This document shows positions 1 to 64,000 of a DNA stretch of 64,000 nt, piece after piece. The notes under the pieces were generated by a model, which was not told where the DNA came from, did no database searches, and worked only from the letters and a program-made list of their open reading frames with translations. Origin of the DNA: Catenaria anguillulae PL171 (Eukaryota > Blastocladiomycota > Blastocladiomycetes > Blastocladiales > Catenariaceae); assembly GCA_002102555.1 (NCBI GenBank), contig MCFL01000012.1, positions 493,115 through 557,114 on the forward strand, written 5' to 3'. Every line of letters begins with the position of its first letter. Position 1 is the first letter of the stretch. Position numbers and translations under genes: made by a program.

Positions 1-644
1 ATGATTTGTCTGTCGGATCAAAAAAGTAAGGCAGCGTACCAGCAATGGTTGTGGGCCGATTGGGTGGAGCTGTGCAACGAGAATACCTATCGAGCATCAA
101 ATCAAGGTGATTAGAAGCTGGAAATGCTGGCGGAACCGAGGAGAGCGTACATGGTTTGATAGCGAGAAAGGAACATGACGAGAAACCAACCGCATCGTCA
201 AGCGGCCAAGACGGATGGAGAGCGTCATTTGAGAGCGTATGCACAAGTTACATACATGACATTAGGCATTCCGGTGAGAAAGCAGACGACAGAGTACTTG
301 AAATACTTGCCCAGAGAGCGGGTCGACGGCGAAGTCCGTCGTCTTCAAGTGATTGAACTTGGCGAAGAAACCTTGTCGATCTTCACACGCTCAATGCGTG
401 CAGAAGCGCGTCCCGCCGATCTTGCTTGATCTCAAGTGCGTTCTTCAAAGCACATTCCCATCAATACATAGCAATCATTTGTCTGCTATTGACTCCCGCG
501 AGGCAGGATGGAGAAGCGAAAGACTATGGGATATCAAGCGATTCGCATCATTGCCGACCGCCCAAGAGACTGACGTCTGACCACGCGCCATGTACCAAGA
601 TGTCCTGCCAGCTCATCACCATCCGTGCCTCGATTCCCAACTAA
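1..644. other. no gene recognised
   Basis: Only short overlapping frames (60-90 codons) occur here, with no recognisable domain, start context or splice pattern. I see nothing functional in it. The segment ends directly at the left arm of the inverted repeat. Confidence 0.5.
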
Positions 645-1227
645 ATGCAGGCCGGCCGGGCTAGCGACTGGGAGATTTTGTCTGGAACTATCATTCCCAC
701 TGCACAAGCCCCCAACCTGTCAGAAAACGCACCTCGGGTGACAAGCCATATATATACAGGCTGTAAAACCGCGTCCGAGAGCAGGTGTCCGTGGTACGAC
801 CGCATGTCCGGTAATTGTGAATCCTTTTGCGTCTCACAGGACCGTGTTCGAGTACTGCTAAACCGATATGCCAGGACGTGATTTTGAGTAGGGAGATGCA
901 TCAGAAATACTCATACATGCTTAAAGAGTAGGCTTACCTCCTTTTTCAAGAGCCTTCGACGAATTTGTGCAAGCAAAAAAGCAAAAAGATAGACACAAGC
1001 ACAATCGACTTTGAGCGGTTTCGAACACGGTCCTGTGAGACGCAAAAGGATTCACAATTACCGGACATGCGGTCGTACCACGGACACCTGCTCTCGGACG
1101 CGGTTTCACAGCCTGTATATATATGGCTTGTCACCCGAGGTGCGTTTTCTGACAGGTTGGGGGCTTGTGCAGTGGGAATGATAGTTCCAGACAAAATCTC
1201 CCAGTCGCTAGCTCGGCCGGCCTGCAT
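645..1227. repeat. 207-bp inverted repeat with 169-bp spacer
   Basis: Bases 645-851 are the reverse complement of 1021-1227 with two mismatches that I could find (near 659 and near 775), so the arms are about 99 percent identical. The spacer is 852-1020. Each arm starts or ends with the palindrome-rich word atgcaggccggcc and carries an internal tatatata. Apparent frames of 60-90 codons in the two arms are mirror images of each other and do not indicate a protein. No obvious target-site duplication flanks the pair. It could be a foldback or MITE-like element, or the product of a local inverted duplication. The identity implies recent origin or gene conversion. Confidence 0.85.
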
Positions 1228-2052
1228 CGTACGAGTTTTGGGTCTCCGCTTTTAATTGTTGCAAATGTACCTTGACCTAGCACGAAGTGGATAGGCGTGA
1301 CAGAGTGGGCTGGTCAAAGAGACCAGAAGCGAATTCCATAGAGGTTCAAAAATGCGGAGGCTCGATCCAGTCAACCGTTCTTATAGGATCCGTCGGCCGT
1401 TTTTCACGACAGAGGTGGGTGAAGTTCATGAATGGAACATGTGCAAGGAGGCAGGCAGGACGGGTTTCATGCAGCTTAAATATGGGGTGTAGGAGAGGTG
1501 CAAGCCAGCCGCGACAGGCTCGGCGGCGAACTTTTCGTTGGGTAAAGCGATATGTTCTTGTATTATTTTTTATGGCGACCGAAGCATTTTTCAATGTCGA
1601 TGAACGGAAGGAACAAGACACATCACCACACATTGATCGCGATTGAAATCGTTACTGGCCAGGTGTGTTTGTGATCGATATCGCACGCCCGGTTGATCGC
1701 AACCGACGATCCTTTGAACAAATGTGAGCAGTGGCTGGTGAAACGGCCGTGGCGTTTCTGAGCCGAAAGATTGGTCCCTCCCAATGATTGGCAGGGTACA
1801 TTTTCGGTCCATTTTTCTCATAGGGCACCAATTACGATCGCAAGACTGTCACATTGCAAGCGGCGAACCGGATTGCTTTGCTGGATGCAATTCAAGATGC
1901 GCTGGAGACGGTGTATTGGTATTGGCCAGGTACGTATGCTGATTTCCCCGCGCGCGTTTTGCAACTGACTGACATATAATTTACAATCACTCACTTCTCT
2001 CCATCTTTTTCCTGTATCTCCCTGCCTGCTTGTAGAGGCAGTCGGCGACAAC
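1228..2052. other. no gene recognised
   Basis: A 119-codon plus-strand frame (1287-1646) and a few shorter ones have no recognisable similarity and overlap frames on the other strand. Nothing can be supported as a gene. Confidence 0.4.
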
Positions 2053-2796
2053 ATGAAGGCAAACCTTGCACCAGTCGACCAGTTGCGGAAACCCCGCTCG
2101 TTGACACCAACGGCACCGGAATACCATTTTGCGAGTTACCTCGGGTCGTTCTCTTTTTCCGAGCTGCCAAACACCGCCGCCCGGCAATCACCCATTCATC
2201 CTTACTTTGCGCGTGCAGTCGCGTCCGGGCTCTCGGGAGGTGTATCCCTTGGCCATTCGCCCGCAACTTGGCCAAAGCCAGACAACGACAAGATTGACGT
2301 ATATCAAGCAATCAAGCTGCAATTTTGGTCGCCCTTTACTCACAGCCAAGTGTCCCAGCTGTTACGTGCACGATTGTCCAACCATCGTTCAGGCGCTTGG
2401 TGTGATGGTGTCGTGTATTTGAAGGATGGTGGAAAGTCGTTGGGCCTTGGTCGATTGCGGCATATGGTTGTGTATGAGAGCTTTGGCAGCGTGGTTGAAT
2501 CTGTGCTCCTTGAGCCGTTGAAGGTGCTGCACAAGGTTGATGAGCAATATGGGTCCAAGCTCATGATCTTGGAAGAGCCCAATACTCGCGATGCTCAGCT
2601 CGTTCCAGCCGAATCCCTCCTGTTTGGGTTTCACCTTTGTCCGGTTTTTTCAAGCCGAATCCGTGGTCGACACTCAGACGCCCGGTCCTTTGATGGCTCA
2701 AGAGCCGTCTACAAGCAATGGTGCGTGAATCATTATGCTGAAGAACACACAGCACACTTTTTTGGGGATGTGAAGAACAGGGACCTGTTTGAGTAA
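2053..2796 (+). CDS. hypothetical protein, 247 aa
   Basis: An uninterrupted frame with an ATG start runs for 247 codons in an otherwise gene-poor region. I do not recognise a family. The product has no clear signal peptide or membrane segment. It shows mixed hydrophobic and charged composition in its middle and a His/Asp-rich C-terminus. No intron is needed to keep the frame open. The 5-prime neighbour is the inverted repeat and the 3-prime neighbour is the convergently transcribed GPATCH1-like gene. It may be a genuine lineage-specific gene or part of a degenerate mobile element. Confidence rests on length alone. Confidence 0.4.
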   Translation: MKANLAPVDQLRKPRSLTPTAPEYHFASYLGSFSFSELPNTAARQSPIHPYFARAVASGLSGGVSLGHSPATWPKPDNDKIDVYQAIKLQFWSPFTHSQVSQLLRARLSNHRSGAWCDGVVYLKDGGKSLGLGRLRHMVVYESFGSVVESVLLEPLKVLHKVDEQYGSKLMILEEPNTRDAQLVPAESLLFGFHLCPVFSSRIRGRHSDARSFDGSRAVYKQWCVNHYAEEHTAHFFGDVKNRDLFE

Positions 2797-3185
2797 GCGA
2801 TGCAGTGTTGTGGGTATAATACACCTTGCCGTCTCGCCGTTCTTCTGGACTGGATGGGTCAACTACGCCTGCTGGAGCGTTATAGATTGCTATCAAATGT
2901 GGACTGACACTTACTGCAGTCGATCGTTGTTGACCACATATGGTCGCGTTGCTGATAACTCAACAGCACACAACCACGTCTGACCACATGCTACGAACAA
3001 ATGACAGCAGTTTACATCAGGCGGTCAAGCTTGGTCAAGACGAATTATGAGCAGATCAGATGGGAATGCTTTCGACAACGGTGATCAAGTGCAGATACTA
3101 GTTGTGCAGCCGGTTGAGTAATCCCGGTTTCGTGATGGAACAGCGCATGTTTTGGAGTCAGGGATCACAAAGACGCACAAGTAAA
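2797..3185. other. intergenic, 3-prime ends of two genes
   Basis: This 389-bp gap lies between converging coding regions. I see no further gene and no clear structured RNA. It presumably holds the two 3-prime untranslated regions. Confidence 0.4.
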
Positions 3186-5642
3186 TCAAAATTCATCACC
3201 AAACGACAGGGTTGTCGTCTTTGCACCAACCCTCTTCCTTTTGTTCTTTTTGCCCTCGACCGCACCTGCCCTCCTTTCGCCCTCATCTGCTTCCACATCC
3301 GCATCTGCGGCCCGCTTGCGTTTAAACAGCCTCGGCTTGAACGAGTCCACTTGTGTTGTCCCCGCCAAAGCATCTCGCTCATCTACCCTCTCGTACTCGC
3401 CTGCCTGTGCCATTTCTCTAGCCTCGCCCTTGACTCTCAACGCCGGCGGAACAGCAATCCCCGCGTCTTCCAACTGGTGCATGGCCAACACCCTCGCGAC
3501 CGCATCTGCCGCAATGTGGGTCTCGCCCTCGCCCACCTCGACCTGCGGCATATCCTCCGCATCCAACGCCGGCCCCAGCGCACGCTGCGCAAGCCGCGCC
3601 ACCGCATCGCCAAAGATCTTGTCAAACACCTCTTGCGGCGGCCGGGGCATGCTGGCAAGCGGATCGACCCACGCGACATGTGCAGGCGTTTCGGCCGCAA
3701 CGTGCGACCTCGGATCGAGTTTGAACGGGTTTGCGCCCCTTGCGCCTTCCAGGATCGACTGCATGGTCGCCTCGTTCAAGTGCTCGTCGACCTCGGGGCC
3801 GACGTCGCCACCTAGACCACTGGGTCCGCTGCCGCCCGCGTTGTGCTTGCCGTGCGGTGGCGCGACGCCAAACCTTTTGCACACGAGTCGAGTTGGGAAA
3901 AAGTCTGTAATTGTGCGTGTCATGGCACCAAACATGCTCATGGCTGCTGCCGATGCGGCGGGATCGCCTCCAGCCGTGGAGGTAGACGTCGTCGCCCCCG
4001 CGTCTGTGTCGGCAGCAGCAGGCGTCGCATCGCCGACTTGCACCTCGGCGCGTGTGAACCGCGCTTCGAGCATGGCCGACATGGGCCGAAACAGCGACGC
4101 GGTCGAGGCGAATTCAGATTGCTCTGCGTCAGAAAGGATCTGTGAATTGCGACAAAAATGGGCAAGGTCAGCCCTTTCCCCCACAAGTGCTGGATATGCC
4201 CCATAGCGTACCGGCGGATCTGTTGAGTTGCCAGCACAAAACTCGCAGTAGGCAAGAAATCGGGCGCGCTTGTCGCCCGTAAATGGTTTGTGTGGCGCAT
4301 TAAGAGCTGCTTGCGCGATTTCTTTGGATACTTTCTTGATTGTCGGATGTGCGGCCATGGATGGCAAGGGTGGCGGCGGCGGGATCGGGAGCTGCGGCAT
4401 GCCTGAGGGCAGGGGTGGTGGGGGCGGAATCGAAAGTCCGTGCGGTAACCGCATGACAGGGAGCCCCGTGAGCGGAGGAAGTGGCATTGGTGGAAACGGC
4501 GTGCCTGGTGGGAGTGGGGGGACGAGAACAGTCGGTCCAGGTGGCGGCAACTTTGCGATTGGCGGCTTCGGCTTCCAGCCCTCGGGTACTCGGACAGTAG
4601 CGGCAGGTGCGCTCAAAACGACGCCGCGCGCGCACACAATGAACCCTGGGATGGCTCGCATACCGTCGCTGCACACGTCGGTTGCACCAATCGGTGTGTC
4701 GTACGCTTTCGAAGCCGGCTCGATTGGGTGCTTCTTGGACAAGCGCGGGAGAGCGACCCGGCCAAGCCCAGTGCCCTCATCGTCCTCTTGATCCGAGTAC
4801 ACAGCCACATCCTCGTCCATGTCGTCCTCGTTGAGAATGCCGACACCGATCCCGCCGCGAATCCCTAGCGGGGCGGCTCGCTTGCGAGAAGACGAGGAAG
4901 CAGTGGGTTCCGATAAGGGGCGGATGATGGATACATGGTTGGTTGAATGATATCCGAGGCCATGGCGGTCGCGCTTGGTTGGTGGAATGAAGGATGGCCA
5001 GGTGGTAGACGACGATGTTGAGAGCGCTGAGCGAAAGCCGAGGCGGCGTAAGAGACGATGACCAGGCGAATCAGCCGAGTCAGATTGAGTCGCCGGGACG
5101 AGCAGCCCGAGCAGATCTTTTGATTGAACTTGCTGGGTACGGGACTCTTTTGGGTCGGATGCCCGTTGATGTTGAATGGCCCGAAGTTGCTTGCCGTCGA
5201 GGGCTTCCTCAAGATCCTCCTCGTCCATGTAATCTTCGGGCCGCATTGTTTTGCGCTCCGACCTGGTCGACCGTGAGGATTCAAAGGTTGATGGCTGCCA
5301 TCCTGCGTGTCATGCACATGTGGACGTCAGGGCACGACTCGGTCCGGTCCCACCAATGTGCTGGCTGGTACACTCTGTTTCGTACGTACCTTCTTTGCTG
5401 CCCACTGTGTTGTAGTACCCAGCGGAAAACCCGCCCTTGAACGCGCCGTGCAGTCGCTTGCGGCCTTGCTCATCCGTTACTTCTTGCTTCCATACCGGCA
5501 CAAACCCTTGACCTTGGCCCTGTCGTCCGCGGATGCGGCGTTCGATGGCGCCGGATTCGGGTGTGTGGGCCAAGGGCGTGCCGACGCGGGCATACGAGGT
5601 GAAGGTTGAGGACGATGACGGTGACGATCGATGGAGATCCAT
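3186..5642 (-). CDS. GPATCH1/TGH-like splicing factor
   Basis: Two exons, 5642-5390 and 5302-3186, join across an 87-nt intron (gtacgtacg...cacgcag) into 789 codons. Family hallmarks appear in order. Exon 1 has the [20 protein letters not shown] block, which joins across the splice to [10 protein letters not shown]. Next come [12 protein letters not shown] (about residue 105), a GIGVG-acidic motif, and C-terminal MFGAMTR...LVCKRFGV (about residues 555-580). The family acts in pre-mRNA splicing in the nucleus, and the basic tail KKNKRKR fits nuclear import. The stretch where a G-patch should follow LLRRLGF (about 170) lacks the usual glycine pattern. A polyproline tract lies near 330-395. An upstream in-frame ATG at 5663 is the alternative start. 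Confidence 0.85.
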
Positions 5643-6880
5643 GGCAGTTGAGATCAAGTGCACCGAGTGCTGCGAAAAATGGAATACACGTATGTTCGGG
5701 TTGAGGGCTTAGCCATTTGCGATGATATGCGTCTTTGGAAGCTTGAAGTGGAGGGCATAGATGATCATCATGTGGTGGAATGGCGGAATGACCATGAGAA
5801 ATTGGCCGCGATTCCCTCCTCTGTTCACCGCGATTTCCCTCCGCCACCCAAGTGTCCAGTCTGCAGCAGTTGCGTCTGCCAACGTCAGGGAAGCACTTGC
5901 CGTCCAACCGATCATCAATCGGACTACGGCGTAAGAGATGACATCTGCACATCGAAACTTGAGCCTGGGTTCCTCCTTTTCGTCTGAAGGCCATCGGAAC
6001 GTGCACATGGCAGACCCGAGGCAGGGGTGTTGCATCAAGTCTCCACCCTTATTCGAGCTTCTGATCGTCTTGGTCATTAGCGAGGAGATATCATATCAAT
6101 GTGCACTATGTATGTGTGGCAGCCTCCACCGCATCCCGCTTTCGATCGCGAAGATTGCGCGCGCCAGCACGTCGGTGGGTTGGGCCCAGGGTGAAGTGAG
6201 ACAAGTTTCAAATCAAGCTTAAATTCCCAGCATCACCTGCATGCATTTCGTGTGCCTGATGTTCATATCGATATGTTCTTAATTTCAGATATTCTTGATG
6301 TTCATCTACATCTTCCAGCTTCTGCCAGTTTGTCCAAATCTCCGAGTCCGGGGGTCATCGAAAATGGTTTCAGTGACGTTCGCTGCAATGCAACTCGCCG
6401 AAACCTTATGAAAGCAGCCAGTCGTCCATATCAAGTTTTAGTTGCAATCCTCGCATAAACATGCATATGGAGCATGGGTCCCGTCGTGGTATACTTGGTC
6501 GCGTTTGGCGCAGGCAGCACCGTTTCAGCGATTACGATGGGCTGACGCAAGTCGCCGTCGTCATGACTGCTTGCTTTGCCACGAAGCATGAGCATTGGAA
6601 ATGACTCTTGAAGAACGAGCACATGCACCAGCCCTCAAGTTCAGCACGTTGGATGGAGATCGGTGGGCGAGGTCGAATCGGAGGTCAGTGCGCAAGCCCC
6701 CCCAAACAAAAAAGCCGCCGATTCCGTCAAGAAAACACTCGAGCAAAGCCTCCCGAATCCCGATGCCTTCTGTGATAAAAAACGTGGAGCCAGGCCCAAG
6801 CTGCCCTCATGTTGCGAATCATCGAAAAATCCGAGACGTTTCGTCTCCCGTCACTGCTTGCTGCTACTTGTTTGCCTGGT
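5643..6880. other. no gene recognised
   Basis: About 1.2 kb between the GPATCH1-like gene (minus strand) and the STE12 leader. Short frames here, for example around 6600-7010, lack recognisable similarity. It must include the promoter of the GPATCH1-like gene. Confidence 0.4.
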
Positions 6881-8124
6881 GCCCTCAACCTCAAACAAAT
6901 CTCTTCTCTCCGCTATTTTGACGCACTCGCCTCCAGTATATACTCGCCTCCACAACTGCTTCGCTTCGGTACCAACGCACCGTCTCCATCACTCGAACGT
7001 TGGACGCCGATAGCATCCATTCATCGAGCCCCGGCCCCATTCCAACCAGCTGGCCGTCCCGCCACCGTCTTGGTCTCGCCTTGTCACCTGTTGCAACCTC
7101 GAGGCGCTCTGCTACAATTAGTACGGTGATTTTTCATTATCCATTCATTACACGTCCATCTCTCGACCGTCCATTCCTGCGCCCCATCCACCACCACCCA
7201 TCCACTCTCCTCTGCGCCCGTTTCCGTTTGTTGTCGTCCGTTTGTAATTGGCCCACGTTGGCTCCTCAAGATTGTCGCCGCCGCCCAGAGAGCGTTGCAC
7301 ATCTTCAAACTCTGTTCACCTCAATTCAAAACACAATCTCTCCCCCTCGCCATCGCCCACTGTCTCAAATCATTCCCTCACTTTTCACTTCACTCGCACC
7401 CACTGGCTGTCTCAACCTGCTCCATTTTCTCTGCACTCCCCCAGATTCTGATACACGGTACTCCATCCTGACACACTCTGATTTGACACACTTGCCCCGA
7501 CCATGACCGCCGCCGCCGTCCCCATGCTCATTCATGTCTTTCTCTGCGGGCTCGCTCGGTACCTGCACACTCGTGGACCAGCATACTCACCATGCCAGTA
7601 CGAAACTTGTTTCAATATGTAGCCGATTGCCTTTTTCACCACCCGGCCGGTCCCGACCCAGTTCAGCCCTTCGTCGCTCGCCCAAGTGTCCATTCATCCC
7701 CACTCAATGTCCGTTCCTTGAATTTGTTTGCTGCCTTTTTCCAGAGACTGCGTCCATGCCGTTGCAAGGCTTTGTCCGCATATCGCATGTATTCTCGTGC
7801 GAGCTTGTGCAGACCCACCCCGCAATTCCTCTTGTCGCACATCCGTCCATCTGTCTCGCACGAGTGCACGAGCGAGCGTCTCGCGCTTTCTCGTGCAATG
7901 ATGCCTCCTTCATGTCCCTCAGCTTGGACGCCCCTCGCGTTTCGTTTCCGCTCCAATGAACTCGACACGCCTCTGACCTGACTCTCTGGCTGCGACTAAC
8001 ACTAACGGATTGACGGCCCACTCTTGTCTGCAGTCATTTTTACATTGAGGCAAGCAAGCACCACTATTGACACACTCGTCAAGTGCAAACCGACTCGTCG
8101 CCACCGCTTGCCGCCGCCGTCGCC
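6881..8124 (+). promoter_or_regulatory. pyrimidine-rich region upstream of STE12
   Basis: From about 6880 to the STE12 ATG the plus strand is strongly C/T-rich with many cca, ctc and tcc runs. That is typical of a fungal promoter plus long 5-prime leader. Frames across it are Pro/Ser/Arg-rich low-complexity translations with no family. Several upstream ATGs occur, including one opening a 39-codon frame at 7503. The transcription start and any leader intron cannot be fixed from sequence alone. Confidence 0.5.
7503..7622 (+). other. possible upstream ORF in STE12 leader, 39 codons
   Basis: The ATG at 7503 sits in a fair context (ccgaccatga) and is followed by 39 codons and a TAG, about 500 bp before the STE12 start. 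If the STE12 messenger begins upstream of it, this would be a translated leader frame that could damp STE12 expression. The N-terminal part is Ala/Val/Leu-rich. No evidence of conservation is available here, so the call is tentative. Confidence 0.25.
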
Positions 8125-11112
8125 ATGAACCCGGACACGACCAGCTCCACTCCCAACGCGGCCAACGCTATTCCGCAAGGCGACAGCAGCCACTTTGCGT
8201 CCCAGCAGCAACCGCAACCGCCGCAGCCCGCCGTCCAACACGAGCAACACCAGGCTCAGCACGATGGCGAGCATCACCACCATCAGCAACAACAACAGCA
8301 CCAGCAGCAGCAGCAGCACCACCACCACCAGCACTCGCCACTCGTTGGCCATGGCCACGGGCAGTACTACCAGTATGAGCGAGTGCCATCGTCCATGGAC
8401 TCGCCGCAGCTTGGCCATCCCCAATACCATCAGCACCAGCATCAGCATCAACAGCAGCACATGCAAATGCCCGCCGCTTACGGCCCACCCACGCCGCAGC
8501 ACACGCCCATTCACCTCACTAATGGCAGCAGCAGCCATGCCCAACAGCAGCACCAGCAGCAGATTGTGGACATGCAGCCGTACCAACAACACCAGCACCA
8601 GCAGCAACACCAGCAGCAACACCAATATCAGCACCAAGTGTACGCTGCCGCGAGCCCCGTCCTGTCACACCCAGGCACTCCCAACCCTCAGCCGCGTCCA
8701 TTCACACCCAGCAACTTGCCATTGACTGCCCCTGGCAGCGTCGCCAACTCGCCAGCTCCGCCCGCGCCGGTCGTGGTCGGTACGCCCGCCCCTGGCCCAA
8801 TGGATCTGCCCTACACCAATGGTGGTGTAGCAACTGGCCCACCACCCTCGGTTGCGCCGTCGCCTGCCCTGGGCCCTGGCTCGCACATGGGCACTCCTCA
8901 GCAGCAGCCAACGACACTTGCCGGTGCTGCCGCTGCTCCTCTTCAGCAACAAATGGGCAACTTGTCGCTCACGGAACAGCTGTCGCACTTGCACTTTTTC
9001 CTCGCAACGGCACCCACAAACTGGCAGCCGCACGAGCGCATTCGCCGATTCCTGCTCCCCTCGGGCGAGCATGTGTCCTGTGTCCTGCACAACAACTTGT
9101 TCCACATCACGGGTACCGACATTGTCCGTGCGCTTCTCTTTCGGTTCCAAGCTATTGGCCGCCCTGTCCGCAACCTCAAAAAGTTTGAAGAAGGGATCTT
9201 TTCGGATTTGCGCAACCTCAAGCCGGGCGTCGATGCAAGCTTGGAGACCAACCGGTCCGAGTTTCTCGAGTGGCTGTACAAGCACAATTGCGTGCGCACG
9301 CAAAAGAAGCAAAAGGTGTTCTACTGGTTTTCGGTGCCTTGGGATCAACTCTTTTACGATGCACTCGAGCGCGATCTCAAGCGCGAAGCACTCGGCATGG
9401 AACCCACGTCGGTCCCAGTGGCCATGCCGCCGCCCGAGATGCCCACAGTTGCCGGAAACCCGTTGCTTCGCCAGCATTTCGAGCAGCAGCATTTGCATCA
9501 GCAGCAGCTCGAGCTGCAAAGACAACAACAGCTCGAGATTCAGAACAGGCGTGTCCAGACCCAAGGCGCGGGTGGCAGCAACGCAAGCGTAGGTACCTCG
9601 TCGCCATCGCTTCCGGGCTCGCCTGCTGTCCCTGGCTCCCGCCCGCGTACTCCTCAAGTTGGCCCAGGCACCTCGGCTGCCGCAGCGTCCATGAATGGCA
9701 ATCTGCGCCAACATGTCGTGATTGCCGCGGCTGCCGCGCAGTCGCCGTACATGGGCCCCGGGTCTGCTGTGCAAAGTCCCATGGTCGGGCCTGGCTCATT
9801 CCAAGGGACGCCTCAACAATCGGCCGTGTATCCGCCGCACATGCAGCAACAACAGCAGCAGCAGCAGCAGCATGTGGATAACGGCAACTCTGCAGCTGCA
9901 GGCTCGCCACTCGTCGGGAATGCAACCGCGCTGGCCATGCCACCTCCGCCGCCGCCTGTATCGGTCGTCACTTCACAGGATACCATGGCATTCGGGTCTG
10001 GCGGGCATCCCAACATGCCTCTGCTTGCGCAAGGCCTTGCCATTTCCACGGTTCCGCAGCATCACCAGCAGCAGCACCACTCCAACGTGGCCTCTCCAGT
10101 GACATCCATGCCCGTCTCAGCCGCCGGCACGCCTCTGCTGCCGCACCGCACCATGTCCGGCTCGGAACTCCCCCACCAGAACCACCCGGGCCGAATCCTC
10201 ATCTCTGGCTTGATTGATCCCATGTCACAGCAATCCACCCCCGTTGTTGGCACGCCAATGGACCTCGCATCGGTCTCGAGCCCCTACGTTTCGCAGCCTC
10301 AGGTGCTCATGACGCCCACGGACCCTAATGCGCCCATGCTGTCTGCGCCCATCATGACGGCTACACCCGACCGTGGGCTGCAGTCGGTCAATCCTCAGCA
10401 ATTGTCTCCGTTCGGCTCTGCAGCAGATGCGCAGCAACAGCAGCAGCAAACTCCGCTCATTGGTAGCATGCCCACGCCTACCCAGCAAGCCATGTTTTCG
10501 CCGCCGCCCGTCGTCAATGGCGCGCACGTCCAGGGATCGTCTACGTCCTTGTCGCCACCGCCCGCCACTTCAACCCCGTCGGCAGCCGGTCCCTCGTCGT
10601 CCGTGTTCATGTCGGGCGAGGATCCGTTCAAGGATCTGCACTTTGCCTGGGACGACACGGCCGTTGATTACATGTTGCACGCCAATCAAAACACACATCC
10701 ACCCACGACCTCGGCGCTGTCGGCCGCGCTCCTCGTCGACGCCAATCCGGCTGCTGCTGCCTCGGCCGCACGCGTCAATGGTAGCAACGGCAATGCGTCT
10801 GACCGCGACCCGTTGCGCTCGGTCCTTGGCGGTGGGCTGTCAAAGAAGCGCCGCAACTCGACCCTGCTCAAGACCTTTTCGCGGCGGCTTTCGCTGTCCA
10901 AGGAGCTCATTGACTTGTACCAGATTGCCGATAGCAACAGCCAGGCGTCGTCGGGTTTGGATTTGCACTCGTCCGTGCCGATTCCGCAGGACATTGCCAT
11001 GAACTTCCAGGCAAGAGCGAGTGGGCTAGCCGCGGCCGCGGGCTTGCCTGGCCCAAGTGCAAACGGGTCTGCAGAGGGCGGAGCAGTGGCAGATGCGAGC
11101 AACTCCTTGTAA
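8125..11112 (+). CDS. STE12-family transcription factor
   Basis: A single exon of 995 codons. I start it at the ATG 8125 (gccgtcgccatgaac). The frame stays open a little further upstream, but only from a GTG. The STE DNA-binding domain lies at about residues 283-425, with LHFFLATAPTNW, VSCVLHNNLFHITGTDIVR, KKFEEGIFSDLRNLK, CVRTQKKQKVFYWFSVPWD and ALERDLKREALG all present. This factor is the nuclear output of pheromone/filamentation MAPK signalling. The N-terminus is extremely Gln/His-rich and the middle is Pro/Gln/Ser-rich, so probably disordered activation regions. The C-terminus has KKRRNS and FSRRLS, candidate basic or phosphosite motifs. No C2H2 fingers are visible, unlike filamentous Ascomycota and Basidiomycota homologues. 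Confidence 0.95.
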   Translation: MNPDTTSSTPNAANAIPQGDSSHFASQQQPQPPQPAVQHEQHQAQHDGEHHHHQQQQQHQQQQQHHHHQHSPLVGHGHGQYYQYERVPSSMDSPQLGHPQYHQHQHQHQQQHMQMPAAYGPPTPQHTPIHLTNGSSSHAQQQHQQQIVDMQPYQQHQHQQQHQQQHQYQHQVYAAASPVLSHPGTPNPQPRPFTPSNLPLTAPGSVANSPAPPAPVVVGTPAPGPMDLPYTNGGVATGPPPSVAPSPALGPGSHMGTPQQQPTTLAGAAAAPLQQQMGNLSLTEQLSHLHFFLATAPTNWQPHERIRRFLLPSGEHVSCVLHNNLFHITGTDIVRALLFRFQAIGRPVRNLKKFEEGIFSDLRNLKPGVDASLETNRSEFLEWLYKHNCVRTQKKQKVFYWFSVPWDQLFYDALERDLKREALGMEPTSVPVAMPPPEMPTVAGNPLLRQHFEQQHLHQQQLELQRQQQLEIQNRRVQTQGAGGSNASVGTSSPSLPGSPAVPGSRPRTPQVGPGTSAAAASMNGNLRQHVVIAAAAAQSPYMGPGSAVQSPMVGPGSFQGTPQQSAVYPPHMQQQQQQQQQHVDNGNSAAAGSPLVGNATALAMPPPPPPVSVVTSQDTMAFGSGGHPNMPLLAQGLAISTVPQHHQQQHHSNVASPVTSMPVSAAGTPLLPHRTMSGSELPHQNHPGRILISGLIDPMSQQSTPVVGTPMDLASVSSPYVSQPQVLMTPTDPNAPMLSAPIMTATPDRGLQSVNPQQLSPFGSAADAQQQQQQTPLIGSMPTPTQQAMFSPPPVVNGAHVQGSSTSLSPPPATSTPSAAGPSSSVFMSGEDPFKDLHFAWDDTAVDYMLHANQNTHPPTTSALSAALLVDANPAAAASAARVNGSNGNASDRDPLRSVLGGGLSKKRRNSTLLKTFSRRLSLSKELIDLYQIADSNSQASSGLDLHSSVPIPQDIAMNFQARASGLAAAAGLPGPSANGSAEGGAVADASNSL

Positions 11113-11662
11113 GGATTGGCGCTTTTTGCACCGTTTGTGTAAAACATGTTGACTCATCCTTCATTCCATTCCGACTGCTTGTCCCGACTCGACTTTTTCT
11201 TCGCATCACCATACGAAGCGGGTGTGTATGTGCAGTATCGCCCTCATGATGGGTGTACCCCTCCCTTCTTCACTCTTGTTTTTTTTTTTTCCGACTCACT
11301 TTCCGACTTTCTTTTGATCCATTTTTCCATTAATGTTTTGCTATCACCCTCTGTTAAGTTCTATTTATCCAACTATGCGCTTGTATTCTCACATTCACCA
11401 CAGCATGATTCAATACAATAACCCTGTCACCCTGACGTCGTATTGATTGAGAAGCATTGTGAGGAGGAGGAGGAGGACCTGTGGAAAGAACATCACACAC
11501 CAGGTCACGCGTGCTCGCGTGAGCCACCAAAGCAGATCGCGAGTCTGTTGCACAGGTCGTTTGGCCAAACTGGGCGAGACGACATGATGGCAGCACATTC
11601 TGCACCATTTTCAATGAAAATAAATGCAAATTTCCACGAACGATTGATTCCCAGGATTCCTC
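11113..11662. other. intergenic, STE12 3-prime side and BMT5 promoter
   Basis: The 550 bp include a T-rich stretch (about 11278-11330) downstream of STE12 and a gaggaggagg run at 11461. I see no gene. Confidence 0.4.
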
Positions 11663-12880
11663 ATGGCGCCCAAAAAGAATAAGCTCACAGCACAGCTCGG
11701 CAAACTGATTGCTCAGCAGCAAAAGAAGGCGCCAAAGGGCCCTTCACGTCATTTGCCAAAAACCAAGGCCGAGAAGGAGCAGCTCTCGAAGCAGCAGCGG
11801 GCGCAAACCAAGGCCAAGGGCAACAAGGACGCGATTGAGGCCGAGGACAGTGTTCCCACACTGGAAAGCGACGCCAATGCCAGTCTCGCTGTCCACGATT
11901 CGGACGCTGATGATGATGTAAAGCCAACATCGACACCATCTACTTCGACTGCCGGTTCCAAACGCAAAGACATCATTCCGTACACGCTCTCAGACTCGAT
12001 CTTGCTCGTCGGCGAAGGCAACTTTTCATTTGCCTTGGGCCTCGCGTCTCTCTTGGGCACGGGTGCAAACATTCTTGCCACGGCATACGATTCGAAGCAA
12101 GTGGTGGTGGACAAGTATGCCGATGCCGCGGCCATCATTCAAGATTTCGAGTCCACGTTCGAGGGCCAGTGCATGTATGACGTTGACGCGACCAAGTTGG
12201 ATAAGTGTACGGGAATCAAGGGCAAGGCGTTCGACAAGATTGTCTTCAATTTCCCACATGTTGGTACGGTGATTCGAGCCTTTTTCTGTGCGAGAACGCG
12301 GGGAAATGCTGACAAACGATGTGTAGGTCTGGGAATCAAGGACCAGGATCGGAATATCCGCGCCAATCAACAGTTGCTGCTTGGCTTTTTCAAGTCGAGT
12401 TTACCTGTGTCCAATGTGAAAACAGAAATCATTGTCACGCTCAAGACAGGCAACCCGTACGACTTGTGGACCATCAAGCGGCTCGCAAAGTCGTGCGGGC
12501 TCGTGACCAAGCGCTCATTTCGTACGTGAGCTCATCGGTTTTATTGGGGGGGGGGGGGGGGGTTTCTTGGTCCCCAAAGCTCACTCGCTGCCTTGTTTTA
12601 TGTACCCACACCAGCTTTCCACCCAGACCCATACATGGGCTACGAACACCGCCGCACGCTCGGTCACGATGCGTCTCTGTCTGCATCTGCTAATGCCGAA
12701 ATCAAGAATGCCAAGACATACGTGTTTGGCACGGCAAGCGACGAGCTCATGGCCAAGATTGATACGGCAAGGGCAGAAAAGATCAAGAAGCGCAAGAGCA
12801 AGCATGAGGCAGATGCGTTTGGGTCGCGCAAGCGGGCAAAGAAGGCGGCGGGCGGTGGGGCGTGGTCGGATGACGATTAG
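11663..12880 (+). CDS. 25S rRNA (uridine-N3)-methyltransferase, BMT5-like
   Basis: Three exons (11663-12263, 12327-12521, 12615-12880) give 353 codons. The BMT5-like Rossmann domain is clear. ILLVGEGNFSFALGLA is the SAM-binding loop, FNFPHV joins across intron 1 to GLGIKDQDRNIR, and exon 3 supplies YMGYEHRRT. The enzyme methylates a uridine of large-subunit rRNA in the nucleolus using S-adenosylmethionine. The N-terminal 100 residues are Lys/Gln-rich and the C-terminus has the basic run KKRKSKH...SRKRAKK, suiting nucleolar targeting. Intron 1 is 63 nt and leaves the frame open, so an unspliced reading would simply insert 21 residues. Intron 2 (93 nt) contains a run of 17 G. Confidence 0.92.
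12546..12562 (+). repeat. 17-G homopolymer inside BMT5 intron 2
   Basis: Seventeen consecutive G lie 24 nt after the donor of a 93-nt intron. It is by far the longest G run in the window. It is a likely length polymorphism and a place where the consensus may be inaccurate. Confidence 0.9.
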
Positions 12881-13978
12881 ATTCGTGGTTGCGGAAAATA
12901 TACGGCATTACCAGCATTGAGAAATGGCACTTGTGATCTTCCTCACCACCAAATCACTGGCCTGATTCGCAGATAGGCGGTGTGACATTGATCGAGCAAC
13001 ACAAAACAGCCCAGTCCGGCCAATGAAACCAAGGAAGAAACCCCGCATGCTGGACCTCGCCAAGTCGACACTGACGTGCTGAGCAGAGGACCCACCCGTG
13101 TCAGGTTCCGAGGTCTCGAGGTGACTTTGTGGTGGTCGCTGCCTCCTTGCGAACACAACTGAAGCAAGCGCTACGGGGCAGGACCGGGCCAGAGAGTGAT
13201 GCGGTGACAGTCACCGCAGCAAGGTGGAGCTTGGTGAACCTGTATCTCAAAAAATTGTAGCCATCGTGTAATGATTCGTTTTTATCCCTTTCTTGAGGCG
13301 GTACTAACACGTACAGTCGATGGGGCTGTCTTCCCACAACAAGATGGATCTGGTAGCGTGTGCGTATCCGGCGCTCAATTGTGAGAATCCCAAAGTGACA
13401 TTGAAAACACGGTTGAGGGTTGTTGAGGCTGGCTAGGCCGATGAGTGCTGCGTGGCAATTTGACTACGTTCTTGTGCGGAACATCAGTTCCGTTTGGGTG
13501 GGTTCGTAGTGATTGAGTCGGAAGAATAGAAGGAACCGAAGCCTGTATAGTGACCGCCACCGGGTTGATGTCTAAAACGATAAGGCGCCAGGCGCGGGTG
13601 CGAGAAGCGTGAGTGAGGGGTTGGAGTCCCGACTCGGCGAGGACCGTTCGTGCTGCGAACAACGACTTGAAATGTTGCAAGGGTGGTCCTGTTGGCAAGT
13701 GTGTTGTTATGTCCACGGTTTGATACTGAATCGACACGCACTTGAGGCAGTGCCGACCCACCTGAGGCGCGCGCGTTCTATCTGTTGCGGACATCGCGAA
13801 CGACCGTCGCTTACAAAAGCTGGTTGTTGACAAAAGCTGTGATTCAGCGAATGACGTCGGATGGTAGCAAAAACGGTGCCATCTATTGGTACTGCACAAA
13901 ATAAACACGAATTCGGAAAAAAAGGGAGAGAAAAGAAAACGCTCACACCCACTTCCAGTCCTTGGTGGTCAACTTCCT
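12881..13978. other. 1.1 kb without a confident gene
   Basis: A minus-strand frame of about 140-177 codons (13908-13375, with an internal ATG near 13794) is the best candidate. It has no recognisable domain and its downstream half shifts composition. I would not annotate it. The rest looks like 3-prime flanks of BMT5 and of the minus-strand membrane-protein gene. Confidence 0.35.
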
Positions 13979-15660
13979 TCACTCCACGACAACCCTCGCT
14001 TTCACCACAACCACCTGCCTGGCACCGTCAAACCACCCGGGCCACACCATCCCCTTGACCACCCTCCTCGTCTCCACTCCCACACCCGGCAAACTTGCCG
14101 CATACTCGACCATTGCGTCCGTTCTCACGTCCACGCCCGCAGCAGCAACACCCATGAGCTCAAATGTCGGATAGGCCGCACTCATCCTAGCCATCACCTC
14201 GCGCATCCTCTCAACCAACCCGTCGTCTTGACCTCCTGTTGCCGATGCGCCAGTCGAGAGCGCCGGCCACACCTGCGCCATGGTCGTGATCATTCTCTGT
14301 TTGCGTTCGGCACGCACCACGGGAATGGACGAGGCCGCAGAGACTGCGGCGCGCGCGGCTTGCGTGCATTCGTGCTCGATGCGGATGAAGAGGGATTCCC
14401 AGGCATCCGTAAGCGATTGCAGGGATTCCGGGGCGCTTGTCGAGTCGGTGGCGAGAGGAAGCGGGATGAGTGACAGACCGGTCGTGTCCATGGGACGAGG
14501 GAGAGATGCAGGTGTTGCCGGAATGGGTTTGTCGGCGTCGGTTGGTGGAGCCGGTGCGGAAGGAACGGGAGGTGACGAGTACGTTGGGAGTGGGATGGGA
14601 GAAAGGGCTAGCGTGGGTGACGCTTGTGAGGCATTGTAGTGGGTTGGGAGAGGGGCAGGAGTGTATGCAACCGCTTGCGAAAAGTTTCGGTCGCGTTCTG
14701 CTCGGCGACGGCGGCGGTAAATGAGCAAAGCTGCTCCGAGCGCCTAAATACGAGCAGCAGGTGAGCATATGAACACCGATAATAATCAGAAGTCGCGAAT
14801 ACGTACCAGTCCACCAACAAATGCAAGCAAGGGAACCGCAATAAAGACCCACCGCCTTGATCCGTCACCCCCACCAACGGCAGCCGAGGGCGAAATGTCC
14901 ACTGGCGTTGACCCGCCACCACTAACGGGCTTTCTGGGCGAATCTTTTGCAATCCCGCCGTCCTTGTTCCCGCCCATGGCCATGACGATTGAATACAAGT
15001 CATCGATGCCATCCATGCTTTGTCCCGCCACATTGCACACAAACCCATTCGTCACAACCTCCTTTGCAAGACACGGGATCCCGCCAGGCAGGTCTAACCA
15101 AGTGCACGCCTTGTTTTCGCCGACAGACAAGCAGCCATGCAAATAGAAGTGGGAGCGTTCCGTAACAGGAGTCACAGGCACACGACGAGCAGTCAAAGAC
15201 GTCGGGCAACGTGCGCATGTGCGCTCAGCGGCGGGGAAGGGCGGAGGGAATCTGCCCGAGGGCGGTGGTTCGCACGTTTGGAGTTGATTTCCGTCAAGTG
15301 TTGAAAGGCGGCTACGGCCGGCGGCTGGTTGGCAGGCGAAGTACCAACAAGTGCTGCGCCGCCCGTCATTTGCATCCGGCCGGCGGCGTCCACGCGCGGG
15401 CAGACCCATTCAATGTTGTTGGAGGGTGAGGAGGCAGAGACGAGGTCGGTGAAGCAGCCCGTCAAGTTGAAGGGCTGGGAGGCAACAGCATCGGAGCTCC
15501 AGGGGATCTTGTCTCCGGCACGAATGAGAACTGTGGGGAAGGGGCCGGGCGGGTTGGCGAGAGCCGGTTCGAGCGGGCAGTCCTGGGCTTGGCCGGGGGC
15601 TGACGCGGGAGGGCGAGTGGGGGAGTTGTCCGTGGGCGGGGCACCGGGCTGTTGCGACAT
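13979..15660 (-). CDS. single-pass membrane protein, Cys-containing ectodomain
   Basis: The gene starts at the ATG 15660 and ends at the TGA 13979. A 63-nt intron (14806-14744) splices the membrane helix together (WVFIAVPLLAFVGG, then L|ALGAALLIY), followed by the stop-transfer RRRRRAERDR. Upstream are two Cys-bearing stretches in two frames. They connect either by a one-base shift near 15316-15340 (539 codons) or by a weak intron 15315-15224 (508 codons). The C-terminal cytosolic 250 residues are Pro/Thr/Ala-rich then folded-looking, ending with several Val. No clear N-terminal signal peptide is seen, so a signal exon may be missing. I do not recognise the family. It is divergent from URB2 with about 290 bp between starts. 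Confidence 0.6.
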
Positions 15661-15946
15661 GATTGAGTGCGTTAATTGATGCGCATTGATGCTAGATTCA
15701 CATTCAGGCAGGCAACGAATAGGCGTGGATGTCAGGACCTGACATGAACAGCTCGCAGACCGCCGGTCAAGCAGCTTGGCTGTTTCACCTCTGCATCTGG
15801 TGCGACATCAACGCATCACGTGAGCTCATGTCCACTGAGATGCACCGCCAGTGCGGCTGACTGCGATCACGACGTCGGCGCCTGGCCGGGTCATCATCGT
15901 ATTGTGCTACCAGAAGAGCACATGCATATGGAAGCACGCAACAATC
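15661..15946. promoter_or_regulatory. divergent promoter, membrane protein / URB2
   Basis: 286 bp separate the two divergent start codons. The interval contains no gene and presumably drives both. A cacgtgag word (E-box type cacgtg) occurs near 15817. Confidence 0.45.
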
Positions 15947-18900
15947 ATGGCAGACGACCTCATCAAGTCCCTGCGGTCCTCGGCCGTCACCGCCGCCGAA
16001 AAGCTCCCGCTCGCCGTCAATGCCTACGCCAACCCGCACCTGTACATGCCGCGCAAGGCAGACGTGCTGACCGACTGGGCCGTCAACACAATATTCAAGT
16101 CGCGAGGATGGTCCAACCAGGACTTTGGCCTCACGCCCATCCTCGCGCCCGACTACTGGGCGCTGCTCCAGCAGCTGTGGCCGATCCCGACCTCTCGTTC
16201 CCGGCGCTCAAGGCACCCGTGTTTGGCCTGCTCGCTTCTGCCACGTCGCACATCCTCACGGCCTTGCCCGACAATGCCGCCCAGCGTGAAATCCTCCTGA
16301 CCCATGTTGCCGCATGCTTCACCACACTCGCCGACCGCCTGCGCATGTCGCAAAAGATCACACTCGACGCTTGGGCCGATCTCGTCAAGGCCGCTGCCGC
16401 ACACCCTCCGAGTACAGCCTCGCTGGCACTTACCCGCTCGGTTCTCGAAGCATTCGTTGCCGTACTCGCCGCGTACCCAACCGCACGCAAGGCCATGGCT
16501 GCTACGGCCGCGGCACTGGATGCGCTGCTCTCGCTCCCAACTGAGCTTGAGCCACTTGCGCGTAAGGTCCTCGAGGTGGGCCTCTTTGGCAACGAAATCA
16601 TTTCAGACATGTACGCTGCCGCAACCAAGGTCACGACCGACATGCTGCTTGCACGCGATGAGGGTTCCGGCCCATCGGTCGCAAAGCGCCCTCGCGTGGA
16701 TCCTGTCGACAAGAAAAACAACCGCAAAAAGGCTGCCAAGGACACCCCCACAGGCCCATTCGCGGGCGTGATTCCTGAAGAACTTGCTGCGGCATTGCAA
16801 GCGACTCCGGAATCGGATGCCGGACGCACCTACGCGACGGTTTTGGACGTGGCACTGACTGCCTTGGCGCAAGCCGAAAACTCTGCTATCCTTGCACCGC
16901 AGCCTCATCAGCCAGCGGTTAACAGGCAAGCAGTCACCAGCGCACCTGAGCCAACCGTGTCGCTCGTGTATTTACTGTCTACCGTGCGATCCGAGCGCTG
17001 TCACCCGTCGCCACCTCTTTCAGGTTCACCAACAAGTTGTTTGCTACGGTCGCACCGCGCTTGTCGTTGACGGACGACCGTGAGGATGTGCTCAATCGCG
17101 CCATCCGCTCGCTGCTTTCCGATACGCCGCCCGGCCCCGCCGAGGCGCTCGACCGGTTTGTGACGCGGCACGCATTGCCGTCAAGCCCGTCATGTTGCAT
17201 TTGCCAAAGTACGTGGATGCCCTCATGGACTTGGCAGCAAAGAAGGAAAATTGGGGCCGCGCAGGCGATGTACTCTATGAACTCGTGCAGGTGTTTGGAC
17301 AAGCGAGGATGTTGAATGTATTGTTTGTGGATTTGGGACGCGTTGGGCTGCGGGTGGCTCCCGGAAAGTGGCCGTGTTGCTGGCTCGCACCGCCACTCTG
17401 GAATTGTCCGTGCTTCATTTCTCTTGAATCATGCCGGCGTGACACGCGACTCACGCTTTCCCTCCGACACTTGATTTGTAGATTCATCTCGCACGTCAAG
17501 TCATGCCCGACGCCCACTTGGCTTGACTTGCCTCCCAATTCATCACGGGCCTGACCGCGACCTCAGACCGTGTCCTGGGCACCTACCTCTGCGCCATGCT
17601 CGCCACCATTCCCGCATCTGCATCCACGACCGACGCCGACGTCTTTGCCAAGTTTGCCGCTTCATTGACGGCCCTGACGCGCGGCAAACTGACGCCGGCT
17701 ATTCCCTCGTCCACGTTGCCGCTATGGCGCACGTGCGCGCATACCGCGACCTGTGGACGGGCCGCGACGCAAAGTGGTTGGTGCAGATGGCAAAGAGCGT
17801 GGCGCGCGAGTGTGCGTGGTGCGGGCTCGGAGTCGTAGTGCAGGCGCTAGGGGTTGCCGCAGATGACGACGTTCAGCAGTTGGCGGGGGCCGTGGTCAAG
17901 AGCGGATTCAAGGGCGCGCAGGCCGATGTCGGCGCGGCGTGGTCCGGCGCCATGTGGGAGTTGGGCGCAGGCGACAAGCAAAAGGTGTATTGGTGGATGT
18001 CGGTTGTGGATCACTTGGATGTGTTGCCTGAGCTCATTGGCGATGACGAGCACATATTGGCAATGGTGGCTGGCTTGTTGACGCAGTCGATTATGGATTC
18101 CGTTCCCAGTCTGGATGACGAGCAAGCGGGTATCTCGATTTCGTCTGTGTCGACACAGGCGCTCTTGTCGGCGCAGTTTTACGAGATTGCGTGGCTCCGG
18201 CCTTATGTTGCCAAGATGTTTGTCGATGCGCAAGACGCAGCGAGTGTGCTGCGGAAGGTCCAAGTGTTGGCATTGTTCCCGCCAGAGTACTTTTCTCCTG
18301 CAGAGAGGAGTCTGTTGGCGCAACGGTTGGTCAGTGCAGCCATCAAGGACGACAAGGCGTGGGATCCCATGGTGGTCAAGGTTGCGCTTGCGTTGGATTT
18401 GCCCGTAGTACGTCTTGATGCTGCTCCATTGGCCTGGAGTATCTAATCACTAACAGACATACCTTACCAATTTCCAGAACCCAACCTCCCTCGACCAAGC
18501 CATGGCCAACGCCTCGACTGCCTCACCTGATCTCACCCTGCGCCTGGCCTACAAGCTGACCCTTCGCCTGCTTCAGCAATCCGATGCATCCACCGACGAC
18601 CGTGCCGCTCTCGTGTCTGCTCTGCTGTCGCGGCCGCAGTTCCACGCCGACGCTTACTTTGCTCTGCGCGTCGTGCTCGAATGGGTCAGCGCCGAGCGCG
18701 GCCACGCCCGCGTGCGCGCCGACTTGGTTTCGCAGATCGTGGCCGAGTTGCCCGAGTTTGCAACGGGGGAAAGCGATCCTGTACGGGCCGCGTTTGTCTT
18801 TCTGCTCGCAAAGGCCGCGTGCGGCAAGAATGCGACAAGTACCGCCGTTCAGCTGTCCCATGTTGTTCAGAATACTGGATCGTGGGTGTCCCAGGCGCTT

Positions 18901-19986
18901 AATGGCACTGTGGAACCGCTCGTCATTCGTGCGTTGGAGGTACTCGTGTCCAAGTTTGATGCCGACGACTCGTCCGAGTCTGCCTTTGTCGCGCTGTACT
19001 CTACGCTACTCAATGACCATGTGGTCACGCGTGCCGACCAAGTGGCAAACTGGCTTGCTGTTGTTCACACCATGAGCGCCAGTGCAAAGCACGAACGGTC
19101 TGTGCGCAAGTTGTTGCGCCAGGTGCTCCTGCGTCTCGAGCAACTCGTCGAACACGTTACTTGCCTGCCGGACTTGCTTGCTCTCTTGGCCCTGGTCGAG
19201 CGCCTGCTGGAACGCGTCCCTCGACTCTCGACTCGTTCTCTCTCTCACTTCCAGCTTCTCCTGTCGACGCTCCTCGGCCAATCATTTGCCGCGCGCTTCT
19301 TTGCTTCCATTCCGCTCGAATCGTGGTCCAAGTCTGACCGCGAGTCCCTCTTCTTGGCCGTCGCCAACGTCCTCGCCGCCATGCTGCACCACCAGCGCCA
19401 CGCGCTGGTCCACTCACCGGTCATGTTCACCGTGCATTTGCGCGACCTCCTGCAATGTTTCCTGGAACCCGGCCGGTACGCCCAAAAGCACCTGACCACC
19501 ACAGTGTACGCAACTGCGGTCCCGACGGCCACGCACGACAACAGCACGGACGCACTTGCCGTGTCGCGTCTTCCACTCGCTCTGCTCACCTCGCTGGCTC
19601 CGCTTCCCGCAAGTTGTGCGTGGGCCTGGCATCGGCTGATCCAGGGCATTGGCACGCTCCCAACATCGGTGCTCGTGTCGCTGCAGGGCATGCCGACGAG
19701 CAAGGTCATTGACCCGATTGCCGCACACTTGCCTGCGCTCGTGGCCGAGTTTATGCAGTGGCATGCATTCACGGTGCATGCGGGACATCCCAGGTTTGGG
19801 TGGGCCATTGTTGCGGATGCAAAGGTGCGGGCCGCGCTCATGCGTGGTGTGTATGAGGCCATGGATTTGGTCGGTGAGCAGGGCAGGGTTGGCGTGTTGG
19901 CCATGGTGCCGGCGAGTGGTAAGGGCGCGTATAAGGAGGTGGTGAGGGAGTATGAAAAGTATCATCAGTTCAAGGGCAAGGTGTGA
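15947..19986 (+). CDS. URB2-like 60S ribosome biogenesis factor (frame-broken)
   Basis: Helical, Leu/Ala-rich protein of about 1,281 residues whose C-terminus (VVREYEKYHQFKGKV, preceded by ALMRGVYEAMDLV) matches the URB2/Npa2 C-terminal domain. URB2 acts in the nucleolus in early pre-60S assembly. Exons are 15947-16967, 17024-17409, 17482-18407 and 18478-19986. A basic stretch RPRVDPVDKKNNRKK lies near residue 250. Four one-base losses (near 16179, 17155, 17352 and 17697, each in a GG or GGG run) and an in-frame TGA at 17524-17526 interrupt the frame. Allowing the four missing bases makes the exons sum to a whole number of codons. It is either sequence error or a recent pseudogene; I favour error. 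Confidence 0.75.
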
Positions 19987-20647
19987 GTTGTATTGTCATT
20001 GTTGCCGTATAGTTCTCCTTGCGCAGGCTTTGGGATATCTATGTAGACACATGGCTGACCCAACATTTTCATAAAGCCAAATTGCCACAAGCGATGTCTC
20101 AATGTTCGCGATGCCCCGCGGACAATTTGGTGTGCCGACTGCGCGGACAGACGACGACATGACGTGCATCATGATTCTCAGCTTTCTTCAGCGCACTCAA
20201 TACTCGTTACAGGCACACAATCCACTGTATGAAATACATCCCAAATAGATGCGAGAGGAATTCTTTGCGGGACTCCTTCCAAACGAGCTCACTTCGCTCC
20301 AAACCGTTTCTTGCCATACCGCCGCACCGACGTGCTATCACACCAGCATTTGCCCAACGGACGTGCTCCTCGCTGGCAGGTCTGTCGCCACTGCTGTCCA
20401 AGAGCGCAGTGCCATCACTGAGCTTTCTGCTGTTGGTTGTTGGTTGCTGTTGGTTCCATTCCCACACCCTACACCGCTGCTGCAGGCTCCCGCCTCGACC
20501 TGAGCCGACCGTATTCAGACATCACCCATAACGACTCGACTCGGAACCACCGGGCTGGGCTACTTGGAGTCGTATTTGTTTACCTCATCCGCCGCACCAT
20601 CCAAACAATTCGCACGCTCGGGTCAAGTCACAAGCATATTTACCGAA
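19987..20647. other. intergenic, URB2 3-prime side and next promoter
   Basis: 660 bp without a recognisable gene, becoming C/T-rich from about 20450 toward the next start. Nothing else seen. Confidence 0.4.
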
Positions 20648-23046
20648 ATGGATCAGATGCAACCCAACAAGGCGAGCTTCCGTGACTCTCTTCAAAGGAA
20701 AACCACCACGATTACCCCATCGTCCTCTGGCACTCTGGCGTCGTCATCATACTTGTCTGGCGGCCGTTCGGGTGGCAGCGGCAGCGGCCGCTGGTTTAAC
20801 TTCCTTCCGCGGTCTCTTGTGGCAATTTCTCCTTGTCTTGACAAGTGCTCTGTGCCGACCATCACGTTGGATCAGGTATTCTTTTGTCATTTCGAGTACA
20901 CCAATCTTCCTCTTTGCTAGTTGCGAGGAACTCAAAACCGTTTTCATGTTTTGTGAATGTGTAGATTGAGCTCGAGGTATCGAATCTCAAGCACACAGTC
21001 AATCTCAACTCACATCACAACATCCGCCATGCAATTGATACGGGGCTCTTGAAACTGGAAGGCGATGTTGGCCAAGCGGAAATGTACGTCCGAGCTGAGG
21101 GCTTCTCCAAATTGAACAGAATGGCAAACTCAAGGGGGCATTGCGGGCTTCTCGTTCTCTCATGATATGTATTTAGCACAATTGCCAAGGACCGGTTGGC
21201 ACTGTACTATGCGCGCAATTCGGCCAAGGGCTCGTTCGACCGCCAAACGGCTCTTCTCCGCCAGCTCAAAGACACTCATCGTCGAGCTTCACTGTTGTCA
21301 TCCTCAACACCCACAGCTCCGAAGGACCTGATTCACTTGCCTACATTCATGGGCCATGTCTCCCTTGGATATTGTACGTAAGCTCTCTGTCTCCCATCGA
21401 AAGCAAGCCATGTTGAGGCGGGGATTCGTTTTCAATTTGAAGCCGTCGACTGACCAACAGCCTAAATTGTCCACGATGACACAGTAACAAAGCCATTTCA
21501 GCATTTTGGCTCCATTGCCTCCATCATTGTGCGTATATCTGCCGCCTTTCTTGTCATTCCGTCCATGCCAAACTCACTGTGGGAACGCCAATCTGCTGGA
21601 TTTTCAACCCAAACATAACACATAGGCGGATGCGCGTGATTTATTGGGCGAGGTGCTCCCCGTGGCTGCCCGGAAAGAGATTTGCCGTGCGGCAATTGAC
21701 GCTGTAATTGAGCTCCAAGAGTCCGGTGGTCTGGTTCATGCGCAAATTGGTGGTACGTAAGCTGTCTCGTCCAAAGTGTATGACCAGCACAAGACCCGCT
21801 TCCTGCCTGGACCATGGGTCATTGGCAGCCTGTGGGTTCAGTTGGTCACATTTGTTTTTTTCTGGCGGATGCAATACGATTGAGGCTGACACTTGGTGCT
21901 TGACATGTTCGTCATGTCTGGTTGCTGTAGTTGAGACTTTGTATGTGGCCGAGGATGGCCGAGTTGTTCTAGGCGGCTTTGATCATGTATTGGCGGAAGG
22001 AGAAGTGTCGTCGCAGCCATCCTCAGTGCCAGTTTCTTTCCAGGTACATATTTGCATTGCCCGTCTATAAGTCATCTTTGCCAGCTGACATTCATGCCAC
22101 CTTGTGTGTATTTTTGCAGCCATTTATGTCAATCGCTCAACTCGAGAACCAGCCCGCAACAGACATGTTTATGCGATGGCACTTGGCTGGCCTCATCACC
22201 AGTCTCCTCGGCAAGGATGCGACTGTCCGCGCCATGAGCGTGTGGGAGGGCCTGCCAGCGGACAATCCAATGTTTTCGAAATCACCTGCCATCCTTTCCA
22301 GGTATTTGCGTTCGCATAGTTTCAACCCGCTCACACGTATTGCGGGTGTTTGCAATGGTGGCGGATGTGGCAGGAGCGAGGCGTCCGACGATGGGGAAAA
22401 GAAGGACGAGGTCGATTGCAGCGGCGGCGGCGGCGGCAGCAGCAGCTCAGCGTCACCAGCATCAAAAACGCCATCAGCAGCCGCAACAAATGAATTGGCC
22501 AAGGACAAGGAATTGGAGGTGGTGTTGGGTGATTTGCACAACCCGCGAGTGGTACGTGAAACCTTTTTTTTGGTGAAGTGCCACTCGCCTTGCCGTCTGC
22601 CCTATGTACTCGTCATGGTGATGCTGACCATGGCCACTTCATTGGTTCGTGTTGGATGTATACATGTAACATGGCAGGCTCTCAAAACCATTCGAGCCAG
22701 TAAGTATTTGGCGGGTGCCAGGGCAAACGTTTTGCTGGCAATTTGCCGCCGGATCGAGCAGCAGCGACTCGTTCAAAGAGACGTATCATCGTCATTGCCC
22801 ACGCTCAACACTGGCAAGAGCAACGGGCCCGAGGCCGCAACTGTCAACAACCGCAAGCGCGCTCATTTGGCCACAATGACACCAAATGAGCTGGACGCCG
22901 AGGCCGAGGGCAGGCCGGGAAAGAAGGCCAAAAAGTCCACTGTAGCTGCGGCCGTGTCAGCGGCTGCATCGGCGGCTGCTTCGATTGCTTCCGCAGCGTC
23001 TGCGACCGTGGGATTGTTTGCGCTTGGCCGCCATGGGCGGCATTGA
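20648..23046 (+). CDS. pseudokinase-like protein, eight exons
   Basis: The ATG 20648 (cgaaatgg) opens eight exons: 20648-20875, 20965-21083, 21177-21373, 21485-21528, 21626-21752, 21931-22043, 22120-22551, 22678-23046. They sum to 542 codons in perfect frame. A further optional intron at 22302-22373 also keeps frame. Residues about 180-300 resemble a kinase C-lobe. AAIDAVIELQESGGLVHAQI occupies the place of the catalytic loop (HAQ instead of HRD), and VVLGGFDHV that of the metal-binding DFG segment. Catalytic residues therefore look absent. The C-terminus is KRAH...KKAKKS then an Ala-rich helix. The kinase relationship is inferred from spacing and pattern only. No function is assigned. Confidence 0.7.
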
Positions 23047-25506
23047 GGATGATGTTCTATGAAGAAGAAAAGTGGTCTGCTTGCTGTCCACGGGACCGTG
23101 ATTGGTGATTGGTGTGCAAGATTTGAGCATACATGTAGATGAGGCTGATTTGTTTCTGTCCATGCTCAGTGTGTGAGCTGGTATTCTATGATGCCGATAA
23201 TGAATAACTCCTTGCTTGATGAGTATGTATGTAGCTCGGGGAACGCGATGCGAGACTGCGTCCTTCTCGAGACGAAACAAACAAGTGCGGACACCGGCAG
23301 TGACGTGTCGTGACTGATCGAGGGACCAACTTAGCCACCACTACCAACCAACCCTACCAAACCCAACCAACTTGAATTCGAACCAGACAGGAGCTGGAGC
23401 CGGAGCTGCGCTGGAGCATAATTTTTTCAAGATGGGATCGATCGATCGATGTATTGGACGGCGAGGAAAAAAAAAAAAAGAGTGAGAGCGAAGAAAAGTG
23501 AGCACTCCCCCCTCGCTCCCTCACATTCAATTCAATTGCACAGGCCAGTATTAATACCAAACGCCGACCCGAGCAATGCCAGCATCACGCAAGACATACT
23601 CCCTGGCCGGCAACCATCCACTTGTCGCAGCTCGCCCACAGCACCTGCCCACGGACGCATCCTCGCCGCCCTAACGGACCCATTATGTCCATACGACCCA
23701 TGCCACACTACTCGCGGGTGGCCATCCCATCATCCATCTCCCATCGTCATCGTCGGTCTGCCCTTCATCGGTTTGCCTTGCCGGAACCATCCAGTGCACG
23801 CACCCAGCACTCCGCCAACAGTCCGTCACCATTGGTCTGCCACACCCAATTCTGCACTCCTCAACCACCGGTCAGTCACAGCCCGCCCGTGATGTGTGGA
23901 TGTGCGCCGTTTGCCGTGTGGCATGACCGACAAGCAGATTCTTGTGATTTCTGGTGGATCTATTTTGCTTTTCAAGGCGTCCTGGAATTCGTTGCTGGGG
24001 GGCGCAGGTGTATTGGGCAGAAGAAGTGTGCTGTGTGTGCAATGGCATGTGTTTCTGTCTGTGTTGACTCGCGGCGTGCAACTGTTTGCAACCACCACCC
24101 ACCATCATGTTTCCGGTACACCCGTCCGTATTGCTCTGTCGGGCTGGATTGTGGGGGACAACAACAGTGGCTGCATGGGTGTCGCCTCATGGCTCTGTTG
24201 GTCCTCTGTGTGGTTGGCCCCCCTTCCCGGCTGCTTCACGCATTTTTGATTTGGCCCCTTGGCTCTCTTCCAAAATGTCTTGGGGTGCTGGGCTGGGTTG
24301 TTGACATCCTACCCTGGCGGCCAATCGGGTAGCGCAAGTGTTTCCGTAGGCATGTGTGTGCGCTGGTACTGACTGGCTGTGGAGGAGGGCTGTGGCCCGT
24401 GGGACGTGTGCCTTGTTTCTATTGGTGTTTGCATGTGTTTTCGCCGGATCCAACATTCTATGTAGGGCGTCGTTTGCGACCAATCTTATGTACAAGCACA
24501 CAGCATATCGAAGTTGTCCCTCACTCTCGATTGGATCCAAGTTCGTTGCCCGTTTGCTTGCTGGAGGAGCCTGCGCTTCGCAATGTATTGGACGGATTGT
24601 ACTAATATTACTCCTGCCCCTGATCACCTCACCTCCGCCGTGTTTGCTTTGTTCAGCTTTCTTCATGGCCTTCCGTGTATTCACACCAACTCGGCAGCCG
24701 CTGCCAGAGCATCCCCAACCAACCAGGCACCAGCAGCGGCCCATGGTTGTTTCTGGATTCATTGGTTGCGCCGCGGCTTGTCGGTCGTTGTCCTGAGCCC
24801 TTTGATACTCGTCACGGGCAACAGAATGTGCAATTGCGTCGACTACTATGGTCCCCTTGGCGTATGTCGCGCATGAACCTCTCTTTGGATCGCGGGCCAA
24901 CAATCGGCCGGGAGGCAAGCACCGCAAGTGGAAGCTCACGGCAGCGCCGGCCTGTGTTTGTTTCCGTCCACGTTGATGATGATATTGGCAGTGATTGTGT
25001 CCAAGTAGTTGCGCAAGGATGGCCCATCGCTCTTCTTGTCATTGTCAGATAGATCAACTTTGCCCCTGTACATGTGTAAGTTCTATTATGCAACAGCCGA
25101 GCCTCTTCGAATCACATTTTGCTCTTGGGTGTTTGTGCATTGATGGCCTTTACGATGCAATTGCGCTGTTAGCCTCCTGTTGTCAAGACAAGGGATTCAA
25201 CGCTGCCTGTGATCCAGCGCTCCGTGCACGCTGTGCGCTGTGTCGTTGAGCGGACAGCACCGACTTGGTTTCCGAGTCCACGAGTCCACGGAGGCTGCTT
25301 GATGCAGTGAATGATGACGAGTTTCGCGACTCTATGGCCGTTCAAGGTTGAGATCCCGTATAAGGCGGCCAGACTCGTGTTCTTGTTCCGTGTGCAAACA
25401 AGGTGAGCGTCGTAAACATATATGAACGCTGGCTGATGGGAAAGGAAAGAGTATAAAGATTAATATCTTGGCGACTTGGATCCATTCCCATAAGCGCAAA
25501 CAGGTC
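23047..25506. other. 2.4-kb stretch without a supported gene
   Basis: Overlapping frames of 60-250 codons occur on both strands around 23.6-25.0 kb but none shows a domain, consistent composition or splice pattern. A 13-A run and a gatcgatcgatcgat tract lie near 23440-23480. It may be long untranslated or ancient decayed sequence bordering the retroelement remnants. Confidence 0.4.
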
Positions 25507-26900
25507 TCATGTCTGTATCATGCCCACCTCGACACTTGTGCACCGCCGACTGAGGAACGTGCGAGCATTCAGTAATCTCTCTCGGACCATATTTATGTCG
25601 ATGTCGCTCCGCTCGCTCGCTGAACCTGTGACCGACAAGTGATCCTTTGACTTCTCTGCGATTGTGTGGACGCTCATCGAGAATTGGTCAACAAAGAACT
25701 TTTCCGATGAAAAGACACAATGCGTTTTCCCGCAATCCAGGAGGCCAGCGTCAAACACGCTGCTCCGAGTCCACAGCCATCGCCGAGACTTCCCCTTCAT
25801 CCTTCTCTCATTCTCGGTCAATGCCATTTGCAGTCGCGTGAACGAGCGCTGGTTCGCTTGCGTCTGCCGCCTTCACGGCATCCACCATGTTGACCTCGGC
25901 AACCATTGTCGCCCCACGAATGCCGTAGCCGACTTCCACAGCATTCGCCTCGCCCGATTTCCTGGCCTTCTTTGCCGCGATTTCGGCTTCCCGTTTCCTG
26001 GCGCGAAATGACCCATTTCGCCCCCGCACGCGAAACACATGTCCTTGGGCTTGGCTTTGCGCTCACCCTTTCCGCTGTTGTACGGCTTGGCTCGCTTCTT
26101 CTTGTCACCTCCTTTGCGACGAGAGTCCATAGCGTTGCGGCGAGAATCCACAGCGTTTGTCTCGGCCATTGCCGAGTGGCGAGCCCTCTCCTTCGCCCTT
26201 TCGCGAGCCGTTTGCTGCGCGTTGTATTGTTGGCGGAGGTCAAACATGAGTTCATGGAACTCGGTGTAGTTGCGGCCGCGAAGCAAGGTTTGTAACGCTT
26301 CTTGCCCCTCGCCCAGAGTCTCGATTGTCTTGGTGATTTTCTCGTCGTCGGTCACTCGATTCTTGAAACCGCAGAGAATCATCCTTTTGGCAACCAAGTT
26401 AAACGCCAATTCGTACTCGTCCAATGACTCGTACTGGTCAACGCCAATCGTATCCCACGCGCGACAAACGGAGATACGCCCGGCCATTATCATACGATCA
26501 AACTGCTTCGTGAGCCTCGCCCAAATGACGTCGGGGTCACTCTCCAACGAGTACAGAGCCTGTAGGGCCTCGTCAAGATGCGATTTGATGATGATAGCCA
26601 TGGCCGCTTTGTCCTGAATGGACGGGGTGTCGTTGGCGTTCACGGTCGACCTATTGTCGCCGTTCTGCTGGGACGAGTCGCCGGCAGTGTTCCCATCCGA
26701 TTGGTTAGGCCCTCCGGCCTGGCCAGCAGCCGCTTGCTGCGGTTCAGCGGTGAAATGGAAGTGTATGGGAGCGGCAAATGAGCGGGAGAGGAGGGCTTGT
26801 GAGAGCGGCAGCGTGGAAGTAAAACATAGGATGTAATGGCTTGAGGTGAGGCGGGTAAGGGACGGGCGATGGTGCTGATAACGTGTGAAAACAAAATGTT
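25507..26900 (-). mobile_element. Ty1/copia-type retrotransposon remnant (gag, start of protease)
   Basis: On the minus strand a frame open from about 26.88 kb to 25873 encodes a copia-like gag. It has an N-terminal Gln/Gly-rich part, a helical gag_UBN2-like core (DKAAMAIIIKSHLDEALQAL, then IWARLTKQF) and a basic linker. The zinc knuckle begins CFACGGEMGHFA but its frame shifts before the final Cys. Further on, 25827-25507 holds VFDAG and FSSEKFFVDQ, reminiscent of the DSG/DTG active-site region of copia protease. No integrase or reverse transcriptase follows, so the element is truncated. A tRNA-primer-like word ttatcagcacc lies on the minus strand near 26870. No initiator ATG is evident for the gag, and the frame simply stays open upstream. 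Confidence 0.7.
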
Positions 26901-26932
26901 AGTGTTGAAGGGCAATGGTTGAGAGACACAAG

Positions 26933-27720
26933 TCAATCACAGGCAACCGCACCATTTGCGCGACGAGTCCAGTGCCGGGGGCGTTGATGGGACGGCGGAC
27001 AATGCATCCGCGAGCGTGATGCCGGTGGCCAGATACTGAGGCAGTCGGCGGCAAGGTGCGACTTGGTGATAGTGGTCATCAGCCTTGGCTTCGGCATGCT
27101 TGCAGAAGTCGCACTCGTGCACGAATACGACACCGACCACGGGTTTGTTGGTTTCGGTGCGACGGGACGGGTTGCCCTGACCATGGTGGGCCGTGTCGGG
27201 CTTGCGGGAATTGTTCTTGTTGGCATTGCCGTTTCCGGTGGGGTTTCCGCTGGCACGCGTGTTGGATGTGCCACCATTTCCGTTGGATGAGGCGCCTTCG
27301 GCGGACTTGTACTGGAAAGGCAGGCCGACGATTTGCTTGAGGGTCATGTGTGGAATCGACGTGCCAAACAACAATTGGTCTATGCCGGCAAACACAGCCC
27401 TGAGCGGGGTGACATGGTCGACTGCCTTCTCAAGCAGCGATTCATGAACAGAGCCCGGAATGCAGAGCTGGATTACCGATGCAGCATACAGCTTGAGTGC
27501 CGGGACAGCGGTCCACGACTCGTCGGCCTTGTCGCGTCCATGCGCCCGACGTACTTGTTCAGGTAGTGAGCAACGTTCTTGTGGGGCTCGGGCGAGACGG
27601 TGAGATGCGCATGGATGAGCTTGATTCTTGAGAATGGGGTCACATCCTTCAGGAATTGATGAATCAACTCCTCATCGTTGAGGTTGGGCGGATAGGCCAT
27701 GACGAGGCCAGACATAGTCT
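26933..27720 (-). mobile_element. second gag-like remnant
   Basis: Minus-strand frames 27715-27473 and about 27530-26933 join by a one-base shift near 27535 into a gag-like protein of roughly 260 residues. A helical N-terminal half (YPPNLNDEELIHQFLKDV...) is followed by a Gly/Asn-rich linker. A knuckle of the form C-x2-C-x9-H ends in APC (CDFCKHAEAKADDHYHQ). It has no match to the neighbouring copia gag, so it is a different element lying directly upstream in the same orientation. No pol part is present. Confidence 0.55.
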
Positions 27721-28161
27721 GATCCAGTTAGGTCGGAGCAAGCCTCTTGAGAATGGTAACACCTGAATCTTGCACGTTGCGGCAAACAGTGACAACTTAG
27801 TCGATCCATTCGTAAATACGGGTCGGCCAGCCCGTTGGTGTGACCAAGAGCCACCGTGACGGCCTTGCCGTCTTTGGGCAAGGGGGGTCCGATCGAGGAG
27901 GCCTGGGGTATGGACCGCGTCTGCAGTGTGGATCCGGGATGGGGGAAGGAAATGCTCGGGGTTTCTGTGTGTATCTCTATTTGCGCTGGGGGTCTGATAC
28001 TACTGTGTGTTGAAGCGCGCGGCAACCAATCGATCTCTGCTTTTTCACTCAATCAAACTCATCGGAGTTCACGTGCTTTACACATCCATATGTATACACA
28101 AAAACAAAAAAACAAAAACATGCCTCATAGCCAGGCACCCCTGCGCCTCCGCCGGTCCTAC
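27721..28161. other. no gene recognised
   Basis: 440 bp between the gag remnant and the 3-prime end of the next minus-strand gene. It includes a short aaaacaaaaaaacaaaaac run near 28095. Nothing else supported. Confidence 0.4.
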
Positions 28162-30446
28162 CTATCCAGCACGGCTCCTGCGCGCCCTCGTGGCCGCCGC
28201 CCCACCCAACCCGCCCAACTCGCTCACATCCTTTGCCAAGAGTGCCGCAATTGCCGACACACCCGTCCCACTGGGAGTTGTCGCTAACGACCGCGGTGTC
28301 GACGCCAAAAACGACGGCGTCGATGTGGCCGGCGCTGGCGTCGAGCCAGGCACGTGTCCTGCGAGCCATGATGGCGTGGTGGTTGTGGATATGCCGGTGA
28401 GAAACGAAGGTGTGGATGCATGAGTTGTCGGGCCGGGACAAGGGGTGATTGGCGGGCCAGCCGATGCGGTGGATGGCACGTGTGTAGGGGTTGCAAATGC
28501 GACATGGGACATGAGTTTGTGTGCATCAGGGCCGATGGTAGATGCTGGCGTGGTGCTGAGTGTGGCAAGAACGATGGCCTTGGAGCGCGAGCCGATGAGG
28601 TCGCGCTCATTGGAGGTTGCGGGGTGTGCGGCACGGCTGTGAATGGTTCCGACACGGGCAGTGCGGCCGGTGCCTTTGAAAGCTCGGCGGCACTTGCGCC
28701 AACGAGAATGGTCGCGAACGCGGGCCCAGCGGCCGCTTGATCCGTTCTGGCACGCTTCACGTCGCGCTGGGATTCCACCTCGTCGCTCGCATCCTCATCC
28801 TGGGACATGGGTACGCGTTTCCGTTTCCCAATTGCACGTGCCAGCGCCGCCGCGCTTGGCGATGGCGTGCTTGACGTGTGTAGTGATTGATCATTCGATG
28901 CGCCGGGCGGCGACGACTGCCCGGATGCACGTGCGGGTGGGGGACTCGGCAATGTCGCAAGAGGGCCGTGGATGGGAGAGAGCGTGGGTGAAGCGACGGG
29001 TGGTAAGCGGTTGATAGTCAGGCCGGCGTTGATGGTGGGCTGTGGCGACAGTTTCTGACCGCGAACCGACGGCGAGCTTGATGATTCTGGAGAGGCGTGA
29101 ATGGTATCAGGATTGGATTTCGAGGATTGATCGCTGCTATCAGTATCGATGAGAGCATGTGTTGGCGGCCGTGAATCGGCGCTTGCTTGTGCGGCCGCGG
29201 GTATCAATGGAATGGTATCAGGGCGAGCAGGTTGTGAGCTTGATGGTGTTCGTTGATGATTCATAGACCTTAATGGAGAACTGGCTAGCGAACGGTTCGG
29301 GGCCAAGTCAATAGGTTGAACTTCGGGCTGAGCCAAAGCGGGGGACCGTGGCGCCGTGCTCGAGGTTGAGTTGAAGTCTGGCTTCAATTGAGTATTGGCG
29401 ACTAGGCGTTCGATGACTTGCAATGGAACGGTCGGACACGATCCCGGACTCGTCGTTACTGTTGTACTTGGAATCGATGGTGCATCCGTCGCGTCGACCG
29501 CATCGATCGCAGCAGCTGGATTAGGTGGCTGGGACGCTGGTTTTGATGAAGATTGCGTGACGGATGTCGGTAGTGTCGATGCCACCTCATGGCTTGGTTT
29601 GAGTTGAGCAGAGAATCGAGGGCGGCGAGCAGTCGAGTCGGTGTTTGGAGAAGTTGATGATGGTGGATGCAGCTCGAGGTGGACGGAGACTGAACTGGTT
29701 GGCGAGGAATGGCCCACAGAGCTTTGGGCTGTTATCGCCTGGACAATAGAAGTATCGGTCACACCCAACACGGCGGCGTCCGCTGCTTCAAGTTGTGCGT
29801 TGAAGACGGGTGTGGCAGATTGAACAGCGCCATGCGACAAAGACCGTAGTGGAGTGGCCGTTTTTGGCCGCTGCTGGGAGCGCTTGGCACGAGGTAGTGG
29901 CGAATATGAGCCGCTTGAAGACGATGGAGCAGACGATTGGGCAACACTAGGTGCTGCTGTGGCTCGCGTCTGCGAGGGCGTGAAGAGAGTGTTGTCGAGT
30001 TTGGTTCGATCCGGGTTGGCGAAAGCTGGTTGCAAAGAGCGTTTGGCTCGTCCTTTCACGACTCTTTGAGTGATTGGGTTGGGTGAGTCTGCTGTTGGCG
30101 GATGGGTGAAGGCTTTGGACGGTTTCGAGGGAGTGTGGTTGTTGGCATTATGGAGTGGCGTTTGACGATTGGGCACACCAGTACTGGCGATGGGATGTGA
30201 TTTGCGATGTGGCGCTGGTGCTGGCGTTGGGGTAGATGAGCTCGATGTTTCTTTCCCAGAGTCAGGGACAAAGATGTGGGGTGGTAATACGGATCGGGTC
30301 GAGTTGTCAACAAAGCAACACTTGAATTGAACGTGATTGGGAATGGGTGTGGTATGTTGCGCAGTGGCAAAGGCTGGGATGAAGAAGCGGCGGTTGGCGA
30401 TCAGGCGTCCCCGAGCCGTGGCCAAGCGGGTCTCAAGGTCGTTCAT
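28162..30446 (-). CDS. large disordered Ser/Pro/Thr-rich protein
   Basis: It starts at ATG 30446. About 600 residues are open in one frame. A one-base shift in a CCCC run (28621-28624 on the plus strand, gggg) then moves the plausible frame to one ending at 28162, giving about 761 residues. Beyond the shift the first frame becomes His/Arg-rich (wrong-frame look). The second keeps the Ser/Thr/Pro/Ala bias and contains SNERDLIGSRSKAIVLATL. Only the N-terminal 60 residues (RGRLIANRRFFIPAFATAQ, with a Cys pair KCCFVD) look folded. The basic motif IGKRKRVP near residue 545 suggests nuclear import. No family is recognised and the function is unknown. Confidence 0.6.
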
Positions 30447-30913
30447 GACGGATGAAATTATTGATTGATGACAAGTGCCGATGACCGCCCAGTTGAAATC
30501 GTGTCAGCAGGCGCTTGCAATTGGTCGCTGTTGTGTTGAGACTGTGTGGTCTCAGGTGAGACAGCGACAGAGGGCGGAAACGTTGATCAGAATGCGACAG
30601 CCACTTTGCGGAATGCGGGCCAAATGTCGATTGCCGTGAGTGAATCCGTGCTGTGCATTAACATCATCAAGTACTTACGTTGGCATATTATGCATTAATT
30701 CATCCGGACCTACACATGTGAGTCACATCGAAAGCAATTTTTGGCCGCCGATCGCATCAGGCTTCAATGTCGATTGAGTCAGTCTCACGCAGTTCTGCTC
30801 ACTTCCAATTCACTCCTCAACTCCTCATACATACATAACTTATTGGCAGAAGAAACATCCTTGCCACTACCGGATTTACCAGGAGCACTGCTACGCACAC
30901 CAATACCAACACC
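30447..30913. promoter_or_regulatory. divergent promoter region
   Basis: 467 bp between divergent starts of the disordered-protein gene and QNG1. No gene is seen; both promoters must lie here. Confidence 0.4.
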
Positions 30914-31990
30914 ATGTCTTCGTCTTCCCAAGCACAAGGAATCCCAATTCCGCCCGCTGGTGACCTCTTTGCCACCCTGCACGCCTCGTGCGCACAGCTT
31001 GCAAAGGCAAACAACATCAATATCAACCTCGCCAATGCCAAAACCTTCCTCTCTTCAACGCTGACCCCGGAACTCTATGCTGACCGCGTCGCCCACTCGT
31101 TCCACCCGCTCCCGCTTCGCTTTGACTCGCAAATCGACCACATCAACCTCCTTGCCGTTCGTGCCCTACTCAACTTTGGTTCGGGCTACCGCGCCGAGCT
31201 CAAGCAGCTCACTGGCCGCGGCGCCTGGGACAACATTCAGTTCCTCGTGCTCGCCATGCATCTCGACGCCCACCCGCTCGATGCGCAGCGCATGCACTCG
31301 GTCACGGCTAGTGAACTCGCCATGCTGGCCAACGTGCCTACGCATATTGATGCGCCTAGCCCGATTGCCGGCGTCACCGTGTCTGAGCCGTCGCCTCTGG
31401 TCCCGTTTTTGAACTTGCTCGCGCAAACACTCAATGATACGGGCAAGATTCTGCTCGATCGTGGGTTCATGTCCTTGGGCCAGTTTGTCATGTCGACCAT
31501 TGGCCAGTCGCGATCGGCCGCGACTCTTGTGGCTGCTCTTGCGTCCACCTTTCCTGCATTCCGAGACGTTGCCAGCTTACCGGGAGCGCCAGACAAGCCT
31601 GTCTACTTGCTCAAAAAGGCCCAGTTTCTCGCCATGGATCTTTACTTTTCGCTGCCCAATGTCCAAGCCGTTCATTGGGTCGATATCGCCGACGTGGGTA
31701 TTCCGTCGGACAACGTGATCCCTTCCGTGCTTGTGCACTTGGGCATTCTCGAGCTTCCCGCCGATTTCCTACCCTCTTCGCACGATGTTGGACCCATCAC
31801 TGTCTCGTTTGAAAAGATGGCGGCATTGCGCGCGGCTTCCGTTCATGCAGTCAAGGAAATGACACCCATGTTGCAGTACGAGCCAAAGTTTACCGTAGTG
31901 CTCGGGTCTGTTATTTGGGCATGGGCTAAAGTAGGCGACAATCGGGCAAAAATTCCGCGGTTGACGTTGAAGGATACGTGCATGTTCTGA
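30914..31990 (+). CDS. queuosine 5-prime-phosphate N-glycosylase/hydrolase (queuosine salvage)
   Basis: Single exon, 358 codons, near the usual family length of about 340. The DUF2419 queuosine-salvage family pattern is plain. DHINLLAVRALLNFGSGYR is near residue 77, the helical middle carries FLAMDLYFSLPNV, and then DIADVGIPSDNVIPSVLVHL and the C-terminal YEPKFTVVLGSVIWAWAKVGD. The enzyme releases queuine from queuosine monophosphate so that eukaryotes can re-use it for tRNA wobble modification. No signal peptide, so probably cytosolic. The start lies in acaccatgtc. Confidence 0.92.
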   Translation: MSSSSQAQGIPIPPAGDLFATLHASCAQLAKANNININLANAKTFLSSTLTPELYADRVAHSFHPLPLRFDSQIDHINLLAVRALLNFGSGYRAELKQLTGRGAWDNIQFLVLAMHLDAHPLDAQRMHSVTASELAMLANVPTHIDAPSPIAGVTVSEPSPLVPFLNLLAQTLNDTGKILLDRGFMSLGQFVMSTIGQSRSAATLVAALASTFPAFRDVASLPGAPDKPVYLLKKAQFLAMDLYFSLPNVQAVHWVDIADVGIPSDNVIPSVLVHLGILELPADFLPSSHDVGPITVSFEKMAALRAASVHAVKEMTPMLQYEPKFTVVLGSVIWAWAKVGDNRAKIPRLTLKDTCMF

Positions 31991-32241
31991 AACCTGCTTA
32001 TGTGTGCCTGTGTCTTTCATACACGCGCGAGAGTATTGTGTTGCATTCACCTTGTTTCTTCCTCATCTCGTCATCACGCTTATATGTACAACCTGCGAGC
32101 TGATCGTCAATGAACGCGTAGACCACAACGCCAGCAAACGAGTCACTCCGAATCAGTGTCTTCCTGGTATAGCGCGGAAAACAATTTCGCTCACCATATG
32201 CACGATGAAAGGGAAAGAATTGCCATACCCATCAAGACACC
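31991..32241. promoter_or_regulatory. promoter region of receptor-like gene 1
   Basis: A 251-bp gap between QNG1 and the next same-strand start. It holds the QNG1 3-prime end and the promoter of the following gene. No motif stands out. Confidence 0.35.
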
Positions 32242-35200
32242 ATGCATCCACCCCATATCTTGTTGGTTGCTGCGATTGCCTTCATATCTGCCGCGCAGGC
32301 CGTCTTCGGCGCTCAATGGCCTGCAATCGCCCAAGTTCAAGCTCGAACAAAGCAGCGATGTCGCGGCACCGATAGCGGCGCTCCGTTCCCAGCTCAGTCA
32401 CAGACTTCAGCATCGGCCGCTACTGCCGTGGACCCTCCATTTCGCTCCCTCATCACACATGACCAGAAATGCTTTGACGATGCCATCTCCGCCTCGGACC
32501 TCGATCCTTCATTCAATGTCACGATGCTGTTGGCCACCTGGGACTCTTCCAAAGTCATGAACACGCTCGCTGCCATCCTCTTGCAAGAGCGATTGGGCAT
32601 TCGCGCGGTTGCTGCATACTCGTCCGAGATCGAGGCGTATATGTTGGCAACGACCGGAAAGGACTATTCGACGGCCAATGTGCGCAACCTGATTGAGGAT
32701 GGCGGCGCAACGTGCGATCTCGAGAACTGGAATGAATCGCACACGGGCGGCCAGCCAATTGAATCGGTTGCAGAGGCGCTTGTTGGATACCTTGGTACCA
32801 CTTCGTGGATGGTGCCTGACTACGTGATCAAGTATGACAACGACTACAACTCTTACATATCCTTGAAGTTTGTGAGCAAGGCCCAAATTTTCAACCCAGC
32901 ATACGCCGCGTCCATTGACTCTATCCCTCGCCCGCCAACAAGTGCTGAAACAGCCAGTCAGCTTGCGACTTCGCAGGGAGCTTGTAATCCGGCAGCCCCT
33001 GGGTTCAATGTGACGCAGTGTCTGGTAAGTGCGCTGGACCAGCAGGCCGCCGCAGGTATGCGTGGCGTGCTTGTTGCACCAAATCAAACGTATTGGGGTG
33101 CAATGGAGGCCGTTGTGATTCCGAGTCTTGGGCTCAAGCTCGACATTCAAGAGATCAACCCGCCGATTGATGTGGGAATCTACAACTCGCTCAAGCACGC
33201 GTACACCCAAAGACAGCCATGGATTGGCGTACGATTCTGACTTCTCTCGAAGCGAATAAAACGTCTGACTCACTCAATCCTTGATTGATAGTATGTATAT
33301 TCGCCCAGCGCCATCTTGTCGCGCGAGGCCAACTTTTCACTTTCGCAAGTCTCGCTCCCCGCCTGGACGCCTGCTTGTGACATCGAGTACGAGCTTCATG
33401 GAACTTCATCATGTGCTTACGCGTCCACCTTTGTCAAACAATTCGTGTCCAAATCGCTCATTCGCCACTCCAAGCCCGCCTTCGACCTTCTCACGTCGAT
33501 TCGCATGGTCGATGGCGACATGTCCGACATGCTCGGGTCCATGTTCTTTTCAAACGCTTCCGCATTCAACGTGTCGTGCGCTTGGCTCAAGGCCAATCCC
33601 GCAAAGTGGGAATCTTGGCTGCCGCGGTGGAACCGAACACGGCCCGTGTGCGAAGCGGGATCCGAAGCGGTCAAGCGCGGGGTGCACAGCTGGGAGTGTG
33701 TTGGGTGCGCGAGTGGCAAGTTTAACTTGGTCAAGAACGGAACGTGCTTGCCGTGCCCAGCGGGAGCAACCTGCCCTGGTTCACCTGGGCCGGGGCCACC
33801 GAATCCAGCGGCAAATCAGATCTTGGTGAGTCAAGGGTATTGGTATGATGAAACAAGCCCAGAAACAGCACCAGGGCTTTACTTGTGTCAGGGCGAAAGG
33901 TGTTGTCAGCAAGGTGCGTGTGCGCTCAAGGAGACTTGTCCGCCAGGTCGGTCCGGGGTCATGTGCAATGCTTGGTAAGTCAGACTGCTCTCTTGTTGGC
34001 GCACGCCTGTGGCATGGTCGAAACTAACCAACTTGCTCGCGTGCAAAGTGCGCTGCCAAACCATTACCAATGGAGCGGTGTTTGCGTCGATTGTGGAAAC
34101 CCGGAAAATGCGGCCACTGGGCTATTGTCGATTCCAGTCCTCGCAGTCTTGATTGCTATTGCCGTGTTTTTGGTCGTCTGCAGCACCCGCGAGTCCATCT
34201 TTGTATCCGATTTGGTCCGTCACTTCCCCTTCACTCCCCTCATTGTCTCTTTGCGACTTGAACCATATGCCCCCCTCCCCCCCTTGTCCAATTCATAGCT
34301 GCTGTTTTACCAACTCGCTACGTTCATCATCAACCGAGACGACGTTGCCAGGATCATTGTCATCAAGGCGGCAACATTTGATATTGACTCGCTTTTCGAC
34401 GGTTCTCTACCGAAAGGTATTCACTTCCGTCTGTTCTATCTTCTAACGTCAACCGCTCACCTGAAGACCATGCATGTCGGCTGACTTCCCATAGGCATTT
34501 GCGTCCTGTACGTTCGCTGTTCATCAAGGGCAAATCGCCTGGACTCTGACACGGACAGCCACACAATCCATCTGTTGTGTAGTCCTCTGTCCAACCTCGC
34601 CCGGCTTACCTACAAAGCTCTACTACCAGTTTCCCTCTGGTTTACTCTCGGGCTGTATCACCTCGTCGCCACGGCGCTCGTCCGCCTGTGTCCCAAATCG
34701 CGACATCTTGCACACCTCCAATCCTGGCTCCCAAAGGCTCTGCACGACCCTCAAGGCGTCTGGCATTTCTTTTTTGTGCGCTACTGCGTCCTCTTTACGC
34801 TGACTGTCATGCCTATTGTTGAGGGCGCACTCAAGCTGCTCAATTGCCGGCAAATCGGGACCCGAGGCCAGTTTCTCGTCGAGGCGCCCGACGTGCAGTG
34901 CTTTGTGAAGGACCACATTCCCGCCTTTATCTATGCGGTCGTGATTCTTGTCGTGTGTGTCGGAATCATTCCAGTGGCGACGTTGCGGACCATCTTGCGG
35001 ATCATGCGCGAGGGCAAGTTGGGCGACGAGCAGGTCAAGGCTCAGTACGGCGTGTTTTATGGGGCGTATCGGAGCCGGGTGGCCGCGTATGGGGTCGTTG
35101 ATATTGTCAAACGGGCAGTCATCGTCATGGCGTGTACGATTGTTCGCAAGGATACGGATGCAGAGTATTTGTTCAACCTGATGATCGTTGCTTCGCTGAT

Positions 35201-36029
35201 GTGCGCTGCTTTGGTTCGAGGAACGGACCTTTACTGAGGAGCTGACCTGTGCATGATTCATCTTCCCATCCATACACAGGTGGATGTGTACAGTTGAGCA
35301 CTGGTACACGCAACCGCTGCGCTCGCGCTTCGAAAACCAGTTTCGATTCGTCACTTACATGTCCACCTGTATGCTGTTTCCTGACCCTGACTCACGTTCA
35401 TCGACGGACCCAGGCTCATCCGCATCTCGCCACTACTTGTAGTCGCGCTTTGCGCATCGTCCATGCTCAAACTCGACTCATCGCACCAGCAACACGACCT
35501 CGCCACGGCCCGCCTCATCTTTCTGGGCATTTATCTCCTTATCCCCTGCATCATGTGCCCTTGGTATGGACTGTACCTGATTCTGTCTCTGCGACGCGAA
35601 GCCAAGCACGGCCAGTCACCCGACGGTGAATCTGATATGCCAAGGCACGCAGCGGGCGAAGCGGAGTTGAAGTCGTGGGGCGCCAGGTTAAAGCTAGATT
35701 CGCGTATTCGCGACCATCAGGCGTCACGGTTGATGCGGTGGTATAAGGTGCTCGGGTCGGCGCGGGACTTTTTGGGATCGGGCGAAGCGCTCGCCAAATC
35801 TCAAGAGGGTTTGGCATCTGAACGCAAGCCATTGACAGGCCCGGTCAAGAGCGGCAAGGTGGTGAGTACTGCGGCGCCCGTGGATGAAGAAGAGGAGTAT
35901 TCCCAGCAAGCAACAGAGACGTCTGCCCGTCCCAGTGCGATAGACGACAAGCCTTTGTCATCAAACCCTCCTCGAACGACTGGCGCTGGTGCAAGTGGGG
36001 ATGTTGTGAGAGGCTGCAGTTTGGATTAG
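32242..36029 (+). CDS. OpuAC-domain, Cys-rich, multi-TM receptor-like protein 1
   Basis: Eight exons (32242-33228, 33292-33974, 34049-34214, 34299-34416, 34495-34507, 34583-35200, 35280-35368, 35443-36029) sum to 1,086 codons exactly. A signal peptide is followed at about 75-440 by a type-2 periplasmic-binding fold of the glycine-betaine (OpuAC/ProX) kind. Its markers are LATWDSSKVMNTLAAILL, CDLENWNES, GTTSWMVPDYV and SDMLGSMFFS...AWLKANPAKWESWL. A Cys-rich GCC2/GCC3-like region spans 465-577 (GKFNLVKNGTCLPCPAGATC). Seven or eight membrane helices follow to about 932, then a cytosolic tail. Betaine or amino-compound sensing at the plasma membrane is a reasonable inference, unproven. The paralogue lies at 41041-44653. 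Exon 5 is a 13-nt microexon. Confidence 0.85.
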
Positions 36030-36222
36030 CAGTTCATGTTGACCACCCTAACATCAGACCGCAGAAAGTTGCGTTAAAAAAATGTATCACAGTACAGACA
36101 TGAGAGCAGAGGAAGAAAAAAGGACGACAACACAGGAAAACGATGCAATGGTTTTACAGTAATGGCAAAGAAACAACAGAAACCAAGTCTAAAGCACACC
36201 CGGCCCATGCGCCACACACACT
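36030..36222. other. 3-prime to 3-prime intergenic gap
   Basis: 193 bp between converging stop codons of receptor-like gene 1 and FEX. No gene. Confidence 0.4.
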
Positions 36223-38257
36223 TCATCCCATCAAAAACAAGGGAAGCCCCAAGCCGAGAACCATGAACACGACTGACGGCAAAACAGAAACAAGAATATA
36301 GCCCGTCGCCTTTCTGGGTTCCATATCGTCCACCTCGCTGATAAACGACGACACGGTCGAAAGCGATCCGCAGTACCCAAGCACAATCGGCTCGACGAAC
36401 GCCGCCCACCCATCCACCGAGCTTGCAGCCGTTGCCTTGACTGCGGCGCGCAACCCAGCGTAAATCAAGACGGCCACCCAATTGGAGGCGAGCGTGCCGC
36501 CAGGAGAGCGGAACATGGTTCCAAACATATACCGGGTCAATGCGCCCAACGGACCCAGCGACACGGCCAGAAGCGCTTGCGACGTGGGTTCGGCCACGCC
36601 CCACAGCACGTACGACGCGGCCGTTCCGCCAATGGCCAAGAACCACAGGAGCAGTGCCAGTGTCACAGTGAAGCCGTCGCGAGGCGAAAGACGGGCAAAG
36701 AAGGTGGGTGCGCCGAGGGCAATTGGGTAGTTGAAGCTCGGGTGGGCGACAGGGAAGCCGAAGCCGGGCATGATTGAACCGAGATGCAAGCCGATACGGA
36801 AGAAGGTGTGTGAGAGCGAAAAGGCAGTGAGGAGCAGAAGTGCAACCGAGAGGTACTGGACAAGGTAGAAAGAGTAAGCACAAAGAAATGCCGAGTAACA
36901 GGCAATAGCAAACGCAACATACGTGAATGCCCACTTTCCAAGCGGTTGCATCAGAAACAAGCGGTCCAACCGAGATTGAAACCACCGTCGAAAACGATGT
37001 CAACGATCCACACAACCCTGTAGCCAAACCCATGTACAAGGGCAAGTAAATTCTCGTCAAATAATCCCGACCTTGGACGACCCAGCCCATGATGAACGAT
37101 CCCAAGAGTTGTGGCAGGTAAAGTTGGGCAAGAGCTGCCCACATGACGGCGGAGCCCAAAAACGGAGACCATGGGGCATCGGCAACTGGCATGGATTGGG
37201 CGGCAATCTGCAACGGCGACTTGAGCATGGCTATTCCGCCCGAGACGGCAATGCGCAAAACAACGCCGACGAGGGAAAACAAAAGAATCGAGGCAGAGAT
37301 GGGAATGTGGTGGACAGCAATCGTTGCAACGTCTTCGTTTGCACCGTCGTCATCTTGGTCGTCGTGCAAGTGCTTGACCGACTGCCAATCACCGGCAATT
37401 GATGAGCCAACGCCGATATTGTTGCGGTGAATCGACACTGCCCGAGAAAGATCAACTTCGGTCGGTGGAGCTGCTGTGTTGTTGGACAATTGGACATAGC
37501 CATGACTTGAGAGGTAGTGATTGTTGTTCATGGGCGCAGTGGTGGAGAATGGGTGCGACCGGCCGGACCGAATCGATTCTTTGTCAGGCTCGGATCCTGC
37601 AGAACGCCCTGCGGTCGTTGTGCTTGTGGTGCGCATGCGAGCGGCCGAAAGGGCGAGGGGCGACATGAGGTGAGGGCCAACCGCCGCTCCATGGCCGCCG
37701 CCCTGGCCAGAGTGGAAGGCCACTGAGGCATCGACCGAGGGCGAGCGGGCATGGCGATAGGGCGAGGCGTGACGGTCGTTGTTGGTAGCCATTGCAGAGA
37801 GTGGAGACATGAGAAGAGGTTGCGACGGCTGATTCATGGCATTGGCGATTGTTGATTGTGGGGCCCAAGACATGGGCCGACCTCCGGGACTGTGGCCACT
37901 GCCGCCTGTTATGCTGTCAAGCGACCGAACTCGCCCATGCAAGTGCGGGTAGGAGCCGGCGGCGGGAGGGGTTGCAGGGCGCCCAGACCCCAAGGGTGAG
38001 TGTGAGCCAACCGCTGCCAAGGACGACCGATGTGAGTCATGCCGGCGAGGTGCGAGACGAGGAGATGACGTGGAGCGATACAGAAGAGGAGATGCGACAC
38101 CAGATTGGGAAGCTGCTGCTGTTCCGGGATGAATGCCGCCTCCGCTCCATGCAGCCGCCGACGAGTTCGAATATGACGAGGCGTGAGGCGCAAAGCTGCC
38201 AGTATCGCGGTTTCCACGGTTGGCAGCCGGATTCGCGTTGGACTTCGTGTAAGACAT
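36223..38257 (-). CDS. fluoride exporter (CrcB/FEX type), one frameshift
   Basis: The start is the ATG 38257; the frame continues upstream only without an ATG. Two CrcB-type domains are present. The first has QLLGSFIMGWV and MGLATGLCGSLTSFST. The second has GPLGALTRYMF, GTLASNWVAVLIYAGLRA and VLGYCGSLSTVSSFI. Fungal FEX proteins are fused double CrcB domains that expel fluoride across the plasma membrane. The frame changes once, inside the first domain just after SFST (plus-strand cc at 36985-36986). Removing one base restores 677 codons. A Ser/Pro/His-rich N-terminal extension of about 300 residues precedes the first helix, much longer than usual for FEX, and may be regulatory. Confidence 0.85.
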
Positions 38258-38807
38258 GTTGGGAACTGAGAAGAAGGCCAGGAGCGATCGTATGAGCGGA
38301 AAACGGTGGAAATAGAGAAGTATGATAGGCACCCCCGTTGGCAGATTGTAGTAGAATAGGTACAGCTAATGCTTGCGGGGCGACGTCAATTGTCAGGGAG
38401 CCTTGTCGGCTCTAAAAATGAGAACGTCGACGAGGTGATGCAGCGGCAGAGAGGGAGGATTGCAGTGTGGGAAGAGAAGGGCCATGGTTACTGGAGCTTA
38501 CATCCATATTGTGCCAGCACCGACAGTCGCTGTAAGCCACCCACTTGGCCACCGACCAACCACAATCATGTCCCATGTGTCTCGCAGATGTCGAGGCATA
38601 TGGATTCTCGACGCCGGCTTGACATTTTTGGTTGCCACTACCAAGCCAAGGCATGACCGAGGAGCGAGGTGGGCTCTGCGAACACCTCTGACGCGTCAGT
38701 TCAACTTCGACAAGGCGAATACTCACCTGTCATCCCAGCCATGAAGATATCGGGTCTCCTCGAAAAGACCCGACGCAATAGCATATCTTTGTCTCAATAA
38801 TCCTATC
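38258..38807. promoter_or_regulatory. divergent promoter, FEX / LRRC45
   Basis: 550 bp between divergent ATGs of the fluoride exporter and LRRC45. No gene is supported in the interval. Confidence 0.45.
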
Positions 38808-40950
38808 ATGGCGGACCTGCTGCGGTCTGCATTCCTTCGCGAGTGCCGGGCATTGGGCATCCATCCAGAACCACGTGTGCTCGAACAACTGGTGGACCAT
38901 GCGCTCGACAACACGAAGGCAAAGGGAAAGTGGCAAACTCGCCCGGGAAGCCCAACGGCCATGGCCACACGTCTGGATCAGCCACTTCTGAATCTTGGAG
39001 GACAGGCCTTGGACCGCAAAGTATGTATTTCCGTCGTCGAGTTTTTTATCTATGGCTCTTGCGTTCTTGGAGATTCACTGCTCGTTCCCACAACTGGCTT
39101 GTACAGTCGATTCTGGCACTATCCAATGTCCTCAAGTCAGACTCTTTCTTTCGCACCATCATCCTGGCTGACGCATACCTGAATGAAGATGGCACAACAT
39201 CCATTTGCGACGCGCTAAGAAACAACACGTTCCTCGTTCACTTGGATCTGCGTGGGAACAACATTCAGCTCGAGGGCGGGGTCGCGATTGGGGCATACTT
39301 GAAGCATACGGTCACTTTGGAAGAGTACGCCACACACCTACTGCACAGGCATTGCAATCAGCGGCTCATACTATGATCGTGCACAGGCTGGTTCTCGAAT
39401 GGAACTCGATTGGTCTTTGGGACAATGCAATCGCTGCCATCGGCGACGGGCTCGCCATCAACACGAGCCTCCGCTATTTGGACCTCAGAAACAACAAGAT
39501 CGGCCCCAGTGGTACTCAAAGGCTCACTCAGGGGCTCAAGGTCAACCAAACCCTTCTAGCCCTGGACCTCCGTTGGAACAATTGCGGTCACCTCGGCGGA
39601 CTGGCTTTGGCGGACCTCTTTCAGTTCAACTCGACACTTACCTCGCTCGAGCTTGTTGGAAACGATATTTCGGACTCTGTTCTGCGCACCATTCATCTTG
39701 CCCTCGACAGAAACCAACGCCAGTCGCGGTCAGCGCGTGACGCGATTCGTCTTCACGACGCACTTGCCGGCGCGAACCTGGCCCATGCTGATACGCTGGC
39801 TTCGCTTCACCGTGAGCTTGCAGCAAAAGACTCGGAAATATCCCGCCTCCACGGCGAGCTGGCGGACCAGGCAACGAGCGTCAAGGCCGCAAAAGCCGAG
39901 GCCAAAGCGGCCAAGGAGGAGACTGCGCGCGTGGTCCGCGAGCGAGATGTCCAGACCAAGCATGCTAGACAAGCCGAGGAGCAGCTTGATGCCGCTCGCG
40001 AGTCGCATGCGAACTCGGAACGGGTCTTGCGCGCAACCATTGCGGAATGGCAGCGTAAGGCCCTCGAGTGGGAATCCAAACAGGACAAGGCGATTGCCGA
40101 GCGGGATGCAGCGCGTGAAGAGGTGGCCATGTTGAACAGAGACATTGAGCGGCGACGTGAGCGGGAGCGCAAGTTGGTCTTGGAAAAGGAAATCGAGCTG
40201 GAGGAGCTGCGCCGTTCGGCCAACGACAAGGCCGTGGCAATCGAAACAAAGAAGGACCAAGAGCTCGCAAAGGCCATTGCGAATCTTCACCGGAAACTGG
40301 ACGATTCAGAGACCAAATTGGCCGAAAAGGATCACGACATGCGTGCTATGCGAGAGCAGCACGAGGAAGAGAAGCGCGTGCTGCAGCGAAAAATTGAGGA
40401 GACGGAGATCAAGGCAAAGAGCAACCAGTGGTCGAAGTTGCAGGGTTTGGAAGAGGAGGTGACGGCGCTCAAGTCGGCAAAAGACAGCTTGCAGCGTGAG
40501 CATGACCGGAATCAAGTCACGCTACAGGCCATTACGCGCGAGCTGGACATTGCCAACAGCAAGGCCGAGCGCGAGAAGAAGGTGACCGACGACGTAAGAA
40601 TTACACTCACCGCCCAAATCACCCAGGTCCAAGGCGAACTAGCGGATACACGAGCCAAGCTTAAAGAGACAGCGGCACGTGCATCCGAGGCTACAGCAGA
40701 TGCCGAACAGCTGTATCGGGACAAGGAGCGGCTGAAGCGCGAGTGCAAGGAGTTGCAGCGCGAACTGGATGCCACTCGCGAGGAGTTGCGGCGGTTGGAG
40801 GGAATCGAGGAGCGAAGGAGACAGGGCGAAATGAATCGCATCAAGCAGCTCGAGTCCGCTCTTGGGAGCTACATTCACGGCGCAAGGGCGGACCTAGCAA
40901 GCGAGACGGTCTCTGGAAGCGGAACAAGGTCTGGGGGTCGAGGAATATGA
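38808..40950 (+). CDS. LRRC45-like leucine-rich repeat, coiled-coil protein
   Basis: Exons 38808-39020, 39107-39324 and 39387-40950 give 664 codons exactly. Residues about 60-245 carry leucine-rich repeats in the ribonuclease-inhibitor style: HLDLRGNNIQLEGG, then across intron 2 LVLEWNSIGLWDNA, YLDLRNNKIG, LDLRWNNCGHLGG, SLELVGNDISDSVLR. These match LRRC45. The remaining 400 residues form a long charged coiled coil, ending with the family's NRIKQLESALGSYI-type tail. LRRC45 is a centrosome-linker and basal-body protein needed for ciliogenesis in animals. Here it is presumably at the flagellar basal body of the zoospore, which supports a zoosporic fungus. Confidence 0.88.
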
Positions 40951-41040
40951 TAACGCTGCCAGTTTTGTGATTGCTTTGACCGAGCTTATCACTTGCTCGT
41001 TTCAATGTTTCAGCATTACGTACACTATTTATTTGATTTT
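40951..41040. other. 90-bp gap between converging genes
   Basis: LRRC45 and receptor-like gene 2 end tail to tail 90 bp apart. Their 3-prime untranslated regions probably overlap. Confidence 0.5.
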
Positions 41041-44000
41041 TTACTGTTTCCCAACCTGTGTGTGAGGTGCGCTGGCCACGCTCATGTCCTCAACATCGTT
41101 GACAGATTGAAGTATGCTTCGAATCGGGCGAGTCATGGTCTTTTTCCCGTCTGCTACGAGACTATCACTCTTGCGTGCCATCGAGCCACTGGCAGACGGC
41201 GTCATTGGGGATCGCTCACTTGATACAGACGAAGGCACCAGCGCAGCTTGTGATGGTTTTTGCAAAATGTCCGCCGACGTGTCAAAATCAGTCGCAGAGC
41301 CAATGACCCGGTACCAGCTCATCAGTTTGAGTGCTTGCTCGTCGCCCATTTCATCCAGACGAAGGCGTGACGCAAGGAGCGAGGAGGTACGTCGCTGATC
41401 GCGGGCATGCAGTCCTGCGAGCGCTTGCTTTCGTAGATTGAGGATCACAAAGAGGCCGTACCATGGGGCGAGAACGCAGGGTATGGCCAGAAAGATGCCG
41501 AGGAAGACGAGCCGGGTTGTGTTGATAAAGGAGTGCTCTGGGTGCGACTCTTGAAGTTTGAGGGTGGAAGCCATGCAGAGCGCGACTGAAGTGAAGTGAG
41601 ACGAAGGAGATGTCAGTGCTGTAGATGGTAGTCTAGGTGTGACACGACCGATGCATCAACGTACATGCTGAAATGTAGCTGACAAATCGGAAGTTGTTTT
41701 CAAACCTGGATCGCAATGGTCGAGTATTCCAATGCTGCAATCGCAGAAATCATGTGTGGTTAGGTTTGGGTCCACCCGTTGACGACAATAAACAAGTATG
41801 TGCCTCTAAGGTGTAGAAGTAGAGAATCGTCGCAACCACCATCAAGTTGAGCAAATACTCTGCGTCTGTATCCCTTCGAATCACCGTGCACACAATGACT
41901 GCGACTCCTCGCTTGACCATATCGACAACTCCGTACCACGCAAACTGTGGACGATAATGCGTGAAGAATATGCCGTACTGAATCCTTGTATTCCGGTCAG
42001 TGAGCTTATTCTTGAGAATGATCCTCGTCATGATGCGCAATGTAAGCAATGGGATGACTCCCACGCACAAAGTCAGTACCACGACGCCATAAACGAAGGC
42101 AGGAATGTGTGGACCGACAAAACATTCCACGTCAGGCGCTTGCACGAGAAATCTTCCGCGGTTGCCGATGGCGCGGCAGCTGATGAGGCTCAGTGCACCA
42201 TCAATGAGCGGCATGCAGGTGAGCGTGAACAGGACGCAGTAGCGAGTGAAGAAAAAGTGGCCAAGCGATGGAGCCGTCCGAAAGTCGTCGGGCATACGCG
42301 TGATGATCCAGTCGATGAGTGGCAGATGAGAGCGAAGCTTGAGGAGAATCGCGGCCAGTACGTGGTAGCTGGCGAGGATAAGCCAGAAGCCGAACGGCAG
42401 AAGCGCTTTCCCAAAGATACGGTCAAGGTTGGTGAGCGGCCTGTTTGGCGAGCCGAAGTCGTTAGAGTCCTTGCTTCCCATCAATCACAAACGTTGACAT
42501 ACAGGACGCAGAGATTTTGCGGCAGCGCTCCATCAAACAGAGACCCGATGTTGAATGTGACAATCTTTAAAATGATGATTCGAGACGTGTCGTCCCGCGC
42601 GAGAATGAACGACCTGTCGAAAAACATGATGTTGTGAGCTCAAACAAAGTGAAGTGCAAGATAGCCCCGTACGTTAGCTGGTAAAATAAGAGCTGTAAGG
42701 AACATACAAGAAGAACCAGTGTGTGTGAGCGTAGAGCAGGTGAATTGACATCGGACAGTCAAGACATACCAGATCAGACAGAAAAATAGACTCCCTGGTC
42801 CGGCAAATGACGACAAACACGGCAACGGCAACCACAAGGCAAAGGACGGGAATTGCTAACAACCCGGCTCCATAAGTCCTTGGATTGGAGCAGTCCACGC
42901 AGACATCGTTCCATTGAGAATGTCCAGGCTTGGCGCACGCGTTGCACATGACGCCAGTGCGACCTTCGGCGCAAGTTGCGTTGAGTGGGCACATGCCGTT
43001 TGGGCAGCATGTTTCTGGCCGCGAACACTTGAAGAACCCAGGCAACGTTGGTCGACTCGTTTCGTCGTACCAAAACCCCTGCTCGACAAGGAGCTGGTCT
43101 CCTCCAAGACAATGCGCACCAACAGGGCATGGGAGACAAGTTCCATTGGTTATCACGTTGAATGTTCCCACTGGGCATTGCACACACTCCCAGCTGTGCC
43201 GCGATCGGCGAGAAGCCATTTCTCCGGCAAGACACAATGGACGTGCCCGATACCAAGATGGCAGGATGCTTTCCCACTTGTCTCGATTCGCTTTGAGCCA
43301 TCCGCAGCTGGACTCGAAGACAGTCAGGTTTTGAAACGTCATACCACCGAGCATGTGATTCATGTCTTGCACGTCGATGCGAAACTTGGTGAGAAAGTCG
43401 TAGGCCGGCTTGGATTGCCGTTCTAAGCGAGTTGTGACATATCGCTTGACAAATGTCGTGCCGTAGCCGCACGGATATGTGCCATTTGCAGCATACTCGG
43501 CGTCGCATTCAGGAGTCCATTGCGGTAGTGAGACTTGGCTGAGGTTGACACCCGAAAGGGATGAGAACATGGCATTGGGAGTGTACAGATACTAAGGATG
43601 AAGCCAGAGAAGAGCCGTTCAGATTCATCATGATCGATCTTGACTACGATGGCGCACATGAAGTGAAAAAAAAAAAATGGAACGTACCCCAAGCCAAGGC
43701 TCACGTCGACGACTAGCCTCGATGAGTGACGTGACAAGCTTACTCTCTATTCCAGGCGGATCGATCTCGTGAATGTCAAGGTTGAGCCCTAGGGTTCTAA
43801 TGATAACGGCGTCCATTGCGGCCCAGTAACGCTGATTTGGCGCGTGGATGATGCCTCGAGTGCCATTCCCAGCCTGTGCTTGCAGAGCACCCAGTAAACA
43901 GGCGGTGATGTTGTAACTTGGCGACGAAGATGTGCAAACGGGCCAGTTGGTGCGGTTCGTGACAATTTCAAGCAATGTCGGTGGTCGTTGGATATCGTCA

Positions 44001-44653
44001 ATGGTGGGGACCACAGATGGGTTGAATATCCTTGCCTTGTCGTACTTGAGGGAAATGTATGATCGAAGATCTGGATCTGCCTGGCCAACGTAGCTGGGCA
44101 CAAACCACCCAACTTCACCGAGATACCCGAGCAGCCCTTCGGACACTCCCTCGACTGGCCTTGGTGTCGAACCCGCATACTCGTTCCAGTTCTCAACGTC
44201 AAAATCTGCATACCCTTGTGCGATCACGTTGCGTGTTGAATAGGCGTCCGTGCTGTAGTCGATCCCAGTCGTCTCTAACAGCCAATTGTATAAGGTGTCC
44301 GTGTGCAATTGCTGAACGGAAACACCAATTCGTTCGCGCAGTACAATAGCGACGAGTGAGTTGGCCAGGAGGTTGCTGTCCCAGCCAGCGACCAACGACG
44401 TGATATTAAGTGCCTTGTCAACATCCGCACTTGAAATCGCGTCATCAAAACACTGTAATCCTTGGTTGGGGACCATGTACTCCAACTGTGTGCGTGTGGT
44501 TCTTGTTTTGAAGGATGGGGCATCGAGGCCGCTTCGCATGGGTGGAGGTCCAAGTCTTCGTCGGTTGCGCCGCGGTGGCTCGGCTGTGACGATGAAGGCC
44601 AAGCTCAGCAACCAAGTAATGATCGGAAAGAGAGTCATCAACGATCGTTGCAT
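41041..44653 (-). CDS. OpuAC-domain, Cys-rich, multi-TM receptor-like protein 2
   Basis: Paralogue of the 32242-36029 gene. The start is the ATG 44653 (MQRSLMTLFPIITWLLSLAF, a signal peptide); the frame upstream lacks an ATG. Exons are 44653-43688, 43591-42770, 42692-42673, 42613-42503, 42440-about 41780, about 41730-41665 and 41585-41041. The order is OpuAC-like domain (LVAGWDSNLLANSLVAI, FDVENWNEY, GEVGWFVPSYV, CGWLKANRDKWESILPSW), Cys-rich module (GTFNVITNGTCLPCPVGAHC), 7-8 helices and a tail. The junction near 41.73-41.80 kb, before HWNTRPLRSRFENNF, could not be resolved with canonical sites and may hide a base error. Ligand sensing is inferred from architecture only. Confidence 0.82.
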
Positions 44654-45067
44654 GATGTCGCAATGTGGCACGGGATGTTGTGTGAGAGTTTTTGCATAAG
44701 CATAACTTTGCTGCAGCGTTACGGAGAGGTTCCCAACGAATGCGCGTGTGTTTCATCACTGTTATCATCAACCCGTGTCAGTGTGGTTCCAGCATTTCAT
44801 TCTTGTGTAAATATCATATCTGCATTCACCTACTAAGGAATTTATGAAGGGCCGTGGGGTCGCGGTCGGAGAAGGCAAGACAAAAGTCAGACGAGAAAAC
44901 GAGGCAAGACAACAACATGAAAAAAGAAGCCAAGAACAGAAAAAGAGCAACAATAAGACGGGCGCAGGTAACAGGGAAATGACTACGTGGGGCAAACGGG
45001 CGGATCGAGGCAATTAGGCAAGACTCCGTGACAACCCTCGCACCAATCTCAATACTGCTACAGGCGC
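44654..45067. other. intergenic, receptor 2 promoter and NDUFS8 3-prime end
   Basis: 414 bp with short A-rich runs near 44920-44950. No gene supported. Confidence 0.4.
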
Positions 45068-46222
45068 TTAGCGGTACACGTGCTCGGACCGAATGTTGTT
45101 GGCCAACACAACCTCCCACTTGTCACCATTGGCCAGCAACTTTTCCTTGTTTGCCAACAACTCCTCGTGCGTCTCGGTGGCGTACTCAAAGTTGGGGCCC
45201 TCAACAATGGCATCGACAGGGCAAGCTTCTTGGCAGAAACCGCAGAAAATGCACTTGGTCCAGTCAATGTCTGTTGAAAGCAACGTCGATGTGAGCATGG
45301 ACTGGTCCTGCAGGTTGAGCGACCACAAAAAAAAAAGAAGCACGAACCGTAGCGGGTGGTACGACGACTGCCATCCGGACGGTTCTCGGCCTCAATGGTG
45401 ATGGCTTGGGCCGGGCACACGGCCTCGCACAACTTGCAAGCAATGCAGCGTTCCTCGCCCGATGGGTACCGGCGAAGCGCGTGCTCGCCACGGAAACGGG
45501 GTGACAATGGCTGCTTCTCGTAAGGGTAAAGAATGGTGTATGGGGGCTTGAAGAAGTTTTCGAGTACTGGAAACGATGCCACAATGAGAAATGGCGGACC
45601 AAAGAACCGAGCGGAAAAAAAACGAAACGTGTGCATACCGAGCCACATGCCACGGAACAATTCCGTCAAGAGCAGAATTTCGGCGGCCTTGTCGAGAGCG
45701 GATCCCTTGTAGTTGCGGACCTCTTGGGTATAGGGGTCGACAAAGCGGTTGTAGATGGAAGGAGGAATGGTGCGCTCCTTTTCCTTGAGAGCGAGGCCTT
45801 GCGCCATGCGGGTTGTGGAGAGCGATGCCGAGGGAACTGGATCAATGTAAAATGTGAGCGAAGAGTCAGCAACACTTTTCTTGATTGCAATAGCTCACTT
45901 GGTGCCGCTTCCGTTGTCGAGTGCGAGCTATGGAATCATCATGCCAATGACGGCCTGCGCTGGTGGACAGATCCGCATGGAACAATGAGGAGTATTCACT
46001 GTGCCGTTCTCTCAGCAAGCACCCTTCAATCAAGCATCATCTGGCACAGCCGGGTATCATCACTGGCACACTTGACAAACTCGCGACGGCAAAGGCGGCG
46101 GCAGCGGGACCATCGGGCTCGGAAAGTGATGGGCAAGACGGACCAGCGAAGCGGGAGGCGAGCACGCGAGAGGTGCGGCCCATGAGCTGAGAGCGAATGG
46201 ACATCATGATGTTGGGTGCCAA
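45068..46222 (-). CDS. mitochondrial complex I 23-kDa (TYKY) iron-sulfur subunit
   Basis: Five exons, 46222-46077, 45927-45899, 45836-45639, 45566-45348 and 45270-45068, sum to 264 codons in frame. Two 4Fe-4S ferredoxin motifs, [12 protein letters not shown] and [12 protein letters not shown], and the flanks [23 protein letters not shown] and [16 protein letters not shown] identify NDUFS8/NUO-23. It carries clusters N6a and N6b of NADH:ubiquinone oxidoreductase in the matrix arm. The first two exons are inferred. They give an Arg-rich presequence ([18 protein letters not shown]) and include a 29-nt exon. An ATG at 46207 is an alternative start. The core exons are certain; the presequence exons are moderately so. 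Confidence 0.9.
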
Positions 46223-46674
46223 TACGGGAAGAGGTTGGCGATCGTTGCCTCTGGAGCGATGCAGTGGGGTGTCGGGGTTGGGGATGTTGGCGGCGTGGTG
46301 GCAGAGTGTCCAGGTCCAAAGTCCAAGTCCGGCAACTAACGGCAGCGAGAATACATGAGATGTGAGTAGGCGGAATCACGCTACATTCGGCCGTGTGTGG
46401 ATGAAGCGGCTGCGGCTGGCAACGTTGTGCTTTTGGTTTTGGGTGAGCGATGGAAATGAGCGGAGCGGATCGATCGGTTGGCCGCCTTCGATCCAAAGGA
46501 CCTCCACACGTGACCCAGGTCGGGTGGTACGCCGATCCACCTGCCGATTACACCTGCAACAGGTTGACGGTCGACAGACGTGATCGAAAAAACATCGCAG
46601 CGTATTGCATGCGCCTGCCAGTGCTCAATGCTCTGCACGAAAATTGACAAGCTATCGATGCAAAACATTCAACA
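46223..46674. promoter_or_regulatory. divergent promoter, NDUFS8 / LYRM2
   Basis: 452 bp separate the divergent starts of two complex I-related genes. No other gene is supported. A frame on the minus strand at 46496-46026 is mostly overlap with the NDUFS8 presequence exon. Confidence 0.5.
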
Positions 46675-47312
46675 ATGAACACAAACACTGTTCCTGCCAC
46701 TTTCAAGACAATCTTGACCCGTAGCCTTGCTCTGAGACGGCCAGGCGTGCCGCACGCAGTATGTGCAGCACGAGACATGGCGACGACGAGTGCACCTCCG
46801 CCGTTGGTTCCCAATCTTGGCCCAAAGAATCCGCTCTCTGCACAGACTCTCATGACATCGCCTTCTCCATCACCATCAACAACAACCAAGCTCGGCAGTT
46901 CCCACCTCACATTACAACATGTGCGTGCACGCCATTCCACACGATATTGACCGGCTCTGCTCGCGCGTTTGTACTTACACAACAAACACGATTGCCGTCT
47001 CAAATGATTGCCAGTTTATTGTTCGCGGACAAGTGCTCAGTCTCTATCGCTCCTACCTTCGCCAGCTCCGACGTATGGACTTCGCATTAATGATGCAACT
47101 GTCCAACACACGCAACAATCTCACCATTCCGTATCTCGTTTTCCGCAGCTCTGGCTGACCCAGCAACGAAACGTGACATGCGATCCTGGATCCGTGGCGA
47201 ATTCGAGCGCACTCGCTGGGAATCCGACATTGAAAAGATCAAGTCGCACTTGTCAGAGGGCCGTGCGCAGCTCAAGCGTGTAGCGGCTATTGTTGGTCTC
47301 GGCACGGCGTGA
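46675..47312 (+). CDS. LYR-motif protein, LYRM2-like
   Basis: Exons 46675-46920, 47015-47072 and 47149-47312 give 155 codons exactly. Exon 2 begins FIVRGQVLSLYRSYLRQLR, with the LYR tripeptide in the LYRM2 context (compare QxxVLxLYR). Exon 3 continues RDMRSWIRGEFERTR, the conserved second helix. LYR proteins are small mitochondrial matrix helical-bundle proteins that bind acyl carrier protein. LYRM2 is linked to complex I. The N-terminal 70 residues form a long Arg/Pro/Ser-rich extension that probably includes the targeting sequence. The gene ends 34 bp from the stop of the converging coiled-coil gene. Confidence 0.85.
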
Positions 47313-47346
47313 TCCAACCAAAACCAAAATCAATACGCAATACCGG

Positions 47347-49924
47347 TCACAAAGCGAGTCTATTGTTTCTTGCAGCCGGTCCCGCACGCGCCGTGTCTGC
47401 GGCAAGAGCTATCTCGACCCACTCGTCGTCATCGTCACTTTCACTCACGACATCCACCGTGGTCGCCTCCTCGCTTGCATCCGCCTCATTGACCTTGCCC
47501 CGCCTCCCTCTATCACCTCGGCCACTGCCGCCCGCCCCAACCACGCCTTCATCAAACACACGATGCCTCTTTTCCCTCTCCCTCCTCCTCTCTTTCTTGC
47601 CCTCCCCAACCACCATCTGCTTCTGCCTCAACACACTTCTTCTGTCAACCAGTACTGCAATCTCAGACCTTAACCCATCTTGCTCCCTCGCCTGCCTTTC
47701 CAACTCTCTTGCCATCCTCAACTGCGCCTGATGCAGCGGATTGGTCACGCTCTCGAAATACTCCTTGAGCGTCGGATTATGCCCAATGTCAATATGTCCC
47801 TTGAGCCGCTCGTACATGGCATTTTGTGCCGTCACTTGAATGTCGGTGCACTTTGTGGCCAGTTCGGCCTTTTGCGTGGCCAGCTGCGCGCGCATGGCCG
47901 ACAATTGCGCACGCATTGTGTGCAACTCCGCATCCAGGTAGTGTGGGTCCTCGGTCAAGCGGTGCTTGAGGTCGCGCAAATCGGCAATAGCGCGCGTCAG
48001 TTCGGCAAGGTCGGTTTGTCGGATTTGGAGTTCGTGGCGGAGATCTGGCAAATCCGCGGCACAGCAACCAAGTGTGAGGTCAATGGTTTTCTCATTTGCA
48101 ACATGGTCAATTAGCATGTCCATACCGTGAACAATTTTGATACCATTGTACCGAATCCCATTGCACTCCTTTTGCAGCTTGACTTGCTCCTGATTCAACT
48201 GAGAGCGCAGCGTGCCAAGCACCTTGTCCTGATCGGACAGGACTGAAAGCGTGCTCGACATGCGCCCATTCTGCCACCACCAACCGCAGTTAGCGTTCCA
48301 CAATAGCTCTCACAGAGACCAAAAGCGGACGTACAATCTCATTGCTCAGCCGATCCCTCTCTGCTCTCAGTTCGCCCCTCACCAAATCCAACTTGCGAAA
48401 CCTTTCTCTGACATCTTTGGCCAACTTTGTCTTTGTGATGATCTCAATCCTCAAATTCTCCAACTTTTTGCGCTTGAGCTCCGTCAACCGTTTTGATTTG
48501 GCGAGCTTTGACCCTTGCCACGTCATACGCTGCCGGAATTGGATCAACTTTTCCGCCATTTCACGCAACGCATTCACCTGAACGGGCTTTCCAACAACTA
48601 GCCCGCCGCCCGCGGCAGGCAGCTGGCCAGTGGCCGTTGCGGTGGTCGAGAAGCGGCCGGCACGCCCGGTCTTTGCCTTGACGTTGCGGAACAGAGCATG
48701 TGCGGCATCGATGGCGGATCCGCCACGCGTGTCGGTGGACGTGCACGCCGAGGCGGCAGATTCGGGTGTCGAAGGGGTACTGGTGGAATGCATGCCGCAC
48801 TCGCCATGGTCGGCTTCGCTTGAATCGCCATTGTTGCCTGACACTCTGGGATGCTGGTTGGAGGTGGCAGACGGATTGACTGTTGTTGGAGGGCGAACGG
48901 ATGATGCGTGGCGGCGAAGGATGACGCGAAAGTGCCGGCGCGGGCGGAATCGCCGGATCAGGTGTGCAACGGGTACGATGGCCAGTCCGTTCCCAGAGGC
49001 GGCTGTTGACGGTGGCACGGCCAACGTGGCTGGCTGAGCTTGCGACGGCGTGGAAGCGGAAGAGGATAGATTGGGTGAATGCGGTTGTGGGGGAGGTGGG
49101 AACGGATCGAGCCGAGGGAAAGCATGTCGCGTTGGTGAATGCGAAATCGTTTGTTGTCCATGAGTGTGGGCAGGTGAACGTGATACGGGCGATGTGGGAG
49201 AAGCGACGGTGGCACCTTTACCCTTGACGTAAACAACCGGCTTCAAAGTAAACGCAGGCGAGTGTGACTGATTGGACTGACATGGCACGGTATCGTCAGA
49301 CGTTGGTGATTCGGGTATCGCTGGTGGAGGTATGAATGTAGGTCTGGCAGGATTCAGAGGAGCAGGCGTCTCTGACAATGAACGGGAGGGCGACGGAGGG
49401 GCAAGCGACGCTCGACGTTGGCGAGGCATGGCTGATGAGTTTTGAGACCCAGCGCTTGAGGGAGACCCTGGGATCAGGTCAGACAGGTCACCATTCTCTT
49501 GCGCCAACACGTTGCGTCGACGGCGGCGCGTCGACTCGAGGATGGATTTGGTTCGTGACCGCTGGTGCTTTCCTACGACAACTGCGGGTCCGTCGCCACT
49601 CGCTTGAGAGCTTGCTTCATCTGGCTTTTCACTCCGTGTTCTACCGTTCCCACTGATTCCTCGCGCTTGTAAGGCCTGCACGATCCCCGCCTGTTGACTT
49701 GCTCGCCTGCTGGCAATTACCGACAGGGATAATGGCTTTGCTGATACAATGCTTGTAAATGACTCTGTTGGCTTGTTTTCAGGCAACTTTGGGTCTGGAA
49801 CATCCGCAAACCCAGAGTTGCGCAGAATGCGAGTAAGCTCGTCGGCGCGAACAGCGCGACGTGCCATGGGACCATGGCGGGCTCGCGGTTGCGGGTGAGG
49901 TGAAGATGGGTCAGGGTTGAGCAT
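47347..49924 (-). CDS. disordered plus coiled-coil protein, 837 aa
   Basis: Two exons, 49924-48335 and 48270-47347, join across a 64-nt intron (gtacgtccg...gtggcag) inside a continuous coiled coil (RDRLSNEI then NGRMSSTLSVLSD). Residues 1-430 are Ser/Pro/Arg-rich and disordered, with the basic cluster STRRRRRNVLAQEN near 135. About 440-760 form coiled coil. The tail is basic then acidic (SESDDDDEW). The layout recalls kinetochore or spindle-pole scaffolds such as Spc7/KNL1, but no MELT repeats or RVSF motif are convincing, so I give no name. It is divergent from SHO1. Confidence 0.7.
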
Positions 49925-50442
49925 GGATGAGAGTGGACGTTGCTTGATCTCGTCATGCGAATGGCGATTGCCAAGTTTCTGTCCTCAGGGCAAATGGTCT
50001 GTGCGAGCTACCGTAACGCGACGTTGCATGTGAACCCGTGCACCTGCGCCTCAGCCACACGGTTGAATGATCTCATTTCGGTGATGAAACCTGTACAGGC
50101 TTGAAACAGGCTTGAGACATCCAGACGGTCCCTTTGCTGAGACCCTTGTGTTGCTCTTGCTCTTCGCCACCCCCATTGACTTCAAGAGGAACGAGAACGA
50201 ACGCCCTGCCCGAATGCAAGGGTGCCTCTCTCAACGCATGCACTTAACATTTACCAAGAAGTCAGACACAGACGAAACTGTTCACCTTGCTTTGCCGGCC
50301 TCCGCTCACATCGAAGACCAGGCATTTGTAGAGTATGCCCTCGCCATCCCCTCATGCATCAACGTCCGCCTTCTGTCTGCTGACCTCACAGACTGTCCCA
50401 AAAGTTCTGACAGGTTGAACCTCCGCCCAATCGACTCACACC
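49925..50442. promoter_or_regulatory. divergent promoter, coiled-coil gene / SHO1
   Basis: 518 bp between divergent ATGs. A 136-codon plus frame overlapping it (50112-50522) has no family and runs into SHO1 in another frame, so it is not annotated. Confidence 0.45.
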
Positions 50443-51610
50443 ATGTCTTTCCTAAACCGACTGCGAGACACTGTCGGCCTGGGCGGGTCGCCATCCGACA
50501 ACCAACAACAGTACAAGGCTGAGCAGCCCACTACTGGTCATCCCCATGCCCACCCTCAGCCGACCTATGCCATCACGGACGCCTTCTTTATCCTCATCAC
50601 AACCGCCGTCAACTTCATTGGCTGGTTCCTGTCCCTGGTGTGCATGTTTGCGATTGAATCCACCACCTCCCGTGGTTCTGCCATTGGCTGGGTGTCCGTC
50701 CTCTTCACCCCCGTGGTCATGGCGGCCGTTCTCCTGCTCGCTCGCCAAGGCAACTTGCACCCCGGCACCTACCGCTATGCCCTGGCCCAAGTGCTCGTTC
50801 TTTTGACTGCCCTGCAAGCCATCTTCACCGATAAGATTGTGATTGCCCGATTCCGGTGGTTCCACTACCTGTACATCTTTGCGGCGTGCCTGCAAATGGG
50901 CATCCAATCGCTGTGGGCCGTGTACCTCGGATGCGACGGAGACACGCTCGTGGTGCAATACTTGGAACGCTTTGACTCGTCACGCATCAATGCCGAGCGC
51001 CGCGCCAAGCGCCGCACCATCATGTCCATCATGCAAGGTGGCATCCCGCAGTTGCCGTACGCGGCGCCCGTGTCGCCCATCATGATTCCCATGCCCAACC
51101 ACGGCGCCGGCCAGCAGCCCGTGCCGCCCATGCCCGCCATGCCCGAGGCCGCAGGGTACGGGGGTGCGCCGCAGTATGCCACTTTGGACAATGGGTCGCC
51201 CGTACCCAATGGCAAACAAGCGTATGAGCACCAGCAAGGCGCCATGAACCAGGTGGCGCCGGCCGCGTTGGAGGGGGCCGCTGGCGCTTCGGCGGCCGCG
51301 GCAGAGTCGCCCGTGCGGTTGTCTGAGGTGTCGACCAACGAGCCGCCCACGTTTAACTTTAAGGCAAAGGCGCTGTACCCATACACGGCGGATCCCAATG
51401 GTATGTCTTGTTCTTGGTCACTATCGTTCAATTGGAACAAGGTTTTCACCCCCACTTTTCTGTCCCGCAGATCCCACTGAGATCTCGTTCGAGATTGGCG
51501 AGGAGCTTGAGGTGGCTAACCCGCATGGTAACCGGTGGTGGCAAGCGCGCAAGAAGGACGGCACTGTTGGCATTGCGCCGAGCAATTACTTGCAGCTCAT
51601 CCAAGAGTAA
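50443..51610 (+). CDS. SHO1 osmosensor (four TM plus SH3)
   Basis: Exons 50443-51400 and 51471-51610 give 365 codons exactly. Four membrane helices lie at about 47-71, 79-99, 110-127 and 138-160. A Pro/Met/Gly-rich linker follows, then a C-terminal SH3 domain from about 306. The SH3 includes [10 protein letters not shown], joined across the 70-nt intron to [15 protein letters not shown], then [15 protein letters not shown] and APSNYLQLI. That is the SHO1 arrangement. SHO1 sits in the plasma membrane and its SH3 recruits the MAPKK Pbs2 in the HOG pathway; it also feeds the filamentation pathway that ends in Ste12, present in this same window. The start is in cacaccatgtc. Confidence 0.95.
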
Positions 51611-51924
51611 AAACGTGGCTGCCGTTCGATTGATGAGAGAGTGATTTCATAGACCTAACCAACGGCGAGGGGTGTGTGTATTGGTCGGACATTTTAGCCT
51701 GGATGCTAATTTGATTTGCGAAAGAGGTGCCCCTTTTTGTCTCTTTTTTCTTTTTTTCTTGCGGTTGTATCTTGCATGTGTTCCTCCCGTTTTTGTTCTT
51801 TCCTGGCCAGTTGCTACCCACCCTTGCCATTCCGGTCCCCTTTCGAATATGTTCTATTGCATTTTGCCACCAAACATAAACATACACACATACACATACA
51901 CACGTTGTGACCTCGTAATACTAG
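51611..51924. other. convergent 3-prime gap
   Basis: 314 bp between the SHO1 stop and the stop of the TPR gene. It is T-rich on the plus strand, with an acacatacacatacac run near 51885. Probably 3-prime untranslated sequence. Confidence 0.4.
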
Positions 51925-53654
51925 TTACTTGCTGTTTTTCCTGATCCTCTCAATGTCGTCCTCGACCCTCTCCAAATTGCCCATGGCCTCCCTCCTCACG
52001 TCCACCATTCCGGCCTTCCTCGCCTCTGCCACGGCCTTTTTCAAATACTTGACCGCCCTTTCGCGATCGCCACGCATCTCCGCCACCTGGCCCAAGTTAT
52101 TCAGTGCAATCGCACGACACTCTGTACACTCTGGCGCCGCCTTGCCCTCGGTCGCATCCCTGGCGCGAATCAGCCACTGGCGTGCGCCCGCCAACAGCTC
52201 GTCGCGGCGTTGCACGTCCGTGGCAGGCTGGTCTTGTGCGGCCGCAGCAAGATCCTCGGCAAGGTTGTTCATGACGGTGGCCCGGCGGCAGTACAGGTCC
52301 CTGGCATCACTGCCCGGCATGTACCCGAGCAATGCGCGGCGCAACGTCGCGGCGTATTCGCGGGCGTTCTGCTGCGAGTAATAAGCGGCCATATCTTCAA
52401 GCAGCGACACGAGCTGGTCGGTGCCTTGATGCGCAGCCGAGTCGGATGAGGACGTTGCAGGCGCGGCAATGGTGACTTGCGGGACTTGCATGCGGAGCAG
52501 CGCACCAAGATGTGCATCCACGGCCTTGCGCGCGCGTGCCTCGTCCGGCACACTTGAGAGCCGTGTGGCGAGCAGCATGGTTGCCAGTGCCATGGAATAG
52601 TACGCGTCCACCGACACCTTGGGCAGAGTTTCCTCCGTGGCGCCCGGCGCAACGCGCTTGGCGCTGTCGGGATTGGCCGCCGCATACGCCTTTGCCCTGG
52701 CCATGTACGCCAACACGCCCGCCACACGTTCGAGTTTGGCCTGGCCATCGGGCGTGGCCCACTCCACGGCACGTTTGCGGTGATTGTTGCGCTCGTCCTT
52801 GTCGGCGTACCACCCCAAAAGGCGTTCGAGGCCCAAATGGTACCAGCGGAGCGCAGGCACGGGCGCGTCTTGATCGGCATAAAAGCGTGCGAGTTGCAGG
52901 GCAATACCTGCTTCGAGATCGAGCGCGCCGAGGGCGCGTGCAGCGTCCCAGGCCGTCAGGTAGCTTGCCTCGGCCTTTGCCGGGTCCGGAACGACAACAT
53001 GGTACACAAGCGCAGATCGGAGCGGGGACCGGATCGACGATGGGTAGATGAAAAGGTTCTGGATGCGTGCCCAGAGGGTGGAGGACGACAGGGCAGCGAG
53101 GTTGAAGAGTTTGGATTCGCGGGCGGCCGTGTCGTCACGGTCCGAGGAGACGCCAAAGACGTCAAGCCCTGTGGTGGCGGCGGGTTGCGGTTGGGTCGGG
53201 TCGAGCTTGACCGAGGATTGGTGCTTGACGTAGTAGATGGAGCCAGAGATGAGGGCGGCAGAGAGGAGGTAGATTGGGATAGACCCTGAGAAAGTAGAAG
53301 TAAAGTGATCTGTCAGATGAAGATGAAGATGAAGATGAAGATGAAAACAAAGAGCAACGAGAAGGAGGTGCTGGCTGACACAGTACAAGGATTGTCTTCC
53401 GAGACGTAGGCCTGCTCTTGCTGTTGTTGCTGCTGCCCCTGGGAGTGGATGGGCGTGGAAGTGGAAGTGGAAGTGGAAGTGGAAGTGGGGGGTTGGTGTT
53501 GTTGAATGGACCAAGCGGGGGCCTGATCCAAGTCGATTTGGGCGGGCGAGGGGTTGTTGTAGAAGTCGAAGTGGACAGAAGGGCCTTGGAGTGGATCATG
53601 AGGCCTTTGCAACTTGAAGGCGGCGAATGGCAGCAGTGGACAGCATGGTTGCAT
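51925..53654 (-). CDS. membrane-anchored TPR protein, Mgr3-like
   Basis: Exons 53654-53387 and 53285-51925 give 542 codons exactly. Exon 1 is low complexity, with a Ser-Thr repeat coded by a gtggaa microsatellite and a Gln run. Exon 2 opens with a membrane helix (IPIYLLSAALISGSIYYV), then tetratricopeptide-type helix pairs and a C-terminal pattern CTECRAIALNNLGQVAEMRG...YLKKAVAEARKAGM. This matches fungal TPR proteins related to Mgr3, an adaptor of the mitochondrial inner-membrane i-AAA protease. Its location and role are inferred. The intron holds five copies of agatga, which make a spurious His/Phe-rich frame. Confidence 0.65.
53315..53345. repeat. agatga hexanucleotide microsatellite in an intron
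   Basis: Five tandem agatga units within the intron of the TPR gene. A second hexamer array, gtggaa at about 53455-53490, is in its first exon and encodes alternating Ser-Thr. Confidence 0.9.
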
Positions 53655-55316
53655 TAACTTTGCATCAATTCATTCAATATTCACATGGACCAGGGTGGGA
53701 TTTATTTCTCGTTATCGTTACTTATAATGTAATACTAGCGCGACCCGCCGGCGTTGCCCGGCCACAGTCAGCTTGAAAGATCGGGGTGAAGGTGACTGTT
53801 CCAACGTGGCCGTCTCCGACTCGAGTCAGTCAAGGAGCACCCCCAACGGATTTCCAGACAGATTGATGCTCCATTGCAAGTGAAAGTTGTACATTGACAG
53901 ACACCGCATTGGCAAGGATGGTAAATTAGTCCCACAGCAAGAAACACATGAATGGAAGTGGAACAGATATTGGCAGATACATGGACAACGAAACCAACAT
54001 CAATCCGCATACTTCCACAACCGTCTTGTCACCCCATTCATGCCTGCGACCGATAAACAGGCTCACCACCTGCTCTTGCGTCGACCTGCAAACTCTCTTG
54101 TACCACCAACGTATTCCTCTGAAAACTGGCCAACACTCATCCAGCACGCTCATCACACATTCCAGTTACCGAACAGCAGCGCCTGACCCAACGCATCCCG
54201 CGTGTCCTACTGGTCCCAATGATTCCGCGCCCGTGTCACCCACCAACTGGCGTTGCGTATCCAGTGCATCCCAGTGCGACCCAACCATCCCACGTATCGC
54301 GCGGATCGCGCAAGCATTCCCTTATTCAAGCACGACCCGTGCAGCCCGTACAACCCGTGGTCCGTGTATTGACCGCCTCGCAGGCATGAGCAAATCCTTG
54401 ACCAATCGGAATCGTCGTCCTTGACGGAAGTGAGTAAATGCTTTGCCGCTCAGGCGCCGACCAAATCATACCGTCAATGAGTGCCGTCCCACGCATCCAT
54501 TACATTGCCAACGTATCCTTGCCCGCGTCAATACGCATACCAACACGGCGTGCACAGACACGCGACCCACACATTTCCCGTCACTTTTCGTCACATCTCA
54601 ACGAAGAAAACCGCGTCGTAGACGTGTGAAAGCGTGCCTGCAACTCCCCGGTCGATCCAACAGTGGCCGACAACAGGAACAGACACGACTGGTCGCTTGT
54701 GGACGGTGGGCGAGACGGATAACGCAAGTCCGAGGATCGAATCGAGACTGGAAGCGCCAACTGAGGCGTTGACTCGGGCTTCAGCGTGGTGGAAAGCAGG
54801 GCCGAGAAACCAACCGAGGACGCATGCTGGCCAGCCGTCGAAGCGATGCGGGGCGCCGCCGAATCGGGATCAAAGGGAGGGAGAATAGTTCATGGCAGGT
54901 AGGAAAATCGTTGGTGTCGGCCGCTGAAGCGAGTGAGCGGGGGGGGGGGGCGGTGGCGGCGCCCGGCGTTGGGGCGTCGGCTGGCGGTGATCGATGCGCA
55001 GTGCCCGGCCGGTTTGGACGCAGAGGTAACCGCAACGTCAACGGATCATGATCGAATGGAGTGCGCATCTCAGTTCATTGGCAACATGCGCAAAAGAAGA
55101 GCAAGCCAAGAGATGCAGAGGTTTGAATGGGATCAGCGTGAATGAGAAGCAACAATGAGAAGGCTCGCCGATTTCTTCCAAAGCAAAGAGTGAGTGAAGA
55201 GGTGATGCCAATCCGTGATGCAAACATCAGCTGCTTCAGTTGGATGGATCTGCGATGATAAATTCATTTAAATCACCAATGTATGCGCAATTAATGAGGT
55301 GATTAATCAGCATTGA
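53655..55316. other. 1.7 kb without a supported gene
   Basis: Frames here are short or of skewed composition. The plus strand around 53.95-54.45 kb is C/A-rich. A run of about 10 G lies near 54941. No RNA gene was recognised. Confidence 0.4.
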
Positions 55317-55395
55317 GGGGATCGACACGAATCCGCGCTTCTGATTGGTTGGAAGTCAGGGGATCGACGCGAATCCGCGCTTCTGATTGGCTGGA
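55317..55395. repeat. duplicated 37-bp element with inverted CCAAT box
   Basis: Units at 55317-55353 and 55359-55395 differ at two of 37 positions and are 42 bp apart start to start. Each contains cgcgaatccgcgcttct-type sequence followed by gattgg, the reverse of a CCAATC box. They lie about 500 bp upstream of the permease start and could be paired activator or NF-Y (HAP complex) sites. Confidence 0.75.
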
Positions 55396-55490
55396 GGCGA
55401 TCGACCCTTGTCGCCTTAATGATGAGATTTCACGTTATGTCATGTTCACGCTTTATGCATAAATACAGTACTTCCTTCTCTGAGTCCACG

Positions 55491-55525
55491 GTCGGCAGAT
55501 CGGCGGATCGGCGGATCGGCAGACC
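55491..55525. repeat. gatcggcg tandem repeat with inverted ends
   Basis: Three to four near-copies of gatcggcg/gatcggca bounded by cggtc and gaccg, about 370 bp upstream of the permease start. Possibly a regulatory cluster; no factor is assigned. Confidence 0.6.
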
Positions 55526-55889
55526 GTTTCCTAAAGTGTTGCCATGTCGTGTTCTGTCCGCACTTGTGATGTGGAATAAATATGAATATTGATAACATAT
55601 ACAGTATCATTATGTCTGCGTCACATTGTATAGGTATATATAACTGCAAGCACACAATAACACTCGGCAAGCACTCAGGCTCGATGAACGCTTGACCCAC
55701 ATCTGCAGCTGTCTCTGTGCCAATCCCGCCCACCACTGGCAATTCCACCAATTCATGCCCCACCTTCTTGGTTTGGCGGTGACCTCACATCATGGCCCAT
55801 ACAAGTCTCATTGATATCGACTCGGACACTCCCTCCCACATTCACTTCCACAACCCTCGACATTCCTCCTCCTAATTCGTCGCTTCAAC
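55526..55889. promoter_or_regulatory. proximal promoter of the permease gene
   Basis: Contains tataggtatatataac near 55630-55647, a plausible TATA element, then a C-rich leader before the ATG at 55890. Confidence 0.4.
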
Positions 55890-58678
55890 ATGGTCCGCGC
55901 CGCCACGGCCCTGGCCGACTCGTCGCCCTCCACCTACCTCGAAAAACGGAAGCTCGCCCCGCCCTTTGTCGGCCCTCTGCAGCTCGCCGGCTTTATCATT
56001 GGCATTGTCATTTCCGGCGCCTTCACCGGTTGGAACACGGGCCTATCCTTTGGCTTCATCAACATGGCCGTCGCCGTGGGCCTCGCCACCGTCATGTACC
56101 TCACCCTGGTCCTCTCCGTGTGCGAAATGTGCTCGGCCTTGCCTTTTGCGTCCGGTCCGGCCTCGTACGCTCAGGCAGCCCTCAACTCGGGCTCTGCGCA
56201 CTCACAGGTGGAGTCTATGCGACAAGCTACACACTCCTGTCAGCCACGGTTTCTTCTCGCTCGGCAACTTCATCACTGCCGCTCTCCCACAAGAACTCAG
56301 GCCATCCCTTCTGTCGTGTACTGGATCCCGCTGGCCGCACTTGTCTTGGCCCTCAACTCTCGCCACGCCTCTTGTTCCGCGCCGCCATTGTTCTCTCCTT
56401 CTACTCTTGCCTGCTTCTGCTCGCCTACCTCACCCTCGCCTTCATCATCTTGCCCACAAAGCGCAACACGCCGCCCAACCCAATCGATGGCCGCACAGAC
56501 CTATACTACAATGACGGCCAAGGACGCGCGTCCATTGATACATCCCAGTTGTCTGTGCGTGGCGTCATTGCAGCATTTCCATTTGCTTGCTGGCTCTATG
56601 TTGGCATTGAATCGTTTCCAACAGCGTCCGAGGAGGCAAGAAAGATCTTTCGCACCGCGCCGACCGCAGGGTTGTATGCCACCTTCTTCTTGGCGTTTTT
56701 CGCAGTGACACTCCTTACGACGGCACCTCAGCTCGGCGGTAGCCAGATTGTCAGCGGGGTGGTTTCGGCAGGTGCTGCCAGCATGCAACATCTGGTCACT
56801 GCAAATGGCACAAGTGTCGCAGTCGCAAATGCAACGGCGCCGCATGTCACCCTTGCGGATTTCTCACACTCGAATCACCCGCTGCTCGACAATGTCCTCA
56901 ACTTGGTGTGTTCGCGCTACCAAAGTCCACTCCCAACCTGGTGCCAACCATCCCCATCCCCGTTAACGCCCTCGTCGACCGACTTTTTCCACAAGGGCCA
57001 TCCACTCATCACGATGCTTGTCCTCCTCACACTCCTGCCGCCGCTTTTCCTTTCACTCATCACGGCACGTATGCAGCCGCACGCCACATCTATACCTTAT
57101 CACGAGCAGGCGTCCTTCCACGCGCATCTCGAAAACCTCGCCGCACGGCGCGCCAAACTACTCGACTCTCATCACACTTGCCGCAGGCATGGGCGTTGCG
57201 GCTATCATCAAGCTGCTCAGCAAATCCAACATGGGCGGCCGATTGTTTGCAACGATTGCCTCGTCGGGCCGTTTGGCAGCACGGGCGCGGGTGGGGTAGT
57301 GGCCACGGCACCGGGCCATGAGGATGGCGTCGGGGGCTTCTTTTGCCCGACGGGTGACGCAGAAACGTCCTTGGCCATTTTGCAAGTGTCTGCATGGCTC
57401 GCTTGCGTGTCGTATGTGCTCGAGTTTGCGTCTTACATCTTGTTGTATGTGCGCGTGGCGCAGCTGCCCAGGCCCTTTGTCTCGCCGCTGGGTGTGGGTG
57501 GGGCGGCGGCAGGACTCGTGTTGGCGTTGGCCTTGGGGGTCGTTGGTCCCATGTTTGTGGATCCCTTCTTTTATGGAATCTTGCTTGCGTGCGTCGGCGT
57601 GTGGGGCGTGGGCGCGGTCGTGTATTGGGTGTGGATTGCAAAGGCGAGGATGGCGGATTCACCCGAAAAGATCTTTGTGCGGTATGTACAGACGCCTCGT
57701 TCATAACGTTCTCGTTTCGAACGAGCGACCAACTTATCGGTATCCCGGGCTCTACTTACAGGTTACAAATCCAGCAACTTTACGGCCGTCGCGTGCCCGG
57801 CCCAGTCCGCTCGCACCCTCCAAGCGATAGTGGCCACGCCCCAGACGCGAACGGCGACAACCTGGCCCCGACCGGCGCCTGGACGGCTCGGACCGCGGCC
57901 GCGACTCTGGGACACGCACTGTGCTCCTTAGCCCGCACGCCCACTCGGTCACCCAGCGCCTTGCTGGCGCTCACCCTCACCGGCATCGCCACGAGGGGCC
58001 GCGCGCCGCCTCGTCATCATCAGGGGTCGCAAGGCACTCTTCGCGTGCACGATCATTCGATGCCGACACTTGCCGTGCACTCGCTTGCGGGCACGCCAAT
58101 GTCGCCGCCGTCGCCCATGTGCATTCCACCAGCGTTCCCGTGTTTCACATGCCGCCGCCGCCCGCGTCGCCTGCGCCAACAGGCGTGACGCCTGCAGCCA
58201 ATTCGCCGGGCCACGATCGGTGGGACTGGTCGTCACACGCAGGCTCCCGGCATTGCTGCGTTACGGGTCGGCGTTCGCATATCGACCTGCGGCAACCAGC
58301 GAAGTGCGCACCGTGGATACGCTTTCAGCAAGTGGAACGCTCATGGATCACACGTCGACGCTGCCGCTACGACGGGAGTGGACTGCAAGACATGTGGATG
58401 AAGTGACCGTGACTGTGTCGCAGGCAAGCGACGTGAGCCATGACGACCAATGCGATAGCGAGCACAGAGCAGCCGCGCCCGTGCGTGCGGCAACGTATCC
58501 GGATCCTAGATTTGATGTTGCTTCACCTGCCATCAAGAGGTTGACGGCGTCGTCCGAGGCCATGTTGACGCGCGATTCGGGCGTAACAGATGTGTCAAAT
58601 GGGCGGCCGTTATCAATGGGAACTGGGCCGCCTGCGCCGGCAGCGGAGGGAGCGGCGGACGGACGGCCCAATGACTAG
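55890..58678 (+). CDS. APC-family amino acid/ethanolamine-type permease (frame-broken)
   Basis: From the ATG 55890 the product begins with APC permease helices (GPLQLAGFIIGIVISGAFTG, LSVCEMCSALPFASGPASYA). Later it has GVIAAFPFACWLYVGIESFP, a hallmark of ethanolamine-permease-like members. Seven one-base losses interrupt the frame, near 56189, 56248, 56300, 56368, 57064, 57118 and 57293, each in a G or C run. With them allowed, the stretch 55890-57681 fits exactly the phase needed at an 80-nt intron (57682-57761). After it comes a long Ser/Pro/Thr-rich cytosolic tail, also with frame changes, probably ending at 58678. About 12 helices import amino compounds across the plasma membrane. It could be a pseudogene, but the pattern looks like consensus error. 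Confidence 0.65.
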
Positions 58679-58900
58679 ACTTGTTACTGTTGCTTGACAT
58701 TTAGCGCGTGTCCTCTTTCTTTAGACTCATTTCTGTCACTTTTTTTTGTCCTCCTCCCAGTATTTATCCTCATTCGAATCACATCATACCCTATCTTCAT
58801 CCGTGCTCCACAAAACTCTCATGGGTTTTCGCACTTCCAATGTACATACATGCCAATGACAGAGAAACAGGATGAAGCCGATGGATCGCCTTGATCCCCC
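58679..58900. other. convergent 3-prime gap
   Basis: 222 bp between the permease tail and the first J-domain gene on the other strand. T-rich, no gene. Confidence 0.4.
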
Positions 58901-59634
58901 TCAATACAACTTGCTAAACGGTCCACCCGGCAACCGCCTCAAGACCTTCCCGCGCTGCTCGGGGCTCATGTTATAAAACGCCTGCATGACCGGCACGCCC
59001 GTGCGATCCCTGACCGCCCCGATCCTATACCCCGCCACACCCCAAATGCCGCTCCAGGTATGCTTGCGACCATGAACCCAACAACCATGCCCGACAAGAG
59101 TCCGGCCATGGACCACGTGGACCCGGCCGTGCCAGGAAGCGCGTCAATACCAGCTTCTTTGGCCATGGCTTCCATTTCGGCGGCAATCAGCGTTCAAAGA
59201 CCTTGTCGAACATGTGCGTGACGAGTGGATTGACGCCAAGGTATGCCTGGAGTGCTGATTCGAGGGCAGAGTACTCTGCGCCCTCTGCACTTCGAACCAA
59301 CAGGTTGTCCATGTCCGCGTCCATTTCACTTTCGGTGCTTTGTCTGCATCGTTCGCAGCTGCACGTGCACGTTGCTCGGCCATGGCCGCGTCGTACGCCG
59401 CGCGCCGGTCCGGGTCGGATAGAATAAAGTATGCTTGGTTCAGGGCGTGAATGCAGTGCGGATGGCCGCCGAGGATTGGCGCGAAGTGTTGCGCATGTGG
59501 GTGTAGAAATCGGGTGCGCGTGTAGAGCTTCATACTTGTAAGATTCAAGGAGCTTGTCCTGGTCGGCGGTAGGCGGGCGTGTAGGATCTTGTACAGGTCC
59601 GGGAGGGTTTGGGGCGCTTGGACACAGATGTCAT
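58901..59634 (-). pseudogene. J-domain/glycine-zipper protein, copy 1, multiply frame-shifted
   Basis: Pieces in three frames line up with the neighbouring copies: LPDLYKIL, an HPD motif (readable only if one C is added at plus-strand ggg 59512-59514), LNQAYFILSDPDRRAAYD, LQAYLGVNPLVTHMFDKVFE, LIAAEMEAMAKEAG, SGMVVGFMVASIPGAAFG and VRDRTGVPVMQAFYNMSPEQ. At least five single-base losses are needed (about 59040, 59192, 59332, 59448, 59512). The J domain would stimulate an Hsp70 partner. The Gly-zipper helix (VASIPGAAFG) suggests membrane association. Protein identity to copy 2 is high despite the broken frame, so decay is very recent or the consensus is faulty. The start ATG 59634 is inferred. 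Confidence 0.6.
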
Positions 59635-59639
59635 ATTGC

Positions 59640-60018
59640 GTTGACTTGAGTTGAATGGGTCGAACTGAAAATCTGCTCTTGGGGCGACAATGATCCATTT
59701 TGCTCGTCTGTGCTCGAAAGTGGATATGGATCTGTGTCGCAGTCTCTTTCAAACCGTCTATCAAGTCCAACATGCTTCGCCCTTCGCCGCCACGACCTGG
59801 CTCCCAACACCATAGCCCTCAAGACAACCAATCCGGCCATACTCGCCACACGATCCACGTCCACTGCCTCGCCTCGGCCCGATGCTTGAGCTCATATAAT
59901 ACCTCGCCGGCGTATCCACAATCGGCGTGAGGGCCGTCTTGACATCGATCGCTTTCCCCTTGCCGGCGCAGTTGCCGGCAACACTTTCCCTCGGCTGTCG
60001 CTTGGGAATAGGTGTCAT
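59640..60018 (-). CDS. possible small membrane protein (uncertain)
   Basis: From ATG 60018 about 60 codons (PIPKRQPRESVAGN..., then ARYYMSSSIGPRRG) lead, after an apparent one-base shift near 59865, into a frame with a short hydrophobic stretch (MAGLVVLRAMVLGA) and a basic flank RSWRRRAKH. This resembles a small single-helix mitochondrial or membrane protein, but no family is recognised and the frame is not continuous. It lies between J-domain copies 1 and 2. Low confidence. Confidence 0.25.
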
Positions 60019-60108
60019 TGCACTGATTATGAAGAGTACGGCGTTCTTCTGTCCACACATGGGCTTCTCACAACAAGAACGATCCGGTTGATGTTCTTCA
60101 AACATTGA

Positions 60109-60124
60109 AAAAAAAAAAAAAAAA
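60109..60124. repeat. 16-A homopolymer
   Basis: Sixteen consecutive A just beyond the 3-prime end of J-domain copy 2 (T run on the transcribed strand of that gene). A likely length variant. Confidence 0.85.
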
Positions 60125-60171
60125 GTTGGACGAGGGACTCCAACATCTCTACTACCATGACCTGCCCAGCA

Positions 60172-60941
60172 CTACCCACTCTTCCCACCATCGGGCTGAT
60201 CGCTGGCAACTGGCTTGGCCTGATCACGTTGATACAGCTTGTCCAAAGAACGGCCTGCCACACGCCGCAGCACTGCTCCCCGTTGCTCTGGGCTCATGTT
60301 GTAGAATGCCTGCATCACTGGCACGCCTGTGCGATCTCTCACCATCCCGATCTTGAGTCCGGCAACCCCACCGAATGCGGCGCCAGGAATGCTTGCTACC
60401 ATGAACCCAAAACACACCCGACACAAGTCCGGCCGCGGACCACGTGGACCCGGCCGTGCCAGGAAGTACGTCGACGCCTGCTTCTTTGGCCATGGCTTCC
60501 ATTTCGGCCGCAATGATGGGTTCAAAGACCTCATCGAAAATGTGCGTAACAATTGGATTCACACCAAAGATAACCTGAACCGCATTTTGGAGCGTGGATA
60601 AGATCGATGGGAGGAAGCGGTCAGAGTCCGCATGGACGGGCGATGCACATACGGCGAAGCGGTCGACAGCCTCAATGCGCTTGCGCTGCCAGGCCAATTC
60701 CTCGTCGTACACCGCTCGCCGGTGCGGGTCAGAGAGCGTAAAGTATGCTTGATTCAGTAGCGCGAAATGTGCGCGGGCAGACTCGATGGATTGCTTTGAC
60801 GCGTCGCACATCAAGTCTGGGTGCGACCGGAGGGCATGGGCGCATGTACGATTGACGAATTCTGTCCGAGTCGGCAGTTGGTGGGACGTCCAGGACCTTG
60901 TACAAGTCCGGGAGACGTTGCTGTCTGGATAAAGGGACCAT
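60172..60941 (-). CDS. J-domain/glycine-zipper protein, copy 2, two frame disruptions
   Basis: From ATG 60941: LPDLYKVLDVPPTADSDRI, then J-domain helix II SYMR with HALRSHPDLM, in frame only if one G is removed at 60838-60840. LNQAYFTLSDPHRRAVYD, IFGVNPIVTHIFDEVFEP and IIAAEMEAMAKEAGVD follow. The Gly-zipper SIPGAAFGGVAG with VRDRTGVPVMQAFYN is reached after a second disruption near 60406-60412 (ccc aaaa run). About 256 residues. HPD is the Hsp70-contact motif. It is the closest relative of copy 1 (near-identical in the last 70 residues). The 5-prime flanks of copies 1 and 2 share a tcaacgcaat word just before the ATG, consistent with tandem duplication including the promoter. Confidence 0.65.
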
Positions 60942-61590
60942 TGCGTTGACTTGAGCGATACTTACCCGTGTCGATGCAGGAGCATTCCAGATTGGATTTA
61001 CGATCCTCATACGAAGTTTTCTCGCTTTTAATTTCACCAGCAAAACTGACGCGTTCCAATTGGTTGCGATACTTGTATTAATACAAATGTATATATCCGA
61101 AGCAGGCGTTCCCATTCTAGAATGCTGATATACGCAAGATATACCGAAGTAGTGTTCATCAAAGGCCCGAAGCAGACTTTTGATGGTGGCGGCGAGCGGG
61201 AAGCAGTTACCCTTGGCCATGATTGTCTGACGTTGGGTATGATTCCGCAACGGACAGGCGCACCGAGTCAAGCCGGTGAGTGGGCGGATGGTGTCGGACG
61301 TGGGTAAGGAGCGGGTAATGAGGTCGGATGGAGGCGAAGGTAGTGGCCATAGGCTGCTGAGATCTTGTGGCCTGAGGACGGTCCCATGTGAACCGAGGCG
61401 AAATATTTGGTGGCAAGACTAAGAAACGAAAACATCATTGGTAAATACATTGGACACCGGTAGTTCAGCAGGATTGTGAAGGGTGAAAATATACAAAACG
61501 AGTCTTGCTTGGGACGTGATGATCGCCCAATTGAAATGCGTGGTAGGTATTGAGATGAATGAAAAGGGTTGTTGCAGAATGTCGGCAGCC
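60942..61590. other. no gene recognised
   Basis: 650 bp between J-domain copies 2 and 3. Several alternating frames but no domain. It holds the copy 2 promoter and the copy 3 3-prime region. Confidence 0.4.
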
Positions 61591-62316
61591 TCAAAAGATC
61601 AGCTTCCGGGCCAACCGCCCCAAAACCGTCTGCCTCTGCTCGCTGCTCAAGTTCCTAAACACATCCATGACCGCCATGCCCGTTCTATCCCGCACATGGC
61701 CCAGCTTGTAACCAGCAACTGCACCCACTGCCGCACCCGGCACATTTGCGACAATGAATCCCATGATGATACCTGAGATCGATCCCAAGATGCCCCATGT
61801 GGACCCAGCGCCACCACCTGCCGCCGACCGTTGCCGATGCTCCTCGTCGGCCATGGCATCGAGCTCGGACGCAATCAGCGGCTCAAAGACCTCATCAAAC
61901 ACTTTCATGACATGTGGATCTACCCCCAAAAATGCCTGGAAAGCGCGCTGGACATTGTCGGCGTCGGGTGCAGTGGTGAGCGAGGCGGTGGCGTTGTTTG
62001 ACTTGAGGAGCTGGTTGCGGGCCTGGTCATAGGCTTGGCGGCGCTTTGTGTCGCTGAGGACAAAGAAAGCCTCGTTGACGAGCTCAAAGGCGGCAGACGT
62101 GACATTGTCTGTGGCGGTCGGGTGTGTGTCCGGGTGGAGCTTGAGGGCCTCGCGCTGGTATGCCTTGAGGACGTCCTTGAAGGGGGCCGAGGGTTGGATG
62201 TGGAGGACCGAGTAGTAGTCGGAAGGTCGCGGCGGGAGGTGAGCGGGGCATGATTCTGGATTGCAGGAAGCGTGTTTGCCTAGAGTGCCAAAACTTTCCG
62301 TCATGTATGTTTCCAT
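61591..62316 (-). CDS. J-domain/glycine-zipper protein, copy 3 (intact)
   Basis: A continuous frame of 241 codons from ATG 62316 (METYMTESFG); the upstream continuation has no ATG. The J domain lies at about 35-100, with DYYSVLHIQPSAPFKDVLKA, LKLHPDTHPT (HPD intact), FELVNEAFFVLSDTKRRQAYD. The middle block AFLGVDPHVMKVFDEVFEPL and LIASELDAMADEE is shared with copies 1 and 2. The C-terminal Gly-zipper SISGIIMGFIVANVPGAAVG is followed by VRDRTGMAVMDVF. The arrangement matches a fungal J-protein family with a C-terminal Gly-rich membrane-type segment. It presumably serves as an Hsp70 co-chaperone at a membrane. It is the most divergent and the only unbroken copy of the three. Confidence 0.85.
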   Translation of the reverse strand: METYMTESFGTLGKHASCNPESCPAHLPPRPSDYYSVLHIQPSAPFKDVLKAYQREALKLHPDTHPTATDNVTSAAFELVNEAFFVLSDTKRRQAYDQARNQLLKSNNATASLTTAPDADNVQRAFQAFLGVDPHVMKVFDEVFEPLIASELDAMADEEHRQRSAAGGGAGSTWGILGSISGIIMGFIVANVPGAAVGAVAGYKLGHVRDRTGMAVMDVFRNLSSEQRQTVLGRLARKLIF

Positions 62317-62742
62317 CGCACGTGAATGCGTTGGCAAGAATATTAATTACATAACACGTTCGTGATGAGAAAATCGGCTGATCAGCGATCAGAGTGAGGA
62401 AAGTGATCAGATGCCCATGTTGGGTGCTGTAACTCATGATCAACGCCGACCTCGTGTTCAAGTCCAGTGCCCACAGTGCGCCGCAATCCATGTCGCGAAT
62501 TCATCCCAAAAAGGCAAAGTTGACCGCGCCTCTGTGAAGCGGTCTTGACGACTCGGACGACGACGACGGACTCCGACGAGATACATCCCGCCAACCCTCA
62601 ATGCAAGTATTGCAACATCCTTACATAATACCCTAGACTGTCCCGCATCCCTTTCTCCCGGCGGCCACCCACTCGACCCAAAGATCGATCACCGCCCCTT
62701 TCCTTTCCAGCAACGAATCATGCATTCAACCCACTCCGGACC
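62317..62742. promoter_or_regulatory. divergent promoter, J-domain copy 3 / membrane protein
   Basis: 426 bp between divergent starts, with no gene supported. Confidence 0.4.
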
Positions 62743-64000
62743 ATGGTCCTCGCTGCCTTAGCGTTGGCGGCGGTCGCCCTGGCCATTTTGTCGGCTTCGA
62801 CCGCCCACGCTGCTCCCAAGTCCAGATCCCAAGCATTCCAAATTGCCGCTGCCTGGCAACGGCAACAATAATGGCGGCAATAACGGCGGCAACAACGGCG
62901 GCGGTAACAACGGCAACTCACCTGCTCCCTCGCAGCCTCGCGAGGACGAGTGTGAAACCAAGGGCAAGTGTGTTCCGCCCGGCAAGTCAAAGACATGCAT
63001 TGTACCTCATCTCAGTGGCGATTCAGGGGTGCATAGGGTTCTCCTCTCACCGAACATAGTGTTTGTCGTTCGCAACTTGCTCACTCATTATCCATTGCCG
63101 CACTGTCGTTTCGCACAGGTTTCAAGAATGCCTACCTCCCCGTCGACGTCAGTCCTTACTTCAAGGACCGTTTCGACGCTTTTGACGCAAGCACATTCCC
63201 GCGCGAACTCCGCAACGCATCGGATCTCATGGAGCTTTGGGGCAACAAGCCTTGGTCCTACTTTGGCGCTCAATGGAAGGAATTCAACCGCAAACAAGCA
63301 GGATGCGAATTGCCGACCCAGCGGTACTATTTTACGTGGGCCATTATCGACATGATCGAGTACTTCCAGTCCAAGGGCGACCATTGTGCTTCGGGGGCCA
63401 ACCTCGCGGTCTGTGCCGATACTCTTGACAAGCGCGCTGAGCGGGTCATGGAGGATATCAAGAACAAGACATTGTGCACCGGCCCGAAAGAGTACGAGGA
63501 GGCGGCAAACAAGTATGTGCAAAGGCTCAAGACCCATCCGTTCCGCTCAACGTCCTCGGGCTCGTGCATTAATGGGGCCGAGGCAGAGAGGGATTTGAAC
63601 AAGTGCGGGTTTTATACCGAGTTTGCCGCTTGCCAATTCAAAGACGGCTGCCCGGATATCGATTCTGATTTGGCAAAGCGATGCCCCAAGGTTCTTGCCG
63701 AGTACGCTCATGCCCATCTCTTCCCATCGCTTTCAGTAGTGATCCTTAACTCATCGTCCCTCACAACCCACACCCGCTTTCTCGGATCTATCTACCTAGT
63801 TTCCGCGCCGCCTACTCAATCGCCGAAAAGGAGCAAGAGGCCGCCAATGGCTCCACAAGCTCCAACAAAGGCCTCATTGCTGGCGTGGTCATTGGCATCG
63901 TTGCGTTTGCCATCGTCATTGGTCTTTGCATGCTCAAGCGCACGCGTGTCAAGTCCTCCAATCTCAAGGAAACGCTCGGCCGCATGACCTTTGGCCGCAC
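62743..64000 (+). CDS. type I membrane protein, Cys-rich ectodomain (partial)
   Basis: ATG 62743 begins a signal peptide (LAALALAAVALAILSASTAHA). An Asn/Gly repeat (GGNNGGNNGG) and a Cys-bearing ectodomain follow: ECETKGKCVPPGK, later LMELWGNKPWSYFGAQWKEF, CELPTQRYYFTWAIIDM and four further Cys. An intron 63702-63799 (gtacgctc...acctag) leads to a membrane helix (GLIAGVVIGIVAFAIVIGL) and a basic tail that runs off the window. The first frame change (near 62830, a CCC run, one base extra) separates signal peptide and Asn/Gly part. The donor of the intron ending at 63118 is unresolved (gtacct at 63002 or gtcaaa at 62986). No family is recognised; a cell-surface role is inferred. Confidence 0.6.

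Follow-up and report, generated by a model that had tools for sequence, protein, structure and literature searches.

Results

A pair of face-to-face fusion genes

Catenaria anguillulae is a zoosporic fungus that attacks nematodes. The window, i.e. the whole 64,000-nucleotide stretch of contig MCFL01000012.1 (strain PL171) that was analysed, carries two related genes, A and B, which are oriented face to face and have their start codons at 32242 and 44653. Both spliced products are open throughout: 1086 aa for A, the length given by the earlier note, and 1056 aa for B, with 50.7% identity between them (1025 codons compared). In each protein, a signal-like start is followed by an OpuAC-type domain, a neck with 15 Cys, a membrane part with multiple helices and, finally, a tail. 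The features, in window coordinates, are:

32242..36029, + strand: gene A, 1086 aa, 8 exons (splice model)
32242-33228, 33292-33974, 34049-34214, 34299-34416, 34495-34507, 34583-35200, 35280-35368, 35443-36029, + strand: exons of gene A (splice model)
32467..33636, + strand, approximate limits: OpuAC-type binding domain of A; intron 33229-33291 inside
33637..34104, + strand, approximate limits: Cys-rich neck of A, 15 Cys; intron 33975-34048
34105..35594, + strand, approximate limits: membrane part of A, about nine predicted helices, several introns
41041..44653, - strand: gene B, 1056 aa, 7 exons (splice model)
44653-43688, 43591-42770, 42692-42673, 42613-42503, 42440-41804, 41734-41665, 41585-41041, - strand: exons of gene B, 5' to 3' (splice model)
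41803-41735, - strand: intron of gene B, GC-AG type
43268..44458, - strand, approximate limits: OpuAC-type binding domain of B, residues 66-430; intron 43687-43592 inside
W91, W156, W277, Y323, Y325: cage positions in protein B
42884..43249, - strand: Cys-rich neck of B, about residues 437-558
41431..42883, - strand: membrane part of B, around residues 559-927, nine helices in the best fit, N-terminus out and C-terminus in

In gene B, the Cys-rich neck and helix 1 lie on one uninterrupted exon (43591-42770) together with the C-lobe half of the binding domain, and in paralogue D a single exon of 474 codons runs from the last part of the binding domain through the neck into the helices, most of which it includes. 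Since these single exons bridge the binding domain and the neck or helices, the fusion does not depend on guessed splicing, and we regard it as confirmed. In near-identical copies on contig C417, a spliced-alignment script found introns at corresponding places, including the GC-AG one, an agreement that is not fully independent because the A and B protein models served as queries. Gene B is present at NCBI as a partial record, P0001 (BCR44DRAFT_52485), whose first splice junction is identical to that of our model; this record is a 294-residue fragment without neck or helices, and the fused build of gene B is hidden in the public annotation.

The two paralogues recognized in the earlier note both stood, but the family is larger, with at least five loci in the C. 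anguillulae genome (paralogues A-E; the models of D and E are without their N-termini). A locus F (C19 and C417:73k), which consists of pieces only, some of them with stops, was excluded from all counts. Each of the five paralogues has 7-9 N-glycosylation sequons. Purifying selection acts between near-identical copies (dN/dS: 0.17 for A, 0.34 for B and 0.12 for D).

The ectodomain and its predicted aromatic cage

The whole protein B matched OpuAC (PF04069) above the curated cut-off of 21.2 bits (E=5.8e-9, 36.4 bits), whereas protein A remained below it (E=0.18, 11.8 bits). When the sequences were trimmed to the domain, all five paralogues matched at E<=1 (best value: 3.2e-16), and a genome scan gave OpuAC exon matches above the cut-off for paralogues C and E. 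A profile of the family ectodomain matched the PDB entries 7yle (3.5e-16) and 4xz6 (1.1e-10), followed by 3l6g (0.0015) and 2reg (0.012), both named as betaine or choline proteins, and by 7ahc (0.0033), an entry named ABC transporter permease subunit, which we take to be OpuA; the first unrelated proteins appeared at 0.28. The match to the PDB binding proteins covered both lobes, strongly in the C-lobe and weakly in the N-lobe (i-E 0.55). An AlphaFold2 model of the ectodomain, made from an alignment of three rows, had a mean pLDDT of 31.9 and was set aside. To judge from the sequence matches, the ectodomain is probably a type II venus-flytrap fold of the betaine class, and the bacterial-type glycine-betaine-class binding domain proposed earlier is borne out.

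The earlier note had also suggested that the ligand pocket be inspected for an aromatic cage. We compared it with DmpX, a DMSP-binding protein (7yle; pocket residues from excerpts of PMC10030565), and with TmoX, a TMAO-binding protein (4xz6; pocket residues from excerpts of PMC8918994). DmpX W35 and W84 and TmoX W55 and W177 align with W91, W156 and W277 of B, and each of these Trp is found in all five paralogues; DmpX W152 appears to correspond to TmoX W177, and TmoX W102 to DmpX W84. The alignment of DmpX W84 is the least secure of the three assignments: HMMER offset this residue from the family Trp by some residues, and the two came into register in a MAFFT alignment that included the 7yle fragment along with two OpuAC pieces from class C genes. 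At the position of DmpX Y200, the paralogues A-E have Y, Y, Y, F and Y. The fourth cage site, W202 in DmpX, is occupied by Y, Y, H, Y and W, so that the Trp is substituted in four of the five, with Tyr or Trp in all but C, which has His. DmpX Glu113 is retained in D and E only (T, V and I in A, B and C). These conserved positions indicate that an aromatic cage for the quaternary group is mostly kept; because Glu113 is lost in A, B and C and the fourth Trp is replaced in four paralogues, A, B and C may bind another compound.

The neck and the membrane module

The neck contains 15 Cys in every one of the five paralogues. It had been described as GCC2/GCC3-like; a Cys-rich neck is there, but its matches to NCD3G and to Ephrin_rec_like (presumably the former GCC2_GCC3) are both below the cut-offs. 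For the membrane part, nine helices are favoured over the 7-8 proposed earlier, judging by hydropathy and loop charge with segments set by hand: if nine helices and an outside N-terminus are assumed, the inside loops carry 17.0 K+R per 100 residues and the outside loops 7.4. A ten-helix topology was rejected, as it would place basic loops outside.

The profile of the membrane module found no match in the PDB at E<=10, and an NCBIfam scan of the neck and helix part gave 0.036 at best. The five-helix exon was modelled with AlphaFold2 from an alignment of two rows (mean pLDDT 51.7), and a Foldseek search with this model returned no match better than E 5.4; both were set aside. Searches against 5.8 billion proteins, with about 8000 candidates scored in each, gave no homologue for full-length B or for the neck and helix alignment, and the binding-domain alignment found only Catenaria's own partial record. 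The latter alignment gave 67 pattern matches in prokaryote genomes and 82 in viral contigs, none of which was confirmed.

Within the C. anguillulae genome, the neck and membrane module occurs in three further genes (C79:139k, C79:217k and C112:714k), at 22-31% identity across alignments of about 300-420 residues. The ectodomains of C79:139k and C79:217k, the two of the three genes that were scanned, are of the beta-helix or PMP-repeat type. The membrane module is therefore reused with different ectodomains in one genome.

Which kind of membrane protein?

The order of flytrap, Cys-rich neck and helices is that of class C (glutamate-type) GPCRs such as the metabotropic glutamate receptors, and A and B might be divergent members of this class. 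An NCD3G match of 1.5e-4 in the neck, below the cut-off (B: 22 bits vs 38.9), points the same way, as do the OpuAC-class C fusions known from Allomyces (excerpts of PMC3251606) and present in the Catenaria genome. A genome search for NCD3G gave six matches, none above the cut-off. In the helices, however, 7tm_3 (PF00003) was not among the matches listed at E<=10 for eight module sequences, a search in which matches above about 0.1 are mostly removed by the HMMER filters. When the module was compared by profile with eight class C domains from Catenaria itself, the result was null (probability 0.1%), and these eight domains, used as a positive control, found GABA-B2 in the PDB at 2.1e-41, where the module found nothing. 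The predicted helix number of about nine also argues against this class, and in L061, the OpuAC-class C gene examined most closely, the reading frame leads from the binding domain's end to 7tm_3 with no Cys-rich neck between them. By profile, the membrane part is without class C similarity, and we consider this assignment very improbable. About as improbable is an uptake component, in which the binding protein would be anchored to a membrane domain resembling a transporter: bacterial OpuAC proteins do work with osmolyte ABC importers, and ABC2_membrane_2 reached 0.001, below the cut-off, in two of eight module sequences, but the same module lies under beta-helix/PMP-repeat ectodomains in the two genes scanned. 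The earlier note had named a transporter-family match of the helices as counting against its reading; on the helix part, 0.001 was the best that any such family reached. The note's view that the helices are not those of an ABC permease agrees with the absence of PF00528 matches from the Catenaria genome, with all 14 control genomes positive.

We consider A and B probably to be chemoreceptor-like proteins of the cell surface for a quaternary-ammonium, amine-oxide or sulfonium compound. A sharper form of this explanation, in which the flytrap opens a pore of a TRP-like membrane module, is conceivable, if rather unlikely. Among Pfam families, fungal TRP (PF06011) matched the helix part best (paralogue C: 5.1e-4, 19.4 bits, residues 192-353 vs profile 229-398; B: 0.0026, 17.1 bits, in an overlapping part of the profile; best value with the neck included: 2.3e-4), and in eight controls of class C, families other than 7tm_3 gave 0.032 at best. 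Against this, PF06011 matched only two of eight helix-part sequences (two of five with the neck), below the 28.5-bit cut-off where bits were given, and the module is without any PDB match. Since the implausible ABC2_membrane_2 attains 0.001 as well, values of 1e-3 are about noise level here; Lig_chan at 0.011 in paralogue C looks like noise, too. A genome search for PF06011 found nothing, and nothing in its controls either, and is thus uninformative. The TRP signal in the membrane part appears faint and sub-threshold, and it seems unlikely that the betaine-class flytrap controls the opening of a nine-helix, TRP-like channel, with a bacterial osmolyte-binding domain placed on a module otherwise found under beta-helix ectodomains. 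If true, a fungal ligand-gated channel would have arisen independently of the glutamate receptors.

Discussion

In the chemoreceptor reading that we favour, the OpuAC-type flytrap would bind the small quaternary-ammonium, amine-oxide or sulfonium compound outside the cell in its aromatic cage, with betaine, choline, TMAO, DMSP or ergothioneine as candidates. Its closure would be relayed via the Cys-rich neck to the nine-helix module, which bears no GPCR signature and may signal inward as a channel or otherwise. The surface chemoreceptor proposed earlier gains from a betaine-class binding domain and a build typical of surface receptors, with a presumed location at the surface. Chemical cues guide zoosporic fungi to their hosts, and the receptors involved are, to our knowledge, hardly known; the family points to a readily testable ligand class.

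The earlier note knew of no characterised protein of this build. OpuAC on a neck and membrane chassis of the A/B type was indeed not found when searched for, but OpuAC was joined to class C GPCR domains in Allomyces in 2012 (excerpts of PMC3251606) and is so in Catenaria, and the novelty is therefore the second chassis. The proteins look like known pieces in a combination that we have not seen described before. One genome carries one type of solute-binding domain on two chassis, class C GPCRs and the uncharacterised nine-helix module, and the comparison of these two gave no sign of a relation. Two chassis are also known for beta-helix ectodomains, the A/B-type module in Catenaria and the class C receptors of gut fungi (excerpts of PMC5168858).

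Among known systems, DmpX and TmoX, OpuAC solute-binding proteins, have ectodomains homologous to those of the Catenaria family, in which the three cage Trp are invariant; A, B and C differ from DmpX in lacking Glu113. Unlike bacterial OpuAC proteins, the family is eukaryotic and has N-glycosylation sequons as well as an extended middle part, and its binding domain is fused to a neck and helices. The C79 genes share its module, but have beta-helix/PMP-repeat ectodomains in place of OpuAC, and their loop from helix 4 to helix 5 is shorter. A type II flytrap on a membrane protein is also the build of ionotropic glutamate receptors and of insect ionotropic receptors; their flytrap is split by the pore domain, whereas that of A and B is N-terminal and contiguous, with no pore domain recognised. 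The Allomyces receptors were chosen via GPCR Pfam domains, those of the glutamate family via 7tm_3 (excerpts of PMC3251606), and the class C receptors of gut fungi have beta-helix ectodomains as well as solute-binding domains described as of the sugar type (excerpts of PMC5168858). As far as these excerpts describe them, these receptors of zoosporic fungi resemble A and B in joining a bacterial-type flytrap to a membrane protein of several helices; A and B differ from them by a module that shows no relation to class C by profile and by their Cys-rich neck.

Fusion of an OpuAC-type domain to a membrane protein

The earlier note had reported two paralogues, each with a signal peptide, a complete OpuAC-like domain, a Cys-rich module and membrane helices. 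Their facing start codons are its coordinates (32242..44653), and five loci of this build were found in the genome:

Genes of the A-E family
32242-36029, + strand: gene A, spliced product of 1086 residues
44653-41041, - strand: gene B, spliced product of 1056 residues
C24:427.9-430.7 kb: paralogue C
C119, near copy on C121: paralogue D
C442: paralogue E

A and B share 50.7% identity (1025 aligned codons), and each has a hydrophobic start that resembles a signal peptide. With the A and B models themselves as guides, a spliced-alignment script placed introns at corresponding sites in the near-identical copies that lie on contig C417, including a GC-AG intron in B; the first splice junction of B is present in NCBI's partial gene B record. 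The fusion is seen inside one exon of B (43591-42770) and inside a 474-codon exon of D. It is real, and an artefact is excluded. The architecture described for both paralogues holds in outline.

Between A and B lie a CrcB-like gene (36226-36999, - strand, PF02537 6.2e-13), CrcB being the fluoride exporter family, and a frame (39187-40947, + strand) in which leucine-rich repeats precede an extended charged region that looks like coiled coil. A queuosine salvage protein gene is found at 30842-31987 (+ strand, PF10343 4.5e-20).

The family in the genome

C. anguillulae PL171 is a blastocladiomycete with a genome of 41 Mb, and the window is the end of a 557,114-base contig. With full-length B, the neck plus helices and the binding domain as queries, the sole protein-database match among the candidates scored was a protein of this organism. 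In all five loci, the spliced binding domain, neck and helices form an open frame; the D and E sequences start downstream of their N-termini. The near-identical copy of A and B at C417:4.2-16.5 kb (coding identity: A 97.1%, B 98.5%) is probably the other haplotype; further near-identical contig pairs are visible in the genome match lists. The low dN/dS between near-identical copies (A 0.17, B 0.34, D 0.12) points to purifying selection on A, B and D. A degenerate sixth member, F (C19:65.6-66.3 kb and C417:73.3-73.9 kb), was recovered only as pieces, some with stops; C is a better-scoring match to it than A or B.

Ectodomain and aromatic cage

All five members matched OpuAC (best 3.2e-16); gene A as a whole protein gave only 0.18. 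Searched against PDB, the five-member profile hit 7yle, the DMSP-binding DmpX (PMC10030565), at 3.5e-16 and 4xz6, the TMAO-binding TmoX (PMC8918994), at 1.1e-10, with 3l6g, 7ahc and 2reg next in the range 0.0015-0.012 (by name, two are betaine or choline proteins and one is an ABC permease subunit); unrelated proteins began at 0.28.

The pocket residues published for DmpX (W35, T64, W84, E113, Y200, W202) and TmoX (W55, W177, F220, W222), in the available text of these papers, carry the same numbers in the printed chains. The alignments did not reach DmpX W152 and A153 or TmoX W102, F106 and E131; we infer that DmpX W152 corresponds to TmoX W177, and TmoX W102 to DmpX W84. Three cage Trp are invariant in all five members (W91, W156 and W277 in B, W156 being positioned via a MAFFT alignment and W277 via TmoX W177). 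The fourth cage position in A-E reads Y, Y, H, Y, W and the DmpX Tyr200 position Y, Y, Y, F, Y, while Glu113 is retained in D and E only. From these residues, the pocket appears shaped to take a quaternary or sulfonium group, and D and E may accept other ligands than A, B and C. Ergothioneine is reportedly another OpuAC ligand (PMC9732360). An AlphaFold2 ectodomain model, made from a three-row alignment read through an intron, had a mean pLDDT of 31.9.

Neck and membrane part

The neck contains 15 Cys in each of the five proteins and resembles NCD3G and Ephrin_rec_like, with matches below the cut-offs. With helix segments placed by hand on the five-protein alignment, a nine-helix model with the N-terminus outside gave 17.0 K+R per 100 loop residues on the inner side vs 7.4 on the outer; a ten-helix model inverted the charge (8.5 inside vs 16.5 outside). 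The multi-helix part claimed earlier stands; in place of its 7-8 helices, hydropathy and loop charge on these hand-set segments favour nine.

In profile searches with eight helix-part sequences, 7tm_3 was absent among the matches listed at E<=10. Comparison of the helix-part profile with eight class C domains of the same genome was null, and PDB gave no match at E<=10; as a control, the same treatment of the class C domains returned GABA-B2 at 2.1e-41. By these comparisons, the helix part gives no class C signal. Its sole suggestive family was PF06011 (TRP), which C matched at 5.1e-4 and B at 0.0026; adding the neck brought the best value to 2.3e-4. These matches were below cut-off wherever bits were given, and an implausible family appeared alongside at 0.001; for the eight class C controls, no family except 7tm_3 scored better than 0.032. 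A profile search of the genome found no ABC permease.

The same neck and helices occur in three further genes (C112:714 kb, C79:139 kb, C79:217 kb; 22-31% identity). The ectodomain scan, which covered the two C79 genes, found beta-helix or PMP-repeat ectodomains (1.9e-13, 3.6e-11). Searching with one of the three returned those three and the OpuAC family and nothing beyond them, counts that are lower bounds.

Elsewhere, a single 1138-codon frame (C404:104347-107760, with a similar match at C9) joins an Ephrin_rec_like Cys-rich ectodomain (2.5e-7) to a PDEase_I cyclic nucleotide phosphodiesterase domain (3.5e-68) and probably has one membrane helix; its predicted domains are those of a receptor-type phosphodiesterase.

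Proposed mechanism

The analysis shows the fusion, the homology, the cage positions and selection between copies, and it found no class C relation and no ABC permease. In the proposed mechanism, the flytrap at the cell surface would close on a betaine-like compound, and the Cys-rich neck would transmit the closure. The PF06011 matches make a TRP-like channel a possible, weakly supported output of the helix module. Use by zoospores is a guess.

Comparison with OpuAC receptors of class C

The genome also carries OpuAC on class C GPCRs: four of the six OpuAC matches from one genome search lie directly upstream of a same-strand 7tm_3 (C101, C146, C290, C198); the C290 and C198 loci look like near-identical copies, leaving about three distinct genes. 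At one of these loci, L061, a single frame runs from a piece aligning with the end of the A-E binding domain straight into 7tm_3, and the Cys-rich neck is absent; in this frame Pfam detects nothing but 7tm_3, the OpuAC match of the same gene lying upstream. The class C repertoire is very large, with at least 150 exon-level 7tm_3 matches genome-wide (of 169 candidates, 150 were scored).

The general idea, a fungal membrane receptor with a bacterial flytrap, is known. The available text on gut fungi describes class C GPCRs with type II solute-binding and beta-helix ectodomains (PMC5168858, 2016), and that of Krishnan et al. 2012 reports OpuAC in six Allomyces glutamate-family GPCRs (PMC3251606). 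The word OpuAC is absent from the accessible part of a classification of fungal GPCRs (PMC12842992). For OpuAC on the neck and helix module, no published account was found in the literature searched, which included few subscription journals; the A-E chassis with an OpuAC ectodomain is a new combination. The earlier remark that no characterised protein of this build was known holds, within that literature, for this chassis and has to be qualified for OpuAC on GPCRs, given the Allomyces proteins. Because the latter were selected by 7tm_3, they have, as far as the available text tells, a class C GPCR build, whereas the helix part of A-E carries no class C signal.
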